From positions 1-64,000 of the forward strand of contig CADAND010000003.1 of assembly GCA_902789245.1 (NCBI GenBank): a stretch of 64,000 nt of DNA, read 5' to 3'. Positions within the stretch are counted from its first letter, which is position 1. The number at the start of each line of letters is the position of its first letter. The translations under genes and the position numbers were made by a program. Below, piece after piece: positions 1 through 64,000 of this stretch. The stretch comes from an uncultured Bacteroidia bacterium. Its GTDB lineage: Bacteria > Bacteroidota > Bacteroidia > Bacteroidales > UBA932. The notes below the pieces were generated by a model that was not told the DNA's origin, searched no databases, and worked only from the letters and a program-made list of their open reading frames with translations.

Positions 1-56
1 TCTCGCAGCATTTTTCCTTGGGCGCGCTGCGATACGCGATACACTTTGTAGTTCAT

Positions 57-86
57 AAAAAGTTACCTTTTTTGGTAAACTTTTTT
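57..86. terminator. A/T-flanked hairpin, probable bidirectional terminator
   Basis: AAAAAGTTACC and GGTAAACTTTTTT face each other across a short T-rich loop, giving a stem with one extra base on the right arm and T runs when read in either direction. This is the form of a rho-independent terminator. Which transcript it serves is unclear. Confidence 0.45.
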
Positions 87-100
87 CAGGACGATACAGT

Positions 101-214
101 TCGCGTGGACAGGATTTCTTTGATTTTTAGACAAATACGTTTTCGACTCTGGTCGATTTTGCCCAGAGATAAAGATGTAAATAACTGCAAATTATCGATT
201 TCCTGTCCACGCGA
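101..214. repeat. 14-bp inverted repeat enclosing 86 bp
   Basis: TCGCGTGGACAGGA at 101-114 is repeated as its exact reverse complement at 201-214. The enclosed 86 bp is AT-rich with no ORF. It could be a small terminal-repeat element or a regulator site pair. I see no clear target-site duplication and no second copy in the window. Confidence 0.5.
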
Positions 215-253
215 CACAATGATGTGTGTCAGGGATGGGGCCGTCCCCAAAAG

Positions 254-1858
254 CTAGCGAACTATCGGCTGCGGGTTGTTTCTCAACTCCATCTCGGTGA
301 TGTTCAGCGGCACCGCCATCAGAATGGCTTCGCGCTCTTCCGGCGTCAGTTCCGCGAGGGCCTTGCCGTACTGGCCGCGCGCCAACTCGTCGCGAACCTC
401 GTCGAACGCCTGCTTGAGCAGTTTCTGGATGGAGTAGTACTTCATATAAGAAGAACCATAGTCCATGCCCAGCGAAATGATGGCTCTGGGCGCGCGCTCC
501 CGGATGAACTCCTTGCTGCGCGCCAGGAGATCCGCATCCGAGGCGGACACCGCATTTCCGGCGAACACCTTGTCGGCGGAATTGACCCGCACGACGAAAA
601 CATTGTTGCGGTCGACGCTTTGCAGCGCCTCCGACGGCGTGACGGTACCGCCCACGCCGACCGGCGGCGGCAAGCGCCGTGTGACAGCCGATTCTTTCGG
701 CGCGGCGTACATGATTTTCAGCTGCCCGATCGCGCGCAGCACGTCCTTGACGTCGTTGAGGATGCCCATCTTGGCGTTTTCGTCGCCACGGATGGAGATG
801 CACTGGACAGGACCTTCGGTGGAAATCAGGTTCTCGAGGTAGGGTTTGAGGTCTTTCAGGGCCACGGTCTCACCGTCGACCTGGACAACCTCGGAGCCCG
901 AAGAAATTTCGATTCGAATGACTTTATCGTGCTCCACAAGGGCTTGATCGGGGCCCTGCGGCGCAGGGGAAGCGGGACGGGCGGTGGCGCCGAAGGCGAT
1001 CAGCAGCCCGGCAAACAGGGGGAGCGCCGCGCCGAAGCGCAGCCAGGAGAGGGAACCTCTCGGAGCTTGATTCATCATGGTAAAGCGTTTTTTAGTGAGT
1101 GAATGACTAAGCCCAGAGGTTAAATCCGGATAATAACCAAAGAGTTGTTTGAATATAGCAAGTCTGTAGTTGTCAACAGAATAGCCCGCGCGCAGCACGT
1201 CTTCGTCGGCCTCGTACTCCTGCACTTCCGAGAGCATCCGCTCCATCATCCAGAAGAAGGGGTTGAACCAGCAGAGTGCCTTCAAGACGCCGAGGGCGAC
1301 TTTGTCGCGCGAGTGGCGGTGGCGGATGTGCGCGGCTTCATGCGCGACGATCATCAGCCGCTGGCGCTCGTCGGGGCGCTCCTCCTGCCGGAGGAAGACG
1401 GTGCGCCAGAAGGAGAACGGTGAGCGGACGTCCGGGTGCTCCGCGAGCGTGTAGTCGCGCAGCGGGGTGAGCCGGGAGGCTTGCCGCAAGCGGCGAATGC
1501 GGACCAGGTTGCGGACGAGCACCGCGAGCAGCAACACGGCCACGGCGCCGTACAGCGCGGCGAGGACCCCCTGCCAGGGGAACGCCGCCCCGGCGACCTC
1601 GACCGGCGCTGCGGCCTCCGCCACCGGGGCGCTCGGGCCTGCCGGCTCCGCGCCCACCGGGATCGTCAGGTACACCGTCTCCGCCGGCAGGATGGGCAGG
1701 CGCAGCGCCGGGATCAGCAACGACAGCAGCGCTGACGCCAGCAGGAAGCGGCGGCCGGCGCGGTACGGGACCTTCCGCGCCAGCAGGAACTGGTAGAACG
1801 CCAGCAGCAGGCCGCTGCAGACGATCACTTCCAACATATATATGCCTGCGGGTTTCAT
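254..1858 (-). CDS. M56-family (BlaR1-like) membrane metallopeptidase with ExbD-like C-terminal region
   Basis: A 534-residue inner-membrane protein. Hydrophobic segments lie near residues 7-25, 36-53, 95-117 and 274-292. The zinc-protease motif HEAAH is at 173-177 and a downstream EYEAD (214-218) probably supplies the third ligand, as in the BlaR1/MecR1 family. There is no penicillin-binding sensor domain; instead residues about 313-386 resemble the periplasmic domain of ExbD/TolR. The start overlaps the end of the BlaI-type repressor by 4 bp, so the two are translationally coupled. By analogy with BlaR1-BlaI it should sense an envelope signal and relieve repression by the partner. No beta-lactamase gene is nearby, so the true signal and regulon are unknown. 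The family call is firm; the ExbD comparison is by eye. Confidence 0.85.
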   Translation of the reverse strand: MKPAGIYMLEVIVCSGLLLAFYQFLLARKVPYRAGRRFLLASALLSLLIPALRLPILPAETVYLTIPVGAEPAGPSAPVAEAAAPVEVAGAAFPWQGVLAALYGAVAVLLLAVLVRNLVRIRRLRQASRLTPLRDYTLAEHPDVRSPFSFWRTVFLRQEERPDERQRLMIVAHEAAHIRHRHSRDKVALGVLKALCWFNPFFWMMERMLSEVQEYEADEDVLRAGYSVDNYRLAIFKQLFGYYPDLTSGLSHSLTKKRFTMMNQAPRGSLSWLRFGAALPLFAGLLIAFGATARPASPAPQGPDQALVEHDKVIRIEISSGSEVVQVDGETVALKDLKPYLENLISTEGPVQCISIRGDENAKMGILNDVKDVLRAIGQLKIMYAAPKESAVTRRLPPPVGVGGTVTPSEALQSVDRNNVFVVRVNSADKVFAGNAVSASDADLLARSKEFIRERAPRAIISLGMDYGSSYMKYYSIQKLLKQAFDEVRDELARGQYGKALAELTPEEREAILMAVPLNITEMELRNNPQPIVR

Positions 1859-2238
1859 TTTTTCAGCATGTTGAGGATCTCGTTCACCTCCCCGGCCGGA
1901 ATGGACTCCTGCTCAGAGAAGAAGCTCACCAGGCGGCTCAGCGAGCCGTTAAAGAAGTTGTCCAGCACGGTGGTCATGTACCGCTGCGTGTAAGCCTCCT
2001 TGGACACGAGGGGGAAGTACTCATAGGTTCGGCCATACGCCTTGTGGCCCACGAAGCCCTTCTGTTCCAGGATGCGGACTATCGTCGACACAGTGTTGTA
2101 CGCCGGCTTCGGCTCCGGGAGCACCTCCAGGATATCATGGACCAGGACCTTCTCCTTATCCCAGATCACCTGCATCAACTCCAGTTCCGCCTTCGTCAGC
2201 TCCTGCTGCGCCTCGACGTTTGTTTTCTTTCTGACCAT
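1855..2238 (-). CDS. BlaI/MecI/CopY-family transcriptional repressor
   Basis: A 127-residue protein of the usual BlaI length. The N-terminal winged-helix half starts TKAELELMQVIWDKEKVLVHDILEVL and continues with NTVSTIVRILEQKGFV, the recognition-helix region. The C-terminal part (from about residue 80) is the dimerisation and cleavage region. It is the first gene of a two-gene operon with the M56 protease. Upstream are two AACTA-N6-TAGTT operators, one inside the promoter spacer, so it should repress itself and its partner. Nothing looks truncated. Confidence 0.92.
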   Translation of the reverse strand: MVRKKTNVEAQQELTKAELELMQVIWDKEKVLVHDILEVLPEPKPAYNTVSTIVRILEQKGFVGHKAYGRTYEYFPLVSKEAYTQRYMTTVLDNFFNGSLSRLVSFFSEQESIPAGEVNEILNMLKK

Positions 2239-2263
2239 AATCGATGGATTCTTGTGTTCAATG

Positions 2264-2294
2264 CAAAGGTATAACTAATTTTTTAGTTTCAAAA
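2264..2294 (-). promoter_or_regulatory. Promoter of the blaI-M56 operon
   Basis: Read on the minus strand: TTTTG, an 18-bp spacer, then TACCTTTG, which matches the Bacteroidetes -33/-7 promoter. Operator 1 (2273-2288) lies wholly inside the spacer, so a bound repressor would block sigma-factor contact. Confidence 0.75.
2273..2288. promoter_or_regulatory. BlaI-type operator 1 (near-palindrome)
   Basis: AACTAATTTTTTAGTT, with half-sites AACTA and TAGTT. It resembles the TACA/TGTA-type dyads bound by BlaI-family proteins in general architecture, and sits between the -33 and -7 boxes. Confidence 0.65.
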
Positions 2295-2311
2295 CAAATT
2301 TGCCAAAATTT

Positions 2312-2327
2312 AACTAAAATTTTAGTT
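2312..2327. promoter_or_regulatory. BlaI-type operator 2 (perfect palindrome)
   Basis: AACTAAAATTTTAGTT is a perfect 16-bp palindrome with the same half-sites as operator 1. The two centres are 39 bp apart, close to four helical turns, so two dimers would bind nearly the same face of the DNA. Confidence 0.7.
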
Positions 2328-2394
2328 GAACCTTGTTTTTCACCCATTTCCTCGCCCTTTCCCTCCCTCTCTTCCATCCGCACCTCCCCTTCGG

Positions 2395-2507
2395 CTGTGA
2401 GCTGTAATTCAATATCAATGAGCTATTTAACGAATTATACTCCCCCAAAAATCGGGGGAGTATAATTCAGGAAACAATTAGAAATCAATAAGATATAGCT
2501 CACAACG
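2395..2507. repeat. 113-bp dispersed palindromic element, copy A
   Basis: Non-coding element between the esterase stop and the blaI promoter. It begins CTGTGAGCTGTAA and ends TATAGCTCACAACG, so the ends are inverted (TGTGAGCT/AGCTCACA). The core carries a perfect 15-bp stem (2432-2446 with 2454-2468) around a 7-base loop. A second element at 41457-41569 has exactly the same length, and its three conserved blocks lie at the same offsets. Both copies follow closely behind the stop of a minus-strand gene. No ORF or transposase is present. Confidence 0.7.
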
Positions 2508-2542
2508 CGAAGGTGGGTCCTGCGCTGCTAGCGGGACCGGGG

Positions 2543-4063
2543 CTACGGACGGGTGCCGAAGCTCGGGCGCGGCGCCACGAGCGGTTCGCCCATCGCGGAA
2601 GCCTCGGCCTCGGTGTCGTCGAGTTTCCAGACCATGAACTGCGGCGTGGCGGCGGTGTACGGCTGCCAGGTGCTGCCGTCGACGCCGAGCGGAGCTGCAC
2701 CAGGTGCGCCGTTCGGATCGCCGAACTTCGCGAAATTGGACCACGCGGTCAGCATCTTCTCGGACAGGTCCCAGTCCCCCTGCGTCCAGGGACGCCAGCA
2801 GTGCTCCAGCGACTTGAACACGAACCAAAGGTCAGAAGAATGGAAAGCGCCCTGCAGCACGTTCGGCCGGCCGTCGGTCGGCAGCGGACGCGCGAACTGA
2901 TAGGCGTAAGCCTTGCCCCCCATTTCTTCGCGGTTGAGGCAGAAAGTGCGGATCTGGTCGCCCATGTTGCCGGAATCGTTCAGCGTGTAGCCGATCATAT
3001 AAGGCACCTGCGCGAGCGAGCCGTCGATGCAGGCCTCGTCGAAGGTCTCCGTCAGGACATAACCGTCGATGTACGGGCTGATGGGCATCGCGGAGAGGAT
3101 GCTGCGCTTGCCGGTGACGGAGGTGTAGATGCCGCCGACGGCGTAGATCGTCTCGGTGGAGGCGGCGCGCATCTTCTTGAGATCGGTCAGGCCCGCCCAA
3201 TCCATCACGTCCTTGACGGACTTTTCGGCTTCGGCGAGGGTCGGCTGCTGCTGCGCGGGCATCACGGGGCCGCCCGGGAACATCGGCTGCGCGGGCACGC
3301 GGGGATCCACGAGGCCGCTGCCGCTCATGATGACGGCCTTGTTGAAGAGGCCCTTGGTCAGCGGCGAAGCGCTCAGGAACTTGACGCTGCGCGAGCCGGC
3401 GCTCTGGCCGAAGATCATCACGTTGTCGGGATCGCCGCCAAACTGGGCGATGTTGTTCTTGACCCAGTTCAGCACCGCGATCTGGTCGAGCGTGCCCCAG
3501 TTGCCGGTGGCGTGCTCAGGATCCTCGGCCGAGAGCTCGGGATGGGCGAAGAAGCCGAACGGGCCCACGCGGTAGTTGAACGACACCAGGACGACGTCCT
3601 TGCCGGCCCAGTTCTTACCGTCGAACTCCGGCTCGGAGCCCCAGCCTTCGCGGAGGCCGCCGCCGAAGATCCACACGGCCACGGGCAGCTTCTTGTCCAC
3701 CTGCCCGGGGGCCTTGGTCCAGACGTTCAGGTAAAGGCAGTCCTCGCTGTAGGGGGCCTCGTCGCCGTAGCCCCACTCGGTGGTGTAGCCACCTGGGTAA
3801 TGAACGGCCTGGAAGGCCGGATGGCCGAACTTGTCGCACACGCGGACACCCTCCCAGGGCACGACGGGCTGCGGCGCGCGCCAGCGGTTTTCGCCGATGG
3901 GCGGCGCGGCGTAAGGGATGCCGCGATAGACGGTGACGCCGGGTGCGTCATCCAGGATAACACCTTGAATCTGACCGCCCTCGACAGTGAGGACGGGGTT
4001 CTCGGGAGCAGCGGTGCAGGCTGCCAGCGCCAGTGCGCCAAGGAGGATCAGTATCTTTTTCAT
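2543..4063 (-). CDS. Secreted type-B carboxylesterase lipoprotein
   Basis: A 506-residue alpha/beta hydrolase. The start at 4063 is chosen because it opens directly with a lipoprotein signal (ALAAC, Cys16). The type-B signature SEDCLYLNVW (about 106-115) is present, as are the oxyanion region WIFGGG (about 131-136) and the nucleophile elbow GQSAGS with Ser221. GAFHSSDLWFVF near the C-terminus carries the probable catalytic His. At the usual acidic-residue site the protein reads NDSG rather than DEG, so the acid is probably the Asp. It should hydrolyse ester bonds at the envelope; the substrate is unknown. Monocistronic, divergent from the protease gene at 4217. Confidence 0.88.
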   Translation of the reverse strand: MKKILILLGALALAACTAAPENPVLTVEGGQIQGVILDDAPGVTVYRGIPYAAPPIGENRWRAPQPVVPWEGVRVCDKFGHPAFQAVHYPGGYTTEWGYGDEAPYSEDCLYLNVWTKAPGQVDKKLPVAVWIFGGGLREGWGSEPEFDGKNWAGKDVVLVSFNYRVGPFGFFAHPELSAEDPEHATGNWGTLDQIAVLNWVKNNIAQFGGDPDNVMIFGQSAGSRSVKFLSASPLTKGLFNKAVIMSGSGLVDPRVPAQPMFPGGPVMPAQQQPTLAEAEKSVKDVMDWAGLTDLKKMRAASTETIYAVGGIYTSVTGKRSILSAMPISPYIDGYVLTETFDEACIDGSLAQVPYMIGYTLNDSGNMGDQIRTFCLNREEMGGKAYAYQFARPLPTDGRPNVLQGAFHSSDLWFVFKSLEHCWRPWTQGDWDLSEKMLTAWSNFAKFGDPNGAPGAAPLGVDGSTWQPYTAATPQFMVWKLDDTEAEASAMGEPLVAPRPSFGTRP

Positions 4064-4089
4064 AACAATCGGATTAGCTTTAGCTTCCA

Positions 4090-4097
4090 CCAAGGTA
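4090..4097 (-). promoter_or_regulatory. Possible -7 box of the esterase gene
   Basis: Minus-strand TACCTTGG, a TTGG variant of the Bacteroidetes -7 box, 26 nt before the esterase start. The same variant recurs at 4182, 45942 and 60602. Confidence 0.35.
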
Positions 4098-4181
4098 GAA
4101 ACAAGTTCCCACACGCACAAGAGCGCATTTGCGCGATGACCAAAAAACGAAACAAAATGACACAAAACGGCGAAAATTGAG

Positions 4182-4189
4182 TATCTTGG
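4182..4189 (+). promoter_or_regulatory. Possible -7 box of the met-zincin gene
   Basis: TATCTTGG, 27 nt before the start codon at 4217. It is a TTGG variant of the usual TAnnTTTG box; no clear -33 element is seen. Confidence 0.4.
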
Positions 4190-4216
4190 GGCCAGTAATT
4201 ACAAATCTTCAATTTT

Positions 4217-6667
4217 ATGTCGAAAAGAATCGCACTTATCGCCGCGGCCTTCCTCGCGCTCACGCTGAGCGCGGGTGCACAGGGCCGCAAACCCGCAGAT
4301 AAACCGGTTGCAGACGCGGCCAAGGACGGAGACAAGAAAGAAGAAACCGTCGAGTTGAACTTCACCGGCGGTATGCTGGGCGTGGCTCAGCACGAGAACG
4401 ACTGGTACTTCGAAGTCCCCGACTCACTGCTCGGGCGCCGCATGCTCGCCGTGACCCGTTTCGTCAGCAACACCGTCGATGCGGGCAACTACGGCGGCGA
4501 AGAAGTCAACGAGCAGATGATCTACTGGGAGAAGGCCTCCAACGGCAACCTCCTGCTTCGCACCGACGTCCTGTCCATCCAGGCCGCCGAAGACCAGGAA
4601 ATCTTCAAGGCCGTGAAGGTCAGCTCCGAGAACCCCATCGTGGCCTCCTTCAAGCCTGAGAAGAAGAGTTCCGAGGGCACTACGCGCATCAAGGTGAACA
4701 GCCTTTTCGAAGGCGACACGCAGGTATTCTCCCTCACCCCCGGCGACAAGCGCGGCTACAACCTGGGCGGCGTCAAGGGCGACGCCTCCTTCATCGGCAG
4801 CATCCGCACCTACCCGATCAATACCGAGGTCACCGTGACCAAAACCTTTAATTATAACGCACCCCAGGGCGGCGGCAACAATCAGCAGCGCACCACCAAC
4901 CTGCCCGCCGGCCGTCAGGCCGGCACGGTGACGATCGTGCTGAACACCTCCATCCTGCTGCTTCCGGAGACCCCGATGCAGCAGCGCTGGTTTGACCCGC
5001 GCGTGGGCTACTTCGCCGGCGGCTACAGCGAGTTTTCCGACGACCAGCAGGGCGTCAAGAACATCCGCTACATCACCCGCTGGCGCCTGGAAGCCCGCCC
5101 GGAGGACGTCGAGAAGCAGAAGCGCGGCGAGCTCGTGGAGCCGGTCAAGCCGATTGTCTACTACATCGACCCGGCCACGCCGAAACAGTGGCGCAAATAC
5201 CTCATCGCCGGTGTGAACGACTGGCAGGCTGCCTTCGAACAGGCCGGCTGGAAGAACGCCATCCATGCCGAGGAGTGGCCGGAGAACGCCGAAGAACTGG
5301 GCATGAGCCTCGAGGACGCGCGCTTCTCCGTGATCCGCTATCTCGCCTCCCCGATCGCGAACGCCTACGGCCCCAACGTGCACGACCCCCGTTCCGGGGA
5401 AATCCTGGAGAGCCACATCGGCTGGTACCACAACGTGATGACCCTGGTCCACGACTGGTACCAGGTCCAGGCCGGCGCCGTGGACCCGCGCGCCCGCAAG
5501 ATCAAGTTCGACGAGGAGCTGATGGGCGACCTGATCCGGTTTGTCTCCTCCCACGAAGTGGGCCACACCCTCGGCCTGCGCCACAACATGGGTTCCAGCT
5601 CCCAGACCCCCGTGGAGAAACTCCGCGACAAGGCCTGGGTCGAGGAGCACGGCCACACCGTCTCCATCATGGACTACGCCCGTTTCAACTACGTCGCGCA
5701 ACCCCAGGACAACATCGGCAAGGCCGGTCTCTACCCGCGCATCAACGACTATGACAAGTGGGCCATCGAGTTCGGCTACAAACCGACTTACTTCCAGACC
5801 CCGAAGGAGGATCAGCTCTACTGGAACAAGGTGATCATCGAGCGCCTGGCGGAGAACCCGCGTCTTTGGTTCGGCGGCGAAGGCCGCGACGACGACCCGC
5901 GCGCCCTTACCGAGGACCTCGGCGACAACGCCATGGTAGCCAGCACCTACGGCATCGCGAACCTCAAGCGCGTCCTCCAGCAGATCCCCGAATGGAACAA
6001 GGAGGAGGCCGACATGTTCGCCAACGTCTCCCGCATGTACGACGCCGTCGTCAGCCAGTTCGGCCGCTACCTGGGGCACGTGTCCGCCAACATCGGCGGC
6101 CGCTTCATCACGAACCACAGCATCGAGCAGCCGGACGTGGTCAAGTACGCCCCCGTCCCGAAGGAGCGGCAGAAGGAAGCCCTGAAGTGGCTGGACGAGA
6201 ATCTCTTCCACGAGCCCGCCTGGCTTGTGAAAGTGCCCTACATCTGGGAGCTCACCGACCGCCCGGACACCTACGTCTCCCGCCTGGTGAACAGCGTGAT
6301 CAGCTCCAGCAGCCTGCTCAGCGTCTCGAAAATCGCGCGCCTGGGCCAGTTCGCGCAGTATGACGCTTCCAACTACAAACCCGAAGAATATCTCTCCGAC
6401 CTGGAGGGCATGGTCTTCGCCGAGCTCTTCAAGGTGGGCAAGGTGGACGGCTACCGCCGCTTCCTGCAGCGCCGCTATGTGACCGTAGCCCTCGAGGTGG
6501 CCGCCACGGCGCCTGCGCGCAACACCGACGTCCGCGCCCTGCTGGTCGCGCAATTGGACGACATCCGCCAGCGCGCGATCCGCGCCAAGAGCTCCGACGC
6601 CCTCACCCGGGCCCATTGGCAGACCCTTGCCCGGGAGATCGAGACAGGGCTGAAAGAGTTGAAATAA
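4217..6667 (+). CDS. Secreted zinc-dependent metalloprotease (DUF5117/DUF5118 met-zincin type)
   Basis: An 816-residue protein with a signal peptide (residues 1-22, ending GAQG). The order fits the large Bacteroidetes met-zincins: N-terminal DUF5118-like segment, a DUF5117-like region, then the catalytic domain with HEVGHTLGLRH at 446-456, the extended HExxHxxGxxH zinc motif. SIMDYARFNY after it contains the Met of the met-turn. It should act in the periplasm or outside the cell as a protease; the substrate is unknown. A canonical -7 box just after its stop suggests that the next gene starts its own transcript. Confidence 0.9.
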   Translation: MSKRIALIAAAFLALTLSAGAQGRKPADKPVADAAKDGDKKEETVELNFTGGMLGVAQHENDWYFEVPDSLLGRRMLAVTRFVSNTVDAGNYGGEEVNEQMIYWEKASNGNLLLRTDVLSIQAAEDQEIFKAVKVSSENPIVASFKPEKKSSEGTTRIKVNSLFEGDTQVFSLTPGDKRGYNLGGVKGDASFIGSIRTYPINTEVTVTKTFNYNAPQGGGNNQQRTTNLPAGRQAGTVTIVLNTSILLLPETPMQQRWFDPRVGYFAGGYSEFSDDQQGVKNIRYITRWRLEARPEDVEKQKRGELVEPVKPIVYYIDPATPKQWRKYLIAGVNDWQAAFEQAGWKNAIHAEEWPENAEELGMSLEDARFSVIRYLASPIANAYGPNVHDPRSGEILESHIGWYHNVMTLVHDWYQVQAGAVDPRARKIKFDEELMGDLIRFVSSHEVGHTLGLRHNMGSSSQTPVEKLRDKAWVEEHGHTVSIMDYARFNYVAQPQDNIGKAGLYPRINDYDKWAIEFGYKPTYFQTPKEDQLYWNKVIIERLAENPRLWFGGEGRDDDPRALTEDLGDNAMVASTYGIANLKRVLQQIPEWNKEEADMFANVSRMYDAVVSQFGRYLGHVSANIGGRFITNHSIEQPDVVKYAPVPKERQKEALKWLDENLFHEPAWLVKVPYIWELTDRPDTYVSRLVNSVISSSSLLSVSKIARLGQFAQYDASNYKPEEYLSDLEGMVFAELFKVGKVDGYRRFLQRRYVTVALEVAATAPARNTDVRALLVAQLDDIRQRAIRAKSSDALTRAHWQTLAREIETGLKELK

Positions 6668-6677
6668 AAATAATTAC

Positions 6678-6685
6678 TATCTTTG
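6678..6685 (+). promoter_or_regulatory. -7 box for the DUF4251 gene
   Basis: TATCTTTG, a perfect TAnnTTTG match, 18 nt before the ATG at 6704. It rules out the in-frame TTG at 6683, which lies inside the box. Confidence 0.6.
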
Positions 6686-6703
6686 GCGAAAATTCAGCGA
6701 AGT

Positions 6704-7216
6704 ATGATGCGACACAATACAGCCAAATGGCTTGGCTCATTGCTGTTCCTCGTCGTCCTGGCGGCGGGGTGCGGCGTGCTGCACCAGAACGCCGCGGCGC
6801 GCAAGGCCGAAACGGCCCGCGTGGCCGCCCTTGTCCAGCAGAGCCTGGACAATCGGAAGTTCGAAGTGGAGATAGAATATATGAATCCGCTCCGCGGTCC
6901 GGGACGCTCTGTCGTAGGCAGCGGCTATTCCCTGACCGTGGATGGGGATAAGATCAACTCCCACCTCCCTTACCAGGGTGTGGCGGAATCCGTCCCCTAC
7001 GGCGGCGGCAAGGTCTTGAACTTTGAAGATACGATCGATTCCTTTGTCGAGGAGCCCGGCCATTCCGACCGCCGGGTCTTCGAAATCACCACCGACAACG
7101 ACGAGGACGTAATCGTGTTCCGCCTGACCGTTTTCGACAACGGCAAGGCCGACCTTCAGGCCCGCAGCCAGCACCGCGACGCCATCAACTACAGCGGTCG
7201 CCTGGACCTGGAGTAG
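6704..7216 (+). CDS. DUF4251-family lipoprotein
   Basis: A 170-residue protein starting MMRHNTAKW, with a lipobox-type signal (VLAAGC). The body (KFEVEIEYMNPLRGPGRSV, then SYGYSLTVDG-like and NFEDTIDSF segments) matches the DUF4251 family found in Bacteroidales, whose function is unknown. The start was set at 6704 because an earlier in-frame TTG lies in the promoter. It should be anchored in the envelope facing the periplasm or the outside. Confidence 0.75.
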   Translation: MMRHNTAKWLGSLLFLVVLAAGCGVLHQNAAARKAETARVAALVQQSLDNRKFEVEIEYMNPLRGPGRSVVGSGYSLTVDGDKINSHLPYQGVAESVPYGGGKVLNFEDTIDSFVEEPGHSDRRVFEITTDNDEDVIVFRLTVFDNGKADLQARSQHRDAINYSGRLDLE

Positions 7217-7263
7217 GGGCCGGACACCAGTGTGGTATATTCTTTGTTTTTTCAGGTCTCCGT

Positions 7264-7902
7264 ATGCTGAGACCTATCCTTCTTTTTATCCTGCTGGCCG
7301 CCGGGGCGTTCGCCCTGCGGGCACAGGACTATCCCGCGACGCCCATTGACGGGCCGGCCGTGAAGGCCGATTCGCTCCGGCAGAAGCCGGAATTTCCCCC
7401 GCTGATGGGCTACTCCGTCTATTCCCGCATCCGGATGCAGGGCATTCTCGCGCCCATCGGTTTCGAGAGCCGGGAGGAACGCGCGGCGCGCATCAATGCG
7501 GCCACGAGCGCGAACGTACTCAGCTCCGTGGGCAGGAACCTGGAGCTGTACCGGCCGCCGCACTATTCCCGCGAGGAGATCCTGGCGCTGAAGGTTCTCC
7601 GGCTGCTCCTGTCGAACCCTTTCGGTTTCCCGGACGGGACGGTCCCGATGATGAGCACGTCCAACCCCTTCGTCTATGCCTGGACGCCCGGCTGGGCGCC
7701 GTATGAGAATCCCTACTCCCCGGACAAGATTCCACAGACCATGCGTACGGAGTACGACTTCGCCACAGGTACCTACAAGCTGGTCCCGCGCCCCTGGAAT
7801 GAGGTGCAGCTGGATCTCTCGCGCGGCACATCGGCTTCCTTCAACAACGCACCGCTTCCGCGGGTCTATATGACCGCCACGGAGCGCAGCATCATGCAGT
7901 AA
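7264..7902 (+). CDS. Hypothetical secreted protein
   Basis: A 212-residue protein with a clear signal peptide (MLRPILLFILLAAGAFALRAQ). The mature part is rich in Pro, Tyr and Trp, with a segment SNPFVYAWTPGWAPYENPY near residues 132-150. I recognise no catalytic motif or family. It lies 47 bp after the DUF4251 gene on the same strand and may be cotranscribed with it; TATTCTTTG upstream is one base too long for a standard -7 box. Confidence 0.6.
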   Translation: MLRPILLFILLAAGAFALRAQDYPATPIDGPAVKADSLRQKPEFPPLMGYSVYSRIRMQGILAPIGFESREERAARINAATSANVLSSVGRNLELYRPPHYSREEILALKVLRLLLSNPFGFPDGTVPMMSTSNPFVYAWTPGWAPYENPYSPDKIPQTMRTEYDFATGTYKLVPRPWNEVQLDLSRGTSASFNNAPLPRVYMTATERSIMQ

Positions 7903-7988
7903 AACGCAAGTATTTTGCGATTGTTTTGATATAAATGACTAATATTGCATTGTTGATTAGTCGGTGTTTTGCCCGCAAAAGTAACCAT

Positions 7989-9380
7989 ATGAATCGTTTC
8001 AAGCGTCCGTTCGCCCTGCTGGCGGCCCTTTCCGTAGGGCTGGCAGTCTCGTCCTGCTCCAGTTTGTTCAACTCGCTGTCGTCGACGTTCCACGCCCTGG
8101 ATGAACAATTGTCGGAAGGCGTCAGGATCTTCCACCCGCGTGCAGAGACCCGGGTAGAGCCCGTTGCGGAAAGCGCTGCGCCGGCCGTCCCGGCTCCCGC
8201 GAAGGTTGCGCCGGCCGCTCCGAACAACGCGACGGTCCTCGAATTCGCCGGAACGCCGTACACCGTCCTCCCCGCCGGGACCGACGGATCGGTGGGCCCG
8301 ACGGGCACCTATGTGCTGTTCGGCGACTGGCCGCAGAGCATCATGGCCGAAGGCGTGACGGTGGACGAAACCCGGGTCGCCGTCGTTGGCGCCCACATCT
8401 ACTACAAAGGCAGCGACGGCGCCTGGTACATCAGGATCATGGAGAACGCGGCCGGGGGATACGAGGGACCGGGCGGTTTTTGCTACAGCGACGGGACGCG
8501 GGTCCAGAACAAACACCGCAAATCGTGCCGCTACTTCAAGGTGGAGCCCATCAAGTGGCGCGTCCTGACCGACAACTACAACGGCAGCGGCAGGAAGCTC
8601 CTGCTCGCCGAAGCCGCCCTGACCAACGAGCAGTTCTGCGACACCTGGGGCGATTCCGCCAGCTTCCGTGACGTGGACGGCAGCCAGGCCTCCTTCAGCC
8701 TGGACGTGACGCTCCGCAGGCTGGAGAACGGCAGCTATATCCATCACAACAATTACGAACACAGCCGCCTGCGCGCCTTCCTGAACGGCATTGCCTATAT
8801 CCAGGGAGATGAGAACATCTACGTCAAGGGGCTCGCGCCCTATACGCGGATCAACGAGGAATTCGTGGACCGCGGCTTCCTGCAGACGGCCTTCTCGCCC
8901 GAGATACGGGACATGATCGCCGTCACCAACGTCGAGAACAGCAGCCGGCAGAACTCCGGGCTGGACCTAATCCAGGAATTGACGGCCCGGGACCGCAGCC
9001 TCTACGACGGGACGACGAAATACCCGAAATTCACCTGCAACAACACGAAGGACAAGGTGTTCATCCTGAACCTCAAAGAAGTGTCGCGCTCGGACTATGG
9101 CTTCGTCAGGATCCTGGACGGGGCGGGCCCGGAGACCACCTACAGGGGCCTGGCCCACCCGATGACGGATTTCGCGCGCGGGCACGGCGTCGCCCATTTC
9201 TCCGACGATGTCGTGACGACCTGGTGGCTGCGCACGCCCGTGCTGCCTATTTATTTCCACCGGGTGATCGAAGAACGTGAAGACCAGGAAGTGGGCGCCG
9301 TGACCAGCCATTCCTCGCTGGGTCTCGGGATGGTGGGCGATCCCAGTGTGGGCGTCGTCCCGGCCATCTGCGTCAACTAA
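7989..9380 (+). CDS. DUF6273-domain lipoprotein
   Basis: A 463-residue lipoprotein. The start at 7989 gives a clean signal (MNRFKRPFALL...) with lipobox VSSC. After an Ala/Pro-rich linker (about 55-85), the rest follows the DUF6273 pattern: KVEPIKWRVL, LRAFLNGIAY, KDKVFILNLKEV, VTTWWLRTPV, and a GVVPAICVN end. The family is common in gut bacteria as a surface-exposed beta-rich module of unknown function. The upstream in-frame ATG at 7935 would put a long tail before the signal peptide. A strong hairpin terminator follows the stop. Confidence 0.75.
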   Translation: MNRFKRPFALLAALSVGLAVSSCSSLFNSLSSTFHALDEQLSEGVRIFHPRAETRVEPVAESAAPAVPAPAKVAPAAPNNATVLEFAGTPYTVLPAGTDGSVGPTGTYVLFGDWPQSIMAEGVTVDETRVAVVGAHIYYKGSDGAWYIRIMENAAGGYEGPGGFCYSDGTRVQNKHRKSCRYFKVEPIKWRVLTDNYNGSGRKLLLAEAALTNEQFCDTWGDSASFRDVDGSQASFSLDVTLRRLENGSYIHHNNYEHSRLRAFLNGIAYIQGDENIYVKGLAPYTRINEEFVDRGFLQTAFSPEIRDMIAVTNVENSSRQNSGLDLIQELTARDRSLYDGTTKYPKFTCNNTKDKVFILNLKEVSRSDYGFVRILDGAGPETTYRGLAHPMTDFARGHGVAHFSDDVVTTWWLRTPVLPIYFHRVIEEREDQEVGAVTSHSSLGLGMVGDPSVGVVPAICVN

Positions 9381-9394
9381 GAGAATAACCACAA

Positions 9395-9426
9395 AAAAGG
9401 CCTCACAGATATCTGTGGGGCCTTTT
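9395..9426. terminator. Bidirectional terminator
   Basis: AAAAGGCCTCACAGAT is followed at once by ATCTGTGGGGCCTTTT, its reverse complement apart from one T-G wobble. The hairpin has T runs in both directions and serves both the DUF6273 gene (plus strand) and the tRNA-Ser gene (minus strand). Confidence 0.85.
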
Positions 9427-9427
9427 G

Positions 9428-9514
9428 CGGAGAGGACGAGATTCGAACTCGTGATACGGTTACCCGTATGCAGGTTTAGCAAACCTGTGGATTCAGCCAC
9501 TCTCCCACCTCTCC
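9428..9514 (-). tRNA. tRNA-Ser (anticodon GCU)
   Basis: An 87-nt class II tRNA. The acceptor stem GGAGAGG pairs with CCTCTCC and the discriminator is G. The anticodon arm is CAGGT-TTGCTAA-ACCTG (anticodon GCT at 9478-9480), followed by a long variable arm (TACGG-GTAA-CCGTA) and the T arm ACGAG-TTCGAAT-CTCGT. CCA is not encoded. It reads AGC/AGU serine codons. Confidence 0.97.
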
Positions 9515-9550
9515 AATCGTCCCAAACTGGATCTCCGTGATTCGGGACGA

Positions 9551-9558
9551 CAAAGTTA
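9551..9558 (-). promoter_or_regulatory. -7 box of the tRNA-Ser gene
   Basis: Minus-strand TAACTTTG, about 36 nt upstream of the mature tRNA 5' end, in the gap between the tRNA and the phosphatase stop. Confidence 0.6.
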
Positions 9559-9583
9559 CAACAAATAATTAGTTTTCCAACAA

Positions 9584-10720
9584 TTATTTTTTCGCTCCGA
9601 GGAGCTGGAGAATCTTGTTGGCGACATCGCTGTTTTCCTGCACGCCGGCGAAGTCCCGGGAGTGCGGGCCGTAGGCGAAGAGCGGGACCATCATCGGGGT
9701 GTGGCTCTTGGAAGTGAAGGACACGCGCACGAAACCCGTCTCCAGGTCGCCGCCTGTGAGCAGGGTGGCGCCGGTCTCATGGTCGGCGCTGATAACCACC
9801 AACGTGTGGCCGTCCTGCTCGGCGAAGCGGACGGCGGCTTCGACGGCCTTGTCGAAGTCAAGCATCTCGGCGAGGGTCTCGGGGAGCTCGTTACTGTGCT
9901 CGTGCTTGTCGATGCGGGCGCCCTCGACCATCAGGAAAAAGCCTTTCTTGCCGCGCTGGGAGAGGTAATTGATGGCCATCTCAGTGGTTGCGGGGAGGTA
10001 GTCGCCCCGGTCGAGGTGGACGCTCTCCGGCAGGTAGAGCAGGCGCTCGGAGCCCGCCACGGCGGGATCCTTCGGGTCATAGACCACGGTGAAGGTCTTC
10101 TTGATGGCGTCCTGGGTGGCCAGGGGCATGCTCTCGAAGGTGGACTGCGTGCCGGCGGAGGCGAATTTCAGCACGCTGGCGGGAAGGTCGGCCCAGATGG
10201 CCTCCTTCTCGCCGCGGGCGGCCTGATGGGCGTAGAAAACGGCCGGCGTGGCGCCGTTGAGGTCGTCGGTGGAGAGGACGCCGCAGGCATAGCCCAGCGG
10301 GGTCAGGTACTCGGGAATGTTGGGGATGGGCTCGCGCTCGGTGTTCATGCCGACGAAGCCGTTGTTGGTCTTCTGGCCGGTGGCGTAGGCTGTGCCGGAG
10401 GCGGCGGAGTCCGTGGTGAAGTTGTCGGCGGACTGCGTGCGCACGAGGCCGAAGGTGCGGAGGTTGGTCATCGTGAGAGCGCCGCCGTTGGCGTACATGG
10501 CGGCGTTGACGGCGCCGTGGCCCATGCCGTCACCGATAAGCAGGATGACATTGCGGACCTTGGCATTGGTCCCGTCCACCTTGAAGGACGGAGTGTAGGT
10601 GCTCTGCAGCTCGGCGTAAGACTCGGCGAGCGCGGCGGTGATTTCGCGGTTTTCCGTCTGTGCGGAGAGGACCTGCGACGCGCAGAACAGCGCGAGGATG
10701 GGGGCCAGATATTTCTTCAT
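9584..10720 (-). CDS. Secreted alkaline phosphatase (PhoA superfamily)
   Basis: A 378-residue periplasmic enzyme with a signal peptide (residues 1-20). The metal-binding start LIGDGMGHG (Asp64) and the nucleophile motif TDSAAS with Ser105 are intact. VEGARIDKHEHSNE and SADHETG supply the remaining metal ligands. It should release phosphate from monoesters. It is shorter than E. coli PhoA (about 450 residues mature) but typical for the compact Bacteroidetes form. It stands alone between a tRNA and a divergent regulator gene. Confidence 0.92.
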   Translation of the reverse strand: MKKYLAPILALFCASQVLSAQTENREITAALAESYAELQSTYTPSFKVDGTNAKVRNVILLIGDGMGHGAVNAAMYANGGALTMTNLRTFGLVRTQSADNFTTDSAASGTAYATGQKTNNGFVGMNTEREPIPNIPEYLTPLGYACGVLSTDDLNGATPAVFYAHQAARGEKEAIWADLPASVLKFASAGTQSTFESMPLATQDAIKKTFTVVYDPKDPAVAGSERLLYLPESVHLDRGDYLPATTEMAINYLSQRGKKGFFLMVEGARIDKHEHSNELPETLAEMLDFDKAVEAAVRFAEQDGHTLVVISADHETGATLLTGGDLETGFVRVSFTSKSHTPMMVPLFAYGPHSRDFAGVQENSDVANKILQLLGAKK

Positions 10721-10757
10721 AAATAATAATTGGTTTGTGTTATCTGCTTAAGATGAG

Positions 10758-10765
10758 CAAATATA
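10758..10765 (-). promoter_or_regulatory. -7 box of the alkaline phosphatase gene
   Basis: Minus-strand TATATTTG, 37 nt before the start codon at 10720. Confidence 0.55.
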
Positions 10766-10796
10766 ATGAAAAAGGGGGGAATCGAGAAAAATTGAT

Positions 10797-10804
10797 TACC
10801 TTTG
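10797..10804 (+). promoter_or_regulatory. -7 box of the DUF6377 regulator gene
   Basis: TACCTTTG, 28 nt before the ATG at 10833 and back-to-back with the phosphatase promoter. Confidence 0.6.
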
Positions 10805-10832
10805 TTTTTGTCAAGCAACCAATTATTAATTA

Positions 10833-12446
10833 ATGCGTCCCAATCTTTGGATTCTTGTTACTGTGCTGCTGGCGGTTTCCTGCCGGGAGCAGCGTGTGCA
10901 GTATCCGAAGCTGGACGAGCTGGACGGCTACATTGCCGCGCGGCCTGTCTACGAGACGCGCAAGAGGGACCAGCTGGAGGGTATCTGGAAGTTGGCCGCC
11001 GAGACCCAGAGCGCCCGTCGCCTGTGCGATTACTCCATGTATGCGGCGGAAGAGTATTTTTCATATAATTTCGACTCCACGCAGGTCTGCCTGAAGAAGA
11101 GTCTTGAGCTGGCGGAGCAGATCCGGGATACGGACCGCTACAACCGCGCCGCCATCATGCTGGGTCACCTGTACGCCAAGTCCGGTCACTACATGGAAGC
11201 CTACAACCGCCTGATGGGGCAGATTGATACCAGCACGCTCTCTGAGGCGCTGAAGGTCGACTACCTGTTGGCACTCTACGACTTCAGCCGAGACCTTGCC
11301 GGCAATTCCGGCATGGTGGAGCGCCCTCCGCTTGCCGAGCAAGAAGTGTATCGGACGCGGCTCTATGCATTGCTGCCAAAGGATTCGGAGCGCTGGCGCC
11401 AGCTGAAAATGGACGAACTTGCCTCGGCCGGCCGGCTCGCCGAGGCCGACAGTGTGGGACACCTGCTGATTGCCGGTACGCAGCCGCAGGAGCACCAGTA
11501 CGCAATCTATGCGTATGAACTCTCGGAGATTGCAGAGCGCATGGGCCGCCAGGAGGAACGGATGGACTGGCTGATCAAATCGGCCGAATGCGATATCCTG
11601 AACGCCGTCAAGGACTACGCCTCGCTGACGCTCATTTCGCAGATTATCATCCATGACGACGTCGAACGTTCGTTCCGTTACCTGCGGGTGGCGCAGGAGG
11701 ATGCGATTTTTTATAATGCCAAGTTGCGCCCGTGGCAGATTTCACAGTTCTTCATGGGCATCGAGGATTCCTATTCCGCCCGGCAGGCGCGCCTGCACCG
11801 CGCGGCGAAGATTTCGTCCATCCTGCTGGCCGCGCTGACCTTCCTGCTGCTCCTCCTGGCGTGGTTCCTGGTGGCGCGTTCGCGCAAGCTCACGCAGCTG
11901 AGCCGGGAGCTGGAGGAAAGCAACCGCCAGCTGGCCGAGGCCAACAGCTCGCTGGGCGGCCTGAATAAGGAGCTCTCCCGCGCAGGCCACGTCAAGGAGC
12001 GCTATATCATGGATTTCCTGCGCCGCTTCTCGGCCAACGTGAGTTTCGTGCAGGCGGAGGACAGCCGTGCCCGCAATATGCTCAAGCAGGGCAAGGCGGA
12101 ACAGCTGCTGCGCGAACTGTCCCTGTCCACCCGGACGGAAAAGAGCCTCAAAGAGTTCTACCGCACCTTCGATTCCACCTTCCTGCAGGCCATCTGCCCG
12201 GACTTCGTGGACCGTTTCAACGAGCTGCTCCGCGAGGATGCGCGCTTCTCTCCCAAGCCCGGATCGTTGAATACGGAGCTCCGGATCTTTGCGCTGATCC
12301 GCCTGGGGGTGGATGACTCGCGCGAGATCGCCGAACTGCTGCATTACTCCGCAAGCACCATCTACAATTACAAGGTTTCTGTCAAAAACGCCGCCCTCGG
12401 CGACCGCGACCGCTTCGAGGAAGCGGTGAAAAAGATCGGAAAGTAG
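10833..12446 (+). CDS. DUF6377-type membrane regulator of the polysaccharide locus
   Basis: A 537-residue protein. It begins with a lipoprotein-like or anchor sequence (LLAVSC, Cys17), then a helical TPR-like periplasmic part to about residue 320. A transmembrane helix (about 326-349) and a coiled coil (ELEESNRQLAEANSSLGGL) follow. The cytoplasmic C-terminal domain ends in a LuxR-like helix-turn-helix (DSREIAELLHYSASTIYNYKVSV). This is the layout of the DUF6377 regulators that sit next to susC/susD pairs in Bacteroidetes. It is inferred to sense glycan fragments in the periplasm and control the adjacent operon directly through its own DNA-binding end, unlike a two-component hybrid. It has its own promoter. 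Confidence 0.8.
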   Translation: MRPNLWILVTVLLAVSCREQRVQYPKLDELDGYIAARPVYETRKRDQLEGIWKLAAETQSARRLCDYSMYAAEEYFSYNFDSTQVCLKKSLELAEQIRDTDRYNRAAIMLGHLYAKSGHYMEAYNRLMGQIDTSTLSEALKVDYLLALYDFSRDLAGNSGMVERPPLAEQEVYRTRLYALLPKDSERWRQLKMDELASAGRLAEADSVGHLLIAGTQPQEHQYAIYAYELSEIAERMGRQEERMDWLIKSAECDILNAVKDYASLTLISQIIIHDDVERSFRYLRVAQEDAIFYNAKLRPWQISQFFMGIEDSYSARQARLHRAAKISSILLAALTFLLLLLAWFLVARSRKLTQLSRELEESNRQLAEANSSLGGLNKELSRAGHVKERYIMDFLRRFSANVSFVQAEDSRARNMLKQGKAEQLLRELSLSTRTEKSLKEFYRTFDSTFLQAICPDFVDRFNELLREDARFSPKPGSLNTELRIFALIRLGVDDSREIAELLHYSASTIYNYKVSVKNAALGDRDRFEEAVKKIGK

Positions 12447-12578
12447 TGGTTTCTAAACTCATTTCTTACTACTATTCCACCCTGTTTCTTAAATGATAGT
12501 CATCTGATTATCAGCCGATTAATTCTCCACAACAACTACTATTTCATTCTTGGCGGCTGAAGCGATATGGGAAGCCGA

Positions 12579-12586
12579 TATCTTTG
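12579..12586 (+). promoter_or_regulatory. -7 box of the susC-led operon
   Basis: TATCTTTG in the 215-bp gap before susC, giving a leader of roughly 70 nt. I see no convincing -33 element, which would suit a promoter that needs an activator such as the DUF6377 protein. Confidence 0.6.
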
Positions 12587-12661
12587 CCGTTGGACTTCGG
12601 TCCGGCGACAATTTTTTTGTTTCCCATATAATTAACCAACGCAACAACTTTAGCAAAGCGT

Positions 12662-15600
12662 ATGAAAAAAATCCTTTCCTTGATCCTCTCAGCAGGATTA
12701 TGCCTGGCGGCAATGGCCCAGGGCGTGCCCGTGTCGGGTGTCGTCGTGGACTCTGCCGGCCAGCCGATTGTCGGCGCTTTCGTGGTTGAGCGGGGTACGA
12801 CCAACGGCACTACGACCGGCCTGGACGGAGATTTCTCCATCCGCGCCACGGAAGGTGCCACCTTGGAGGTCTCCTGCATCGGCTACGAGAGCCAGAATGT
12901 CACTGCCACCGGTGCCCGCGCACTGCGCGTCGTCCTGAAGGATGATGCCGAAATGCTCGAAGAGACCGTGGTCATCGGCTACGGCGTCCAGAAGAAGAGT
13001 GTCGTGACGGCCTCCATCTCCAAGGTGGACGGCGACGCGCTCAACACGGTCCGTGCCTCGACCATCAACGACGCCCTCAAGGGCAAGGTCTCCGGTGTGC
13101 AGATCACGCAGGCATCCGGCCAGCCGGGCTCCGGCTCCCAGATCAAGATCCGCGGTATCGGCTCCGTCAACAACTCCGATCCGCTTTATATCGTGGACGG
13201 TATGCCGGTCGACGGAGGTATCGATTACCTCAACCCGACCGACATCGCTTCTGTCGAAATCCTCAAGGATGCTGCTTCCGCGGCCATTTACGGCGCCCGC
13301 GCCGCCAACGGCGTGGTCCTCGTGACCACCCGCAGCGGCAAGAAAGGCCAGGCTTCCGTGACCTACAGCGGCAGCTATGGCTGGCAGAATCCCTGGCGCA
13401 AGAAAGAGGTTCTGAACGCCACCGAGTACATGGTGATCATGAACGAGGCCCGCATCAACGACGGCGGCACCCCGCTCTACTCTGCCGCTGAAATCGCCGC
13501 GGCCGGGATGGGCACCGACTGGCAGGACCAGACCTTCTACTACAACGCTCCGATCACGCAGCACCAGCTGTCCGTGAGCGGCGGCACCGACAAGGCCCTC
13601 TACTTCGTGTCCGTGGGCTACTTCAACCAGGCCGGTATCGTGGGCGGCAACTACGGCAAATCCAACTATGACCGCCTCACGCTCCGTTCCAACAACACCT
13701 ACGTTCCCTTCGAGACGGAGAGCCGCAACTTCCTGAACAAGCTCACCCTCACGGCGAACATCGCCTACTCGAACATCAATTCGACGGGCATCACCACCAA
13801 CTCCGAGTTCGGTTCCATCCTGGGTTCCGCCGTGGCGTTCAACCCGGCCATCCCGGTGTTTGCCTCCGAGGCGGAGGCAGCCGCGATCCTGGCTGCCCAC
13901 CCGACGGCCATCGTGGCCGCTGACGGCCGCGTGTACTCCCTGCCTCCGACCGGCTATCAGGAGCTCACCAACCCGGTGGCCAACCTGGACACGCCGTCCA
14001 ACACGCTCTACAAGACCCACAAGTTCGTGGCCAACTTCGGTGCCGAGCTGGACATCCTCCCCGGCCTGAAATTCAAGAGCAGCTTCGGCGCGGATCTCGC
14101 CTTCTGGCGCAACCGCGGCTATGGTTTCGAGCAGTACAAGAGCTCGATGAACCAGACCCTCACCAGCTGGGTGAACATGGGCATGAACGAAGGCCTGCGC
14201 TGGCAGGTGGAGAACTATTTCTCCTACAGCAAGCAGCTGGGCAAGCACTACATCGCTGCCGTCCTCGGCCAGTCCGCGATGAGCTATTCCTACATCTATG
14301 TGTCCGGTACGGACTACCAGCTGAAAGAGAGCAACCCCGCCATGGCCTACATCGACTCCGCGATCGGCTCCACCGATGACGAGCGTACCAGCGGCGGCAC
14401 CGGCGGCTACGACGTGCAGCGCCTGGCTTCCTACTTCTTCCGTTTCGACTACAACTTCGACGAGCGATACATGGTCGAATTCACGATCCGCCGCGACGGT
14501 TCCTCCCGCTTCGGCCCCGGCCACAAGTGGGCGACCTTCCCGGCCGCTTCCCTGGGTTGGAACATTTCCAACGAGCCTTGGTTCAAGAACAACCGTCCGG
14601 GTTGGATTGACCAGCTCAAGCTCCGCGCCAGCTGGGGTAAGAACGGTAACGAGAACATCGGTAACTTCCGCTACGCGTCCCTGATGGACACGGGCCAGGA
14701 GTACTACTTCGGCAACGAGGGCACCTACGGTACGATGCAGCCGGGTTCTTCTCCCGCTGCGCTCGCCAACCCGACCATCCGTTGGGAGGAGTCCGAGCAG
14801 ATTGACCTCGGTTTCGACGCCCGTCTCTTCAACGACCGGCTGACCTTCGGCTTCGACTACTACAACAAGAAGACGAACGGCATGCTCATGGACAAGCCGA
14901 TTCCTTCCTATGTGGGCCAGGGCGCTCCGATGTCCAACCTGGGCGACATGCGCAACTGGGGTTATGAATTCGAGATCGGCTGGCAGCAGCAGGTCGGCGA
15001 CTTCCACTATGCCATCAATGCGAACGCCTCCCTGCTCCGCAACCGCCTGATCAACCTGGGCAACGAGTCCGGCGAGGCCGTTTACCAGAGCAACGGCGCC
15101 TCCGGCGTGGGTGACTACGTCAAGGGTTCCAACGGCGAGGTCTGGCCGTATTTCTACGGCATGAAGACTGGCGGCATCTTCCAGAACTGGGCTGAAGTCC
15201 AGGCCTACAAGGACAAGGACGGCAACCTGATGCAGCCCAGCGCCCAGCCCGGCGACGTGAAGTTCCTGGACGTCAACGGCGACGGTTATGTCAATGACAA
15301 CGACCGCACCAAGATCGGCAAGGGTATGCCGGACTGGACCTACGGTATCACCTTCTCCGCTGACTGGAAGGGCATCGACCTGAATCTCTTCTTCCAGGGC
15401 AGCATCGGCAACCAGGTGTTCGACTACTCGATGCGCGGCGACATCCCTGCGATGAACCGCCCGGCCTGGATCCTCGACCGCTGGATCGGCGAAGGTACCT
15501 CCACCCGCATCCCGCGCCTGACCAACGCCAACCCGAACCAGAACTGGCGCTCCTCCGACCTCTGGGTCAAGGATGCTTCCTTCCTGCGTCTGAAGACCGC

Positions 15601-15814
15601 CCAGATCGGTTACACCCTGCCCGCGAAGTGGGTCAATGCCATTGCGATGAAGAGCGTGCGCGTGTACGTGGCGGGAGAGAATCTCCTCACCTTCACGAAG
15701 TACGACGGCTTCGATCCGGAAATGGCTTCCGACGGCTACACCACCATCGGCGTGGACCGCGGCATCTACCCGCAGGCCCGCACCATCACGGTCGGCGCTA
15801 CCATCTCCTTCTAA
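12662..15814 (+). CDS. SusC-like TonB-dependent outer-membrane glycan transporter
   Basis: A 1050-residue protein with a signal peptide (1-19), a carboxypeptidase-regulatory-like beta-sandwich (about 22-95), the segment EETVVIGYGVQKK (about 101-113) and a plug domain with IKIRGIGSVNNSDPLYIVDGMPV. A long 22-strand barrel region follows, ending in the aromatic ITVGATISF. It imports oligosaccharides across the outer membrane with TonB energy, with the SusD-like lipoprotein as lid. Family length is about 1000 residues, so it is complete. The enzymes downstream point to a beta-1,3-glucan ligand. Confidence 0.96.
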   Translation: MKKILSLILSAGLCLAAMAQGVPVSGVVVDSAGQPIVGAFVVERGTTNGTTTGLDGDFSIRATEGATLEVSCIGYESQNVTATGARALRVVLKDDAEMLEETVVIGYGVQKKSVVTASISKVDGDALNTVRASTINDALKGKVSGVQITQASGQPGSGSQIKIRGIGSVNNSDPLYIVDGMPVDGGIDYLNPTDIASVEILKDAASAAIYGARAANGVVLVTTRSGKKGQASVTYSGSYGWQNPWRKKEVLNATEYMVIMNEARINDGGTPLYSAAEIAAAGMGTDWQDQTFYYNAPITQHQLSVSGGTDKALYFVSVGYFNQAGIVGGNYGKSNYDRLTLRSNNTYVPFETESRNFLNKLTLTANIAYSNINSTGITTNSEFGSILGSAVAFNPAIPVFASEAEAAAILAAHPTAIVAADGRVYSLPPTGYQELTNPVANLDTPSNTLYKTHKFVANFGAELDILPGLKFKSSFGADLAFWRNRGYGFEQYKSSMNQTLTSWVNMGMNEGLRWQVENYFSYSKQLGKHYIAAVLGQSAMSYSYIYVSGTDYQLKESNPAMAYIDSAIGSTDDERTSGGTGGYDVQRLASYFFRFDYNFDERYMVEFTIRRDGSSRFGPGHKWATFPAASLGWNISNEPWFKNNRPGWIDQLKLRASWGKNGNENIGNFRYASLMDTGQEYYFGNEGTYGTMQPGSSPAALANPTIRWEESEQIDLGFDARLFNDRLTFGFDYYNKKTNGMLMDKPIPSYVGQGAPMSNLGDMRNWGYEFEIGWQQQVGDFHYAINANASLLRNRLINLGNESGEAVYQSNGASGVGDYVKGSNGEVWPYFYGMKTGGIFQNWAEVQAYKDKDGNLMQPSAQPGDVKFLDVNGDGYVNDNDRTKIGKGMPDWTYGITFSADWKGIDLNLFFQGSIGNQVFDYSMRGDIPAMNRPAWILDRWIGEGTSTRIPRLTNANPNQNWRSSDLWVKDASFLRLKTAQIGYTLPAKWVNAIAMKSVRVYVAGENLLTFTKYDGFDPEMASDGYTTIGVDRGIYPQARTITVGATISF

Positions 15815-15833
15815 TCTTTAAATGCATAAGAAC

Positions 15834-17384
15834 ATGAAACTCTATAAGATTTTGGCGGTGGTCGCCGGGGCCCTGGTCCTGACCAGCTGCGGGGAGAAAT
15901 TCCTTACCGCCCACACGACCCACCAGGGTGCGGCCGGTGCGGAAGCGACCGAGAGCGCCATCCTGTCCTATCTGACGGCGACTTACCAGCCGCTGCTGAT
16001 GGACTCCTACGCGAATTACAACTACAACCATATCCTCCTGCTGTCCGACCTCCGCTCCGACGACATCTACAAGGGTGGCGGCGACGCCGGCGACCAGTCC
16101 TGGATGTACCACCTCTCCCTGTTCCAGATCCCGGCCGCAGAGAGCCCGAGCGGCATCTGGAGCCTCTACTACACGGCCATCGCCCGTGCCAACAACACCC
16201 TGATGGCCATCGACAATGCCGTCGGCTTCGACTCCGACGCCGCCAAGCGCAAGCTGGCGCAGTACCGTGCCGAGGCGCTCTTCCTGCGTGCCTACTACCT
16301 GCACCACCTGTGGAAGCTCTACGGCAACATTCCTTTCTTCACCGAGCCCCTGGAGGATCCCTTCATGGCTCCGCAGAAGACCGCCGACGAGATTTACGCC
16401 TGCATCATGCAGGACATCGCGGACGCCGAGACGGCTGCCGCCCAGGCGGGCGATGAATTCCCGATGAGCACCAACGGCACGGCCAAGCAGGCCCGCGCCA
16501 GCCTGGCTGCCCTCTATATGCTGAAGGCCCGCGTGGTGATGTACCAGAACGACCAGTCCAAGTTTGGCGAGGTCGCCGCCAACATGGCGAAGATCATCTC
16601 CAGCAACGCCTACCGTCTCATCAACTTCGATGACCTGTGGACGGGTGCGGACGAGAACGACTTCACCCCGGAGTCCATCTTCGAGACCAACCAGATCTCC
16701 GACGGCAAGCGCGACTGGGGTGCTGCCTGGACCGGCTGCGGAACCAACCTGCCGGCCTACATCTCCCCGAACGAGCTGAACGATCCGGTCTTCTGCGGCG
16801 GCTGGGGCTTCGGTCCCGTGCGTAAAGCCGCCTGGGATATGTATGAGGAAGGCGACGTGCGTCGCGAGGGTTCCATCAACAAGTTCGAAGACGGCACCTA
16901 TGGCGCCCGCTTCCAGAACACCGGCCTCTTCCAGAAGAAGTACGCCGCCCGGACCGCCCTGCGTTCCGCCATCGGTACCGTGGACCTGAACTATCCGAAC
17001 AACCTGATCCTCTTCCGCTATGCGGAGACCCTGCTCAACTATGCCGAGCTGGTGGGTGTGCGCGGTGCCGCCGCCGTTGACGGTGTCAGCGCCCAGGACT
17101 GCCTGGACGAGATCCGCCTCCGTGCCGGCCTGGGTTCCATTCCCGTGACCGAGGACAACATCAAGGCCGAGCGCCGCAAGGAATTCGTCGGCGAGGGCAT
17201 GCGTTTCTGGGATCTGATCCGCTGGGGCGATGCCGCCACCGTGCTGACCGAGAAGGACGAGGCGTTCCAGAGCGTCCGCACCTTCAACCCGGAAAAGGAC
17301 AAGTACCTGCCGATCCCGCAGAGCGAGATGAGCCGTACCGCCGGCACCGGCGAGTTCGAGCTCAAGCAGAACAAAGGTTATTAA
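15834..17384 (+). CDS. SusD-like surface glycan-binding lipoprotein
   Basis: A 516-residue lipoprotein with Cys19 in the lipobox LTSC. TPR-type helical SusD features follow (TATYQPLLMDSY, LYYTAIARANNTLMAI, AEALFLRAYYLHHLWKLYGNIPFF). The C-terminal part has RRKEFVGEGMRFWDLIRWGDA and YLPIPQSEM, both typical of the family. It binds the polymer at the cell surface and closes over SusC. The start at 15834 gives the standard signal; an in-frame ATG at 15822 would add four residues. Confidence 0.95.
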   Translation: MKLYKILAVVAGALVLTSCGEKFLTAHTTHQGAAGAEATESAILSYLTATYQPLLMDSYANYNYNHILLLSDLRSDDIYKGGGDAGDQSWMYHLSLFQIPAAESPSGIWSLYYTAIARANNTLMAIDNAVGFDSDAAKRKLAQYRAEALFLRAYYLHHLWKLYGNIPFFTEPLEDPFMAPQKTADEIYACIMQDIADAETAAAQAGDEFPMSTNGTAKQARASLAALYMLKARVVMYQNDQSKFGEVAANMAKIISSNAYRLINFDDLWTGADENDFTPESIFETNQISDGKRDWGAAWTGCGTNLPAYISPNELNDPVFCGGWGFGPVRKAAWDMYEEGDVRREGSINKFEDGTYGARFQNTGLFQKKYAARTALRSAIGTVDLNYPNNLILFRYAETLLNYAELVGVRGAAAVDGVSAQDCLDEIRLRAGLGSIPVTEDNIKAERRKEFVGEGMRFWDLIRWGDAATVLTEKDEAFQSVRTFNPEKDKYLPIPQSEMSRTAGTGEFELKQNKGY

Positions 17385-17407
17385 TGGTTCCGTAAAAGCA
17401 ATTGAAA

Positions 17408-18835
17408 ATGAAAAAGATACTTAACGCTATCCTTCTCCTCGCGTCGGCCGGGACGTTGCTGTTCTCCTGCCGTCCGATGGACCTGGATGCCCATAAGCTC
17501 GGCCCGGCCGTGTCGGAAGACCAGCTCGCGTTCACGTTCGCCCCTTCCGCCGCAACGCCGAATATCATCGAGCTTCAGAACACCTCCTCCGTGGCGGGTG
17601 TCGCCCTGTGGGACCTCGGCAATGGCACGACGGTCAAAGGCGACGCCGTGTCCGCCACCTACCCCTTTGCCGGTGAGTACACCGTGACGATGTCACTCTA
17701 CACGACCGGCGGTTCCGCCACCATCTCCAAGGTGGTGACCATCAGCGCCGACGACTACGGCCTGCTGGATACCCCGGGCTTCAACGCCCTGACCGGCGGC
17801 GCCGACGCCACCGAAGGCAAGACCTGGGTCTTCGCCCGCTACACCAAGGGCCACTTCGGTGTCGGCGACGTGAATGCCGCACCGGAGGTCAACGGTCCGG
17901 GCTGGTGGCAGTGCGATCCGGACGGAAAGAACGGCTGCTCGCTCTATGAGAACGAGTTCACCTTCATCCAGAAGGGCACCAAGCTCATCTGGAAGAACCA
18001 GGGCAATATCTACACCAACGAGAACGGCATGAACCTTCTCGGCAAGGGCGGCACCCTGAACCCCGTCGTCGGAGACTATGACGTGCCTTACACTCCGGCC
18101 GACGGCCTGGGCTTCTCCCTGGATGAGGAAGCCGGCGTGCTCACCCTCAAGGACGGGGCCTTCCTGGGCTTCTTCACCGGCGTGAGCGAGTACGGAATCA
18201 TCACGCTCAACGAGCACCTGCTCTATGTGTGGTGCCGCAGCGCCGCCGAGCCCGGCAACGCCTGGTACTTCATGTTTGTCCCGAAGGACGAGCTGAAGGA
18301 GCCGGAGGTAGAGCCGGTCGAGCCGAAACCGGAACCCGAACCGGCCTGGTTCCTTCCGGATGCCGAGACCAACCTGCTGGGTGTCAGCATGGACTACGAG
18401 AGCTGGTTCAGCGGAGCAGACTGGGCCGGTGGCCTCAACCCGGGCATCATCTTCAACAACGACATCAAGATCGTCGTGCCGGAAGGCATCGGCGGCGGCG
18501 AGTGGATGGGTCAGTTCAAGATCCACACCCTGGTGCCGGCCGGCGCCCGCGAGCGCTTTGACTTCTGCTGCAAGATCAGCTCCACGGAGGCCGGCACCGC
18601 TACGGTGAAGATGACCTCCGAGGACGACGGCGACGATTCTTTCTTCTACAACGGCAACGTGGAAGTCGCGGCCGGCGCGACCGTCACCTTCGAGGAGGCG
18701 GACCGCATGCTCTTCGACGGCACGGAAAGCATCCTGCTGGTCTTCGACTTCGGTCGCTTCCCGGCAGGCGCCGTGATCACAATCTCCGATCTTTGCCTGC
18801 AGAAACATATTCCGCTGAGCGAGAAACCGGAATAA
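17408..18835 (+). CDS. PKD-domain surface glycan-binding lipoprotein
   Basis: A 475-residue lipoprotein (Cys21 after LLFS). A PKD-like beta-sandwich lies at about 35-110 (ALWDLGNGTTVKGDAVSATY, GEYTVTMSLY). A middle Trp-rich domain follows (GPGWWQCDPDG, KLIWKNQGN), then a Glu/Pro linker (EPEVEPVEPKPEPEP, about 298-312) and a C-terminal domain that could be carbohydrate-binding. The position between susD and the enzymes, and the domain order, fit the SGBP-B class of beta-glucan loci. No catalytic site is visible. The ATG at 17408 was chosen over the upstream TTG. Confidence 0.85.
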   Translation: MKKILNAILLLASAGTLLFSCRPMDLDAHKLGPAVSEDQLAFTFAPSAATPNIIELQNTSSVAGVALWDLGNGTTVKGDAVSATYPFAGEYTVTMSLYTTGGSATISKVVTISADDYGLLDTPGFNALTGGADATEGKTWVFARYTKGHFGVGDVNAAPEVNGPGWWQCDPDGKNGCSLYENEFTFIQKGTKLIWKNQGNIYTNENGMNLLGKGGTLNPVVGDYDVPYTPADGLGFSLDEEAGVLTLKDGAFLGFFTGVSEYGIITLNEHLLYVWCRSAAEPGNAWYFMFVPKDELKEPEVEPVEPKPEPEPAWFLPDAETNLLGVSMDYESWFSGADWAGGLNPGIIFNNDIKIVVPEGIGGGEWMGQFKIHTLVPAGARERFDFCCKISSTEAGTATVKMTSEDDGDDSFFYNGNVEVAAGATVTFEEADRMLFDGTESILLVFDFGRFPAGAVITISDLCLQKHIPLSEKPE

Positions 18836-18870
18836 AAGAAAACATTGGTTATTTGGTTAAATAGGTGGTA

Positions 18871-20232
18871 ATGAGAATGTTGTCCCTGATTGCTTCCGCT
18901 TTGCTTCTGGTCGCTTGCGGTGACAAGGAGCCGGCCCCCGCGCCCGCTCCGGCCGCTACGATCGAGTTCAATCCCGGCACGCTGAGCGTCAGCCCGGAGG
19001 GTGGTGAGGCTTCTGTCCGCGTACAGGCTTCCGCCGTCTGGTCCGTGCTGACCGACGGGCAGGATTGGTACGATCTGGGCTCGACTTCGCAGGTTTTCCG
19101 CGGAGAGAGCATCCTGCGCGTGAAAGCGGCGCCGAATGTGAGCGGAAGCAACCGGCGGGCCACGCTCCGCTTCGAGAGCGGGGAGGCTACGGCCACCCTG
19201 GAGCTGACGCAGGCGTTCTTCGTCCCGGAGCTGTCCTTCTCCCAGACCGACGTGTCGGGAGAAGGCGCCGGGGGCGAGGTCGTGGTGAAAACGACTGCGA
19301 ATGCTTCGTGGCAGGCGGACGAGGGCGACATTCCCTTTTGGTTCAGCATCTCCCCCAAGACCATCGTCAAGGGGGAGGGCGAACTGAAGGTAGATTTCAA
19401 CCGGAGCTACACGGCCGAGGCCCGCAGCGCGGAAGTCCATTTCCGCTGCGGCGACCAGGTCCGGACGCTCCAGGTTGTACAGACGCCCGGCGAGCCGGTA
19501 GTCCCCGGGGCCTATGTCCCGGCGGGCTACCAGCTGGTCTGGCAAGATGACTTCTCCGGCACCTCGGCCGACCTCTCCTCGAACTGGCGTTTCGAGGACT
19601 GGGCGCCCGGGCGCGTGAACAACGAGCTGCAGCGCTATCTCCCCGACGACCGGCGGACTTCGTTCGTGCGCGACGGGGCCCTGCACATCGTGGCCCGCAA
19701 AGATGGCGGGCAAGTCATTTCCGCGCGCATGAATTCCCGCGAATCCTGGCTCTACGGCTACGTCGAGGCGGCCATCCGCCTCCCGAAAGGCAAGGGCACC
19801 TGGCCGGCATTCTGGATGATGCCGGACGATTTCTCCAAGGGTTGGCCGGGCTGCGGCGAAATCGACATCCTGGAAGAAGTGGGCACGAACGCCAACTACA
19901 CGTCTTCCTCTATCCACTGCGAAGCATACAACCATGTCAAGAACACCCAGAAGACGGCGGAACGCCTGACTCCGGGTGCCGAAGACGAATACCATACCTA
20001 CGCCCTTGAGTGGACGGCGGACTTCATCCGGACCTACGTGGACGGAGAGAAGCTGCTGGAATTCCGCAACGACGGAAAGGGCGATGACCGCACCTGGCCG
20101 TTCAACAAGAAGTTCTACATCATCCTCAACCTCGCCTGGGGCGGGGACTGGGGCGGCATGAACGGTGTGGACGAAAGCGCGCTGCCCTGCACGATGCAGG
20201 TGGATTATGTGCGCGTATATAAAAAGCAATGA
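18871..20232 (+). CDS. GH16 endo-beta-1,3-glucanase (laminarinase type) with two BACON-like domains
   Basis: A 453-residue lipoprotein (Cys16). Two BACON-like beta domains fill about 25-110 and 112-205 (each ends in a LELTQ or LQVVQT strand). The GH16 domain runs from about 215 to the end. The catalytic motif EIDILE is at 330-335, with Glu330 as nucleophile, Asp332 and Glu335 as acid/base. WPAFWMMPDDF and WAPGRVNNELQRY are typical of the laminarinase subgroup. It should cut the polymer at the cell surface before SusC/D import. Its stop overlaps the next start by 4 bp. The ATG at 18871 was preferred to a GTG six bases upstream. Confidence 0.93.
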   Translation: MRMLSLIASALLLVACGDKEPAPAPAPAATIEFNPGTLSVSPEGGEASVRVQASAVWSVLTDGQDWYDLGSTSQVFRGESILRVKAAPNVSGSNRRATLRFESGEATATLELTQAFFVPELSFSQTDVSGEGAGGEVVVKTTANASWQADEGDIPFWFSISPKTIVKGEGELKVDFNRSYTAEARSAEVHFRCGDQVRTLQVVQTPGEPVVPGAYVPAGYQLVWQDDFSGTSADLSSNWRFEDWAPGRVNNELQRYLPDDRRTSFVRDGALHIVARKDGGQVISARMNSRESWLYGYVEAAIRLPKGKGTWPAFWMMPDDFSKGWPGCGEIDILEEVGTNANYTSSSIHCEAYNHVKNTQKTAERLTPGAEDEYHTYALEWTADFIRTYVDGEKLLEFRNDGKGDDRTWPFNKKFYIILNLAWGGDWGGMNGVDESALPCTMQVDYVRVYKKQ

Positions 20233-22487
20233 CAACGAAAATGAAGAGCATAAGAAGCTTTTTCCTGTGCGTGCTGACACTGGCCGCGGCCTCCTGCGGC
20301 CGCCCGCAGCAGGCCTCCACGACGGGCTCGACACCGGCCGTGGAACAGCGCGTGGACGCGCTGCTTGCCCGAATGACCCTTGCCGAGAAGATCGGCCAGA
20401 TGAACCAGGTGTCCGCCGGGAGCGATGTTTCCAATTACTCCGATGCCGTCCGCAACGGCCAGATCGGCTCCATCCTCAATGAGGTGGATCCGGTGCGGAT
20501 CAACGAATTCCAGCGCATTGCGGTGGAGGAGTCCCGGCTCGGCATCCCCCTGCTGGTGGGCCGCGACGTGATCCACGGTTTCCATACCGTGTTCCCGATT
20601 CCCCTGGGTCTGGCCGCGACTTTTGATCCGGCGCTTGTGGAAGAGGGCGCGCGCGTCGCTTCCGTGGAGGCGACGGCGCAGGGCATCCGCTGGACTTTCT
20701 CTCCGATGCTCGACATCGCCAGGGATCCCCGCTGGGGCCGGATCGCAGAGGGCAGCGGGGAGGACACGTACCTGGACGCCCGCATGGGCGAAGCCATGGT
20801 GCGGGGCTACCAGGGCACGCTCCAGGACAGCACCACGATGGCCGCCTGCATCAAACATTTCGTGGGCTACGGCGCCGCCGAGGGCGGGCGCGACTACAAC
20901 AGCACCTTCCTCACCGAGCGCCAGCTACGCAATGTCTATCTCCCGCCTTTCGAAGCGGCGGCGAAGGCCGGCGCGCTGACCCTGATGACTTCGTTCAACG
21001 ACAACGACGGCGTCCCTTCGACGGGCAATCGCTTCATCCTTAAGGACATCCTGCGGGACGAGTGGGGCTTCGACGGGATGGTGGTGACCGACTGGAACTC
21101 CATGGGCGAGATGATTTCGCACGGCTACGGCGCGGACCGCAAAGAAGTGGCACGGCTGGCGCTGGAGGCCGGTGTGGACATGGACATGATGACTTACGGA
21201 TTCATCTCCCACCTCGAGGAGCTGGTACGCAGCGGCGCGGTGCAGGAATCCGCCATTGACGCAGCGGTACGGAACATCCTGCGCGTCAAGATCCTGCTCG
21301 GCCTCTTCGAGCATCCCTACGTGGATGCCGCTGCCGCAGAGGCGGTGCAGTATGCGCCGGCGCACCTCGACGCCGCGCGCCGCACGGCAGAGGAGTCGGC
21401 CATCCTGCTCAAGAATACGGGCCTCCTGCCTCTTGACGCGGCACGCACCGGACGCATCCTCGTGACGGGTCCGATGGCCGATGCCCCGCACGACCAGCTG
21501 GGCACTTGGGCTTTCGACGGACAGAAGCAGCACACGGTCACGCCGCTGGCGGCCCTGCGGGAGCGCTTCCCGGGCCGGGTGGACTATGTCCCCGGCCTGA
21601 CGTACAGTCGCGAGAAGAAGAGCCGTTTCGACGAGGTGGTCGCCGCGGCGCGCCGCGCAGACGTCGTGCTGGTCTTCCTCGGCGAAGAAGCCATCCTTTC
21701 CGGCGAGGCGCACAGCCTGGCCGACCTGAACCTGATCGGCTCGCAGAGCGAGCTGCTCGCCGCCCTGCGCAGCGCCGGCAAGCCGGTGGTCGCCACCGTG
21801 ATGGCCGGCCGCCCGCTCACCATCGAGCGCGACCTGCCGAACTGCGACGCGATGCTCTACGCGTTCCATCCCGGCACGATGGGCGGCCCGGCGCTGACGA
21901 ATCTCATTTTCGGCGACGCCACCCCGTCCGGCAAGACGCCGATCACCTTCCTGCGCACCGTCGGTCAGGCGCCGATGTACTACGCACACAACATGACCGG
22001 CCGTCCCTACGGCGGCGAAACCCTCCTGGAAGGCATCGAGGCCGAGGCCGGACAGACCTCCCTGGGAAACACCTCCTACTACCTCGATTACGGCGCCTAT
22101 CCGCTGTTCCCCTTCGGCTATGGCCTGAGCTACACCGAATTTGCCTATACCGACCTGGCGCTCGACGCTGCTTCCTACCGCCGCGACGGCACGATCGGCG
22201 TGTCCTTCACGCTCAGCAATACGGGCAAGCGTGCCGGGACCGAAGTCTGGCAGCTTTACGTGCGGGACCTGGTGGGTTCGCTGACCCGTCCGGTCAAGGA
22301 ACTCAAGCGCTTCGGCCGCGTGACGCTGCAGACCGGCGAGAGCCGCCGCATAGAGATTGAACTGCCTGTCGGCGAACTCGCATTCTGGGGCGCCGACGGC
22401 GTGAAGCAGGTCGAACCGGGCGATTTCCAACTCTGGGTCGCAGGAGACAGCGCCTCCGGCGAACCGCTCGCCTTCAAGGTGCAGTAA
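20229..22487 (+). CDS. GH3 beta-glucosidase lipoprotein
   Basis: A 752-residue lipoprotein (Cys23 in AASC). The N-terminal barrel contains the nucleophile Asp288 in MVVTDWNSMG. The second domain has GEEAILSGEAHSLADLNL with Glu493 as the probable acid/base. A C-terminal fibronectin-type domain (about 640-752) completes the usual three-part GH3 form. It should remove glucose from the ends of beta-glucan oligosaccharides, probably in the periplasm. The 4-bp overlap with the GH16 stop indicates coupled translation. Confidence 0.94.
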   Translation: MTTKMKSIRSFFLCVLTLAAASCGRPQQASTTGSTPAVEQRVDALLARMTLAEKIGQMNQVSAGSDVSNYSDAVRNGQIGSILNEVDPVRINEFQRIAVEESRLGIPLLVGRDVIHGFHTVFPIPLGLAATFDPALVEEGARVASVEATAQGIRWTFSPMLDIARDPRWGRIAEGSGEDTYLDARMGEAMVRGYQGTLQDSTTMAACIKHFVGYGAAEGGRDYNSTFLTERQLRNVYLPPFEAAAKAGALTLMTSFNDNDGVPSTGNRFILKDILRDEWGFDGMVVTDWNSMGEMISHGYGADRKEVARLALEAGVDMDMMTYGFISHLEELVRSGAVQESAIDAAVRNILRVKILLGLFEHPYVDAAAAEAVQYAPAHLDAARRTAEESAILLKNTGLLPLDAARTGRILVTGPMADAPHDQLGTWAFDGQKQHTVTPLAALRERFPGRVDYVPGLTYSREKKSRFDEVVAAARRADVVLVFLGEEAILSGEAHSLADLNLIGSQSELLAALRSAGKPVVATVMAGRPLTIERDLPNCDAMLYAFHPGTMGGPALTNLIFGDATPSGKTPITFLRTVGQAPMYYAHNMTGRPYGGETLLEGIEAEAGQTSLGNTSYYLDYGAYPLFPFGYGLSYTEFAYTDLALDAASYRRDGTIGVSFTLSNTGKRAGTEVWQLYVRDLVGSLTRPVKELKRFGRVTLQTGESRRIEIELPVGELAFWGADGVKQVEPGDFQLWVAGDSASGEPLAFKVQ

Positions 22488-22491
22488 TCCC

Positions 22492-23943
22492 ATGCGGATG
22501 AATGCGCTGCTGTCCCTGCTCCTGCTGGCGCTGAGCGCCTGCCAGGGTGCCGTCCGGCCGGAGCCGGAGCCGGTGGCCGAAGCCACGGTCTACACCACCT
22601 CTGCGGGCGGCCTGCGTTTCGCGGAGAGCCGGGTTCCGCTGATGCGTCCCGGCACGGCGGCCGCCTACCGGGTCCTGCTGAACGGCAAGTCCTTCCAGTC
22701 CGTGGACGGCTTCGGCCTCGCCATCACGCAGGCAAGTTGTTACAATCTGCTGAAGATGAGTCCCGCCGACCGGACGGCCTTCCTGACGGAAGTCTTCGAC
22801 CGGGAGCGCGGGATGGGATCCTCGCTCATCCGCGTCTGCATCGGCGGGTCCGACTTCTCGATGGATGAATTCACCTGGTGCGACGAGCCCGGGCTGGAGC
22901 ACTTCGCCGTGCATCCGCTGGACGAGCAGTACCTGTTCCCCGTCCTGGACGAGATATTCGCGATCAACCCCGACGTGCAGATCATCGCCTCCCCCTGGAG
23001 CGCCCCGCTCTGGATGAAGGTCGGCGAGGACGGCCGGACGCCGCACAATCAGTGGTTTGCCGGCCACCTCGGCGAGGCGTACTACCAGGACTACGCGAAG
23101 TACTTTGTACGCTGGATCCAGGAGATGGAGCGCCGAGGCTACCCGATCATGGCCGTGACCCTGCAGAACGAGCCGCTGAACCGCGGCAACTCCATGTCCA
23201 CCTACATGTCCTGGCAGGAACAGAGCAATTTCATCAAGTGGGCCATCGGCCCGGCTTTCGCTGCCGCCGACCTGAAGACGAAGGTGCTGGTCTTCGACCA
23301 CAACTACAGCTACGACGGCAATTCCGGCCAGCAAGACTACCCGGTCCACATTTTCGAGGATCCGGAGGCGGGCCGCTACGTGCAGGGTTCCGCCTGGCAC
23401 AACTACGGCGGCAACGTATCCGTCCTGGACGGCGTACATGCCCGTTTCCCGGACAAAGAGATCTATTTCACGGAGGCGTCGATCGGCACCTGGAACTACA
23501 GTTTCGAAGACTGCCTGATCAACGATTTCCGGGACGTGTTCCTGGGCACGCTGGGCCGCTGGGGCAAGGGCGTGACCCTGTGGAACCTGATGCTGGACTA
23601 CCAGGGCAAACCCTTCCGGCCGCGCGGGTGCAGCACCTGCTATGGCGCGGTGTCCATCGATGCATCGGATTATTCGCTGAATTCGGTGGTGCGCAACTCG
23701 CACTACTACGACGTCGCGCACTGCTCGAAAGTGCTGCAGCCCGGAGCCGTCCGCTTAGGGACATCGGGTTATTCGGCGGCAGGACTGACCTACCAGCTCT
23801 ACCGCAATCCGGACGGCTCCTATGCGGCGCTGATCCTCAACGAGACCGGCTCTGACGCGCTGCTCAATTTTGTCACCGACAACTACGCCGTCGCCTGCCG
23901 CATCCCCGCCCGCGCCGTCCAGTCCGTCACCTGGTCGGAATAA
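22492..23943 (+). CDS. GH30 glycoside hydrolase (probable beta-1,6-glucanase) lipoprotein
   Basis: A 483-residue lipoprotein (Cys17 in LSAC). The GH30 pattern is clear: FQSVDGFGLAIT at the start of the barrel, SPWSAPLWMK, the acid/base Glu227 in LQNEPLN, and the nucleophile Glu328 in IYFTEAS. A C-terminal beta domain follows. In combination with GH16 and GH3 it most likely cleaves the beta-1,6 branches of laminarin-type glucan; glucosylceramidase-like or other GH30 activities cannot be excluded. It is the last gene of the locus, 4 bp after GH3. Confidence 0.9.
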   Translation: MRMNALLSLLLLALSACQGAVRPEPEPVAEATVYTTSAGGLRFAESRVPLMRPGTAAAYRVLLNGKSFQSVDGFGLAITQASCYNLLKMSPADRTAFLTEVFDRERGMGSSLIRVCIGGSDFSMDEFTWCDEPGLEHFAVHPLDEQYLFPVLDEIFAINPDVQIIASPWSAPLWMKVGEDGRTPHNQWFAGHLGEAYYQDYAKYFVRWIQEMERRGYPIMAVTLQNEPLNRGNSMSTYMSWQEQSNFIKWAIGPAFAAADLKTKVLVFDHNYSYDGNSGQQDYPVHIFEDPEAGRYVQGSAWHNYGGNVSVLDGVHARFPDKEIYFTEASIGTWNYSFEDCLINDFRDVFLGTLGRWGKGVTLWNLMLDYQGKPFRPRGCSTCYGAVSIDASDYSLNSVVRNSHYYDVAHCSKVLQPGAVRLGTSGYSAAGLTYQLYRNPDGSYAALILNETGSDALLNFVTDNYAVACRIPARAVQSVTWSE

Positions 23944-23948
23944 AGCTC

Positions 23949-25646
23949 CTACCTGGATTCCAGGACTTTCGCGTGGGGATGCCCGGCGACGGCTGCCTTC
24001 CAGATATCGTTGTAGCCGCCGTACTGGAGATCCTTCGGGAAGCCGGGACCGTGCTCCGTGTGGAGGAAGTTCCCGTCCTCGTCCTGGGCCTTGATGTTGC
24101 CGTCGATGAACTTGACGAGCAGCAGCTCCTCGAGCCTGGTCCAGGCTGCAAACTGCTCCTGGGCCGTCTCCACGCTGTATTTCGTCATCAGGCGGCGCGC
24201 TTTGCGCAGGCGCCCCTGCTGGACAAGTTTCGCGAGCTTCGCGTCCATCTCCGGGATGCCGCGCTCCAGCTGGTCGCGCTCGAAAGCCTCCGCCGCGCCG
24301 CGGGCCACGGGCGCCATCCGGTCGTACATCTTGTAGCAGGCGTTGGCCACGCGGTTGCACATCCAGAACTGCGCCGTGGGGCTGTAGTGGAGCATGTCGC
24401 CGTTGCCCTCGCGCAGGCACTCGGGCACCCGGGTGAGGTTGGCGTAGATGGGCGTCAGATAGGAAGTGGCGGCGTCGTCGCAGCCGAACCAGATCAGGGC
24501 GCCGACCTCGTCGGGGAGGTTCGGGCGCGCCTGGGCGACGAACCAGAAGCCCGTCTGCTGGGTGGCGATGGCGCGCTCGTTGAGGTAGGTTTTCCCGTCC
24601 ACGGTGAAATTCATCGGACGCCAGCGGTAGGGCAGGCCGTTGCCGCCCGCACCGATGTCGGTGGTCATGTCCATGGGGGTGCCCTCGTAGTGGTCGCGCA
24701 TCACGAAGGCCACGTCGGCCACGCTCACCTTGCGGGCCGGCTTGATGAAGAGCGGCATCTCGCCCTGCAGGTCGTATCCCATCGCGTAGTCCAGCCAGTC
24801 GGAAGCCGGCCGGCTGACCTCGGTGCCGTTCTCCTTATAGACGAACTGGCCGCCGCCGAGGATGTTGAAGGCGCTCCAGGCACGGGCGTCGCAAGCGCGG
24901 GCTCCGCCGAAATCGAGCGGATTGTACGCATCGCGGAAGCTGAAATCGGCATCCTCCCCCTCGTACCAGCCCTGCTCGCGGGCGAAGCTGATCACGTCCG
25001 GGGCGAAGAGGCAGTTCTCCGGATCATCCTGCGGGAAACGCGTGATGCGGGCCTGGTTGGCGTGGGCGCAGATGTAGCCGTCCGGCACGCGCCGCGCCAC
25101 CCACACGATGCCCTTGTTGTCCGCGCCTTTGCCCACGAGGTCCATGATCCAGGCCTCGTGCGGGTCGGCGATCGAGAAGGTCTCGCCTTCGGACGGGTAG
25201 CCGTAGGTGTTGGCAAGCTCCACGATGGTCGCGATGGCCTCGCGTGCCGTCGTGGCGCGCTGCAGGGTCACGTAGATGAGGGAGCCGTAGTCCATGATGC
25301 CAGCCGGGTCCATCTGCTCCTCGCGGCCGCCCCAGGTGGTCTCGCCGATGATGAGCTGGCGCTGGTTCATGTTGCCGACGGTCTGCCAGGTGCGCGCCAC
25401 CTGCGCGATGCTGCCGGTCGGGCGGCCCGTGTCCCACTCGTTGATGGCGAGCAGCGAACCGGCCTTGAAGCGGCCCGCCGGCCGGAAATACAGCTCGCCG
25501 AAGAGGGCGTGCGAGTCGGCGGCGTAGGAGACCATGCTGGATCCGTCTGCGCTGGCGCCGGGGCTGATGATGACGTTGGTACAAGCGTCTGCGCGCCCGG
25601 CCGAAAGGACCGTGGCAAGCAGGATGATGCACAGAAATTTTCTCAT
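23949..25646 (-). CDS. C69-family peptidase (PepD-like dipeptidase), secreted
   Basis: A 565-residue protein. The signal peptide ends at Ala21, leaving Cys22 (DACTNVII) as the new N-terminus, the catalytic nucleophile expected for this Ntn-hydrolase family. GETTWGGREEQ, ANTYGYPSEGETFSIAD and EAWIMDLVG match the dipeptidase core. The start is set at 25646, since the frame merely happens to remain open upstream through pheS. It should release dipeptides or amino acids in the periplasm. Its 3' end is 5 bp from the end of the convergent GH30 gene. Confidence 0.9.
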   Translation of the reverse strand: MRKFLCIILLATVLSAGRADACTNVIISPGASADGSSMVSYAADSHALFGELYFRPAGRFKAGSLLAINEWDTGRPTGSIAQVARTWQTVGNMNQRQLIIGETTWGGREEQMDPAGIMDYGSLIYVTLQRATTAREAIATIVELANTYGYPSEGETFSIADPHEAWIMDLVGKGADNKGIVWVARRVPDGYICAHANQARITRFPQDDPENCLFAPDVISFAREQGWYEGEDADFSFRDAYNPLDFGGARACDARAWSAFNILGGGQFVYKENGTEVSRPASDWLDYAMGYDLQGEMPLFIKPARKVSVADVAFVMRDHYEGTPMDMTTDIGAGGNGLPYRWRPMNFTVDGKTYLNERAIATQQTGFWFVAQARPNLPDEVGALIWFGCDDAATSYLTPIYANLTRVPECLREGNGDMLHYSPTAQFWMCNRVANACYKMYDRMAPVARGAAEAFERDQLERGIPEMDAKLAKLVQQGRLRKARRLMTKYSVETAQEQFAAWTRLEELLLVKFIDGNIKAQDEDGNFLHTEHGPGFPKDLQYGGYNDIWKAAVAGHPHAKVLESR

Positions 25647-25661
25647 TTTATCTTTTCTTCT

Positions 25662-25669
25662 TAAATTTG
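25662..25669 (+). promoter_or_regulatory. -7 box 7 nt before a start codon
   Basis: TAAATTTG, with exactly seven bases between the box and the ATG at 25677. Transcription would begin at or next to the start codon, so the mRNA is probably leaderless. Confidence 0.55.
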
Positions 25670-25676
25670 CAGGCTT

Positions 25677-26090
25677 ATGAAATACAAAGCTATAAAAATT
25701 TTCGGGATTGCCGCGATGCTGCTCCTGCCCTTCCTGGCCGGAGCGCAGCAGCCGCAGAGCGAAGAAGAAGTCGCCAGGCAGCTGCGCGAGACCATTGACC
25801 AGACGATCTCGAACTACGAGAAGATGCTCGGGCTCGAGGACTGGCAGACCTTCTACGTGGACTCCATCCTGACCCATGACTACGAAGCCCTCCGCAACGA
25901 ACTCAAGGGTCTTCAGGCCGCCAAGATGAACAGTTCCGAAGTGTACCAGCAGGTGCAGGACAAGTGGGCCGAGCAGGTCTACGTGTCCATGCAGAAGGTG
26001 CTCGACGCGAAGCAGTGGGACAAGTACCTCAAGGCGGGAGCCGCCCGCGAGAAGAAAGCGCGAGACAAGCGCGCCGCAAAACGCAATTAG
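25677..26090 (+). CDS. Small secreted helical protein of unknown function
   Basis: A 137-residue protein with a signal peptide (ends AGAQQ, about residue 23). The mature part is almost entirely helical and charged (SEEEVARQLRETIDQTISNYEKML, VDSILTHDYEALRNELKGLQ), with a Lys/Arg-rich tail (REKKARDKRAAKRN). No family recognised; a periplasmic chaperone or adaptor similar in style to Spy/CpxP is possible but unsupported. It is divergent from the C69 peptidase. Confidence 0.6.
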   Translation: MKYKAIKIFGIAAMLLLPFLAGAQQPQSEEEVARQLRETIDQTISNYEKMLGLEDWQTFYVDSILTHDYEALRNELKGLQAAKMNSSEVYQQVQDKWAEQVYVSMQKVLDAKQWDKYLKAGAAREKKARDKRAAKRN

Positions 26091-26113
26091 AATCATTCGC
26101 AATATCATAGTCA

Positions 26114-26132
26114 TTCCGGGCTTGACCCGGAA
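26114..26132. repeat. REP-like palindrome before pheS
   Basis: TTCCGGG-CTTGA-CCCGGAA, a perfect 7-bp stem in the 57-bp gap before pheS. A longer hairpin with a similar CTTGAC loop follows pheS at 27200-27238. Neither has a T run, so they look more like repeated extragenic palindromes than terminators. Confidence 0.45.
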
Positions 26133-26147
26133 ACTGTTTCGTAAGAA

Positions 26148-27188
26148 ATGAAAAGAGAAGATATCGACAGGGTCCTTGCGGAGCTGAAAGGGCTCCAGTG
26201 CAAGACGCAGAAGGAAGTGGAAGAAGCGCGCGTGCGCTTCCTCGGCCGCAAAGGTGAGATCACGGCGCTCTTCGAAGAGTTCCGCACCGTGGACAAGGAG
26301 ATGAAGCGCGAATTCGGCCGCACGCTCAACGAGCTCAAGAACGCCGCGCAGGAGACGATCGACCGCCTCCGCGACAGCGTCGGCGAGGAAGGCGGCAGCG
26401 AGGGTCCGAAGCAGGACCTCACGATGCCCGGCGACCCGCTCGAGCTGGGCTCCCGCCATCCGGTCTCGATCGTCCGCCAGGAGATTGTGGACATCTTCCG
26501 CAAGTTCGGTTACGACGTCGCGGAAGGTCCCGAGGTGGAGGACGACTACCACGTCTTCGAGGCGCTCAATTTCCCGCCGAACCACCCTGCGCGCGACATG
26601 CAGGACACTTTCTTCGTGTCCACGGGGCACCCCAACCCGCTGCTCCTCCGCACCCACACGTCCAGCGTCCAGGTGCGCACGATGGAGCGCATGAAGAATC
26701 CGCCCATCCGCGTGATTTGCCCGGGCCGCGTGTTCCGCAACGAGGCCATCAGCGCCCGCGCGCACTGCATCTTCCACCAGGTGGAGGGCCTCTACATCGA
26801 TGAGAATGTGACCTTCGCCGACCTCAAGCAGGCCATCCTGCTCTTCGCCCGCGAGATGTTCGGTCCCGAGACCGAGATCCGCATGCGGCCGTCCTTCTTC
26901 CCCTTCACGGAGCCGTCCGCCGAGGTGGACGTCAGCTGCAACATCTGCCACGGTAAGGGATGCAACATCTGCAAGGGAACGGGCTGGCTGGAGATCCTGG
27001 GCTGCGGCATGGTGGACCCGAACGTCCTCGAGGCCAGCGGGATCGACTCCAAGAAATACAGCGGCTTCGCCTTCGGCATGGGCCTGGAGCGCATTGCGAT
27101 GCTCAAGTGGCGGGTCAACGACCTGCGCCACTACTTCGAGAATGACATGCGTTTCCTCCAGGAGTTCAACGCTGCCGTAGAAGTCTAG
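26148..27188 (+). CDS. pheS: Phenylalanyl-tRNA synthetase alpha subunit
   Basis: A 346-residue class II synthetase subunit. An N-terminal coiled coil (to about 90) is followed by the catalytic core: HPVSIVRQEIVDIFRKFGYDV, FEALNFPPNHPARDMQDTFFV (motif 1-2 region), LRTHTSSVQVRTM, and FPFTEPSAEVDVSC near the C-terminus. The Cys-rich insert CNICHGKGCNICKGTGWLEILG is usual in this phylum. GFAFGMGLERIAML is motif 3. It charges tRNA-Phe as an alpha2beta2 enzyme with PheT, which is not adjacent here. Confidence 0.97.
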   Translation: MKREDIDRVLAELKGLQCKTQKEVEEARVRFLGRKGEITALFEEFRTVDKEMKREFGRTLNELKNAAQETIDRLRDSVGEEGGSEGPKQDLTMPGDPLELGSRHPVSIVRQEIVDIFRKFGYDVAEGPEVEDDYHVFEALNFPPNHPARDMQDTFFVSTGHPNPLLLRTHTSSVQVRTMERMKNPPIRVICPGRVFRNEAISARAHCIFHQVEGLYIDENVTFADLKQAILLFAREMFGPETEIRMRPSFFPFTEPSAEVDVSCNICHGKGCNICKGTGWLEILGCGMVDPNVLEASGIDSKKYSGFAFGMGLERIAMLKWRVNDLRHYFENDMRFLQEFNAAVEV

Positions 27189-27199
27189 TTCAGATAGTG

Positions 27200-27238
27200 A
27201 GGGACCCGTCCGCCGGACTTGACAGGCGGACGGGCCCT
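27200..27238. terminator. Strong hairpin after pheS
   Basis: AGGGACCCGTCCGCC pairs with GGCGGACGGGCCCT (one bulged A) around a GGACTTGACA loop. No T run follows, so termination is uncertain. It abuts the first base of the preQ1-like aptamer. Confidence 0.45.
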
Positions 27239-27266
27239 GTGTTCTTGAAACCACGTTAAAAACAAG
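27239..27266 (+). promoter_or_regulatory. Candidate preQ1-I riboswitch aptamer
   Basis: The 28-nt segment folds as a compact H-type pseudoknot in the manner of preQ1-I aptamers. P1 is GTG (27239-27241) with CAC (27252-27254), extendable by a U-G pair. L1 starts at TTC. P2 is CTTG (27244-27247) with CAAG (27263-27266). Loop AAA precedes C27251, placed like the ligand-pairing cytosine, and the A-rich strand TTAAAAA crosses to P2. The start codon of a queuosine-precursor transporter gene is 10 nt downstream, followed by queF. P1 is weak at three to four pairs. Ligand-stabilised folding would probably reduce translation initiation. Confidence 0.55.
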
Positions 27267-27275
27267 ATTTTAAAC

Positions 27276-27974
27276 ATGTCAAAAAATCATTTCAGCACAC
27301 GCTTCGTGCTGATCGCCACGACGCTGATCGTCTGTCTGATCACGTCCAATTTCTTTGTCCCGCGCCTCTGGCAGGTGGCCGGTTTGCCTCTGCAGCTGTC
27401 CGGCGCCGTCCTGCTGTTCCCGGTGACCTATATCTTTAATGACTGCGTGACCGAAGTCTACGGCTATCGCAAGGCCCGGTTCGTTCTCTGGATGGCGTTC
27501 TTGCTGAGCGCTTTCGTGGCAATGATGGCGCAGCTGGTCAGCTGGCTCCCCGCGCCGCTTCAGGAGGAGAGTCTCCCCGTGGCCGAGGCCTTCAATTCGC
27601 TCTTCAGCATGGTGCCCCGCACCACCATCGCCTCGCTGTTCGCCTTCTTCGTCGGCTCCACGGTCAACGCGTGGATCATGAGCCGCATGAAGGTCGCCTC
27701 CGAGGGAAAAGGTTTCGGCTGGCGCGCCATTATCTCTTCCGTGGCCGGAGAAGCGGCCGATTCGCTCATCTTCTTCCCGGCGGTGTTCTGGGGCGTGATG
27801 CCCCTGGCCGCCGTGCTGCAGCTCGCCATCTCGCAGGTGATTGCCAAGCTGCTCTACGAGGTGGTCGCACTGCCACTGACCTCCTGGTTCGTGAACAGCG
27901 TCAAGCGCGCCGAAGGCATTGACACCTACGACCGGAAGGTATCTTACAACCCGTTCAGAATTAAGGATTTTTAG
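27276..27974 (+). CDS. yhhQ: Queuosine precursor transporter (YhhQ/VUT, DUF165)
   Basis: A 232-residue inner-membrane protein with about six hydrophobic segments. [34 protein letters not shown] and the later [19 protein letters not shown] follow the DUF165 family, which imports preQ0/preQ1. It is paired with queF, 1 bp downstream, and sits behind a preQ1-like aptamer, so the function is well supported. It lets the cell salvage queuosine precursors. Confidence 0.92.
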
Positions 27975-27975
27975 T

Positions 27976-28431
27976 ATGGACAGAAGCCAAGACGGCCTGC
28001 AGTCCCTGGGCCGCAAAACCGAATATCGCCAGGACTACGCCCCCGAGGTCCTCGAGACCTTCGAGAACCGCCACCCCGAGAACGACTACTGGGTGCGCTT
28101 CAACTGCCCGGAGTTCACGACCCTGTGCCCGATCACGGGCCAGCCGGACTTCGCCGAGATCCGCATCAGCTACATTCCCGACCACCGCATGGTGGAGAGC
28201 AAGAGCCTCAAGCTCTACCTCTTCAGCTTTCGCAGCCACGGCGACTTCCACGAGGATGTCGTCAACATCATCATGAAGGACCTCATCGCCTTGATGGACC
28301 CGAAGTACATCGAAGTCACGGGCCTCTTCACTCCGCGCGGCGGCATCTCCATCTACCCCTACGCCAACTACGGCCGTCCCGGCACGAAGTACGAAAGGCT
28401 TGCCGAGCAGCGCTTCGCCACGCACGAGTAG
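27976..28431 (+). CDS. queF: NADPH-dependent 7-cyano-7-deazaguanine reductase
   Basis: A 151-residue unimodular QueF (T-fold). The nucleophile Cys51 is in [13 protein letters not shown] with Asp58 as the proton donor. ESKSLKLYL (Glu75 start) and HGDFHED carry the substrate-binding residues. It reduces preQ0 to preQ1, the last free-base step before insertion into tRNA. The start MDRSQDG at 27976 is 1 bp after the transporter stop; an earlier in-frame Met would overlap the transporter by 56 bp. Confidence 0.96.
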
Positions 28432-28436
28432 CGGCG

Positions 28437-29372
28437 TCACCCTTTCCGGTACTCGGAAGGGGTCTGCCCGGTGTGCAATTTAAAGAATTTGTTGAAGACG
28501 GACGGGTTGGGGAAGTTCAGCTGCCAGACGATTTCCTTGACCGGTTTGTCGGTATATTTCAGCAGGTTCTTGGCTTCCAGAATCACGAAGGCGTCGATCC
28601 ACTCGGGACCGCTGCGCCCGGAAGCCTGTTTGACCACCTTGGACAGGTATTTGGGCGTGATGGACATTTTGTCGGCATAGAAGGCCATGCCCCGTTCCGT
28701 GTTGTGGTAGCGGGAGACGAGCGAGATGAACAGCTCGTACATCTGGTTCACCCGCAGGGATGACGTGTCCTGGCTCTCCCGGGCCGTCTCGATGTCGTTG
28801 CGCCACAGGTTCATGGCCAGGTAGGCGATGGAAATCAGGAGCGAGCCGATGATTTCCCGTTTGTTGTCCAGCGGGGAATGGATGATCTTGCGCGCCAGGG
28901 TGAAATAATCGGTAGCAATCTCCAACTGCTCCTCATTCAGGGTGAGGCAGGGACTTTTCAAGACGCGGACCGCGTCCTGAAATGCTTTATTGAAGTCCAC
29001 GTGCAGGTTGGACACGAAATCCTTGGACATCAGGGCGAAGATCAGCTCGCTGTCGGCAATCGCGCTCTCGTCGTAGGCCGACAGGCGGATGATGTTGCCC
29101 GGCGCCGTGATCAGTAGCGACCGCTCCTTGATCTCATAGGTGTTGAGGTTGAAATCCAGCTGGAAGCTGCCGTCTCCTTTTCTCAGGAAGAATACGACGT
29201 AGCCGTCCAGGCGCACCGGGTACTTGAGCATGTCCAGGATGGCGCGGTTGCTCTCGACGCGCCGCCCGAGGACTTCTCCCAGGATGAAATCGTTTCCGAT
29301 GTTATATTCCTCGATATATGGGGCCAGTGCCAGGATCTGGGCAATCCCGATGGTTTGCAGTTCGGTTTCCAC
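28437..29372 (-). CDS. AraC-family transcriptional regulator
   Basis: A 311-residue protein with an N-terminal ligand-binding half (about 1-170) and a C-terminal AraC double helix-turn-helix (AFYADKMSITPKYLSKVVKQASG; VKEIVWQLNFPNPSVFNKFFKLHTGQTPSEYRKG). The start is taken as the GTG at 29372, because the -7 box at 29398-29405 lies inside the longer ATG-initiated frame. It is divergent from the TolC-led exporter operon and is its likely activator or repressor. It ends 5 bp from queF, convergently. Confidence 0.9.
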   Translation of the reverse strand: METELQTIGIAQILALAPYIEEYNIGNDFILGEVLGRRVESNRAILDMLKYPVRLDGYVVFFLRKGDGSFQLDFNLNTYEIKERSLLITAPGNIIRLSAYDESAIADSELIFALMSKDFVSNLHVDFNKAFQDAVRVLKSPCLTLNEEQLEIATDYFTLARKIIHSPLDNKREIIGSLLISIAYLAMNLWRNDIETARESQDTSSLRVNQMYELFISLVSRYHNTERGMAFYADKMSITPKYLSKVVKQASGRSGPEWIDAFVILEAKNLLKYTDKPVKEIVWQLNFPNPSVFNKFFKLHTGQTPSEYRKG

Positions 29373-29397
29373 GATATTGTCTCTTTTTCTTCTGCGG

Positions 29398-29405
29398 CAA
29401 AGGTA
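29398..29405 (-). promoter_or_regulatory. -7 box of the araC-type gene
   Basis: Minus-strand TACCTTTG, 25 nt before the GTG start at 29372; it excludes the longer frame starting at 29429. Confidence 0.6.
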
Positions 29406-29480
29406 AGAAAAGAATGCGAAAATGGGCAAACTTTTGCTAAAATTCTACCAAAATACAACTAATGTGCGAAAACGTTACTA

Positions 29481-29509
29481 TTTTGGATAAAATTGTGGCC
29501 ATAACTTTG
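29481..29509 (+). promoter_or_regulatory. Promoter of the TolC/HlyD/permease operon
   Basis: TTTTG at 29481-29485 and TAACTTTG at 29502-29509. The transcript would start about 50 nt before the TolC start codon. The 187-bp shared region with the AraC gene should hold the operator, but I see no obvious dyad. Confidence 0.65.
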
Positions 29510-29559
29510 CAGTCTGAAATTGAGAACAAAACCAACGGCAAATTGTCAAAAAGAATAAT

Positions 29560-31149
29560 ATGAAAAAAGTATCCATTCTCCTCACCGCGCTGCTGCTTCC
29601 GCTGGGCCTCCCGGCCCAGGAGGTGCAGACGCTCAGCCTGGAAGACTGTCGGCAGATGGCCGTCGCGGCCAGTCGCGACCTGGAACAGGCCCGCATCGAC
29701 GTCCAGATGGCCGGCTACGACCGCAAGATCGCCCTGGCCAACTATTTCCCCAACGTGAGCGCCACGGGCGCGTACCTTTATAACAACCGGGACATCGCGC
29801 TCGTGAGCGACAGCCAGTCCGAGCTGCTCCGCAATGCCGGCACGCTGATGCAGAATCAGCTGAACGCCGGCGCGGCGAACGCCATCGGACAGCTGTCCAC
29901 GCAGATGAACGGCGCCATGACGCAGCTCATGACCGCAATCCAGACCAATCCGGCCCTGGCGGCGGACTATATGTCCAGCCCGATGTGGCAGACGGTGCTG
30001 CAGATGATCCAGGGCGTGGATCCGCAGAGCCTGGCTGGCTTCATCCCGAACATCGCCGATCCGGTGAATGCCATCGGTGCGGACATCGACGCCGCCCTGC
30101 ACCCGGACCTGCACAATGTCTGGGCGGGGGCCGTCACCGTGGAGCAGCCGGTCTTCGTTGGCGGTAAGATTATCTATTCCAACCAGATGGCCAAGCTGGC
30201 CGAAGAGCTGGCCCAGGCGAAATACGACGGCGCCTACGCCGACGTGATCGTGGATGTAGACCAGGCCTACTGGCAGATCGTCTCCATCGCCGCCAAGAAC
30301 CAGCTCGCCCAGTCATACGCCGAGCTCCTGCACAAACTGGAGCAGGACGTGACCGTCTCCATCGCCGCGGGCGTGATGACCGAGTCCGACGCCTTGCAGG
30401 TGAAGGTCAAGGCCAACGAGGCGGACATGATGCTGGCCAAATCCACCAACGGACTGATCCTGGCGAAGATGCTGCTCTGCAAGCGCATCGGCCTGCCGCT
30501 CGACAGCGCTATCGCGCTGGCCGACGAGGGGCTGGACATCGTCCCGGCGCCCGTCCTCCAGGCCGAGAAGCCGCTGGAGGAGATCTATGCCGACCGCCCG
30601 GAGACGCGCAGCCTCACCCTGGCGGGAGAAATCTACGACCGCAAGGCGAAGATCGCCCGGGCCGACCTGATGCCGCAGGTGGCGCTCGTGGGCGCGTACA
30701 CGATGACGAACCCCAACGCCTTCAACGGCATCCAGAACAGCTGGAACGGCGGCATGCTCAGCGCCGGGGTCATGGTGAAGGTGCCCATTTTCCACGGTAT
30801 GGAGTCCCTGAACAAGTACCGCAAGGCCGAGGCCGAGCGGCAGGTGTACGCCAGCAAGCTGGACGACGCCCGGGAGCTGATCAGCCTGCAGGTGACCCAG
30901 CAGCGGAACCTCTGCGACGAGGCGGCCCGGAAATACCTGATGGCCGAGTCGAACCTCTCCAGTGCCGAGGAGAACCTGCGCAGCGCCACGCTCGGCTACG
31001 AGGCCGGCGTCATCCCCACCAACACGGTTCTGGCGGCGCAGACCGCCTGGCTGTCGGCGCACAGCGAATACCTGGATGCGGGCATCGAATGGCAGATGGC
31101 CACGAGCCTGCTGCAGAAAGTGGAAGGAAATTATAAATATCAAGAATAG
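29560..31149 (+). CDS. TolC-family outer-membrane efflux protein
   Basis: A 529-residue protein with a signal peptide (to about residue 20, GLPAQ). Two repeats of the outer-membrane efflux fold are visible: LEDCRQMAVAASRDLEQARIDVQMAGYD and, later, AARKYLMAESNLSSAEENLRSATLGYEAGVIPTNTVLAAQ. A less common insert rich in Gln/Met/Ala (about 90-150) sits in the first half. It forms the outer channel for the HlyD adaptor and the two permeases that follow directly. Confidence 0.92.
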   Translation: MKKVSILLTALLLPLGLPAQEVQTLSLEDCRQMAVAASRDLEQARIDVQMAGYDRKIALANYFPNVSATGAYLYNNRDIALVSDSQSELLRNAGTLMQNQLNAGAANAIGQLSTQMNGAMTQLMTAIQTNPALAADYMSSPMWQTVLQMIQGVDPQSLAGFIPNIADPVNAIGADIDAALHPDLHNVWAGAVTVEQPVFVGGKIIYSNQMAKLAEELAQAKYDGAYADVIVDVDQAYWQIVSIAAKNQLAQSYAELLHKLEQDVTVSIAAGVMTESDALQVKVKANEADMMLAKSTNGLILAKMLLCKRIGLPLDSAIALADEGLDIVPAPVLQAEKPLEEIYADRPETRSLTLAGEIYDRKAKIARADLMPQVALVGAYTMTNPNAFNGIQNSWNGGMLSAGVMVKVPIFHGMESLNKYRKAEAERQVYASKLDDARELISLQVTQQRNLCDEAARKYLMAESNLSSAEENLRSATLGYEAGVIPTNTVLAAQTAWLSAHSEYLDAGIEWQMATSLLQKVEGNYKYQE

Positions 31150-31153
31150 CAAT

Positions 31154-32140
31154 ATGGCAAAGAAAAATTACAATCTCCTGATCGGGATTTGCGCATTGGT
31201 CGCAATTGTACTGGCCGTCGGTCTGATCGGCTATCTGGTTTCAAAACCCAAGGAAGCCCTGCTGCAGGGCGAAGCGGAAGCCACGGAATACCGGGTGTCC
31301 GGCAAGGTTCCGGGCCGTATCGAGGCCTACTTGGCCGATGAAGGCCAGATGGTCCGCAAGGGCGATACCCTGGTGGTCATCGACTCCCCGGAGATCCGCT
31401 CCAAGATCGCCGAGGCAAATGCCGCCAAGGCCGCTGCGATGGCCCAGCGTGACAAGGCCTACAACGGCGCCCGCCAGGAGCAGATTGCCGGTGCCTACGA
31501 GCTGTGGCAGAAGGCTATCGTCGGCGAGAGCGTGATGCTCAAGTCCTATGAGCGTATGAAGACCCTGCACGAGCAGAAGGTCGTTTCCGACCAGAAATTC
31601 GACGAGGTGGAGGCCCAGTACGAGGCCGCCTGCGCCACCACGCGTGCCGCCAAGAGCCAGTACGACATGGCGGTGAACGGCGCCCGGCAGGAAGACAAGG
31701 ACGCCGCGGTCGCCCTGGTGGAGCGCGCCAACGCGGCCGTGACGCTGGTGAATTCCTATCTGGAAGAGATTACCCTCACCTCGCCGGCAGACGGTATCAT
31801 CGCCGCCCGTTACCCCAAGGTGGGCGAACTGGTGGGTCAGGGTTCCCCGATCATGACGGTGCAGGACCTCGGTGACATGTGGTTCACTTTTAACATCCGC
31901 GAAGACCGGCTGCATAGCATGAAGAATGGCGACAAGGTGCAGCTTCGCATCCCGGCCCTCGACAACCGCGAGCTGACCGCGACCGTCTATTACATCGTCG
32001 CCCGCGAGTCCTACGCCACCTGGCGGGCCACCAAGGAACAGGGTGAGTTCGACAGCCGCACCTTCGAAGTGCGCGTCCGTCCGGACCAGGCCGTCGAAGG
32101 CCTTCGTCCCGGCATGAGCGCCCTGATGATCAATCGCTAG
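31154..32140 (+). CDS. HlyD-family periplasmic adaptor
   Basis: A 328-residue membrane-fusion protein with an N-terminal anchor helix (about 7-29). The lipoyl half-motif EYRVSGKVPGRIEAYLADEGQMVRKGDTL is followed by a coiled-coil hairpin (about 85-200) and the return lipoyl segment LTSPADGIIAARYPKVGELVGQGSPIM. A beta-barrel domain comes last. It links the inner-membrane permeases to the TolC protein 4 bp upstream. Confidence 0.92.
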   Translation: MAKKNYNLLIGICALVAIVLAVGLIGYLVSKPKEALLQGEAEATEYRVSGKVPGRIEAYLADEGQMVRKGDTLVVIDSPEIRSKIAEANAAKAAAMAQRDKAYNGARQEQIAGAYELWQKAIVGESVMLKSYERMKTLHEQKVVSDQKFDEVEAQYEAACATTRAAKSQYDMAVNGARQEDKDAAVALVERANAAVTLVNSYLEEITLTSPADGIIAARYPKVGELVGQGSPIMTVQDLGDMWFTFNIREDRLHSMKNGDKVQLRIPALDNRELTATVYYIVARESYATWRATKEQGEFDSRTFEVRVRPDQAVEGLRPGMSALMINR

Positions 32141-32142
32141 CC

Positions 32143-33315
32143 ATGAAACTCTTCGAGCAAATAGGAAAGGTCGCCGGGCGGGAAATCCGCATCTGGAAGG
32201 ACCGCCCGCTGTACCTCTGGGGGTCTGTGGGCGTGATGCTCCTGTCGGCCCTTTTCTTCCTGACTTTCTTCGGGAGCGGCCTGCCGGAGAAGCTTCCCAT
32301 CGGCGTCGTGGACCTGGACGGGTCCTCCACGTCGCGAAACTTCACCGCGCAGCTCGACGCCACGCAGCTGGGACGGGTCATTCCCTTCCCGGATGTCACT
32401 GAGGCCCGCAAACAGCTGGACCGGGGCGATATCTGCGCCTTCGTGGTGATCCCGGAGCATTTCGACCGGGAGGTCCAGTCCTTCCGCTGTCCCAAGATGG
32501 GGGTGTATGCCAACACGCTGTATCCGGTCATCGGCGGCGCCCTGGCCTACAAGGACGTGATGTTCATGGTGAATCTGACCAACGGCGCCGTCCAGCGGCA
32601 GGTCCTGCGTGCGAAAGGGAAGACCGACAGCGAGATCATGGGCATCATCCAGCCGCTGGTGCTGGATGCCCACAACATCGGCAACGGCCCGACCTCGTAT
32701 GCGTACTACCTGTGCAACATGATCCTGGCGGGCATCCTCGCGATGGCCATCATGCTGGTCATTTCCTATGCGCTGGGCTCCGAGCTCAAGTTCGGCACGT
32801 CCAGGCATCTGCTGGCCTTCTCCGAGGATTCGATCGTCACAGCCGTCCTGGGCAAGCTCCTGCCGTACACCGTGCTGTTCACCCTCCTCGGCACCTGCCT
32901 GCAGCTGCTGATGTTCGGCGTTCTGGGCTATCCGCTGCAGGGTTCCCTGGGGTGGATGATCCTGAGCATGTTCTGCATGGTCATGGCGTACGAGGCCGTG
33001 GCGGTCTTCGTCGTCAGCATGGTCCCGACGCTCCGGCTCGCCGTGTGCATCAGCGCCCTGTACTCCGTGCTGGGCTTCTCCTTCGCGGGATTCACCCTCC
33101 CGCTGGAGTCGCTGCCGACCTGGCTGCAGGGCCTGTCCTGCATCTACCCGCTTCGCTTTTATTATCAGATATTCGTGCGTGAGGCGCTCTACGGGACGGG
33201 CTTCGCCGGATGGTGGCCCTCGCTCGTCGCGCTGCTGCTGTTCCAAGCCCTGCCCTATGTCGGCTTCGCCCGCCTGAAGGACGCGTACCAATATCAGAAT
33301 TATTCTCGCAATTAG
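32143..33315 (+). CDS. ABC-2 type permease (1 of 2)
   Basis: A 390-residue membrane protein. An N-terminal helix (about 27-45) is followed by a large periplasmic domain (IGVVDLDGSSTSRNF..., to about 180) and five or six further helices, the ABC2_membrane_3 layout of YbhR/YhhJ-type exporters. It starts 2 bp after the adaptor stop. No ATP-binding subunit is encoded in this operon. Confidence 0.88.
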   Translation: MKLFEQIGKVAGREIRIWKDRPLYLWGSVGVMLLSALFFLTFFGSGLPEKLPIGVVDLDGSSTSRNFTAQLDATQLGRVIPFPDVTEARKQLDRGDICAFVVIPEHFDREVQSFRCPKMGVYANTLYPVIGGALAYKDVMFMVNLTNGAVQRQVLRAKGKTDSEIMGIIQPLVLDAHNIGNGPTSYAYYLCNMILAGILAMAIMLVISYALGSELKFGTSRHLLAFSEDSIVTAVLGKLLPYTVLFTLLGTCLQLLMFGVLGYPLQGSLGWMILSMFCMVMAYEAVAVFVVSMVPTLRLAVCISALYSVLGFSFAGFTLPLESLPTWLQGLSCIYPLRFYYQIFVREALYGTGFAGWWPSLVALLLFQALPYVGFARLKDAYQYQNYSRN

Positions 33316-33317
33316 CT

Positions 33318-34493
33318 ATGGCTGAATCCTATATCGGAAGATGGTTCCGTGATGTCCGGAACATCTTCATCAACGAATTGAATCTGGTGCGGCACGACAG
33401 CGGTGTCCTGCTCATCTTCCTCTTTGCCGGTCTGGTCTACCCGGTGCTGTACAACTGCATCTATGGCCGCGGCATCGTGGAGGAGATGCCCGTCGCGGTC
33501 GTGGATCATAGCCAGGGGCCGTACAGCCGGCGCTACGTCCAGAAACTGGACGCCACGCGCGAATGCCAGGTGGCGTACAGTTGCCTGGACATGCAGGAAG
33601 CGCAGGCGCTGATGGCCCAGGGCAAGGTCCACGGCATCGTCAGCATCCCGCGCGACTTCGACGCGGCGCTGGTGCGGATGGAGCAGGGGGTCATTTCCAC
33701 CTACGCGGACATGTCCACCTTCCTCTACTACAAGAACATGACCCTGGCCACCAACCTGGTGATGCTGGATGAGATGCACGCCGTCCAGGCGGAGCACTAC
33801 GCCGCCGCGGGCTATACCGGGGAGGACGCCGCCCAGCTGATCGAACCGGTGGGCGTCGACGACCATCTGCCCTACAACCCGAACATCTCCTTCACGCTCT
33901 TCTTCGTGTATATGGCGATGTTCATGATCCTCCAGCAGGTCATGTTCTACGGCTCTGCCACCCTGGCGGGAACCGTCCGGGAGGAGGGGCGGAGCTTCGC
34001 TTCGCTCACGCAGAATCTCAGCGGCTTCGGCATGGGACGCGTCTCGCTCGGGCGCGGCGCGGCTTATTTCCTGATATTCATGCTTCTGGGGCTCTACGGT
34101 GCCGTCCTGGTGCCGCGCTGGTTCCAGTTGCCCATGCACGCCTCCGGGCTGGACATCCTGGCGCTGCTGGCGTTCTTCGTCACGGACATCGTCTTCTTCA
34201 GTTTCACCTTCTCGGCGCTGATCGACCGCCGGGAGACGGTGCTGGTCATGCTGCTCTTCGTTACGCCCATCGCCGTGTTCCTCACGGGCTTCACCTGGCC
34301 GCAGGCGAATTTCCCCGCGGTGTGGAAAGCGTTGTCGTACGTTTTCCCGAGCAGTTTCGGCTGCCGGGCCTACATGGTCCTGTCCCAGACGGGCAACCTC
34401 TCGTCCATCGCTCCGGAACTCCGCGCCATGACCCTCCAGATCATGGTCTACTTCGCCCTCGCGACCCTGTCGTTGAAACGGAAAGAGGTTTGA
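33318..34493 (+). CDS. ABC-2 type permease (2 of 2)
   Basis: A 391-residue paralogue of the preceding permease with the same topology (helix about 27-45; periplasmic domain starting MPVAVVDHSQGPYSRRYV; C-terminal helices). The start MAESYIGRW is 2 bp after the first permease stop; the frame extends upstream only by chance. The pair presumably forms a heterodimeric inner-membrane channel, with the ATPase supplied from elsewhere, if one is used. Confidence 0.88.
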   Translation: MAESYIGRWFRDVRNIFINELNLVRHDSGVLLIFLFAGLVYPVLYNCIYGRGIVEEMPVAVVDHSQGPYSRRYVQKLDATRECQVAYSCLDMQEAQALMAQGKVHGIVSIPRDFDAALVRMEQGVISTYADMSTFLYYKNMTLATNLVMLDEMHAVQAEHYAAAGYTGEDAAQLIEPVGVDDHLPYNPNISFTLFFVYMAMFMILQQVMFYGSATLAGTVREEGRSFASLTQNLSGFGMGRVSLGRGAAYFLIFMLLGLYGAVLVPRWFQLPMHASGLDILALLAFFVTDIVFFSFTFSALIDRRETVLVMLLFVTPIAVFLTGFTWPQANFPAVWKALSYVFPSSFGCRAYMVLSQTGNLSSIAPELRAMTLQIMVYFALATLSLKRKEV

Positions 34494-34510
34494 AGATAAG
34501 GCAAATTTTG

Positions 34511-34518
34511 TATATTTG
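34511..34518 (+). promoter_or_regulatory. -7 box of the SDR gene
   Basis: TATATTTG, 30 nt before the ATG at 34549. It rules out the longer frame starting at 34516, inside the box. Confidence 0.6.
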
Positions 34519-34548
34519 CGCTCACCAAGTTATCAAGTAACCGCGTAT

Positions 34549-35319
34549 ATGAAGAATTACTTCGATCTTTCCGGACGCGTCGCCGTGGTGACCGGCGCAT
34601 CCACCGGCCTGGGCCTCCAGATGGCCAGGGCTTTCGCGAGCCAGGGCGCCAACCTGGTGCTGCTCGCCCGCCGTATGAACCTCCTGGAGGAGAATGCGAA
34701 AGCCATCAACGCAGAATTCGGCGTTGAGGTGCTCCCTTTTGCCTGTGATATTACCAACACAGAGAACGTCAAGGCCGCCGTGGCCGCCACGATGGAACGC
34801 TTCGGCCGCGTGGACATCCTGATGAACAACGCCGGCACGGGTGCCGTGGCCCCGGCTGAGGAAATCACCGACGAGCAGTTCAAGAAGGAGCTGGACATCG
34901 ACCTCTTCGGCACGTTCAACTGCTCCCGCGAGTTCGGCAAGGAGATGATCAAGGCCGGTTACGGCCGCATCATCAACATCGCTTCGATGTACGGCCTGGT
35001 GGGCAACCTCATCGTGGGTTCCGCTCCGTACCACGCCGCCAAGGGCGGTGTCGTGAACCTGACCCGCGCCCTCGCGGCCGAGTGGGGCAAGCACGGCATC
35101 ACGGTCAACAGCATCTGCCCGGGTTACTTCTACACGGACCTGACCACCGCCACCCTCGACTCCGACTACTTCCAGGCCATCGCGAAGAACAACATCCCGC
35201 TGGGCCGCTACGGCAAGCAGGGCGAGCTCGACACCTGCGCCCTCTTCCTGGCCTCCCCGGCTTCGACCTACGTGAACGGTCAGAATATCGCCGTTGACGG
35301 CGGTTACACCTGCGTATAG
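34549..35319 (+). CDS. SDR-family oxidoreductase (gluconate 5-dehydrogenase-like)
   Basis: A 256-residue classical short-chain dehydrogenase. The cofactor motif TGASTGLG (residues about 17-24), NNAG, the catalytic YHAAKG (Tyr/Lys) and the C-terminal SPASTYVNGQNIAVDGGYTCV are all intact. It is closest in feel to IdnO/2-deoxy-D-gluconate 3-dehydrogenase-type sugar-acid oxidoreductases, but the substrate cannot be fixed from sequence alone. It has its own promoter and terminator. Confidence 0.88.
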   Translation: MKNYFDLSGRVAVVTGASTGLGLQMARAFASQGANLVLLARRMNLLEENAKAINAEFGVEVLPFACDITNTENVKAAVAATMERFGRVDILMNNAGTGAVAPAEEITDEQFKKELDIDLFGTFNCSREFGKEMIKAGYGRIINIASMYGLVGNLIVGSAPYHAAKGGVVNLTRALAAEWGKHGITVNSICPGYFYTDLTTATLDSDYFQAIAKNNIPLGRYGKQGELDTCALFLASPASTYVNGQNIAVDGGYTCV

Positions 35320-35338
35320 CCGAAATTTCAGACAATTG

Positions 35339-35374
35339 AACAGCCGCGTTGCTAAAGTGACGCGGCTGTTTTTG
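35339..35374 (+). terminator. Rho-independent terminator of the SDR gene
   Basis: AACAGCCGCGT pairs with ACGCGGCTGTT around a 10-base loop and is followed by a T run. Confidence 0.9.
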
Positions 35375-35518
35375 TTATAAATCGTAAGTTTATACGGGGA
35401 GAAAACAAATAATTGTTAATAAAACAAGTATTAAAATTTCACACCGCCGAAATTTGCTGCTGAATATCAATATTTTGCAAAATTATTTTTATTAATCAAA
35501 TTTTTATCTATCTTTGCA

Positions 35519-35526
35519 AAGCGGTG
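35519..35526 (+). promoter_or_regulatory. -7 box of the acn-gltA operon
   Basis: TATCTTTG, 77 nt before the acn start, at the end of a very AT-rich stretch (35375-35520). The leader contains a CTCCCG/CGGGAG dyad (35528-35552 region) of unknown role. Confidence 0.6.
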
Positions 35527-35603
35527 CCTCCCGGTCCCCGCCCGGATGACGGGAGAGCCACGACAGATTAGTTAGTTGTGTTTATATCGGTTAGAAGATC
35601 CGT

Positions 35604-37799
35604 ATGTTCGATTTGGAGACCGTGAAGTCCTTCTACAAGGGCTATGGGGAACGGGTAGCGGCCGTCCGGCAGATGCTGGGCAGGCCGCTGACGTTGTCGG
35701 AGAAGATCCTGTATGCACACGTGTACGATCCGACGTCCATGAAGCCGCTCAGGCGGCTCGAGGATTTCGGCGAGTTCCGTCCCGACCGCGTGGCGATGCA
35801 GGATGCGACGGCGCAGATGGCGCTGTTGCAGTTCATGAGCACGGGCCGCGAGGCCGTGAGTGTGCCCACCACGGTTCATTGCGATCACCTCATCTGCGCG
35901 AAGAAAGGCGCTGAAACGGATCTCGCGGACGCCCTGAAGACCAATGCGGAAGTCTATGATTTCCTGGCCTCTGCGGCAGCCCGCTACGGCATCGGCTTCT
36001 GGAAGCCGGGTGCCGGTATCATCCATCAGATCGTCCTGGAGAACTATGCGTTCCCGGGCGGTATGATGGTCGGGACGGATTCCCATACGCCCAACGCGGG
36101 CGGCATGGGTATGCTGGCCATCGGTGTGGGCGGCGCCGATGCGGTGGACGTGATGACGGGCATGCCCTGGGAGCTGCGGATGCCGCGCCTGATCGGCGTG
36201 CGGCTGACCGGCTCGCTCAAGGGCTGGGCCACGCCCAAGGACGTGATCCTCAAGCTCGCCGGCCTGCTGACCGTCAAAGGCGGCACCAACGCCATCCTCG
36301 AATATTTCGGCCCCGGCACGGAGAACCTCTCCTGCACCGGCAAGGCCACGATCTGCAATATGGGCGCCGAGGTCGGCGCCACGAGCTCCGTTTTCCCGTA
36401 CGGCGTGCACATCGCCGAGTACTTGATGGCCACGGGCCGCAAGGACGTGGCGGCTATGGCGTCCTCGCTCTGCTGCGAGTTGCGCGCGGACGACGCCGTG
36501 ATCGCGCATCCGGAGCAGTATTTCGACGAAGTCGTGCAGATCAATCTTTCCGAGCTCGAACCTTACATCAACGGTCCCTACACGCCGGACGCCGCCTGCG
36601 CGCTCAGCGAGATGAAGGACCGCCAGGCGCGGGAGCGTTTCCCGCACCAGGTGGAGGTGAGCCTGATCGGCTCCTGCACCAATTCCTCCTATCAGGACCT
36701 CGCCTGTGCGGCCTCCGTGGCGCGCGCGGCGCTGGATGCGGGCCTGAAGCCGAAGGCGAAACTGCTCGTCGTCCCGGGAAGCGCACAGATCCGCGCGACC
36801 GCCGAGCGCGACGGACTGCTGGATTCCTTGCGGGAAGCCGGCGCCACCATCATGGCGAACGCCTGCGGTCCCTGCATCGGCCAGTGGGAGCGCGAGACGG
36901 ACGACCCGACGCGCCCCAACACGATCGTCACGAGCTTCAACCGCAATTTCGCGAAGCGGGCCGACGGCAACCCCGAGACGCGCGCCTTTATCGCCTCTCC
37001 GTCGATGGCGGTCGCGCTTGCGTTCGCCGGCCGGCTGGACTTCGATCCCCGCTCCGAGACGCTGGACGGCGTGTGGATGCGCGCCCCGCGTGGCCTCGAG
37101 CTGCCTGCTGAGGGCTTCGTGCCCGATACGTCGGGCTACGTCGCTCCGCAGCCCGGCAGCCCCGAACCGGTCATCCGCCCTGACAGCAAGCGTCTGCAGC
37201 GCCTGCAGCCCTTCGCCCCCTGGGACGGCAAGGACATGATGGGTCTCCCGCTGCTGATCAAGGTCAAGGGCAAGTGTACCACCGACCACATCTCGATGGC
37301 CGGCCCGTGGCTGAAGTTCCGCGGCCATCTGGAGAATATTTCCGACAACCTGCTGCTGGGGGCGACCGACGCCTTCACCGGCAAATCCGGCCCCGTGGCC
37401 CCGCGCGCCAAGATCCTCCGGGATACCGGTGCGGGCAGCATCGTCGTGGCGGAAGACAACTACGGCGAGGGCTCCAGCCGCGAACATGCGGCGATGGAGC
37501 CGCGCTTCCTGGGCGTGCGTGCCGTGCTCGCCAAGAGCTTCGCACGCATCCACGAGACCAATCTCAAGAAGCAGGGCGTGCTGGCCCTGACTTTCGCGAA
37601 TCCGACGGACTACGTCAAGATCCGCCAGGGCGACAAGCTGGACGTGCTCTGCTCCGGAATCGCCCCGGGCAAGCCGCTCACCGTGATCATCTGCCATGAG
37701 AACGGCGCGCAGGAGCGCATCCAGGCCCGCCACAGTTACACCCCGCAGCAGATCGCCTGGTTCCGGGCGGGCTCTGCCCTCAATACCCTGTCCAAATGA
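35604..37799 (+). CDS. acn: Aconitate hydratase
   Basis: A 731-residue aconitase of the mitochondrial-like bacterial type. [24 protein letters not shown] carries substrate contacts. The three cluster cysteines are Cys358 (GSCTNSS), Cys421 and Cys424 (ACGPC), which hold the 4Fe-4S cluster. The swivel domain is at the C-terminus (from about 550, [17 protein letters not shown] and [19 protein letters not shown]). It isomerises citrate to isocitrate in the oxidative arm leading to 2-oxoglutarate. Its stop overlaps the citrate synthase start by 4 bp. Confidence 0.96.
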
Positions 37800-39154
37800 C
37801 CACGAAGACCAAGAAAGAATTCCTCATCTACAAGCTCTCCGAGGAAATGAAGGGGAGCACCCGGATGGATGCCGCCCTGTTCAAGAAACTGGACGTCAAG
37901 CGGGGTCTTCGCAACGAAGACGGCACCGGTGTGCTGGTCGGACTGACCAACATCGGTAATGTCGTGGGTTACGAGCGCAAGGACGACGGGACGATCGAGC
38001 CCATCGAGGGCAAGCTCTTTTTCCGGGGTTATGAGGTCAAGGACCTCGTCCACGCCATCATGGCCGAGAAGCGTTTCGGCTACGAGGAAATCTGCTTCCT
38101 GCTCCTGTCCGGCCGCCTGCCGGACGCGGAGGAGCTCCAGGCCTTCAAGGACCTGATCTTCGAGAACATGCCGCTGGAGCAGAAGACCATCCTGCACATC
38201 ATCGAGCTGGAAGGGGACGATATCATGAACATCCTCGCGCGCAGCGTGATGGAGTTCTATACTTTCGACGAGAATCCGGACGACGTGTCGCGCGACAACC
38301 TGATGCGCCAGAGCATCGAGCTCATCTCGAAGTTCCCGACCACGATCGCCTACGCGTACAATATGTATCGGCACCACCACCACGGCCGCTCCCTGCACAT
38401 CCGCGACGCCCAGCCGGGCCTGTCGCTGGCGGAGAATTTCCTCTATATGCTCAAGGGAACGGACTACACCGCGCTGGACGCACGTACGCTGGACCTGCTG
38501 CTCATCCTGCACTCCGAGCACGGCGGCGGTAACAACTCCACCTTCACGGTGCGTGTGACTTCCTCCACCGGCACGGACACCTTCTCTTCCATCGCGGCCG
38601 GCATCGGCTCCCTGAAGGGCCCCAAGCACGGTGGCGCCAACCTCAAGGTCTGCGACATGATCTCCTTCCTCAAGGAGAACATCACCAACTGGACGGACGA
38701 GAAGGAGATTGCCAAGTGGCTGCGCCGCATCGTCAAGGGGGAGGTGTTCGACAAGAGCGGTCTCGTGTACGGCATCGGCCATGCGGTCTATACCAAGTCC
38801 GACCCGCGTACCGTCCTGCTCAAGGAGATGGCACGCGAGCTCGCGATCGAGAAGGGCCGCCTGCCCGAATTCGAGTTCATGGAGCGCATCGAGCGCATCG
38901 CCATCGAGGAGGTCTATGCCGCCAAGGGGCAGCGCAAGGTACTCTGCGCCAATGTCGATTTCTATTCCGGCTTCGTGTACGACCTGATCGGCATCCCGCG
39001 CGAGATCTACACGCCGCTTTTCGCGATGGCCCGTATCGTGGGCTGGTGCGCGCACCGCAACGAGGAGCTCAACTACGAGGGGCGCCGCATCATCCGCCCC
39101 GCCTACCGCTGCGTCACCGACGAGAAAGAATACATAGAAATGGAGGATCGCTGA
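37796..39154 (+). CDS. gltA: Citrate synthase
   Basis: A 452-residue citrate synthase. [17 protein letters not shown] (catalytic His region), [15 protein letters not shown] and [13 protein letters not shown] follow the family. The N-terminal 40 residues are longer than in E. coli, as in related Bacteroidetes proteins. It condenses acetyl-CoA and oxaloacetate. It is coupled to acn by a 4-bp overlap, but no isocitrate dehydrogenase gene follows. The stop codon lies inside the terminator hairpin. Confidence 0.95.
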
Positions 39155-39169
39155 TCCTCCATTTCTTTT
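39137..39169 (+). terminator. Terminator overlapping the gltA stop
   Basis: GAAATGGAGGATC pairs with GATCCTCCATTTC around a GCT loop and is followed by TTTT. The last codons of gltA and its TGA (39152-39154) are part of the hairpin, so a terminating ribosome would sit on it. Confidence 0.8.
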
Positions 39170-39190
39170 CCCCGACTTGCCTTCCCCCGC

Positions 39191-39248
39191 GGGCGGACAG
39201 AAATTATTTTTCGTGCAGTTGCTCGAAAAACCAATTTCTGCTCCGCCC
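39191..39248. terminator. Long imperfect hairpin between gltA and trpA
   Basis: GGGCGGACAGAAATT-ATTTTTCG faces CGAAAAACC-AATTTCTGCTCCGCCC across a 10-base loop, a stem of over 20 pairs with a bulge. CTTGCC/GGCAAG add an outer pair of arms. It lies in the 119-bp gap where gltA and the trp operon converge and may stop transcription from both sides, or be a relic element. Confidence 0.55.
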
Positions 39249-39273
39249 TCCACAACGCCAACGCACGGCAAGT

Positions 39274-40050
39274 CTACAGTCCGATATCGATTTTCAACTG
39301 GCGGATGGCCTTTTCGGCGTCGCCGCCGGCCTGGTCGAGCAGCGTCACGAAGCGGCTGCCGATGATGCCGCCGGAAGCGTGCTCGCAGGCAGCGTCGAAG
39401 GTCTGCTTGTTGCTGATACCGAAGCCGACCATCCGCGGGATGCGCAGTCCCATGTCCGCGATCCGCTTGAAATACGCTTGCTTCCGGGCGTCGAAGTCCC
39501 GCTGCGCGCCCGTCGTGGCGGCCGAGGAGACCATGTAGATGAAGCCGGAGGTGTGCTCGTCGATCAGGCGCACCCGCTCCTCGGAGGTCTCCGGGGTGAT
39601 CAGCATGATGAAGCGCAGCCCGTAGCGCTCGGTCACGGCCTTGTAGCTCTCCATGTAATCTTTGAATGGCAGGTCCGGGATGATGATGCCGTCCACGCCC
39701 ACTTCCGCGCAGCGGGCGCAGAACGCCTCGAAGCCGAAGCGGAACACGGGGTTGAGGTAGCCCATCAGGATGAGGGGGATGTCCACGTCGCGGCGGATGC
39801 CTTCGAGCTGCGAGAAGAGCTTCTCGAGGGTCATCCCGCCGCGGAGCGCCTTCGTGGCGGCGTCCTGGATCACCGGACCGTCGGCCATCGGATCGCTGAA
39901 GGGGATGCCGACCTCGATCATGTCCACGCCCTCGCGGGCGAGCGTACGGATCACGTCAGCGGTGCCGTCAGGACACGGCGCGCCGGCGCAGAAGTAAATG
40001 GAGAGCAGGCGCTGCGGCTTGCTGCTGAAGAGTTGGTCTATTCTGTTCAT
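39274..40050 (-). CDS. trpA: Tryptophan synthase alpha chain
   Basis: A 258-residue TIM-barrel enzyme that cleaves indole-3-glycerol phosphate and passes indole to TrpB. The catalytic pair Glu46 (MIEVGIPFSDP) and Asp57 (ADGPVIQ) is intact, and the phosphate-binding GFGISN is near residue 205. It is the last gene of the operon, 4 bp after trpF. Confidence 0.97.
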   Translation of the reverse strand: MNRIDQLFSSKPQRLLSIYFCAGAPCPDGTADVIRTLAREGVDMIEVGIPFSDPMADGPVIQDAATKALRGGMTLEKLFSQLEGIRRDVDIPLILMGYLNPVFRFGFEAFCARCAEVGVDGIIIPDLPFKDYMESYKAVTERYGLRFIMLITPETSEERVRLIDEHTSGFIYMVSSAATTGAQRDFDARKQAYFKRIADMGLRIPRMVGFGISNKQTFDAACEHASGGIIGSRFVTLLDQAGGDAEKAIRQLKIDIGL

Positions 40051-40054
40051 TGTC

Positions 40055-40678
40055 TTATCGTTGCAGGTTTTCTAAAAAGATTTCCATCAGTTCCGGGTCC
40101 TTGATGCCCGGGGCCGTCTCGAAGCGGCTGTTGAGGTCGATGCCCGCGAGGTACGGGTAGATGAAGTCGTGGAGCGTGGCCACGGTGTCCATCCCGATGC
40201 CCCCGCTGAGCAGGAAGCGCGTCTTCTCCTCATAGTCGTCCATGATGGACCAGTCGAAGCGCTTGCCGCTGCCGCCGTGGCCGGGGGTCTTGGTGTCGAA
40301 GAGGAAGAGGTCGCAGGTGCCTTCGTAGCCCGCGACGGTGTTGCGCACGCTTTCCTCGGCGATACCGAAGGCCTTGATGACGCGCAGCCCGTCGCGCTCG
40401 CGCAGCTGGGCGCAGAACTCCGGGCTCTCCGAGCCGTGGAGCTGGACGTAGTCGAAGCGGTAGGTCTCGTTGCGGCGCAGGATCTCCTCGCGCGGCGCGT
40501 CCACGAACACGCCCACGCGTCCCGCCTTGGCGGGGAGGTAGGAGGGCGTTTCGCGCACGTAGCGCGGGGAACCGGGGTAGAAGATGAACCCGATCAGGTC
40601 CACTCCCAGGGCTTCGATGGCGCGGATGTTCTCGCCCTCGGTCATGCCGCACACCTTGATGAGCTGGTTGTTGATCAT
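40055..40678 (-). CDS. trpF: Phosphoribosylanthranilate isomerase
   Basis: A 207-residue TIM barrel. KVCGMTEGENI carries the catalytic Cys10, and FLFDTKTPGHGGSGKRFDW carries the general-acid Asp and phosphate loop. LSGGI and GIDLNSRFE near the end are typical. It performs the Amadori rearrangement of PRA. The start overlaps the trpC stop by 4 bp. Confidence 0.96.
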   Translation of the reverse strand: MINNQLIKVCGMTEGENIRAIEALGVDLIGFIFYPGSPRYVRETPSYLPAKAGRVGVFVDAPREEILRRNETYRFDYVQLHGSESPEFCAQLRERDGLRVIKAFGIAEESVRNTVAGYEGTCDLFLFDTKTPGHGGSGKRFDWSIMDDYEEKTRFLLSGGIGMDTVATLHDFIYPYLAGIDLNSRFETAPGIKDPELMEIFLENLQR

Positions 40679-41484
40679 AGCGCCTGGATGAATGTGGCCA
40701 GGGCGGCGCCCGGGTCGGGTTCTTTCATGAAGGTTTCGCCCATCAGGAAGCCGCGGAAGCCGGCTTCGCGCAGCTGCCTGACGGTCTCCGGGTCGCTGAT
40801 TCCGCTCTCGGATATAAATACCCTCTTTTCCGCTCCGCTGTCCGTCCGCCGGAGGAGTGGGGCCAGGTCAAAGGAGGTCTGTACGTCCGTGACGAAGGAG
40901 CCGAGATGCCGGTTGTTCACCCCGACGACGTCGATGTCCGGGGTAATATAATCCAGCTCCTCCGCGCTGTGGATCTCCAGCAGCACCTCGAGCCCGAGCC
41001 GGTGCGCCTCGGCGGTGAGGGCGGCGCAGTCCTCGCGGCTCAGGCACGCGGCGATGAGCAGCACGGCGTCCGCGCCCGCCTCTGCCGCCTGGTAGAGCTG
41101 GACAGGGTCGATGATGAAGTCCTTCCGGAGAATGGGAATGTCCACCAGCGGCCGCACCCGGCGGATGAAGTCGAGGCTCCCGCCGAAATACTCCTCGTCG
41201 GTGAGGATGCTGAGCGCCGCGGCGCCGTTCGCCGCATACACCGGCACGACCTCCTCCGGCTGCACATCCGCATGGATCCAGCCTTTCGACGGCGACTTGC
41301 GCTTGAACTCCGCGATGATGCCGGTCTTCGACGCCGCCAGCGCCTGCTTCAGCGACCTTTTCCCAGTCGTTTTCAGCGTAGTGTCACGACAAACCACCGA
41401 TTTGTCGATTGCCGCCAGCTCCTGCCGCTTGGTTTTTATGATCTCCCCCAGAATGTCTGTGAGCTGTAAATCGTTATCTTTCAT
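40675..41484 (-). CDS. trpC: Indole-3-glycerol phosphate synthase
   Basis: A 269-residue TIM barrel. AEFKRKSPSKGWI, LRKDFIIDPVQLYQA and the Glu/Asn-rich VGVNNRHLG match TrpC. The start is set at 41484 (MKDNDLQLTD); an in-frame ATG at 41550 would add 22 residues that lie inside the 113-bp repeat and look non-coding. The first nine codons are themselves encoded by the left end of repeat copy B, so the element was inserted at, or evolved around, the start of this gene. The 87-bp gap after trpD breaks the otherwise tight spacing of the operon. Confidence 0.94.
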   Translation of the reverse strand: MKDNDLQLTDILGEIIKTKRQELAAIDKSVVCRDTTLKTTGKRSLKQALAASKTGIIAEFKRKSPSKGWIHADVQPEEVVPVYAANGAAALSILTDEEYFGGSLDFIRRVRPLVDIPILRKDFIIDPVQLYQAAEAGADAVLLIAACLSREDCAALTAEAHRLGLEVLLEIHSAEELDYITPDIDVVGVNNRHLGSFVTDVQTSFDLAPLLRRTDSGAEKRVFISESGISDPETVRQLREAGFRGFLMGETFMKEPDPGAALATFIQAL

Positions 41485-41569
41485 TACTTTATTATTTTGT
41501 ACTCCCCCAAAAAACGGGATAGTATAAAATGGTAAAAAATTATCTATCAATCACTTATAGCTCACAACG
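41457..41569. repeat. 113-bp dispersed palindromic element, copy B
   Basis: It starts CTGTGAGCTGTAA and ends TATAGCTCACAACG, like copy A at 2395-2507. The central block TACTCCCCCAAAAA is at the same offset (43 bases in), and the following CGGG..AGTATAA is partly kept. The core stem is much weaker than in copy A. It fills the trpD-trpC gap, ending 2 bp from the trpD stop, and reads into the first 28 bases of trpC. In the trp mRNA its ends (UGUGAGCUAUA and UACAGCUCACA) can pair, which would place the trpC start inside a folded domain. Confidence 0.7.
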
Positions 41570-41571
41570 AA

Positions 41572-42567
41572 TTACGAGTAGATCTCCAGGAAGCGGCGGA
41601 AGGCGGCGAGGGCGGCGCCGCTGTCCAGGGACTCGCGGCAGCGCGCGATCGACTCCTCCACCGAAAGGTTGCGGTCAATCACGGAAATGCCGCAGGCGGC
41701 GTTCGCCAGGACCACCGACTTCTGCGCCTCCGTGGCCGTGCCTTCGAGTATCGCATCGAAGATCCGGCGCGCGTCGTCGGCAGTCTGTCCGCCGTAGATG
41801 TCCTTGGGCTCCACGTAGTTGAGCCCCAGGTCCTTGGGCGTGAACACTTTCTCGAAGTGCGGGGTCACGAGCTTGAAGCCCGAAGTCAGCGAAATCTCGT
41901 CGTAGCCGTCGTAGCTGGTCAGCACGCCGAAGTTGTCGCCGATCTTCTGGTGGGCCCGGACGTAGAGCCGCTGCTGGGCCTGGGTGGCCGTGCCGTGCAG
42001 GGAGTTCTTCGGCTGGCAGGGATTGACCAGCGGGCCCAGCAGGTTGAAGCAGGTGGGCACGCCCAGCGCGCGGCGCACGGGACCCACGAACTTCATGCCG
42101 TAGGCGAAGAGCGGAGCGTGCAGGTAGCAGATACCGGCTTCGTCGAGTGCGCGACGCATCACGTCCGGATTGTCGGTGAACTTGGCTCCGTGGGCCTCCA
42201 GGACGGTGCTCGCGCCACTCACGGAGGTGCTCGCGCCGTTGCCGTGCTTGGACACCTTGTAGCCCGCGCCGGCGATCACGAACGCCGAACAGGTGGAGAT
42301 GTTGAAGGTGTTCTTGCTGTCTCCGCCGGTGCCTACGATGTCGAGGGTATTATAATCGTCGAGGTCGATGTGCTTGCCGGTCTCCAGCAGACCGTCGCGG
42401 AAGCCGAGGAGCTCGTCCACCGTGATGCCGCGCGTCTGGAGCGCCATCAGCAGCGCTGCGATCTGGCTGTCGTTGTAGGCCTGCCGGGTGATGCCGAGCA
42501 GGATGTCGTGCGTCTGTTCGCGGGAGAGGGTCTCTCCCTCGATGAGTTGGTTCAGATACTCTTTCAT
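41572..42567 (-). CDS. trpD: Anthranilate phosphoribosyltransferase
   Basis: A 331-residue enzyme. VGTGGDSKNTFNISTCSAFV is the PRPP-binding signature; KHGNGASTSVSGASTVLEAHG follows. It joins anthranilate to PRPP. It is a separate protein, not fused to TrpG, and lies 12 bp after trpG. Confidence 0.97.
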   Translation of the reverse strand: MKEYLNQLIEGETLSREQTHDILLGITRQAYNDSQIAALLMALQTRGITVDELLGFRDGLLETGKHIDLDDYNTLDIVGTGGDSKNTFNISTCSAFVIAGAGYKVSKHGNGASTSVSGASTVLEAHGAKFTDNPDVMRRALDEAGICYLHAPLFAYGMKFVGPVRRALGVPTCFNLLGPLVNPCQPKNSLHGTATQAQQRLYVRAHQKIGDNFGVLTSYDGYDEISLTSGFKLVTPHFEKVFTPKDLGLNYVEPKDIYGGQTADDARRIFDAILEGTATEAQKSVVLANAACGISVIDRNLSVEESIARCRESLDSGAALAAFRRFLEIYS

Positions 42568-42579
42568 ATTGTGTAATTT

Positions 42580-43143
<564 letters not shown>

Positions 43144-43148
43144 AAGGC

Positions 43149-44540
43149 TCAGAGTGTTGCGGCGATCTCAATGGCTTTGCGGAGCGCGCCGAGCTTGTTG
43201 TTGACTTCTTGGAGTTCGTAGGCGGGGTTGCTCTTGGCGACGATGCCGCCGCCGGCCTGGAACCAGAGTTCTCCGCCACGGCTCACGAAGGAGCGGATCG
43301 TGATGGCCTGGTTGAGCGAGCCGTCGAAGCCGATGCTCCCCACGCAGCCGCCGTAGGCGCCGCGGTTGTGGGGCTCCAGCTCCGAAATGATCTGCATCGC
43401 ACGGACCTTCGGCGCCCCGGAGAGCGTCCCGGCCGGGAAGGTGTCGATGAAGGTCTTGACGGGGTCGGCACCTGCGTCCGGTACGCCGCTCACGCGGCTG
43501 ACGAGGTGGATGACATGCGAGTAGTACTGCAGTTCCTTATAGAAATCGACGCGCACGTCGTGGCAGTTGCGCGAAAGGTCGTTGCGCGCCAGGTCCACCA
43601 GCATCACGTGCTCGGCATTCTCCTTGGGGTCATTGCGGAGGAATTCCGCCCCGCGTGCGTCGGCCGCGTCGTCGCCCGTGCGGCGCGTCGTGCCCGCGAT
43701 CGGGTCGATGTACGCCCGCCCGCCCTCGATGCGGCAGTGGGTCTCGGGCGAGGAGCCGAAGATGCGGTAGCCGCCGAAGTCCATGTAGAAGAGATACGGG
43801 GAAGGGTTGATGCTGCGCAGGGCGCGGTAGAGCTGGAAATCGTCGCCCTCGTAGCGCTGCACGAAGCGGCGCGACAGCACGACCTGGAAGACGTCGCCGC
43901 GGTGGCAGTGGGCGATGCCCCTGCGGATATTGGCCAGGTGCTCCTCGTCGGTCAGCGTCGAGCTGACCTCTCCCGTCGGGCGGAAGTCGTAGAGGTTGGT
44001 CGCGGCGCGGCCGAGCAGGCGCTCGATGCGTTCGCCTTCCGGTGCGCTGCCTTCTGGCACCAACTCGTGCAGGGTCAGGCGGTTGCGGAAGTGGTCGAAC
44101 TCCAGCGTGAAGCGGAACAGGACGTACAGCAGATCCGGGGCGTCGTGCTCCGCGTGGGTCTCATCCTTGACCGCGATGTCCTCGAAATAGCGGACGGCGT
44201 TGAACGTGGTGAATCCCCAGAGTGAAACATTTTTGTTACTTAAGTGGAACGCCCCCATGAATTCGCGAACAAGTTGGTCTGCGGTGTAGTCCGCCGAGAG
44301 GCTCTTCTCGATGCGCCCCCCGTCCGGGAGGGCCTGGAAGCCGATTCCGTGGGCGACACCCACTTCGGCGAGCGGCTCCAGCGCGATGAACGAGCGCGCT
44401 TCCCGGCCGGCGTGATAATCGCTGCTCTCCATCAGGATGGAGCGCGAAGAAGCGTCCCGCAGGCGGAGATAAGCGGAGACGGGCGTATGCAGATCGCCGG
44501 GCAGCTCCCGGCTGACGAGGCTATAACAGAATTGTTTCAT
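43149..44540 (-). CDS. trpE: Anthranilate synthase component I
   Basis: A 463-residue chorismate-binding enzyme. An [10 protein letters not shown] segment near residue 37 corresponds to the LLES motif that binds feedback-inhibitor tryptophan, so enzyme-level inhibition is likely retained. The C-terminal catalytic region has [30 protein letters not shown] and [11 protein letters not shown]. It overlaps the trpB stop by 4 bp. Confidence 0.96.
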
Positions 44541-45721
44541 CTCTTGATATAGTTGAGGTAAGTCTCAATGTCCTTGTCGCCCCGTCCGGAGACGGTCAGT
44601 ACGACGACATCTTCCGGCCGGAAATCCATCTTGCCCAGCGCCGCCAGGGCGTGGGCGCTTTCGAGCGCCGGGATGATGCCCTCGAGGCGCGTGAGTTCGA
44701 AGGCGGCGGCGACGGCCTCGTCGTCATTGATCGGGATCACGCGGGCGCGCCCCTGCGCTGCCAGGTTGGCGTGCATCGGGCCGATGCCCGGGTAGTCCAG
44801 CCCGGCGCTGATGGAGTAGGGCTCCTCGATCTGCCCGTCCGGGCTCTGGATCACGTAGCTCTTGGCGCCGTGCAGGATGCCCACCTGCCCGAGGGCGATG
44901 GTGGCGGCCGTCTTGCCGCTGTCGATCCCGAGTCCGCCCGCTTCCGCGAGCACGATCTTCACGCGCGTGTCATCTATATAATGGTAGATGGTGCCGCCGG
45001 CATTGGAGCCGCCGCCCACGCAGGCCATCAGGTAGTCGGGGTAATCGCGGCCCACGTGCTCCTGCAACTGGCCCTTGATCTCTTCGCTGATCACGGACTG
45101 CAGGCGCGCCACCATGTCTGGATAGGGGTGCGGACCGACGGTGGAGCCGATGATGTAGAACGTGTCGGAGGGGTGGCAGCACCAGTCGCGGATGGCCTCG
45201 TTGGTGGCGTCCTTGAGCGTCTTGTTGCCGGAGGTTACGGGGACCACCGTGGCGCCAAGCATCTTCATCTTCTCGACGTTGACCCGCTGGCGCTTCACGT
45301 CTGTCTCGCCCATGTAGACCACGCATTCCATGTTCATCAGCGCGCACACCGTGGCCGTGGCCACACCGTGCTGGCCGGCGCCCGTCTCGGCGATGATGCG
45401 GCGCTTGCCCATCTGCCGGGCCACGAGAATCTGCCCCACGGTGTTGTTGATCTTGTGGGCACCGGTGTGGTTGAGGTCTTCCCGCTTGAGATAGATCTGC
45501 GCGCCGTAGCGCTCGGAGAGCCGCCGGGCGAGGTAGAGCGGACTCGGACGTCCGACGTAGTCGCGCAGCAGTGCGCGGAACTCCCGCTGGAACGACTCGC
45601 TTTCGAGGATGGGGAGGTAGGCCTCCTGCAGGTCGGAGACGCACTGGTGGAGAATCTCCGGGACGTAGGCGCCGCCGAACTCACCGTAATAACCTTCTGA
45701 ATCTACTAAATAACTTTTCAT
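44537..45721 (-). CDS. trpB: Tryptophan synthase beta chain
   Basis: A 394-residue PLP enzyme. Lys90 in HTGAHKINN forms the internal aldimine; [22 protein letters not shown] and the PLP phosphate loop [10 protein letters not shown] are present. It condenses indole with serine. It heads the operon (order trpBEGDCFA), as in many Bacteroidetes. The start is about 26 bases after a terminator-type hairpin in the leader, which should control the whole operon. Confidence 0.97.
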
Positions 45722-45746
45722 ATCTTTTTGTTTGTCTATTATCCGG

Positions 45747-45784
45747 AAAAGGGCCCTGTCGCATCGCGGCAGGGCCCTTTTTTA
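45747..45784 (-). terminator. trp attenuator hairpin
   Basis: Read on the minus strand, AAAAGGGCCCTG and CAGGGCCCTTTT form a GC-rich stem extended inward by CGC/GCG around a 3-4 base loop, ending in UUUU. It lies between the trpL stop and trpB, where an attenuator is expected. The opposite strand ends in six T, so it would also stop plus-strand transcripts. I could not identify an unambiguous antiterminator. Confidence 0.75.
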
Positions 45785-45823
45785 TATCTCTTTGCTTAGA
45801 TACACATACGGAGCGTCAACCTC

Positions 45824-45883
45824 TTACGACTTCTGGAGTTGTAACAGGCGCCACCACCAATATGCGTTCATGCGGTAATTCAT
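45824..45883 (-). CDS. trpL: trp operon leader peptide with three tandem Trp codons
   Basis: A 19-codon ORF, MNYRMNAYWWWRLLQLQKS, with UGG UGG UGG at 45859-45851. Its ATG is exactly 7 nt after the -7 box, so the mRNA is near leaderless. About 40 bases after its stop comes a GC-rich terminator hairpin, then trpB. Three consecutive Trp codons in a 19-codon frame directly upstream of the Trp genes are very unlikely by chance. Ribosome stalling when Trp-tRNA is scarce would be expected to prevent termination. An alternative hairpin (CAACUC with GAGGUUG, one bulge) overlaps the end of the ORF. Confidence 0.85.
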   Translation of the reverse strand: MNYRMNAYWWWRLLQLQKS

Positions 45884-45890
45884 ACGACTA

Positions 45891-45921
45891 CAAAGGTAGA
45901 AAACAGATGGAGAAATCCAAA
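45891..45921 (-). promoter_or_regulatory. trp operon promoter
   Basis: Minus-strand TTTG (45921-45918), a 19-bp spacer and TACCTTTG (45898-45891): one of the best matches to the Bacteroidetes consensus in the window. Transcription starts within a few bases of the trpL ATG. It is back-to-back with the S9 peptidase promoter. Confidence 0.8.
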
Positions 45922-45941
45922 GGAATTTTTGACTTTTTTCG

Positions 45942-45949
45942 TAACTTGG
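45942..45949 (+). promoter_or_regulatory. Possible -7 box of the S9 peptidase gene
   Basis: TAACTTGG, 20 nt before the ATG at 45970, with TTTTTG about 16 bp upstream. It is another TTGG variant. Confidence 0.45.
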
Positions 45950-45969
45950 CGCCACGAAAAAGCAGTTTT

Positions 45970-48771
45970 ATGAAACGTCTTTCATTTATCCTTTTTTTCG
46001 TCGCAGTTATGGCTTCCGGCTCCCTCTGGGCCCAGAAGCCGCTCGACCACGATGCCTATGACGGATGGCAGTCCGTCCGCAATGTCAAACTCACCCCCGA
46101 CGGCAAGCTGCTCAGCTACGAGGTCGCGCCCCAAGAGGGCGATTGCACGCTCTACGTGCGCAACCTCACCACGGGCGCGGAGATCTCCGTGCCGCGCGGC
46201 ACGGCCCTGAAGTGGACGGGCGATGTGGCTGTCTTCACGGTCAAGGCACGCTTCGCCGACACGCGCCAGGCCAAGATCGACAAGAAGAAGGCCGACGAGC
46301 AGCCCAAGGACAGCCTCGCGCGCCTGGACCTGCGCACGCTGGAATGGAAGATGATCGGCGCCTCGGGCGCCACGGCCATGGGCTCCGACGCGGCGCCGTA
46401 TCTCTTCGCCGCCCAGGAGGTCAAGGGCCGCAAGTCCAAGAATCTGCTCTGCATCACCGTGGCCACGGGCGCCGTGGACACGCTGAAGAACGTGTCCGCC
46501 TTCGAGACCTCCGCCTCCGGCGACCGGCTGCTCGTCGTGACCGCCAAAGAAGAGAAGGATTCCCTGTCGCGCAGCGCCGTGATCCTCTATGACCTCACGA
46601 AGGGGAGCATTGACACGCTGTCCAGTGGCCGCAAGGCCTATGCGGGCGGCCGCTTCAGCGCCGCCGGCGACCGGGTGCTTTTCGCCGCCACGGACGAGGA
46701 GGAGAAGGAAGACGGCACGCCCGCATATGCGCTCTACCTCGCGCAGGAGCGCGTCCTGCAGAAGGCCACGCGCCGTACGCCTGCGGTGACGGACTGGACC
46801 TGCTGCGAACTGCTGCCCGCCGATGCCGCCGCCCTCCCGGAGGGCTGGATCGTCGGTTCCGGTGCGGGCGCAGCTTTCTCGAACGCCAATTCCCGGGTTG
46901 TCCTGCGCCTGCAGGAGAAATTCCCGCCCAAGGATACCACTGTCTATGACTTCGAGGCCGCCCAGCTCGACATCTGGGTCTGGGACAAGAAGACCGTGCC
47001 GCCGATGGACAAAGTCTCGCGCACGGGCGACCGCCGCACGGCGGTCGTGAACCTGGACCGACCGGGCGAGCTGCTGGTCCTGTCCGGCAGCGCCTCCGAC
47101 CGCATTACCTTCTTTGACGGCGCCGAGGGCGGCTATGCGCTCTCGACCGACACGCAGCCCTACGACGTGGACAACTACTGGGCGGCGGACAGCCGCGCGG
47201 ACGTCGCGCTCGTGAGCCTGCTCGACGGCAGCCGCCGCACGCTCCGCGAGGGCGCGCAGGGTTACGCGATCCCTTCGCCGTACGGCAAATATATCGCCTG
47301 GTTCAACCCGGAGGACGGCCAGTGGTACTGCCAGGACCTGGCTACGGACACGCTGGTCAACCTGACCGAAAATACGGGCGTGAACTTCTGGGACGAGGAG
47401 GACGACCACCCGCTTCCGGGCTACACGCCCATCGGCCGTCCGGTCTGGGCGGGCGCCGACGAGGCCCTGCTCCTGACCGACCGCTACGACGTGTGGCGTT
47501 TCAGCCCCGACGGCAAGAAGGCCGAGTGCCTGACGCGCGGGGCGGGCCGCCGCGACCGCGTGCAGTACCGCCCTGTGCAGTGGGGCTTGCATGACAATCC
47601 CTACCTCTACCAGAACATCCACAACTATCCCGTCAAGGGCACGCTCCGCCTCTCATCCTTCAACGAAGTGGACAAGCGCAACGGCTTCGCCACCGTGGAC
47701 ATCGCCAAGGGCGGCGAGCCGCGCGGCTTCCTGGCGGAGAAGACCTTCTCGAACGTGACGAAGGCGGAGAAGGCCGATGTGGTCGCCTTCCTGAAGGGCG
47801 ACTTCCGCCACCCGAACGACCTCTACCTCACGCGCGACTGGTGGGGCTCCGAATCCAAGCTGACCGCCATCAACCCCCAGCAGGCGGACTACCGCTGGGG
47901 CGACGTGCAGCTGGTCCACTGGCAGGCTTACGACGGCACGCCGCTCGACGGCCTGCTCTTCACCCCGGACGGCTATGACCCGCAAGGCAGCTATCCGCTG
48001 ATGATCTACTTCTACGAGAAGTACTCCGAGACGCTCTACAACTACCGGGCACCGGCCCCGAGCCGCTCCACGGTCAATATCCCCTTCTTCGTGAGCCGCG
48101 GTTACGTGGTCTTCATCCCGGATATCGTCTACGTGGACGGACACCCGGGGGAGAGCGCCTACAACTGCATCTGTGCCGGCGCGGAGGCGATGTGCGCGCA
48201 GTTCCCCTTCATCGACAGGAAACGCATGGCCATCCAGGGCCAGAGCTGGGGCGGCTACCAGACCGCCTACCTCGTCACGCGCACCGACATGTTCGCGGCG
48301 GCGGGCGCCGGCGCTCCGGTGGGCAACATGACCAGCGCCTACGGCGGCATCCGCTGGGAGTCCGGCAACAGCCGCATCCCGCAGTATGAGTTCGGCCAGA
48401 GCCGCGTCGGTAAGACGATCTGGGAGGAGGGCGGCCTGGATCTCTATCTTGAGAATTCTCCGGTCTTCCACGCTCCCAACGTCAAGACGCCGGTACTCAT
48501 CATGCACAACGACAACGACGGCGCCGTGCCCTGGTACCAGGGCATCGAGTTCTTCATGAGCCTGCGCCGCCTGGGCAAGCCCGCCTGGCTGCTGGAGTAC
48601 AACAACGAGGCGCACAACCTCTCCGAGCGCCGCAACGCCAAGGATCTGTCGGTCCGTCTGTCGCAGTTCTTCGACCACTACCTCCTCGGCGCCCCCGAGC
48701 CCGTCTGGATGCAATCCGGCATCCCGCATGCCCGCAAGGGGAATTACTTCGCGACGGAACTGACCAAATAG
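45970..48771 (+). CDS. Secreted S9-family prolyl oligopeptidase-like peptidase
   Basis: A 933-residue protein with a signal peptide (ends SLWAQ, residue 19). An N-terminal beta-propeller-like region (to about 640) precedes the alpha/beta hydrolase domain. The triad is Ser759 (GQSWGGYQ), Asp850 (NDNDGAVPW) and His882 (EAHNLS). It should cleave peptides in the periplasm; the exact specificity is not visible. The start at 45970 was chosen for the signal peptide, as the frame runs 399 bp further upstream through the trp leader by chance. Confidence 0.92.
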   Translation: MKRLSFILFFVAVMASGSLWAQKPLDHDAYDGWQSVRNVKLTPDGKLLSYEVAPQEGDCTLYVRNLTTGAEISVPRGTALKWTGDVAVFTVKARFADTRQAKIDKKKADEQPKDSLARLDLRTLEWKMIGASGATAMGSDAAPYLFAAQEVKGRKSKNLLCITVATGAVDTLKNVSAFETSASGDRLLVVTAKEEKDSLSRSAVILYDLTKGSIDTLSSGRKAYAGGRFSAAGDRVLFAATDEEEKEDGTPAYALYLAQERVLQKATRRTPAVTDWTCCELLPADAAALPEGWIVGSGAGAAFSNANSRVVLRLQEKFPPKDTTVYDFEAAQLDIWVWDKKTVPPMDKVSRTGDRRTAVVNLDRPGELLVLSGSASDRITFFDGAEGGYALSTDTQPYDVDNYWAADSRADVALVSLLDGSRRTLREGAQGYAIPSPYGKYIAWFNPEDGQWYCQDLATDTLVNLTENTGVNFWDEEDDHPLPGYTPIGRPVWAGADEALLLTDRYDVWRFSPDGKKAECLTRGAGRRDRVQYRPVQWGLHDNPYLYQNIHNYPVKGTLRLSSFNEVDKRNGFATVDIAKGGEPRGFLAEKTFSNVTKAEKADVVAFLKGDFRHPNDLYLTRDWWGSESKLTAINPQQADYRWGDVQLVHWQAYDGTPLDGLLFTPDGYDPQGSYPLMIYFYEKYSETLYNYRAPAPSRSTVNIPFFVSRGYVVFIPDIVYVDGHPGESAYNCICAGAEAMCAQFPFIDRKRMAIQGQSWGGYQTAYLVTRTDMFAAAGAGAPVGNMTSAYGGIRWESGNSRIPQYEFGQSRVGKTIWEEGGLDLYLENSPVFHAPNVKTPVLIMHNDNDGAVPWYQGIEFFMSLRRLGKPAWLLEYNNEAHNLSERRNAKDLSVRLSQFFDHYLLGAPEPVWMQSGIPHARKGNYFATELTK

Positions 48772-48778
48772 CACGGCC

Positions 48779-49465
48779 ATGATCGGAACGATCGTCAACA
48801 CCGGGTGCATCATCGCAGGCTCCATTGTCGGGAGCCTGCTCAAGAAAGGTCTCGGAGAGAAGTACCAGAATGTCCTCTACAATGCGATGGGCCTCGCTTC
48901 GCTGGCGCTCGGCGCGAACACCTTCGTGCAGAACATGCCGAAGAGCGAGTTCCCCGTCCTTTTCATCCTGAGCATCGCACTCGGCGGCATCGTCGGCACG
49001 GCGCTCGACCTGGATGGCCGCACCAAGCGCCTCATCGCCAGGCGCGGCGGCGAAGGGCTCGCCAACGGCCTCATCTCCGCCTGCCTGCTCTTCTGCGTGG
49101 GGACCTTCAGCATCGTCGGGCCCATCATGAGCGCCACCACGGGCGACAACACTTTTTTATATACGAACGCCACGCTCGATCTCGTGACCTCGATGGTCTT
49201 TGCGACCACCTACGGCATCGGCATCATCTTCGCAGCGCCCATCCTTTTCTGCTGGCAGGGCACGTTCTACCTGCTCGGAAAATTCGCGGCTTCCACGCCG
49301 TTGCTCGAGGGCTCGCTCGTCAACGAAATGGCCATTGTAGGCGGTCTGCTCATCATTTCTTCCGGTCTCTCACTGCTGAAGATCAAGGACTGCAAGACGC
49401 TTAATTACATCCCTGCGCTGGTCGTTCCCGCGCTGTGGATATTAATAAAAAGCATCTTCAATTAA
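48779..49465 (+). CDS. DUF554 membrane protein (YqgA-like)
   Basis: A 228-residue inner-membrane protein with about six hydrophobic segments. MIGTIVNTGCIIAGSIVGSLLKKGL and LGANTFVQNMPKSEFPVLFILSIALGGIVGTALDL follow the DUF554 family, whose function is unknown (transporter-like). It starts 7 bp after the S9 peptidase stop, so it is probably cotranscribed. Confidence 0.9.
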   Translation: MIGTIVNTGCIIAGSIVGSLLKKGLGEKYQNVLYNAMGLASLALGANTFVQNMPKSEFPVLFILSIALGGIVGTALDLDGRTKRLIARRGGEGLANGLISACLLFCVGTFSIVGPIMSATTGDNTFLYTNATLDLVTSMVFATTYGIGIIFAAPILFCWQGTFYLLGKFAASTPLLEGSLVNEMAIVGGLLIISSGLSLLKIKDCKTLNYIPALVVPALWILIKSIFN

Positions 49466-49551
49466 GCCGCGTGTTCCTTAAAATATTTTAAAAACCGCAA
49501 ATTTTTTCAAAAATATTTACAGATAGCCCTTGCGTAATAAAAATTATTATA

Positions 49552-49559
49552 TATATTTG
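49552..49559 (+). promoter_or_regulatory. -7 box of an orphan transcription unit
   Basis: TATATTTG in an AT-rich stretch, about 60 bp before a strong terminator, with no ORF of note between. See the ncRNA entry. Confidence 0.5.
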
Positions 49560-49565
49560 CATCCA

Positions 49566-49661
49566 GAAACCCCATAAAGTATTATTAATATAAAAAGTGT
49601 TTTTGACATTAAGGTCAATGTGAAAGCACCCACGCCGGGACGGCGCGGGTGCTTTCTTTTT
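49566..49661 (+). ncRNA. Candidate small RNA (about 95 nt)
   Basis: A -7 box (49552-49559) is followed by about 55 nt of AT-rich, non-coding sequence and then a rho-independent terminator at 49622-49661 (GAAAGCACCCACGCCG with CGGCGCGGGTGCTTTC, then TTTTT). The unit is independent of the DUF554 gene, whose stop is about 90 bp before the box, and of the ACP gene, which has its own promoter at 49750-49781. No known RNA family is recognised. It could alternatively be only the terminator of the upstream operon. Confidence 0.45.
49622..49661 (+). terminator. Rho-independent terminator
   Basis: GAAAGCACCC-A-CGCCG pairs with CGGCG-C-GGGTGCTTTC around GGA, with a single A/C mismatch, followed by TTTTT. 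It ends either the candidate small RNA or read-through from the S9/DUF554 unit. Confidence 0.85.
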
Positions 49662-49749
49662 GGCTCCGTCAGGGAGCTCAGTCGGCCATGCTCGTCCCCG
49701 CTCTCTGGTCCCTCGTCAAAGGACTCTTTGTTGCGTAAGTATAAGGCCA

Positions 49750-49781
49750 TTTGGAAGTTTGGCTTTGTCTTGTTATCTTTG
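49750..49781 (+). promoter_or_regulatory. Promoter of the ACP-ketosynthase operon
   Basis: TTTGG (49750-49754), a spacer of about 19-20 bp and TATCTTTG (49774-49781). The ATG of the ACP gene is 19 nt downstream. Confidence 0.7.
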
Positions 49782-49800
49782 TAAGAACAACACATCAGGT

Positions 49801-50169
49801 ATGCAAGACATTGAGAAACGCTTAATGGAAAACCTTGTGCCGATTCTGGGCCTTGAATCCATTGACGAGATCCATCCGGAGAGTGCACTTGTGCGAGATC
49901 TGGGCGCCGAGAGTATTGACTATGTCGAGATTCTCTATATGATCGAGAACGAGTTCGGTGTCAAGATCAAGATTTCCGAAATCACGATGAACGACTATGG
50001 CGCCGAAGGTTTCCCGGAGGACGGTCGTCTCACGCCGGCACTGGCGAAGAAACTCAACGAGGATTTCGACACCGACCAATTTAAGGAGGGGCAGACGACT
50101 GCTGATATCTTCCAGCTTTTCACCGTCCATAATCTTGCGAAAGTCATCGAGAAAAAGAAGACCGAATAG
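49801..50169 (+). CDS. Acyl carrier protein
   Basis: A 122-residue ACP. The phosphopantetheine site is the Ser of DLGAESIDYVEILYMIENEFG (Ser about residue 38), ESID in place of the usual DSLD. It is longer than the 78-residue primary ACP because of an insertion rich in charged residues (about 60-105). It should carry the growing chain for the ketosynthase, ketoreductase and dehydratase encoded downstream. The start is placed after the promoter, although the frame is open further upstream. Confidence 0.88.
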   Translation: MQDIEKRLMENLVPILGLESIDEIHPESALVRDLGAESIDYVEILYMIENEFGVKIKISEITMNDYGAEGFPEDGRLTPALAKKLNEDFDTDQFKEGQTTADIFQLFTVHNLAKVIEKKKTE

Positions 50170-50172
50170 CCT

Positions 50173-50643
50173 ATGCGCTTCTATCAGGTTGACAGAGTCA
50201 CGGAAATGAGCCCCGGCAAATATGTCGAGGGGGTTAAGTGCGTGTCGCTGGACAACGATATCTTTGATGAGCATTTCCCCGGATGCCCGATCTTTCCTGG
50301 TACCCTGATTATAGAGGGCCTGGCCCAGCTGTCCGGTATGTTCCTGGAGTGGAGCCGGAAGGAGATGGGGTGCGCGCCCCGTCGGGCGGCGCTCTCACTC
50401 GTCCAGAAAATGAAGTTCCGGGACATGGTGGTCCCAGGGGACCGTCTCGTTTACCGAGCAGAGGTGAAATGCCTATATCCCGACGAATACGGCGCCGTGA
50501 AGGTCACGGCGAGCCGCGAAGGACGTGTCTGTGCCGAGGGCGAGCTGATCTTCACCTTCCTGGATATCCTGGACGACGGGATGCAGCAGGTGTCTGATGC
50601 ATTGCTGCGCTTTGCTACCCGAGACGCCAAGATCATCCGATGA
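50173..50643 (+). CDS. FabZ-like 3-hydroxyacyl-ACP dehydratase
   Basis: A 156-residue single hot-dog protein. FDEHFPGCPIFPGTLIIEGLAQLSG holds the catalytic His34 and Glu48 in the FabZ arrangement. It should dehydrate 3-hydroxyacyl-ACP. A Cys (FPGCPIFPG) replaces the Asn usual in housekeeping FabZ, which hints at a specialised paralogue. It starts 3 bp after the ACP stop and overlaps the next gene by 4 bp. Confidence 0.87.
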   Translation: MRFYQVDRVTEMSPGKYVEGVKCVSLDNDIFDEHFPGCPIFPGTLIIEGLAQLSGMFLEWSRKEMGCAPRRAALSLVQKMKFRDMVVPGDRLVYRAEVKCLYPDEYGAVKVTASREGRVCAEGELIFTFLDILDDGMQQVSDALLRFATRDAKIIR

Positions 50644-51197
50644 AGACCGTCTATCTCCATTTCCCTCCTGACGGGCAGATCCCGGCCCTCCCCTGCATCC
50701 GCAAGCGAAAACTGGTCAAGTACTATACTCGGGAAACGCTTGCTGCCGTTCTGGCTGTCTCCCAACTGCTGGACGGGGAGCCCCTACCCGCTTCAACGCC
50801 TTTTTACTACGCCTCCGCAGACTGCGAGAATTTTGTTTGCTTCCGTGAGGTGTTCGAAAAATATAAAGAAACAGGCGTCTCCGCCTTCGATGCGGAGCGC
50901 TACCTTGCCTTTGCCCCGCCGACCTCTCATTTCAAATCCATGCGCAACATGGTGTCGTGCTTTGTGTCCATCGAGAACGACCTGCACGGGGACAACAATG
51001 TTATCGTGGACTCGGCCTCTGCCCTGCTCTACGCCGCTTTGACGGCGCCGGACCAGGGGAACGTGCTGGTCGGTGCCGGTTTCCTCCATGCCGACGATTC
51101 CGTTGAGGTAGGCTTCGCCCTGGCGGAACCCGCAGAGTTCGCCGGCCACCCGCTGCTGGGCTCTTCCCGCCCGGCCATCGACATCTTCAAACCCTGA
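50640..51197 (+). CDS. Degenerate beta-ketoacyl-synthase-like protein (chain-length-factor type)
   Basis: A 185-residue protein resembling only the N-terminal half of a ketosynthase (the Ketoacyl-synt_2 class). MRNMVSCFVSIENDLHGDNNVIVDSASALLYAAL aligns with the active-site region of the neighbouring ketosynthase, but there is no Cys at the nucleophile site. No catalytic His motifs follow. The position between dehydratase and ketosynthase suggests a non-catalytic partner. Its weak similarity leaves room for other interpretations. Confidence 0.6.
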   Translation: MKTVYLHFPPDGQIPALPCIRKRKLVKYYTRETLAAVLAVSQLLDGEPLPASTPFYYASADCENFVCFREVFEKYKETGVSAFDAERYLAFAPPTSHFKSMRNMVSCFVSIENDLHGDNNVIVDSASALLYAALTAPDQGNVLVGAGFLHADDSVEVGFALAEPAEFAGHPLLGSSRPAIDIFKP

Positions 51198-51201
51198 CGT
51201 C

Positions 51202-52410
51202 ATGGCGATTGTGATTACCGGCATTGGCGCCAGGAGTCCCCTGGGCTGTAGTTTCGAAGAAAGTATGGATACCCTCCGTACGGGGCGTCGATGCGTAGAT
51301 GATATCCAGAATCTTGATACGACGGGCTATTCTGTCAAGGCCGCCGGCGAAATCCGGCATCACGGGGAAGTTGTCCGCACGTCCGCAGAATTGGACCGCA
51401 AGGTCTATTTTTTCGAACAGGCCCTGGAGGAGCTGTCCGCCAAGACGAACTTCAGGCAGCGTTACCGCCCGGAAGAGTTGATGCTCAATGTCGGCGGTGG
51501 CGTGGATTATTTCGACATCGAAGGTTTTTTCTCCGGGGGCGACCCGAACCCCGGGCAAATCCTCGCGAGCGGTTGCTATCATCGCATGGGGGCGGAATTC
51601 CGCGAACTGGCCGGCCGCTGGCATTTCGACGCCGGATGCCACCTCTTCGCGTCCGCCTGCACCGCCTCGGCGCATGCCATCGGCCTGGCCTGGCGATTGT
51701 TGCGGCGCGGCCTGGCCGGCGCTGTTGTAGCCGGTGGCGCGGATTCGATGATTTCCCATCCCAGCTTCCTCGGTTTTTCCGCCTTGGGCGCGCTTTCGAC
51801 CAGTCCGGATCCGTCTCCCCGCAAGTGCAAGCCCTTCGACAAACGCAGCAGCGGAACGGTCCTCGGAGAAGCTTCCGTGGCCATGCTGATGGAGGATGCT
51901 GCCCATGTCCCTGCCGGGCAGGAAATCCTCGCGGAAATCGTCGGATATGGCTGCTCGATGGACGCCTATTCAGTCACGGATCCCGAACCTTCCGGGGCAT
52001 CGGCGGCCGAAGCCGTCCGCGCCGCGCTTGACGAAGCCGGGCTGCGCCCGGATCAGATAGACTGCATCCACCTCCACGGCACGGGCACGGTCAAGTGTGC
52101 CCCGGTCGAGTACAACTGCCTGCAGCGCGTTTTTGGCGAGCGGATCCGGGAGATTCCGGTCTATTCGATGAAGGGACAGGTCGGCCATTCCATCGGCGCC
52201 TGTACCGCTGTTGAGATGCTGGGCGTTATGTACTCCCTCCAACAGCAGGTCGTGCTTCCGACGGTCAATTTCGAGACCCCCCATCCCGAGGCGCCCTTCC
52301 GCGTAGTTCAGGGCGCTCCGCTCCGGATGCCAATCCGTTACATCCTGAAAATGAATTCCGCCTTTGGCGGCCACAACACGGCAATAATTATCAAGAAATG
52401 GGAAAGATAG
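51202..52410 (+). CDS. Beta-ketoacyl-ACP synthase (FabF type)
   Basis: A 402-residue condensing enzyme with the full catalytic set: Cys153 (SACTASAHAIG), His292 (LHGTGT), and Lys324 and His329 (MKGQVGHSIGA). MNSAFGGHNTAIIIKKW at the end matches the family C-terminus. It extends ACP-bound chains. It overlaps the ketoreductase start by 13 bp and is 4 bp after the degenerate paralogue, so the two may form a heterodimer. Confidence 0.92.
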   Translation: MAIVITGIGARSPLGCSFEESMDTLRTGRRCVDDIQNLDTTGYSVKAAGEIRHHGEVVRTSAELDRKVYFFEQALEELSAKTNFRQRYRPEELMLNVGGGVDYFDIEGFFSGGDPNPGQILASGCYHRMGAEFRELAGRWHFDAGCHLFASACTASAHAIGLAWRLLRRGLAGAVVAGGADSMISHPSFLGFSALGALSTSPDPSPRKCKPFDKRSSGTVLGEASVAMLMEDAAHVPAGQEILAEIVGYGCSMDAYSVTDPEPSGASAAEAVRAALDEAGLRPDQIDCIHLHGTGTVKCAPVEYNCLQRVFGERIREIPVYSMKGQVGHSIGACTAVEMLGVMYSLQQQVVLPTVNFETPHPEAPFRVVQGAPLRMPIRYILKMNSAFGGHNTAIIIKKWER

Positions 52411-53099
52411 TCATCACCGGAGCCAGTTCCGAAATAGGCCAGGCCATCGCCCGGCGCCTCGCTGCGCTCGGTAAGCCTTTACTGCTCCAATGCCGTCGGC
52501 ACGCAGACCGCCTTGCCGGCCTGGGTGCGGAAGTAGAATGCGCGGACTTCTCCGTTCCGGAAGACATCGAACGCTTCGCGGCTGGGCTGCAGGACGTCGA
52601 AATCCTCGTCAACGCCGCCGCCGACACGCAGACCGCCCTGCTGCCCCAGCTGGAGACGGCAGACATCGAACGCATGTTCAGCGTGAACATGTTCGCCACG
52701 ACCCTGCTCTGCCGGGCTGTCATCCCCCAGATGTGCCTGAAGCGCCATGGCGTCATCGTAAACCTGTCATCCGTGACGGCCAGCCGCGTGTTCCGCGGCC
52801 AAAGCGTCTACGGCGGCACGAAGGCCTATATCGAGACTTTCAGCAAGGGCATTGCCACGGAGTATGCGAAAAAGGGCGTACGCTGCAACTGCGTGGCTCC
52901 GGGCAGCATCGAAAGCGGTTCACTGCAGAAACTCATCATCAACACGGGCAGCGAGGTCCTCAAGGACGTGAACGCAAGTGCTAAATTTGGCTCCCCAGAG
53001 GATGTCGCCGCCGCCGTTGCATTCCTTTGCTCGGAGGAAGGCCGCTATATCAACGGCACGGTCCTCCATGTGGATGGTGGTTATTGGCTGGGTCTATGA
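52398..53099 (+). CDS. 3-oxoacyl-ACP reductase (SDR family, FabG-like)
   Basis: A 233-residue SDR. The N-terminal GASSEIG loop binds the cofactor (NADPH by family analogy), NAAAD corresponds to NNAG, and the active-site YGGTK is about residue 136-140. VAPGSIESGS and INGTVLHVDGGYWLGL are as in FabG. With ketosynthase, dehydratase and ACP it completes a cycle that lacks an enoyl reductase. Confidence 0.9.
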   Translation: MGKIVITGASSEIGQAIARRLAALGKPLLLQCRRHADRLAGLGAEVECADFSVPEDIERFAAGLQDVEILVNAAADTQTALLPQLETADIERMFSVNMFATTLLCRAVIPQMCLKRHGVIVNLSSVTASRVFRGQSVYGGTKAYIETFSKGIATEYAKKGVRCNCVAPGSIESGSLQKLIINTGSEVLKDVNASAKFGSPEDVAAAVAFLCSEEGRYINGTVLHVDGGYWLGL

Positions 53100-53482
53100 G
53101 AAGAATCTTGCTTGGTCTCTTGCTGCTCCTGTCGGCGTTCGCCTGCATGCCGGACGAAGTCCCGTCGTATGTGGGCACCTGGCACTACGTCCGCTCGGAA
53201 CCGGACCTGGGCGCTGCCTACGCGGATTCTTACGTGACGCTGGACCGGCAGTGGAATTATACCATCTACGATGCACCGACCGGCCAGACATTCTCCGGCT
53301 CCGGTCAGGATTTCTCCTGGGAGAAAACGGTTATCACGCTGACGGTCGTCAACGAGGTAGAAACGCGCACCTATACGGCTGAGCTGCAGTACCTTAAACA
53401 GGATCGGATGATCGTGAAAACGTCGTCCGTGAACGGCGTTGAGACTATTATTGAGTTTTCCCGAGCGCCTCGCTCCGTTTGA
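53096..53482 (+). CDS. Small lipoprotein, lipocalin-like
   Basis: A 128-residue lipoprotein (Cys16 in FAC). YVGTWHYVRSEP and the alternating beta pattern that follows (DSYVTLDRQWNYTIYD, VITLTVVNEVETRTYTAEL) resemble small lipocalin-like proteins, though I cannot name a family. It overlaps the ketoreductase stop (ATGA) and ends 35 bp inside the convergent hydrolase gene. It might bind or carry the product of the pathway in the envelope. Confidence 0.65.
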   Translation: MRRILLGLLLLLSAFACMPDEVPSYVGTWHYVRSEPDLGAAYADSYVTLDRQWNYTIYDAPTGQTFSGSGQDFSWEKTVITLTVVNEVETRTYTAELQYLKQDRMIVKTSSVNGVETIIEFSRAPRSV

Positions 53483-54110
53483 AAAAGCGGTTCTCCCGCT
53501 TCTCCTCCCCGATTGTCGAGGCGGCCCCGTGGCCGCAATAGATCCGCGTGTCATCCGGCAGGGGCAGCAGGTAGTCGCGGATGTGCTCCAGCGTCTCCTG
53601 GAAACCCGTCTCCAGGAAACCCAACGATCCTTTGACCACCGTATCTCCTACGAAAACGGCTTCCGCGTCCGGGAAATAATAGGCGGTGGAGCCCGCCGTG
53701 TGGCCGCCCAGGGGCAGGACCTGCACGGCGATGTCGCCGAAGCGGAAGGTCTTTTCTTCCGCCGGGAAAAAGTGGAACGTCCCCTCCGGCCCTTCGATTG
53801 TGAAATGGTAGAGTTTGGCCCATTCTTCGCGTTGCCCGATCAGGGCCTGGTCTGCGGCGCAGACAAAGCAGTCCACGCCATATTTCCGGCATAGCCGGTC
53901 TGCGCCGGCGAAGTGATCGAAATGGGGATGCGTCACGAGGATTGCGGCCGGCCGGAGCGCATTCCGGTCCAGGAACGTTTCCAGCACATCCAACTCCTGC
54001 TGCGAGGCACAGCCGGGATCTACCAGCACGGCGGTTTTGCCGGCCTCGTCCCAAACGACGAAGCTGTTCTCCTCCATTTTATTGAAGACAAATGACTCAA
54101 CCTGTTGCAT
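53448..54110 (-). CDS. Metallo-beta-lactamase-fold hydrolase (glyoxalase II-like)
   Basis: A 220-residue cytoplasmic hydrolase. HPHFDH (61-66) is the metal motif. LGGHTAGS and FVGDTVVKG continue the ligand set, and GHGAAS gives the last His. Glyoxalase II and related thioesterases have this form, so thioester hydrolysis of an acyl-ACP or acyl-CoA is possible. It is the last gene of the eight-gene exporter operon and overlaps the convergent lipoprotein gene at its 3' end. Confidence 0.85.
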   Translation of the reverse strand: MQQVESFVFNKMEENSFVVWDEAGKTAVLVDPGCASQQELDVLETFLDRNALRPAAILVTHPHFDHFAGADRLCRKYGVDCFVCAADQALIGQREEWAKLYHFTIEGPEGTFHFFPAEEKTFRFGDIAVQVLPLGGHTAGSTAYYFPDAEAVFVGDTVVKGSLGFLETGFQETLEHIRDYLLPLPDDTRIYCGHGAASTIGEEKRENRFFKRSEALGKTQ

Positions 54111-54116
54111 CGTGGA

Positions 54117-54692
54117 TCAGGCTTTGTGTCCGACCGGAATGATGGCACCCAGCAGGAAGTTGTCCCGCAGGCCAAGCGTGGCGTTGAGGTCCGTTCCGGC
54201 GAGGAGAGGTCCCGTCATGTAGCACGCGCCGAGGTCCAGGCTCTCGGCTGCAAGCAGGATCATCATGGCGACGCAGGAGAGGGACTTGGTCAGGTTGTCG
54301 TGCTCCCAGCCCAGAATCTGGGGCGAGGCGCCCTCCCGGAGCATACTTTTCATGGTGGATGTCTCCCGGCAGTAGGGGATCAGCAGCAGTGGGGCCGTTT
54401 CGAAGAAGGTGAAACTTTGGGCGTAGCGGCGGAAAAACGGCGCGGTCTCGGCGTCCAGGTCTGCGCAGAGCGCCTCGGCGCGGCTGCGCACCTGGGCGGC
54501 GAGGGCCGCGATGACCTGGGGGTCCTGCACCCGGGCGACCTTCCAATTACTCCGCCCGGAGGCGAAGGGTGCGTGGGCTGCGACCGCGAGGATCTGCTCC
54601 ACAGCGTCTTCCGACACCGGCTCCGCCGTGAAATGGCGGCAACTCTTGCGTTGTTGCGCGAGTTCGAGCAAAGAGGAATACAGTGCGTTCAT
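54117..54692 (-). CDS. Nitroreductase-family flavoprotein
   Basis: A 191-residue FMN enzyme of the nitroreductase fold (RKSCRHFTAEPVSEDAVEQILAVAAHAPFASGRSNWKVARV). SLSCVAMMILLAAESLDLGACYM is the second conserved segment. It may reduce a quinone or unsaturated compound. It is cotranscribed with the exporter and may alter the exported product or a toxic substrate; which is not clear. Confidence 0.87.
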   Translation of the reverse strand: MNALYSSLLELAQQRKSCRHFTAEPVSEDAVEQILAVAAHAPFASGRSNWKVARVQDPQVIAALAAQVRSRAEALCADLDAETAPFFRRYAQSFTFFETAPLLLIPYCRETSTMKSMLREGASPQILGWEHDNLTKSLSCVAMMILLAAESLDLGACYMTGPLLAGTDLNATLGLRDNFLLGAIIPVGHKA

Positions 54693-54693
54693 A

Positions 54694-55737
54694 CTATTCT
54701 ATTTGTCTTATTTTCAATATGTTGAATGCGGTTAGCACGCTTCCGATTCCCAGCAGGGCCAGGCAGTTGACCGGATTTGCGGCCAATTTGACGCCCTTGA
54801 GCAGGATCTTCCAGGCGCCATCTACCATCCAGAAGAAAGGATTGACGAAGCGGGTGGCGGCCCAAACAGGATCCATGTTGTCCAGCGGGGCGAACATGGT
54901 GCTGAGCAGGATCAGCGTGATGAACAGGAACACCAGCACATAGATCGTCCGCACCATGGTCCGCGTGCTTGCGGCGATGAGGATGCCCAGGTTCACGATG
55001 GCGAAGAGGAAGCAGGCGGCCAGCAGGAAGAGCTCCCACAGGGGTCCGGCGCTTTGCAGCGCGAAGACCCAGCGCGCGATCAGCAGGCCGACGGCCAGCT
55101 CGCACAGGCCGACCAACGAGAAGAACACCAGCTTGGACGCGACGTACATCAGGGGGCTCAAACCCGTGCTTCGCAGGTGTTCCAGCACCTTGCTCTCCTT
55201 TTCCGTGACGACGGACAAAGCGACCAGGCAGCAGCCCACGATGGCGATCAGCAGGACCAGCATCGCGACGAGGTAGTAATGCGTGTTGCCTGTTCCGGAC
55301 ACGAAGAGGGTATGGCTCCTGAGCAGCTCGTTCTCTTGCGTCCCGTGCAGCTGGAGGCCCACATAATAAGCCACGTCGCGGGCCAGCGGGAGGTTGGAGG
55401 CGTCGGCGAGAATGCGGCACGCCTCGTCGTTGGCGGGCACGATGACGATGGCGTCGATCTCCCCGCGCGCCATCCGGCCCTCCGCTTCCTGCCGGGAGGA
55501 AGCCTGGGAGAGTTGGGCGATCTGGGGTGAGCCCGCCAGGAGCGCTAGCGTCTCCCGGCCCCGGCCGGAGAAGGATTCGTCCACCACCTCCACGCGGATC
55601 CGGGGCTTGTTGGAAAGGCCGAAGGGAACGAACCCCACGGTCACCAGCGGGCAGAGGAGCAGCACAAAGAGCAGGGCCGGCGTGCGCACCAGCTGCAGGA
55701 ACTCCTTCACGAGCATATGCCACAGCACCCGCATCAT
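54694..55737 (-). CDS. ABC-2 permease A of the second exporter
   Basis: A 347-residue permease of the YbhR/YbhS type: first helix (about 20-40), a periplasmic domain (to about 155), then several helices from about residue 160. It overlaps permease B by 4 bp and is followed 1 bp later by the nitroreductase. With permease B it should make the inner-membrane part of an ATP-driven exporter. Confidence 0.88.
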   Translation of the reverse strand: MMRVLWHMLVKEFLQLVRTPALLFVLLLCPLVTVGFVPFGLSNKPRIRVEVVDESFSGRGRETLALLAGSPQIAQLSQASSRQEAEGRMARGEIDAIVIVPANDEACRILADASNLPLARDVAYYVGLQLHGTQENELLRSHTLFVSGTGNTHYYLVAMLVLLIAIVGCCLVALSVVTEKESKVLEHLRSTGLSPLMYVASKLVFFSLVGLCELAVGLLIARWVFALQSAGPLWELFLLAACFLFAIVNLGILIAASTRTMVRTIYVLVFLFITLILLSTMFAPLDNMDPVWAATRFVNPFFWMVDGAWKILLKGVKLAANPVNCLALLGIGSVLTAFNILKIRQIE

Positions 55738-56822
55738 CTGGGAATCCTCCTTTTGAAACCAACGAGGGAAAGCGCGATGGCCAGGACCAGTTCCGAGAAC
55801 AGGATCAGAATCCAGGAAAGGTTCTCCGCGATGCCGGTCCCCTTATAGGCGATGTCCCGGAACGCGCTGATGAACGCCGTCCCCGGCAGATAGGTCACGA
55901 CAGCCCGGATGGGGCCGTCCATCGCACTGATCGGGAAGATGAAGCCGGACAGGAAGACGTTCGGGATGAAGAGCACGATCCAGCAAAGGATCAGCACGTC
56001 CAGCGGCCGGTCGAACCAGGACGCGATCAGCAGCCCCAGCGACATGCAGCAGACGGAGTAGAGGATGCACAGTCCGAAGAACAGCAACAGGCTGCCCTGG
56101 ATGACAATGCCGAAATACAGGCAGATCAGATAGACCACGGCCACGTGGAAGAGCGAGATGAGGAAATAGGGAAGCGACTTGCCCGCGATCAGCTCCCAGC
56201 TGGCCATGCGCGTCATCCGGAGCATGCGGTAAGTACCCTGGATTTTTTCCTTGTTCACACTCGTGCCCAGCACGATGGAGGACACCAGGATGAAGATCAT
56301 CAGCACCAGGCCCGGGATGGGCATGTATTCCTTCTTTAGGGAAGGGTTGTAGACGTATCGTACCGGCGGACCGTCGTCCTGTGCGGCGAAGACGTGCCTT
56401 TCCCGCGCGAAAAAGTCGGCCATCACGGATTCCAGCATCAGTTCTATGCTGGTAGAAAAGTACGAACTGGTCCCGTCCAGGAAGATGTCGATGCCGTCGT
56501 TGCCGTAGAGCACGACGGCGCGGGTGTTGGCGGTCGCAAAGGCCTCCGCGATCTGCCCCGCGCTTTCCAGGCGCCCCGCAATGTGGATCTTGGGGTTCGC
56601 TTCCAGCTGGGCGAACAGGCGTTCCGCGGCCGCGTCGTGGCCGGGATTGCAGACCTGGATGTTGTGGTGGTGCACCTCGAACGAGAGGGCGTAGCCGAAG
56701 AGCAGCAGGATGACCACCGGCATCAGGAAAAGCAGCAGGCAACTGACCTTGTCCCTGAAAATGTGCCGGAATTCCTTGCGGACGACCGAGCGGATATGGT
56801 CTTTCGTCGTTGTCTGCATCAT
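55734..56822 (-). CDS. ABC-2 permease B of the second exporter
   Basis: A 362-residue permease. The start at 56822 gives the ATGA overlap with the preceding ATPase. First helix VSCLLLFLMPVVILLLFGYAL (about 25-45), periplasmic domain with HHHNIQVCNPGHDAAAERLF, then six C-terminal helices. It is paired with permease A. Confidence 0.88.
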   Translation of the reverse strand: MMQTTTKDHIRSVVRKEFRHIFRDKVSCLLLFLMPVVILLLFGYALSFEVHHHNIQVCNPGHDAAAERLFAQLEANPKIHIAGRLESAGQIAEAFATANTRAVVLYGNDGIDIFLDGTSSYFSTSIELMLESVMADFFARERHVFAAQDDGPPVRYVYNPSLKKEYMPIPGLVLMIFILVSSIVLGTSVNKEKIQGTYRMLRMTRMASWELIAGKSLPYFLISLFHVAVVYLICLYFGIVIQGSLLLFFGLCILYSVCCMSLGLLIASWFDRPLDVLILCWIVLFIPNVFLSGFIFPISAMDGPIRAVVTYLPGTAFISAFRDIAYKGTGIAENLSWILILFSELVLAIALSLVGFKRRIPR

Positions 56823-57481
56823 CTGAAATAGGTCAGGAAATCCTGTTGCGTGGCGGCGAGTTCCTGCGGGACGCCGCTCGCCACGACCCGGCCGCCATTC
56901 ATGATGGTCAGCCGGCTGCAATAGTAGGCCTCGTCGAGGTAGTGCGTGCTCACGATCACGCCCGTTCCTTCCGCCGCCCTGGCCTGGATGAGTTTCCACA
57001 TGCGGCGGCGCGACAGGGCGTCCAGTCCGCTCGTCGGTTCGTCGAGAATCAGCACGGGCGGATCCGCGATGACCGCGATGGAGAAGGAGAGCGCCTGCCG
57101 CCAGCCCGAAGGCAGGAGCTTGACCTGCCGGTTCAGGTAAGGCGTCAGTTCCAGCGAAGCGACCATGGCCTCCTCGCGCGCCGCGGTTTGCGCGCGGTCC
57201 AGGCCGGCCAGCGTGGCGTAGAAACGGATATTCTCATGGACGGTCAGCTCTTCGACCAGCGAGAAAGTCTGGCACATGTAGCCGGGCCGCCCCTGGACCG
57301 AGATCTGGCCGCCGTCGGGCCGGAGCAGGTCGCAGATCATGCGGATCAGCGTGGTCTTGCCGGCGCCGTTCGCCCCCAGCAGACCCAGGATTTCTCCTTT
57401 CGCGAGCGTGAGCGAAACGTCGTTCACGGCGGTGAAATCGCCGAAACACTTGCTGACATGGCTGATCTCGACCAGGTTCAT
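56819..57481 (-). CDS. ABC ATPase 2 of the second exporter
   Basis: A 220-residue nucleotide-binding domain. Walker A is GANGAGKTT (about 36-44), Walker B is VLILDEPTSG, followed by the switch His (STHYLDEA). The signature reads LPSGWRQ (123-129) instead of LSGGMRQ, as in the second half of YbhF-type proteins. It starts at 57481 with a 4-bp overlap with ATPase 1. The two ATPases match the two halves of the fused E. coli YbhF, kept here as separate genes. Confidence 0.92.
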   Translation of the reverse strand: MNLVEISHVSKCFGDFTAVNDVSLTLAKGEILGLLGANGAGKTTLIRMICDLLRPDGGQISVQGRPGYMCQTFSLVEELTVHENIRFYATLAGLDRAQTAAREEAMVASLELTPYLNRQVKLLPSGWRQALSFSIAVIADPPVLILDEPTSGLDALSRRRMWKLIQARAAEGTGVIVSTHYLDEAYYCSRLTIMNGGRVVASGVPQELAATQQDFLTYFR

Positions 57482-58371
57482 ACGCGCGGCCTCCTTTCCG
57501 ACAGGGTGTCGATGAAGATGTCTTCGATGTCCGGCTCGGCCGGGACGGGGATTTTCCCACAGATGGCCGCTCCGTGGAACGTGTTGTCGGCCGTGATGTG
57601 CATCTGGTCCCCCCAGAGGTAATAGTCCAGCACGCCCGGTTCGGTGGCGAGCGCAGCCTCGAGCCGCGGCAGGTCGGCGGGCTGGCACGGGAGCGAAAAG
57701 AGGCGGTGCTGGTAGGAGCCGATGATGCCCGCCGGGCTGTCGAACAGCAGGATTTCGCCCTGGTGCAGGAAGAGGATCTTATCGGAGAGCGCGGCTTCGT
57801 CGAGGTAGTGCGTGCTCACGAGCACGCTGACGCCCTTGTCGCGCAGGGCGCCGATCTCCTGCCACATGTCGTGGCGCGACACGGGGTCGACGCCGACGGT
57901 CGGCTCGTCGAGCAGCAGCACGGACGGGTTGTGCACCAGCGCGCAGCAGATGGCGAGTTTCTGCTTCATGCCGCCGGACAGCGTGTCCGCCCGGAAGTCG
58001 GAGAAGCCGACCAGGCTGCGCCACAGGTATGGAGACAACTGCTCGATGTCAGCCGCGTTGCAGCCGTAAGCGCCCGCGAAGAACGCGAGGTTTTCCGCTA
58101 CGGTCAGGTCGCCGTACAGGGAGAATCGCCCCGGGACATAGCCGATGCGGCACCGGGCGTCCCGTGCCTGAGTCCGGATATCAAAGCCACCGATGCTGGC
58201 CTCGCCCGTGAAATCAGGGTCGAGGGTGGCCAGGATATTGAAGAGGGTGGATTTGCCGGCGCCGTTCGCGCCCATCAGGGCCACGATCTGCGCGTCTTCC
58301 ACCTGGAAAGAAACGTCTTTGAGGACCTGACGCGGGCCAAACCGCTTGGATATGCCCCGGGCGGCAATCAT
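57478..58371 (-). CDS. ABC ATPase 1 of the second exporter
   Basis: A 297-residue ATPase with canonical motifs: Walker A GANGAGKST (34-42), signature LSGGMKQ, Walker B VLLLDEPTVGVD, switch His in STHYLDEA. A C-terminal extension of about 80 residues (after residue 215) is typical for drug-exporter ATPases. It overlaps the HlyD stop and the ATPase 2 start by 4 bp each. Confidence 0.93.
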   Translation of the reverse strand: MIAARGISKRFGPRQVLKDVSFQVEDAQIVALMGANGAGKSTLFNILATLDPDFTGEASIGGFDIRTQARDARCRIGYVPGRFSLYGDLTVAENLAFFAGAYGCNAADIEQLSPYLWRSLVGFSDFRADTLSGGMKQKLAICCALVHNPSVLLLDEPTVGVDPVSRHDMWQEIGALRDKGVSVLVSTHYLDEAALSDKILFLHQGEILLFDSPAGIIGSYQHRLFSLPCQPADLPRLEAALATEPGVLDYYLWGDQMHITADNTFHGAAICGKIPVPAEPDIEDIFIDTLSERRPRV

Positions 58372-59282
58372 CGTTGGGGGGACAGGAAGATTTCAGCGGG
58401 CATGCCCGGTTTGAGCAGATCGTCCTTTTCAAGGTCGACCCGGACGTGGTAGACCATGGTGGTGCGGGTGTCGCGGGTCAGCACTTTGTTCGGCATGAAT
58501 TCCGCCTCCGTGGCGACGTAGCTGATCCGGCCCTGCACGCGCCGCAGCTTGCCGGCGCCGGCGTCCACGCCCACCGACACGCTGTCGCCCAGGGCGACGC
58601 GCGCAAGGGTGTCCCCGTCCAACCAGGCATCCACGAACAGATGATTGAGATCGGAGAGTTTGTATATTGGCTGGCCTGGAGCCACGAATTCGTGCAGGTG
58701 GGAATACAGGGCCGTCACTGTGCCGTTCTCAGGATTCCGGACGGTGCAACGGTCGATCCGGTCGCGGACGATGTCTGCCTGCGAGCGCATGGAGGTGATG
58801 TTGGCCTGCACGGCGGCCGTCTCCCGCGACAGGGAGGAGCGGGCCGCGGAAATCTGGCTGTCCACGACGCGAAGCTGGTCGTCGATTTTGTCCAGTTGGT
58901 TGCCGGAGGCGCTGCCGGACGAGACGAGTCCGGCTATGCGTGCGCGCTCCTTCTCCAAGGATTCCTTCTGTCGGAAGAGCACGTCCAACTGACGCCCTGC
59001 GTCCGGCAGGGTCGGCCCCAGGGCCTGGATTTGGGCTTCCAGCGCGCGAAGTTGGAGCGAAAGCGCCGAAGTATCGAGCAGGACGCCCAAGGCATCTTGC
59101 TCCACCGCTTGCCCTTCCGCCACGGGCAACGCGACAATCTGGCCGGCTTCTGAGGCGGCGACCATCCAGCTATGCGCATCGATGAGGCCATAGGCGTCAG
59201 GTTTGCCGGCGTGGCCGCAGGCTCCCCCGACCAGCACCAGGCAGGCCAGGAGACCGGAAAGGAAAAGAGCGTTTCGTGTCAT
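58368..59282 (-). CDS. HlyD-family lipoprotein adaptor
   Basis: A 304-residue membrane-fusion protein with a lipobox (GGAC, Cys22), so anchored as a lipoprotein. A lipoyl half (GQIVALPVAEGQAVEQDALGVLLD), a coiled-coil hairpin (about 75-165) and the return half (TVTALYSHLHEFVAPGQPIYKL) follow. It should join the ABC permeases to TolC. It overlaps both neighbours by 4 bp. Confidence 0.92.
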   Translation of the reverse strand: MTRNALFLSGLLACLVLVGGACGHAGKPDAYGLIDAHSWMVAASEAGQIVALPVAEGQAVEQDALGVLLDTSALSLQLRALEAQIQALGPTLPDAGRQLDVLFRQKESLEKERARIAGLVSSGSASGNQLDKIDDQLRVVDSQISAARSSLSRETAAVQANITSMRSQADIVRDRIDRCTVRNPENGTVTALYSHLHEFVAPGQPIYKLSDLNHLFVDAWLDGDTLARVALGDSVSVGVDAGAGKLRRVQGRISYVATEAEFMPNKVLTRDTRTTMVYHVRVDLEKDDLLKPGMPAEIFLSPQR

Positions 59283-60544
59283 GGTTCTGAAATATAACGC
59301 TTGCGCAGCAATTGCTGCTGCAGCTTGAGGATACTATAGAGCTCACAGTCCAGGCGGGCTGCCGAGAGCTGCTCCAGGGCGGTCAGATAATTGGACATGG
59401 GGGTGACTCCCTGGTCGGACTGCCGGTCCAGCTCTTCGCAGAGTTCTTCATATTTGGCCACGATGCCTTCGCTGGCGGCCAGCAAGGTTCCATAGCGGGC
59501 GATCTCCCCGTCGTACTTCAGTAATTCGACGCGTTTCCTGCGTTCGGCGTTTTCCCGCTGCAGCTCAATTTGGCGGGCTGCTGCGTCCAGCCGTGCCGTG
59601 CCGGCATTCGCGGCGCGCCATTCCGTGAGCGGGATGACCAGGGAGAGACCCACGACAGCGTATAGATCCGGGCGTCGCTCAAAAAAGTTCAGCGGCCAGC
59701 GGCCGTAGCCCGCCGTGCCGAAGGCCTGCAGTGAAGGAAGCGCCTGGGCGCGTGCAAGCTGTTTGTTCAGCTCAATCCGGCGTGCTTCCAGATCCAGGCG
59801 CGCCAGGCCGGCATCCGGCACAAACACTTCCTTATCCTCGTCAGCGGGCATTTCGAACTCGGTGTCCGCGTCGATGGGCAGTCCGGTCAGCTCCGCGAGC
59901 ATAGCCTGTGCTGCCGCCGTCTGGGCGGCACTCCCGGCCATGTCCGCTTCCAATTTGGACAGCTGCGCTTCCAGCGTCAGGACCATGTCCCTGAAGCCGA
60001 TGCCGGCTTCGAAGGCCCGCTGGGCGTCCAAGAGTTTGATTTTAACGGCGTTAAGCTGCCGGCCGAGAATCTCGTCACGCTTGCGCGCCAGAAGAATGCC
60101 CAGGAAGAGTTCGTCTACGGCCCGATCCAACTCGACACCCCGGCTGTCCAGTCCGGTGCGTTCGAGCTCGTGGTCCAGGTCATTGAGGTCAGTCTTGAGT
60201 TTTCGCTGCCCACCGCTGTAGATGGGCTGAGCCAGCAACAGGCCGACGTGATACTGAAATTTGGGGGTGGCGTACAATTCGAACGGAAAATCCGTCAGGC
60301 TGGCCGGATTGGGGCTGTCTGACTGGTAACTGGCAATGCCGTAGCCGTTGATGGAAGTCTGGAACGGGTGCTTCTCCAGGCGTTCGTTTGCCTGTCGGTC
60401 CAGTTCGTTGAGCTGGTACAGGGTCTCCAGTTTGCCCTCCCGCCTGGCTGCCTCCCGGCATTCCCCGAGCGATAACGGTCCGCTCCCGAATGTGGCGGGA
60501 ACGGAGATAATCCAGGCGAAACAGAAGAGCGTTAGTTTTTTCAT
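59279..60544 (-). CDS. TolC-family outer-membrane protein
   Basis: A 421-residue efflux channel, first gene of the operon. The signal peptide ends near residue 21 (TFGSG), followed by LSLGECREAARREGKLETLYQLN and long helical repeats of the TolC fold. The ATG at 60544 lies exactly 7 nt after a TATATTTG box, so the long operon probably has a leaderless start. The upstream GTG (60550) is inside that interval. Confidence 0.88.
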   Translation of the reverse strand: MKKLTLFCFAWIISVPATFGSGPLSLGECREAARREGKLETLYQLNELDRQANERLEKHPFQTSINGYGIASYQSDSPNPASLTDFPFELYATPKFQYHVGLLLAQPIYSGGQRKLKTDLNDLDHELERTGLDSRGVELDRAVDELFLGILLARKRDEILGRQLNAVKIKLLDAQRAFEAGIGFRDMVLTLEAQLSKLEADMAGSAAQTAAAQAMLAELTGLPIDADTEFEMPADEDKEVFVPDAGLARLDLEARRIELNKQLARAQALPSLQAFGTAGYGRWPLNFFERRPDLYAVVGLSLVIPLTEWRAANAGTARLDAAARQIELQRENAERRKRVELLKYDGEIARYGTLLAASEGIVAKYEELCEELDRQSDQGVTPMSNYLTALEQLSAARLDCELYSILKLQQQLLRKRYISEP

Positions 60545-60551
60545 ATGCACC

Positions 60552-60559
60552 CAAATATA
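60552..60559 (-). promoter_or_regulatory. -7 box of the eight-gene exporter operon
   Basis: Minus-strand TATATTTG, exactly 7 nt before the ATG at 60544. Confidence 0.6.
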
Positions 60560-60601
60560 CGAATAATCCGGCTCTTTCTTTGTTTTTCTGCAGAATATTC
60601 G

Positions 60602-60609
60602 TATTTTGG
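60602..60609 (+). promoter_or_regulatory. Possible -7 box of the barrel protein gene
   Basis: TATTTTGG, 21 nt before the ATG at 60631; a TTGG variant. Confidence 0.4.
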
Positions 60610-60630
60610 GCTCGAATTAATCACTGCAGT

Positions 60631-61191
60631 ATGAAAAGATTATTCACCATCCTCGCCGCATGCCTGTTAGTGACAGCCGCATCGGCCCAGACTATCTCCA
60701 AGGGCACGTTCTTCGTCAACCCGACTCTCACCAACCTCAGCTTCAATGCTGTTACAATCAGTTCCGGAGGAGCGAAAGAATCTATGAACCGTATCGGCTT
60801 ACAGGCCACTGGCGGCTATGCCATTATAGATAATCTCGCCGTTGTCGCCGGTGTGGGCTTCCAGTCCGGAAAGTATTCCGATTCCAGTATGAACGTACTC
60901 AACGCATTCGTGGGTGCCCGCTATTACTTCATCCCCAGCCTCTATGCCGGTTTGAACGCTGCGGTCGGTAATCTCTCGCTGAACAACAACACCGGTACAG
61001 GCTCCAAGGGAGCCAACACCGGAACGACTTTTGGTCTGGAAGCGAATGTGGGCTATTCCTGGTTCCTGTCCGAGCGCTTCGCGCTTGAACCCAGCCTTTC
61101 CTTCTACTATGGCCTCGTCAACCAGATGGCGGGCCAGAAGTTCAATCTTAACATGTTCTCTGTCAACTTCGGATTCCTTTACTATCTGTAA
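60631..61191 (+). CDS. Outer-membrane beta-barrel protein
   Basis: A 186-residue protein with a signal peptide (ends SAQT, about residue 19). The rest alternates polar and hydrophobic residues (YAIIDNLAVVAGVGFQSG, NAFVGARYYFIPSLYAGLNAAVG, FGLEANVGYSWFLSERFALEPSLSFYYG) and ends in the aromatic VNFGFLYYL, as in eight-stranded outer-membrane barrels (OmpW/OmpA-like). Function unknown. Confidence 0.8.
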   Translation: MKRLFTILAACLLVTAASAQTISKGTFFVNPTLTNLSFNAVTISSGGAKESMNRIGLQATGGYAIIDNLAVVAGVGFQSGKYSDSSMNVLNAFVGARYYFIPSLYAGLNAAVGNLSLNNNTGTGSKGANTGTTFGLEANVGYSWFLSERFALEPSLSFYYGLVNQMAGQKFNLNMFSVNFGFLYYL

Positions 61192-61208
61192 CAGAGTCTG
61201 ATAGCATA

Positions 61209-61250
61209 CAAAACGGGGGAGCTGCGAAAAAGCTGCTCCCCCGTTTTGTT
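61209..61250. terminator. Bidirectional terminator
   Basis: CAAAACGGGGGAGC pairs perfectly with GCTCCCCCGTTTTG around a 12-base loop. It separates the barrel gene from the convergent peptidase gene, with T-rich flanks both ways. Confidence 0.88.
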
Positions 61251-61263
61251 ATGGGCGGGCCGC

Positions 61264-63738
61264 TCAGTCGTTGTTCAGCTCCTTCACGTCCACTTCGCCG
61301 CGCTCGCTCTCGCCGAGGAGCCACTCGGAGAAGTAGTCGGCGAGGCGCCAGAAGAAGTACTCGTTCATGTCGCCGAAACCGTGGCGCTGGCCGGGCAGGA
61401 TCAGCAGGTCGAAACGCTTGTTCGCCCGGATCAGGGCATTGACCACGCGGATGGTGTTGGCCGGGTTGACGTTGTTGTCGATGTCGCCGTGCACGAGCAT
61501 CAGGTGGCCCTTCAGGTTCGCGGCGATCTCCGGGTTGGTCTCGATGTGATAGACGAAGGTCGTGTCGCTCTGCTCCACCTTCTCCGTCACGCCGTGGTGC
61601 GTCTCGCTCCACCAGCGGTTGTAGATGCGGTTGTCGTGGTTGCCGGCGCAGGACACGGCCGCTTTGAAGAAGTCGGGGTACTTGAGGATGGCGGCCGTGG
61701 ACATGAAGCCGCCGCCGGAGTGCCCGTGGATGCCCACGCGGCTGCCGTCGATGAAGTCATATCTGCCGGCCAGCTGCTGGATGGCGTATTTCTGGTCCTC
61801 CAGGCCGTAGTCGCGCAGGTTCCCGTAGCCGTAATTGTGGTACCACTTCGAGCGGTTCGGATGGCCGCCGCGGTTGCCGACCGTGATCACGATGAAACCG
61901 ACCTGGGCGAGGCGGTCCGTGCGCACCATCCCCTTGGACCAGGCAATGTTGTTGGCCTCGACCTGCGGGCCGGGATAGACGTAGTCAATAATCGGGTACA
62001 CGCGCGTGGAATCGAAGTCGAAAGGCTTGTACATCGCGCCGTAGAGGTCCGTGACCCCGTCGGCCGCCTTGACCTTGAAGCGCTCCGGCATCTTGTAGCC
62101 GGCGGCAAACAGCAGGCTCAGGTCGGCCTTGTCGAGAAGCTTGCGCTTGCCGTCGCGCCCGATCAGCCAGGCCTCGGGGGCGTAGTCCACGCGGGAGCAG
62201 TTGGCCACCAGATAGCGGCCGTCGTCGCTGGCCGTGGCCTCCACGTTCATGTCATCCATGTCCAGCTGGCGGATGGGTCCGCCCGCGAGGGAGACGCGCC
62301 AGGTGTGCATCTGGTAAGGATTCTCGTCCTTGTTCACGCCGCAGGCGGAGAAGAGCACGTAGCCCTCCTTCTCGTTCACCGCCAGGATGTCCTCGACGTG
62401 GTAGGCGCCTTCGGTGAGGTTGCGCACCAGGGTGCCGTCCGCATTATAGAGATAGAGGTTGGCCCAGCCGTTGCGCTCGGACCACCAGAGGAATTGCTTT
62501 CCGCCGCCCAGCAGGTGGATCTGCCGGTCCTCGATGTAGGTATTCATGCGCTCGGAGACGAGGGTGCGGGTGGAGTCGGAGGCCAGGTCCACGCGGCACA
62601 CGTCCATGCGGTGCAGGTCGCGGGAGCCGCGGACCAGGTAGAAGCCGTCGTTGTCGCCCAGCCACACGCGGGAGCGGTACTTGTCATAGGTCTCGCGGAA
62701 TTTGCGCGGACGCGTGGAGACGTCGAAGGTCTGGTCCTTGAAGGCGTTGACCTGATAACGCTTGCTGCTCCCGTCGGGCATGGAGAAGACGTAGAGCTCC
62801 TCCGAGGGGCCCGGTTCGCCGGGCATCTGGTATTTGTAGGTCTCGAGGGTGGGGCGCGGCTGGCTTAGGGCGTTGATCACCCAGAGGTCCTTGATCTTAC
62901 GCATATCGGTCTTGACCGCGGCGAAGTGCTTGCCGTCCGGCGACCAGACGATCCCGCGCGCCATCACGCGGCGGGTGGTGTCGGTCTCCGTGTCGCCGGA
63001 ATAATTATCCACCCCGAAGCCCCACTGGCGCACGCCGTCTGAGGTGAGGCGGTGCTCCACGAGCGTGGAGTCCTTCTCGTCTTCCACGGCCTTGGCGAGG
63101 TTCTCGCGGTCCATCCAGAAGAGGTTGGAATTCTTGACGTACACGCCGGTCTGCCCGTCCGGCGAAATGCTGGCCCAGGCCGGGTACTCGCGCTTCTCGG
63201 GCTTGTACTCGGAGAGTTTGCCCGTGGCGAGCTCATACTGGAAATGCCAGACCTTCTTGGTCATCGGGGGCTTCTGGGGGCCCTTCGGCGTCTTGTCGCC
63301 ATCCTTCTTCGCACGCTCTGCGCGCTTCTGCGCCAGCGTGTCGGGCACCTCCTGCGTGCCCTTGATGTCGAAGCGCAGGTACTTGTCGTCCTTGAGCTTC
63401 ATGCCCTCGATCGGGAGGTGCTGCGCATCGAAGGGGTCGCGCGTGATGGCGGTGATCTCCATCGCGAGCTTCTCCATGTCGAAGGCCTGCGTCCTGCTGC
63501 CCGTCTCGGGATCCACGATCCAGTACTGCGTGCCCGCGGGGGTCTTCCACGCGTACCAGAACTTGTCCGAGTCGCGGAACCAGTTCGGGCTCAGCTCGGT
63601 GGAGAAAACCATTTGGGAGATGCGCTTGGCGGAAAACTGCGAAGCGAGGTCGTAGTTGGGCCGCTGCTTCGGGGCGTCGGCACCCTGTGCAGAGACGCCG
63701 GCCAGGGCGGCCAGCAGAAGGATAAGTATCCGTTTCAT
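61264..63738 (-). CDS. Secreted dipeptidyl peptidase IV-type S9B peptidase
   Basis: An 824-residue protein with a signal peptide (to about residue 19). The N-terminal DPPIV-type propeller (to about 560) precedes the catalytic domain. The triad is Ser674 (GHSGGGF), Asp754 (HGDIDNNV) and His786 (RHGFG). It should release dipeptides from peptide N-termini in the periplasm; S9B members vary in specificity. A TATCTTTA box lies 24 nt upstream of the start on its strand. Confidence 0.94.
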   Translation of the reverse strand: MKRILILLLAALAGVSAQGADAPKQRPNYDLASQFSAKRISQMVFSTELSPNWFRDSDKFWYAWKTPAGTQYWIVDPETGSRTQAFDMEKLAMEITAITRDPFDAQHLPIEGMKLKDDKYLRFDIKGTQEVPDTLAQKRAERAKKDGDKTPKGPQKPPMTKKVWHFQYELATGKLSEYKPEKREYPAWASISPDGQTGVYVKNSNLFWMDRENLAKAVEDEKDSTLVEHRLTSDGVRQWGFGVDNYSGDTETDTTRRVMARGIVWSPDGKHFAAVKTDMRKIKDLWVINALSQPRPTLETYKYQMPGEPGPSEELYVFSMPDGSSKRYQVNAFKDQTFDVSTRPRKFRETYDKYRSRVWLGDNDGFYLVRGSRDLHRMDVCRVDLASDSTRTLVSERMNTYIEDRQIHLLGGGKQFLWWSERNGWANLYLYNADGTLVRNLTEGAYHVEDILAVNEKEGYVLFSACGVNKDENPYQMHTWRVSLAGGPIRQLDMDDMNVEATASDDGRYLVANCSRVDYAPEAWLIGRDGKRKLLDKADLSLLFAAGYKMPERFKVKAADGVTDLYGAMYKPFDFDSTRVYPIIDYVYPGPQVEANNIAWSKGMVRTDRLAQVGFIVITVGNRGGHPNRSKWYHNYGYGNLRDYGLEDQKYAIQQLAGRYDFIDGSRVGIHGHSGGGFMSTAAILKYPDFFKAAVSCAGNHDNRIYNRWWSETHHGVTEKVEQSDTTFVYHIETNPEIAANLKGHLMLVHGDIDNNVNPANTIRVVNALIRANKRFDLLILPGQRHGFGDMNEYFFWRLADYFSEWLLGESERGEVDVKELNND

Positions 63739-63781
63739 ATAATTGAACCTTTATTGAGCAGGTAAAGATACGAAAAAATGC

Positions 63782-63789
63782 TATCTTTG
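63782..63789 (+). promoter_or_regulatory. -7 box of the last gene
   Basis: TATCTTTG, exactly 7 nt before the ATG at 63797; a fourth case of this spacing. Confidence 0.6.
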
Positions 63790-63796
63790 CTTCGTT

Positions 63797-64000
63797 ATGA
63801 AGAAGGCCATATTATTTATCACCGCCTGCATTTTCCTTTGCGGCGTTGCGGGTGCCCAGGAGAAAGTCCGGAACCCGAAAGACAAGACGCAGTACAACTC
63901 CGTGTTCGATCTCTTGCGCGCCGAGCCCGGCGTAATCGTAAGCCCAGGCGGCGGCAATGGCGACATGCCCAAGATTCTCATTCGGGGCGTCTCCACGAAC
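63797..64000 (+). CDS. TonB plug-domain protein, partial (5' end only)
   Basis: The first 68 codons run off the right edge. A signal peptide (MKKAILFITACIFLCGVAGAQ) is followed by NSVFDLLRAEPGVIVSPGG and a segment PKILIRGVSTN, which matches the plug-domain signature of SusC/TonB-dependent receptors. It is either the start of a receptor without the usual N-terminal beta-sandwich, or one of the short plug-only proteins found in Bacteroidetes. Confidence 0.7.
   Translation, partial: MKKAILFITACIFLCGVAGAQEKVRNPKDKTQYNSVFDLLRAEPGVIVSPGGGNGDMPKILIRGVSTN

Follow-up and report, generated by a model that had tools for sequence, protein, structure and literature searches.

The window, the whole stretch of 64,000 nucleotides analysed here, carries on its minus strand a tryptophan operon in the gene order trpB-E-G-D-C-F-A, whose TrpB has its kin in the Bacteroidota. 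NCBIfam equivalog-type cut-offs were passed by TrpB, TrpD, TrpC and TrpA, and a subfamily cut-off by TrpG; TrpE and TrpF gave strong NCBIfam matches, yet under the curated cut-offs. The DNA ahead of the operon, read along the minus strand, consists of TTTG, 19 nt, TACCTTTG, 7 nt, an ATG that opens a 19-codon ORF, a hairpin, and 25 nt leading to trpB. A promoter, a 19-codon ORF with three UGG codons, a GC-rich hairpin and trpB, the parts named in the sequence-only reading, were all confirmed in the minus-strand sequence. The features are as follows.

39274..44540, minus strand: trpE-trpG-trpD-trpC-trpF-trpA, the remainder of the operon (NCBIfam matches)
44537..45721, minus strand: trpB, first gene of the operon, with its start codon at 45721 (TIGR00263, 566.8 bits against a cut-off of 392.45)
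45747..45781, minus strand: terminator hairpin, GC-rich with one C/A mismatch, followed by UUUU and then CCGG (from sequence and comparison)
45758..45763, minus strand: UGCGAC, at the loop edge and the top of the terminator 3′ arm, putative 3′ side of the antiterminator
45803..45866, minus strand: outer stem P1, CGCAUAUUGG with CCGUAUGUG, enclosing the Trp codons and P2 (from the window fold and the RF01692 consensus structure)
45823..45830, minus strand: region 2, GUCGUAAG, which overlaps the stop codon of the leader ORF and would supply the 5′ side of the antiterminator
45824..45844, minus strand: hairpin P2, in which region 1 UUACAACU pairs with region 2 AGUCGUAA and so masks it
45824..45883, minus strand: leader ORF, MNYRMNAYWWWRLLQLQKS*, 19 codons, with a second in-frame ATG at 45871
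45851..45859, minus strand: three tandem UGG (Trp) codons, TGGTGGTGG, conserved in many loci of the order
45898-45891 and 45921-45918, minus strand: promoter of the Bacteroidota sigma-A type, with TACCTTTG as the -7 box and TTTG as the -33 element

On the plus strand, a divergent gene (45970-48771) weakly resembled peptidases in NCBIfam, its matches to lasso peptide isopeptidase and to Dpp5 both falling below cut-off. The consensus terminator scan reported the hairpin on the plus strand only and none on the minus strand, where the T run is too short for it (TTTT). At 45745-45783 the plus-strand T tract, TTTTTT followed by ATATCTCTTT, is better than the minus-strand TTTT followed by CCGG, so the hairpin could also serve as a stop for antisense transcription.

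The leader is a short ORF with tandem codons for the amino acid made by the regulated genes (WWW, 45859-45851), and this arrangement was conserved among relatives. The WWW motif by itself is weak evidence for a leader, since 3 of the 637 ATG-started frames of 8–40 amino acids in the window contained it (nested starts counted separately); these three frames represent two sites, one being the leader itself with both of its ATGs. Elsewhere in the genome, a search for a histidine leader by a run of five His codons gave four hits, two of which overlap, and none of them lay within a short frame of the leader type.

At gathering thresholds, no Rfam family matched at the leader. A relaxed Rfam search on 401 bases returned 18 hits, of which Bacteroid-trp (RF01692) was the best with 42.9 bits (E 6.9e-4; E 9.1e-4 in its own genome), below the family's gathering cut-off of 49 bits, and the remaining 17 had E ≥ 0.24. 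The Rfam Trp_leader family matched the window neither at gathering thresholds nor among these 18 relaxed hits. Model positions 1-131 of RF01692, including P1 and P2, were aligned over their full length, a few pairs being non-standard. The RF01692 cut-off was passed by 8 of 20 loci from relatives, including L002 and L003 of the same family. Whole-genome searches matched RF01692 in at least 38 of 393 genomes of the order (at least 21 above cut-off) and in at least 42 of 395 genomes of the phylum (at least 37 above cut-off), these counts being lower bounds because strict filters were used. The window leader resembles Bacteroid-trp in its tandem Trp codons, in P1 and P2, and in its position ahead of Bacteroidota tryptophan genes (family as outlined in PMC2864571), trpB being next to it; it differs in scoring below the cut-off and in the promoter, which lies much nearer the start codon in the window's clade.

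Comparison with relatives, the check proposed together with the sequence-only reading, revealed that many loci of the order carry the Trp codons, the peptide tail and the hairpin in front of trpB or trpE, with compensatory changes in P2 and the terminator. A first set of 110 loci, window included, was gathered by TrpB similarity, and a leader frame with WW preceded trpB in 47 of them, 45 of which also had a terminator by rule. Such a leader was missing ahead of trpB in the other 63 loci, and 16 of these were re-inspected. Four had degenerate leaders (L019, L034, L041 and L047), in which YWRWR, CLWR or YWRR replaced WWW and which form a series with fewer Trp codons, the usual peptide tail being retained in L034, L041 and L047. 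Three others (L108, L109 and L098) had little upstream DNA, and nine showed no clear leader. A first scan had placed relatives outside Bacteroidales among those without a leader; this was rejected, as eight further loci of the same class, drawn from the phylum-wide search, carry the leader ahead of trpE. Ten of 127 automatically picked leaders were discarded by eye as mispicked ahead of the alignment (L010, L061, L068, L075, L082, L086, L091, L095, L106 and L187), and the remaining 117 were thinned by similarity to a diverse set of 60. Many leader peptides share the tail R-LQL--S and finish in S*, since region 2 reads as the codons UCG UAA.

Within the same genus, 37 of 40 loci (window included) had a W leader, and none was seen in L156, L164 and L175. 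The TrpB of L164 was only 46% identical. In L156 and L175, trpB was 85–87% identical and no Trp leader was found within 500 nt upstream; attenuation may have been lost there, or the leader may not precede trpB. TrpB itself was detected at E ≤ 1e-100 in 44 of 400 same-genus genomes, four of these being only 47–48% identical, and in the TrpB tree the same-genus sequences of L161, L162 and L180 clustered with other families. The patchy operon and this tree placement suggest multiple gains, losses or transfers within the genus.

The recurrence across the order bears on the possibility that the hairpin is an ordinary terminator, that the WWW frame is a chance occurrence or encodes a small protein, and that the operon is regulated otherwise. 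The presence of WWW in a short frame elsewhere in the window leaves some room for this reading; against it stand the recurrence itself, the position of the best-scoring 38 RF01692 loci (L111-L148), 37 of which lay ahead of trpB or trpE and one of which was cut by a contig end, and the three-way covariation described below, which opposes a chance WWW frame. We regard this alternative as extremely improbable.

Covariation in the 60 diverse leaders supported P2 and the terminator. P2 had 89.8% of cells paired and 37 double-changed cells, neither value being reached in any of 500 shuffles; the terminator had 97.6% of cells paired, and all 11 of its 11 pairs included double changes. An alternative hairpin formed by CAACUC and GAGGUUG at the end of the ORF, mentioned in the sequence-only reading, was not borne out, both motifs occurring together in 1 of 60 leaders, and P2 is the conserved hairpin. 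One terminator pair near the apex was broken in 12 of 60 leaders, including the window (C/A) and several relatives, and its 3′ base still paired with region 2 in 58 of 60 leaders, a pattern as expected if this base were kept for the antiterminator.

Sequence comparison points to an antiterminator in which GUCGUAAG pairs with the terminator loop and upper 3′ arm. The sequence-only reading had instead offered GGCGCCUG, just past the Trp codons, and this segment is indeed partly complementary to the window's terminator arms; however, GGCGCC lay within 25 nt of the first Trp codon in just 12 of 60 diverse leaders and would be masked by a ribosome stalled on Trp under the conventional footprint, so that GGCGCCUG is not the conserved antiterminator and is very improbable as the one used here. 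For region 2, the best duplex that the sequence following the Trp codons can form with the terminator apex was computed in 44 non-redundant leaders, their relatedness kept in (left out of the count were L036 and L053, which lack TTTT, L049, a duplicate, and L075, a manual exclusion; for L027 the final candidate was used). Cognate duplexes averaged -12.58 kcal/mol versus -10.94 kcal/mol for non-cognate ones and -7.95 kcal/mol for shuffled letters, and 0 of 10000 permutations were as low as the cognate mean. The proposed helix had 90.0% of cells paired in the 60 leaders, versus 22–55% for slid versions, and 34 double-changed cells versus 6.7 in shuffles. Two of five measures were unremarkable, 80 of 500 shuffles being as high for the number of double-change pairs and 454 of 500 for pair types.

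Most of these double changes (24 of the 34 cells) fell in one pair, formed by the second base of the stop codon and a base of the terminator loop. The combination of this stop-region base (middle letter of UAA or UGA) with the loop base was G-C in 26 leaders, A-U in 24, G-U in 6, other in 3 and gapped in 1; with region 1 in P2 the same base gave U-A in 24, C-G in 19, U-G in 16 and other in 1. All 24 rows with A at this stop-codon base (column 56 of A1) had U at the P2 partner and U at the loop partner, and 26 of the 36 rows with G had C in the terminator loop. One base of the stop codon therefore covaries with both of its alternative partners, a three-way covariation. The terminator and the proposed antiterminator are mutually exclusive and each is accompanied by covariation, that of the antiterminator coming mostly from this one pair. 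The window's own antiterminator would be among the weaker ones, with a 6-bp core and -8.9 kcal/mol, and its region 2 paired better with 35 of the 43 other terminators. The antiterminator of L037 still has eight pairs, built from quite different letters.

No switch was revealed when complete leaders were folded by themselves, as the intact terminator prevails; it took truncated transcripts with the ribosome-covered bases masked to bring it out. Transcripts ending at the top of the terminator 3′ arm were folded with ribosome-covered bases held single-stranded, the footprint being set by convention at 15 nt upstream of the A-site codon and 13 from its first base. The antiterminator exceeded a probability of 0.5 in 52 of 60 leaders with a ribosome on the second Trp codon, in 5 with no ribosome and in 1 with the ribosome at the stop codon (L037, whose apex is misaligned in A1, was scored as a failure). 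With four further bases of the 3′ arm these numbers were 32, 0 and 0 of 60, so in this model the choice must come early. The window gave 0.97, 0.00 and 0.00 for the stalled, ribosome-free and stop states, and 0.59, 0.00 and 0.00 four bases later, when the stalled state had the terminator at 0.36 against the antiterminator at 0.59. Shuffling the letters of region 2 raised the stalled-state terminator in 60 of 60 leaders, from a mean of 0.07 to 0.64. The folding thus switches, in silico, with a ribosome on the regulatory codons.

When the ribosome was moved codon by codon along the window leader, the antiterminator had a probability of 0.00–0.06 before the Trp codons (0.01 just before), 0.90, 0.91 and 0.96 on the three Trp codons, 0.96–0.97 on the next three, then 0.21 and finally 0, with 0.00 near the stop codon. 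The mean of 59 leaders had a softer edge, with 0.41 one codon before the Trp codons and 0.70–0.81 on them. Effective stall positions extended past the third Trp codon by two codons in this mean and by three in the window, so that the RNA alone cannot single out Trp.

The conserved Trp codons and hairpin, the covarying pairs and the ribosome-constrained folds all favor the ribosome-mediated trp attenuation proposed in the sequence-only reading, and we put at about 0.88 the probability that the window leader attenuates transcription of the trp operon as a leader of the Bacteroid-trp (RF01692) kind. With ample charged tRNA-Trp, the ribosome would reach the stop codon and occupy region 2, so that the terminator would form and trpB would not be reached. 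With no ribosome on the leader, P1 and P2 would hide region 2 and the terminator would again form. When Trp is short, stalling at UGG UGG UGG would open P1 and P2 and free region 2 to pair with the terminator loop and upper 3′ arm, and RNA polymerase would therefore read on into the operon.

A similar logic operates in the trp attenuator of E. coli, where the antiterminator pairs with the terminator 5′ arm. The two systems share tandem Trp codons, mutually exclusive hairpins and the freeing of region 2 by stalling, which is predicted for the window; they differ in that the window's antiterminator would take the terminator loop and upper 3′ arm, and in the Bacteroidota promoter. Because the Rfam model ends at the terminator 5′ arm, the terminator 3′ arm and the antiterminator lie outside RF01692.

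The pattern TTTG-18..21-TAnnTTTG, to which the promoter conforms, occurred 5 times in the window versus 0.13 expected, and the exact TAnnTTTG box was present in 28 of 40 same-genus loci. The leader ATG at 45883 lies 7 nt 3′ of the -7 box. As this box occupies -12 to -5 in Flavobacterium psychrophilum (promoter data in PMC9723704), a leader 5′ UTR of 3 nt is predicted here, and transcription would start about 3 nt 5′ of the leader AUG. The most frequent 5′ UTR length given for Bacteroides thetaiotaomicron is 23 nt, with ~3.7% under 10 nt (transcript map in PMC7366714), and leaderless mRNAs made up 5.5% of those examined in F. psychrophilum (PMC9723704, transcriptome section). The literature search turned up no account of a leaderless attenuator in Bacteroidetes.

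The short spacing was kept in the nearest relatives, which supports, by inference, the predicted near-leaderless start put forward in the sequence-only reading; the absence of a Shine-Dalgarno step, mentioned there, is not special to this leader. Among the 28 same-genus loci with a W leader and the exact box, the first ATG lay 6–8 nt past the box in 18, all belonging to the 20 loci with TrpB identity ≥ 85.7%; the remaining two of these 20 had 11 and 14 nt, and the 8 more distant loci had 18–25 nt. Under a stricter rule (earliest ATG no more than 12 codons from Trp, TrpB nearly complete, loci without the exact box excluded), short spacing was found in 17 of 23 same-genus loci versus 4 of 62 others (L026, L028, L029 and L039), some of the box-to-ATG distances of 38–67 nt under this rule probably reflecting the choice of a wrong box. 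The window falls, in the TrpB tree, into a group of 17 rows (support 98) made up of 14 with short spacing, the two exceptions with 11 and 14 nt, and one without a box, and a wider group of 26 rows (support 99) added three short, two long (22 and 50 nt) and four without a box. Short spacing also appeared separately in L026/L028/L029 and in L039, and the box-to-ATG spacing changed state 6 times on the tree, rows with ≥ 45 nt being left uncounted.

The same attenuator might instead be translated from the internal ATG at 45871 (MNAYWWW...), behind a 5′ UTR of ordinary length (~15 nt), and would then not be nearly leaderless. This second ATG is 19 nt past the box, near the spacing in many other genera. 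However, 11 of the 18 same-genus loci with short spacing have no in-frame ATG beyond 11 nt (7 have one), and starting there would leave 4 codons before the first Trp, compared with mostly 6–10 in frames elsewhere, counting ATG starts only. Translation from the internal ATG is thus unlikely. Initiation at 45883 on a nearly leaderless RNA remains our preferred reading, and it seems probable that in one Bacteroidota lineage the promoter lies right up against the leader start codon, with ribosomes loading on an almost leaderless RNA, whereas most other examined leaders have a predicted 5′ UTR of ~15–28 nt; the family as a whole would use an antiterminator that takes the terminator loop and upper 3′ arm, a geometry outside the Rfam model.

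A leaderless trp leader has a precedent in Sinorhizobium meliloti, as the trp leader RNA there starts at the trpL ATG (rnTrpL, as described in parts of PMC7298713). The likeness lies in a leaderless trp leader ORF that serves attenuation; the same account places the S. meliloti leader in an Alphaproteobacterium, ahead of trpE(G), with RNA beginning at the ATG, while ~3 nt is predicted for the window.

Attenuators in Bacteroidetes were reportedly predicted by Vitreschak and colleagues in 2004. Bacteroid-trp appears in Table 1 of Weinberg et al. (2010), where it is marked as an RNA (y), cis-regulatory (y) and not a switch (n), in Bacteroidetes (PMC2864571). The 2021 transcriptome of F. psychrophilum provides strong clues to leader-peptide attenuation ahead of amino-acid operons (relevant passages of PMC9723704), and in B. 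thetaiotaomicron short ORFs in long 5′ UTRs resemble such leaders (from the map in PMC7366714). Papers on a trp leader in Bacteroides did not come up in our literature search on the subject. Nevertheless, trp attenuation is not a novelty for Bacteroidales, as the sequence-only reading had implied, RF01692 having been in print since 2010 and the F. psychrophilum clues being available. The window leader is ordinary in kind, well supported as an attenuator and of a type already known in the phylum; the present analysis adds an antiterminator defined by comparison and backed by three-way covariation, together with a clade whose leader ORF is predicted to be nearly leaderless.

These results turn a catalogued RNA family, thinly described in the literature searched, into a concrete and testable switch with a named antiterminator, and show that the Rfam cut-off misses divergent members of RF01692. 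The leaders with and without a predicted 5′ UTR form a natural series that may serve as a test of what attenuation requires of ribosome loading.
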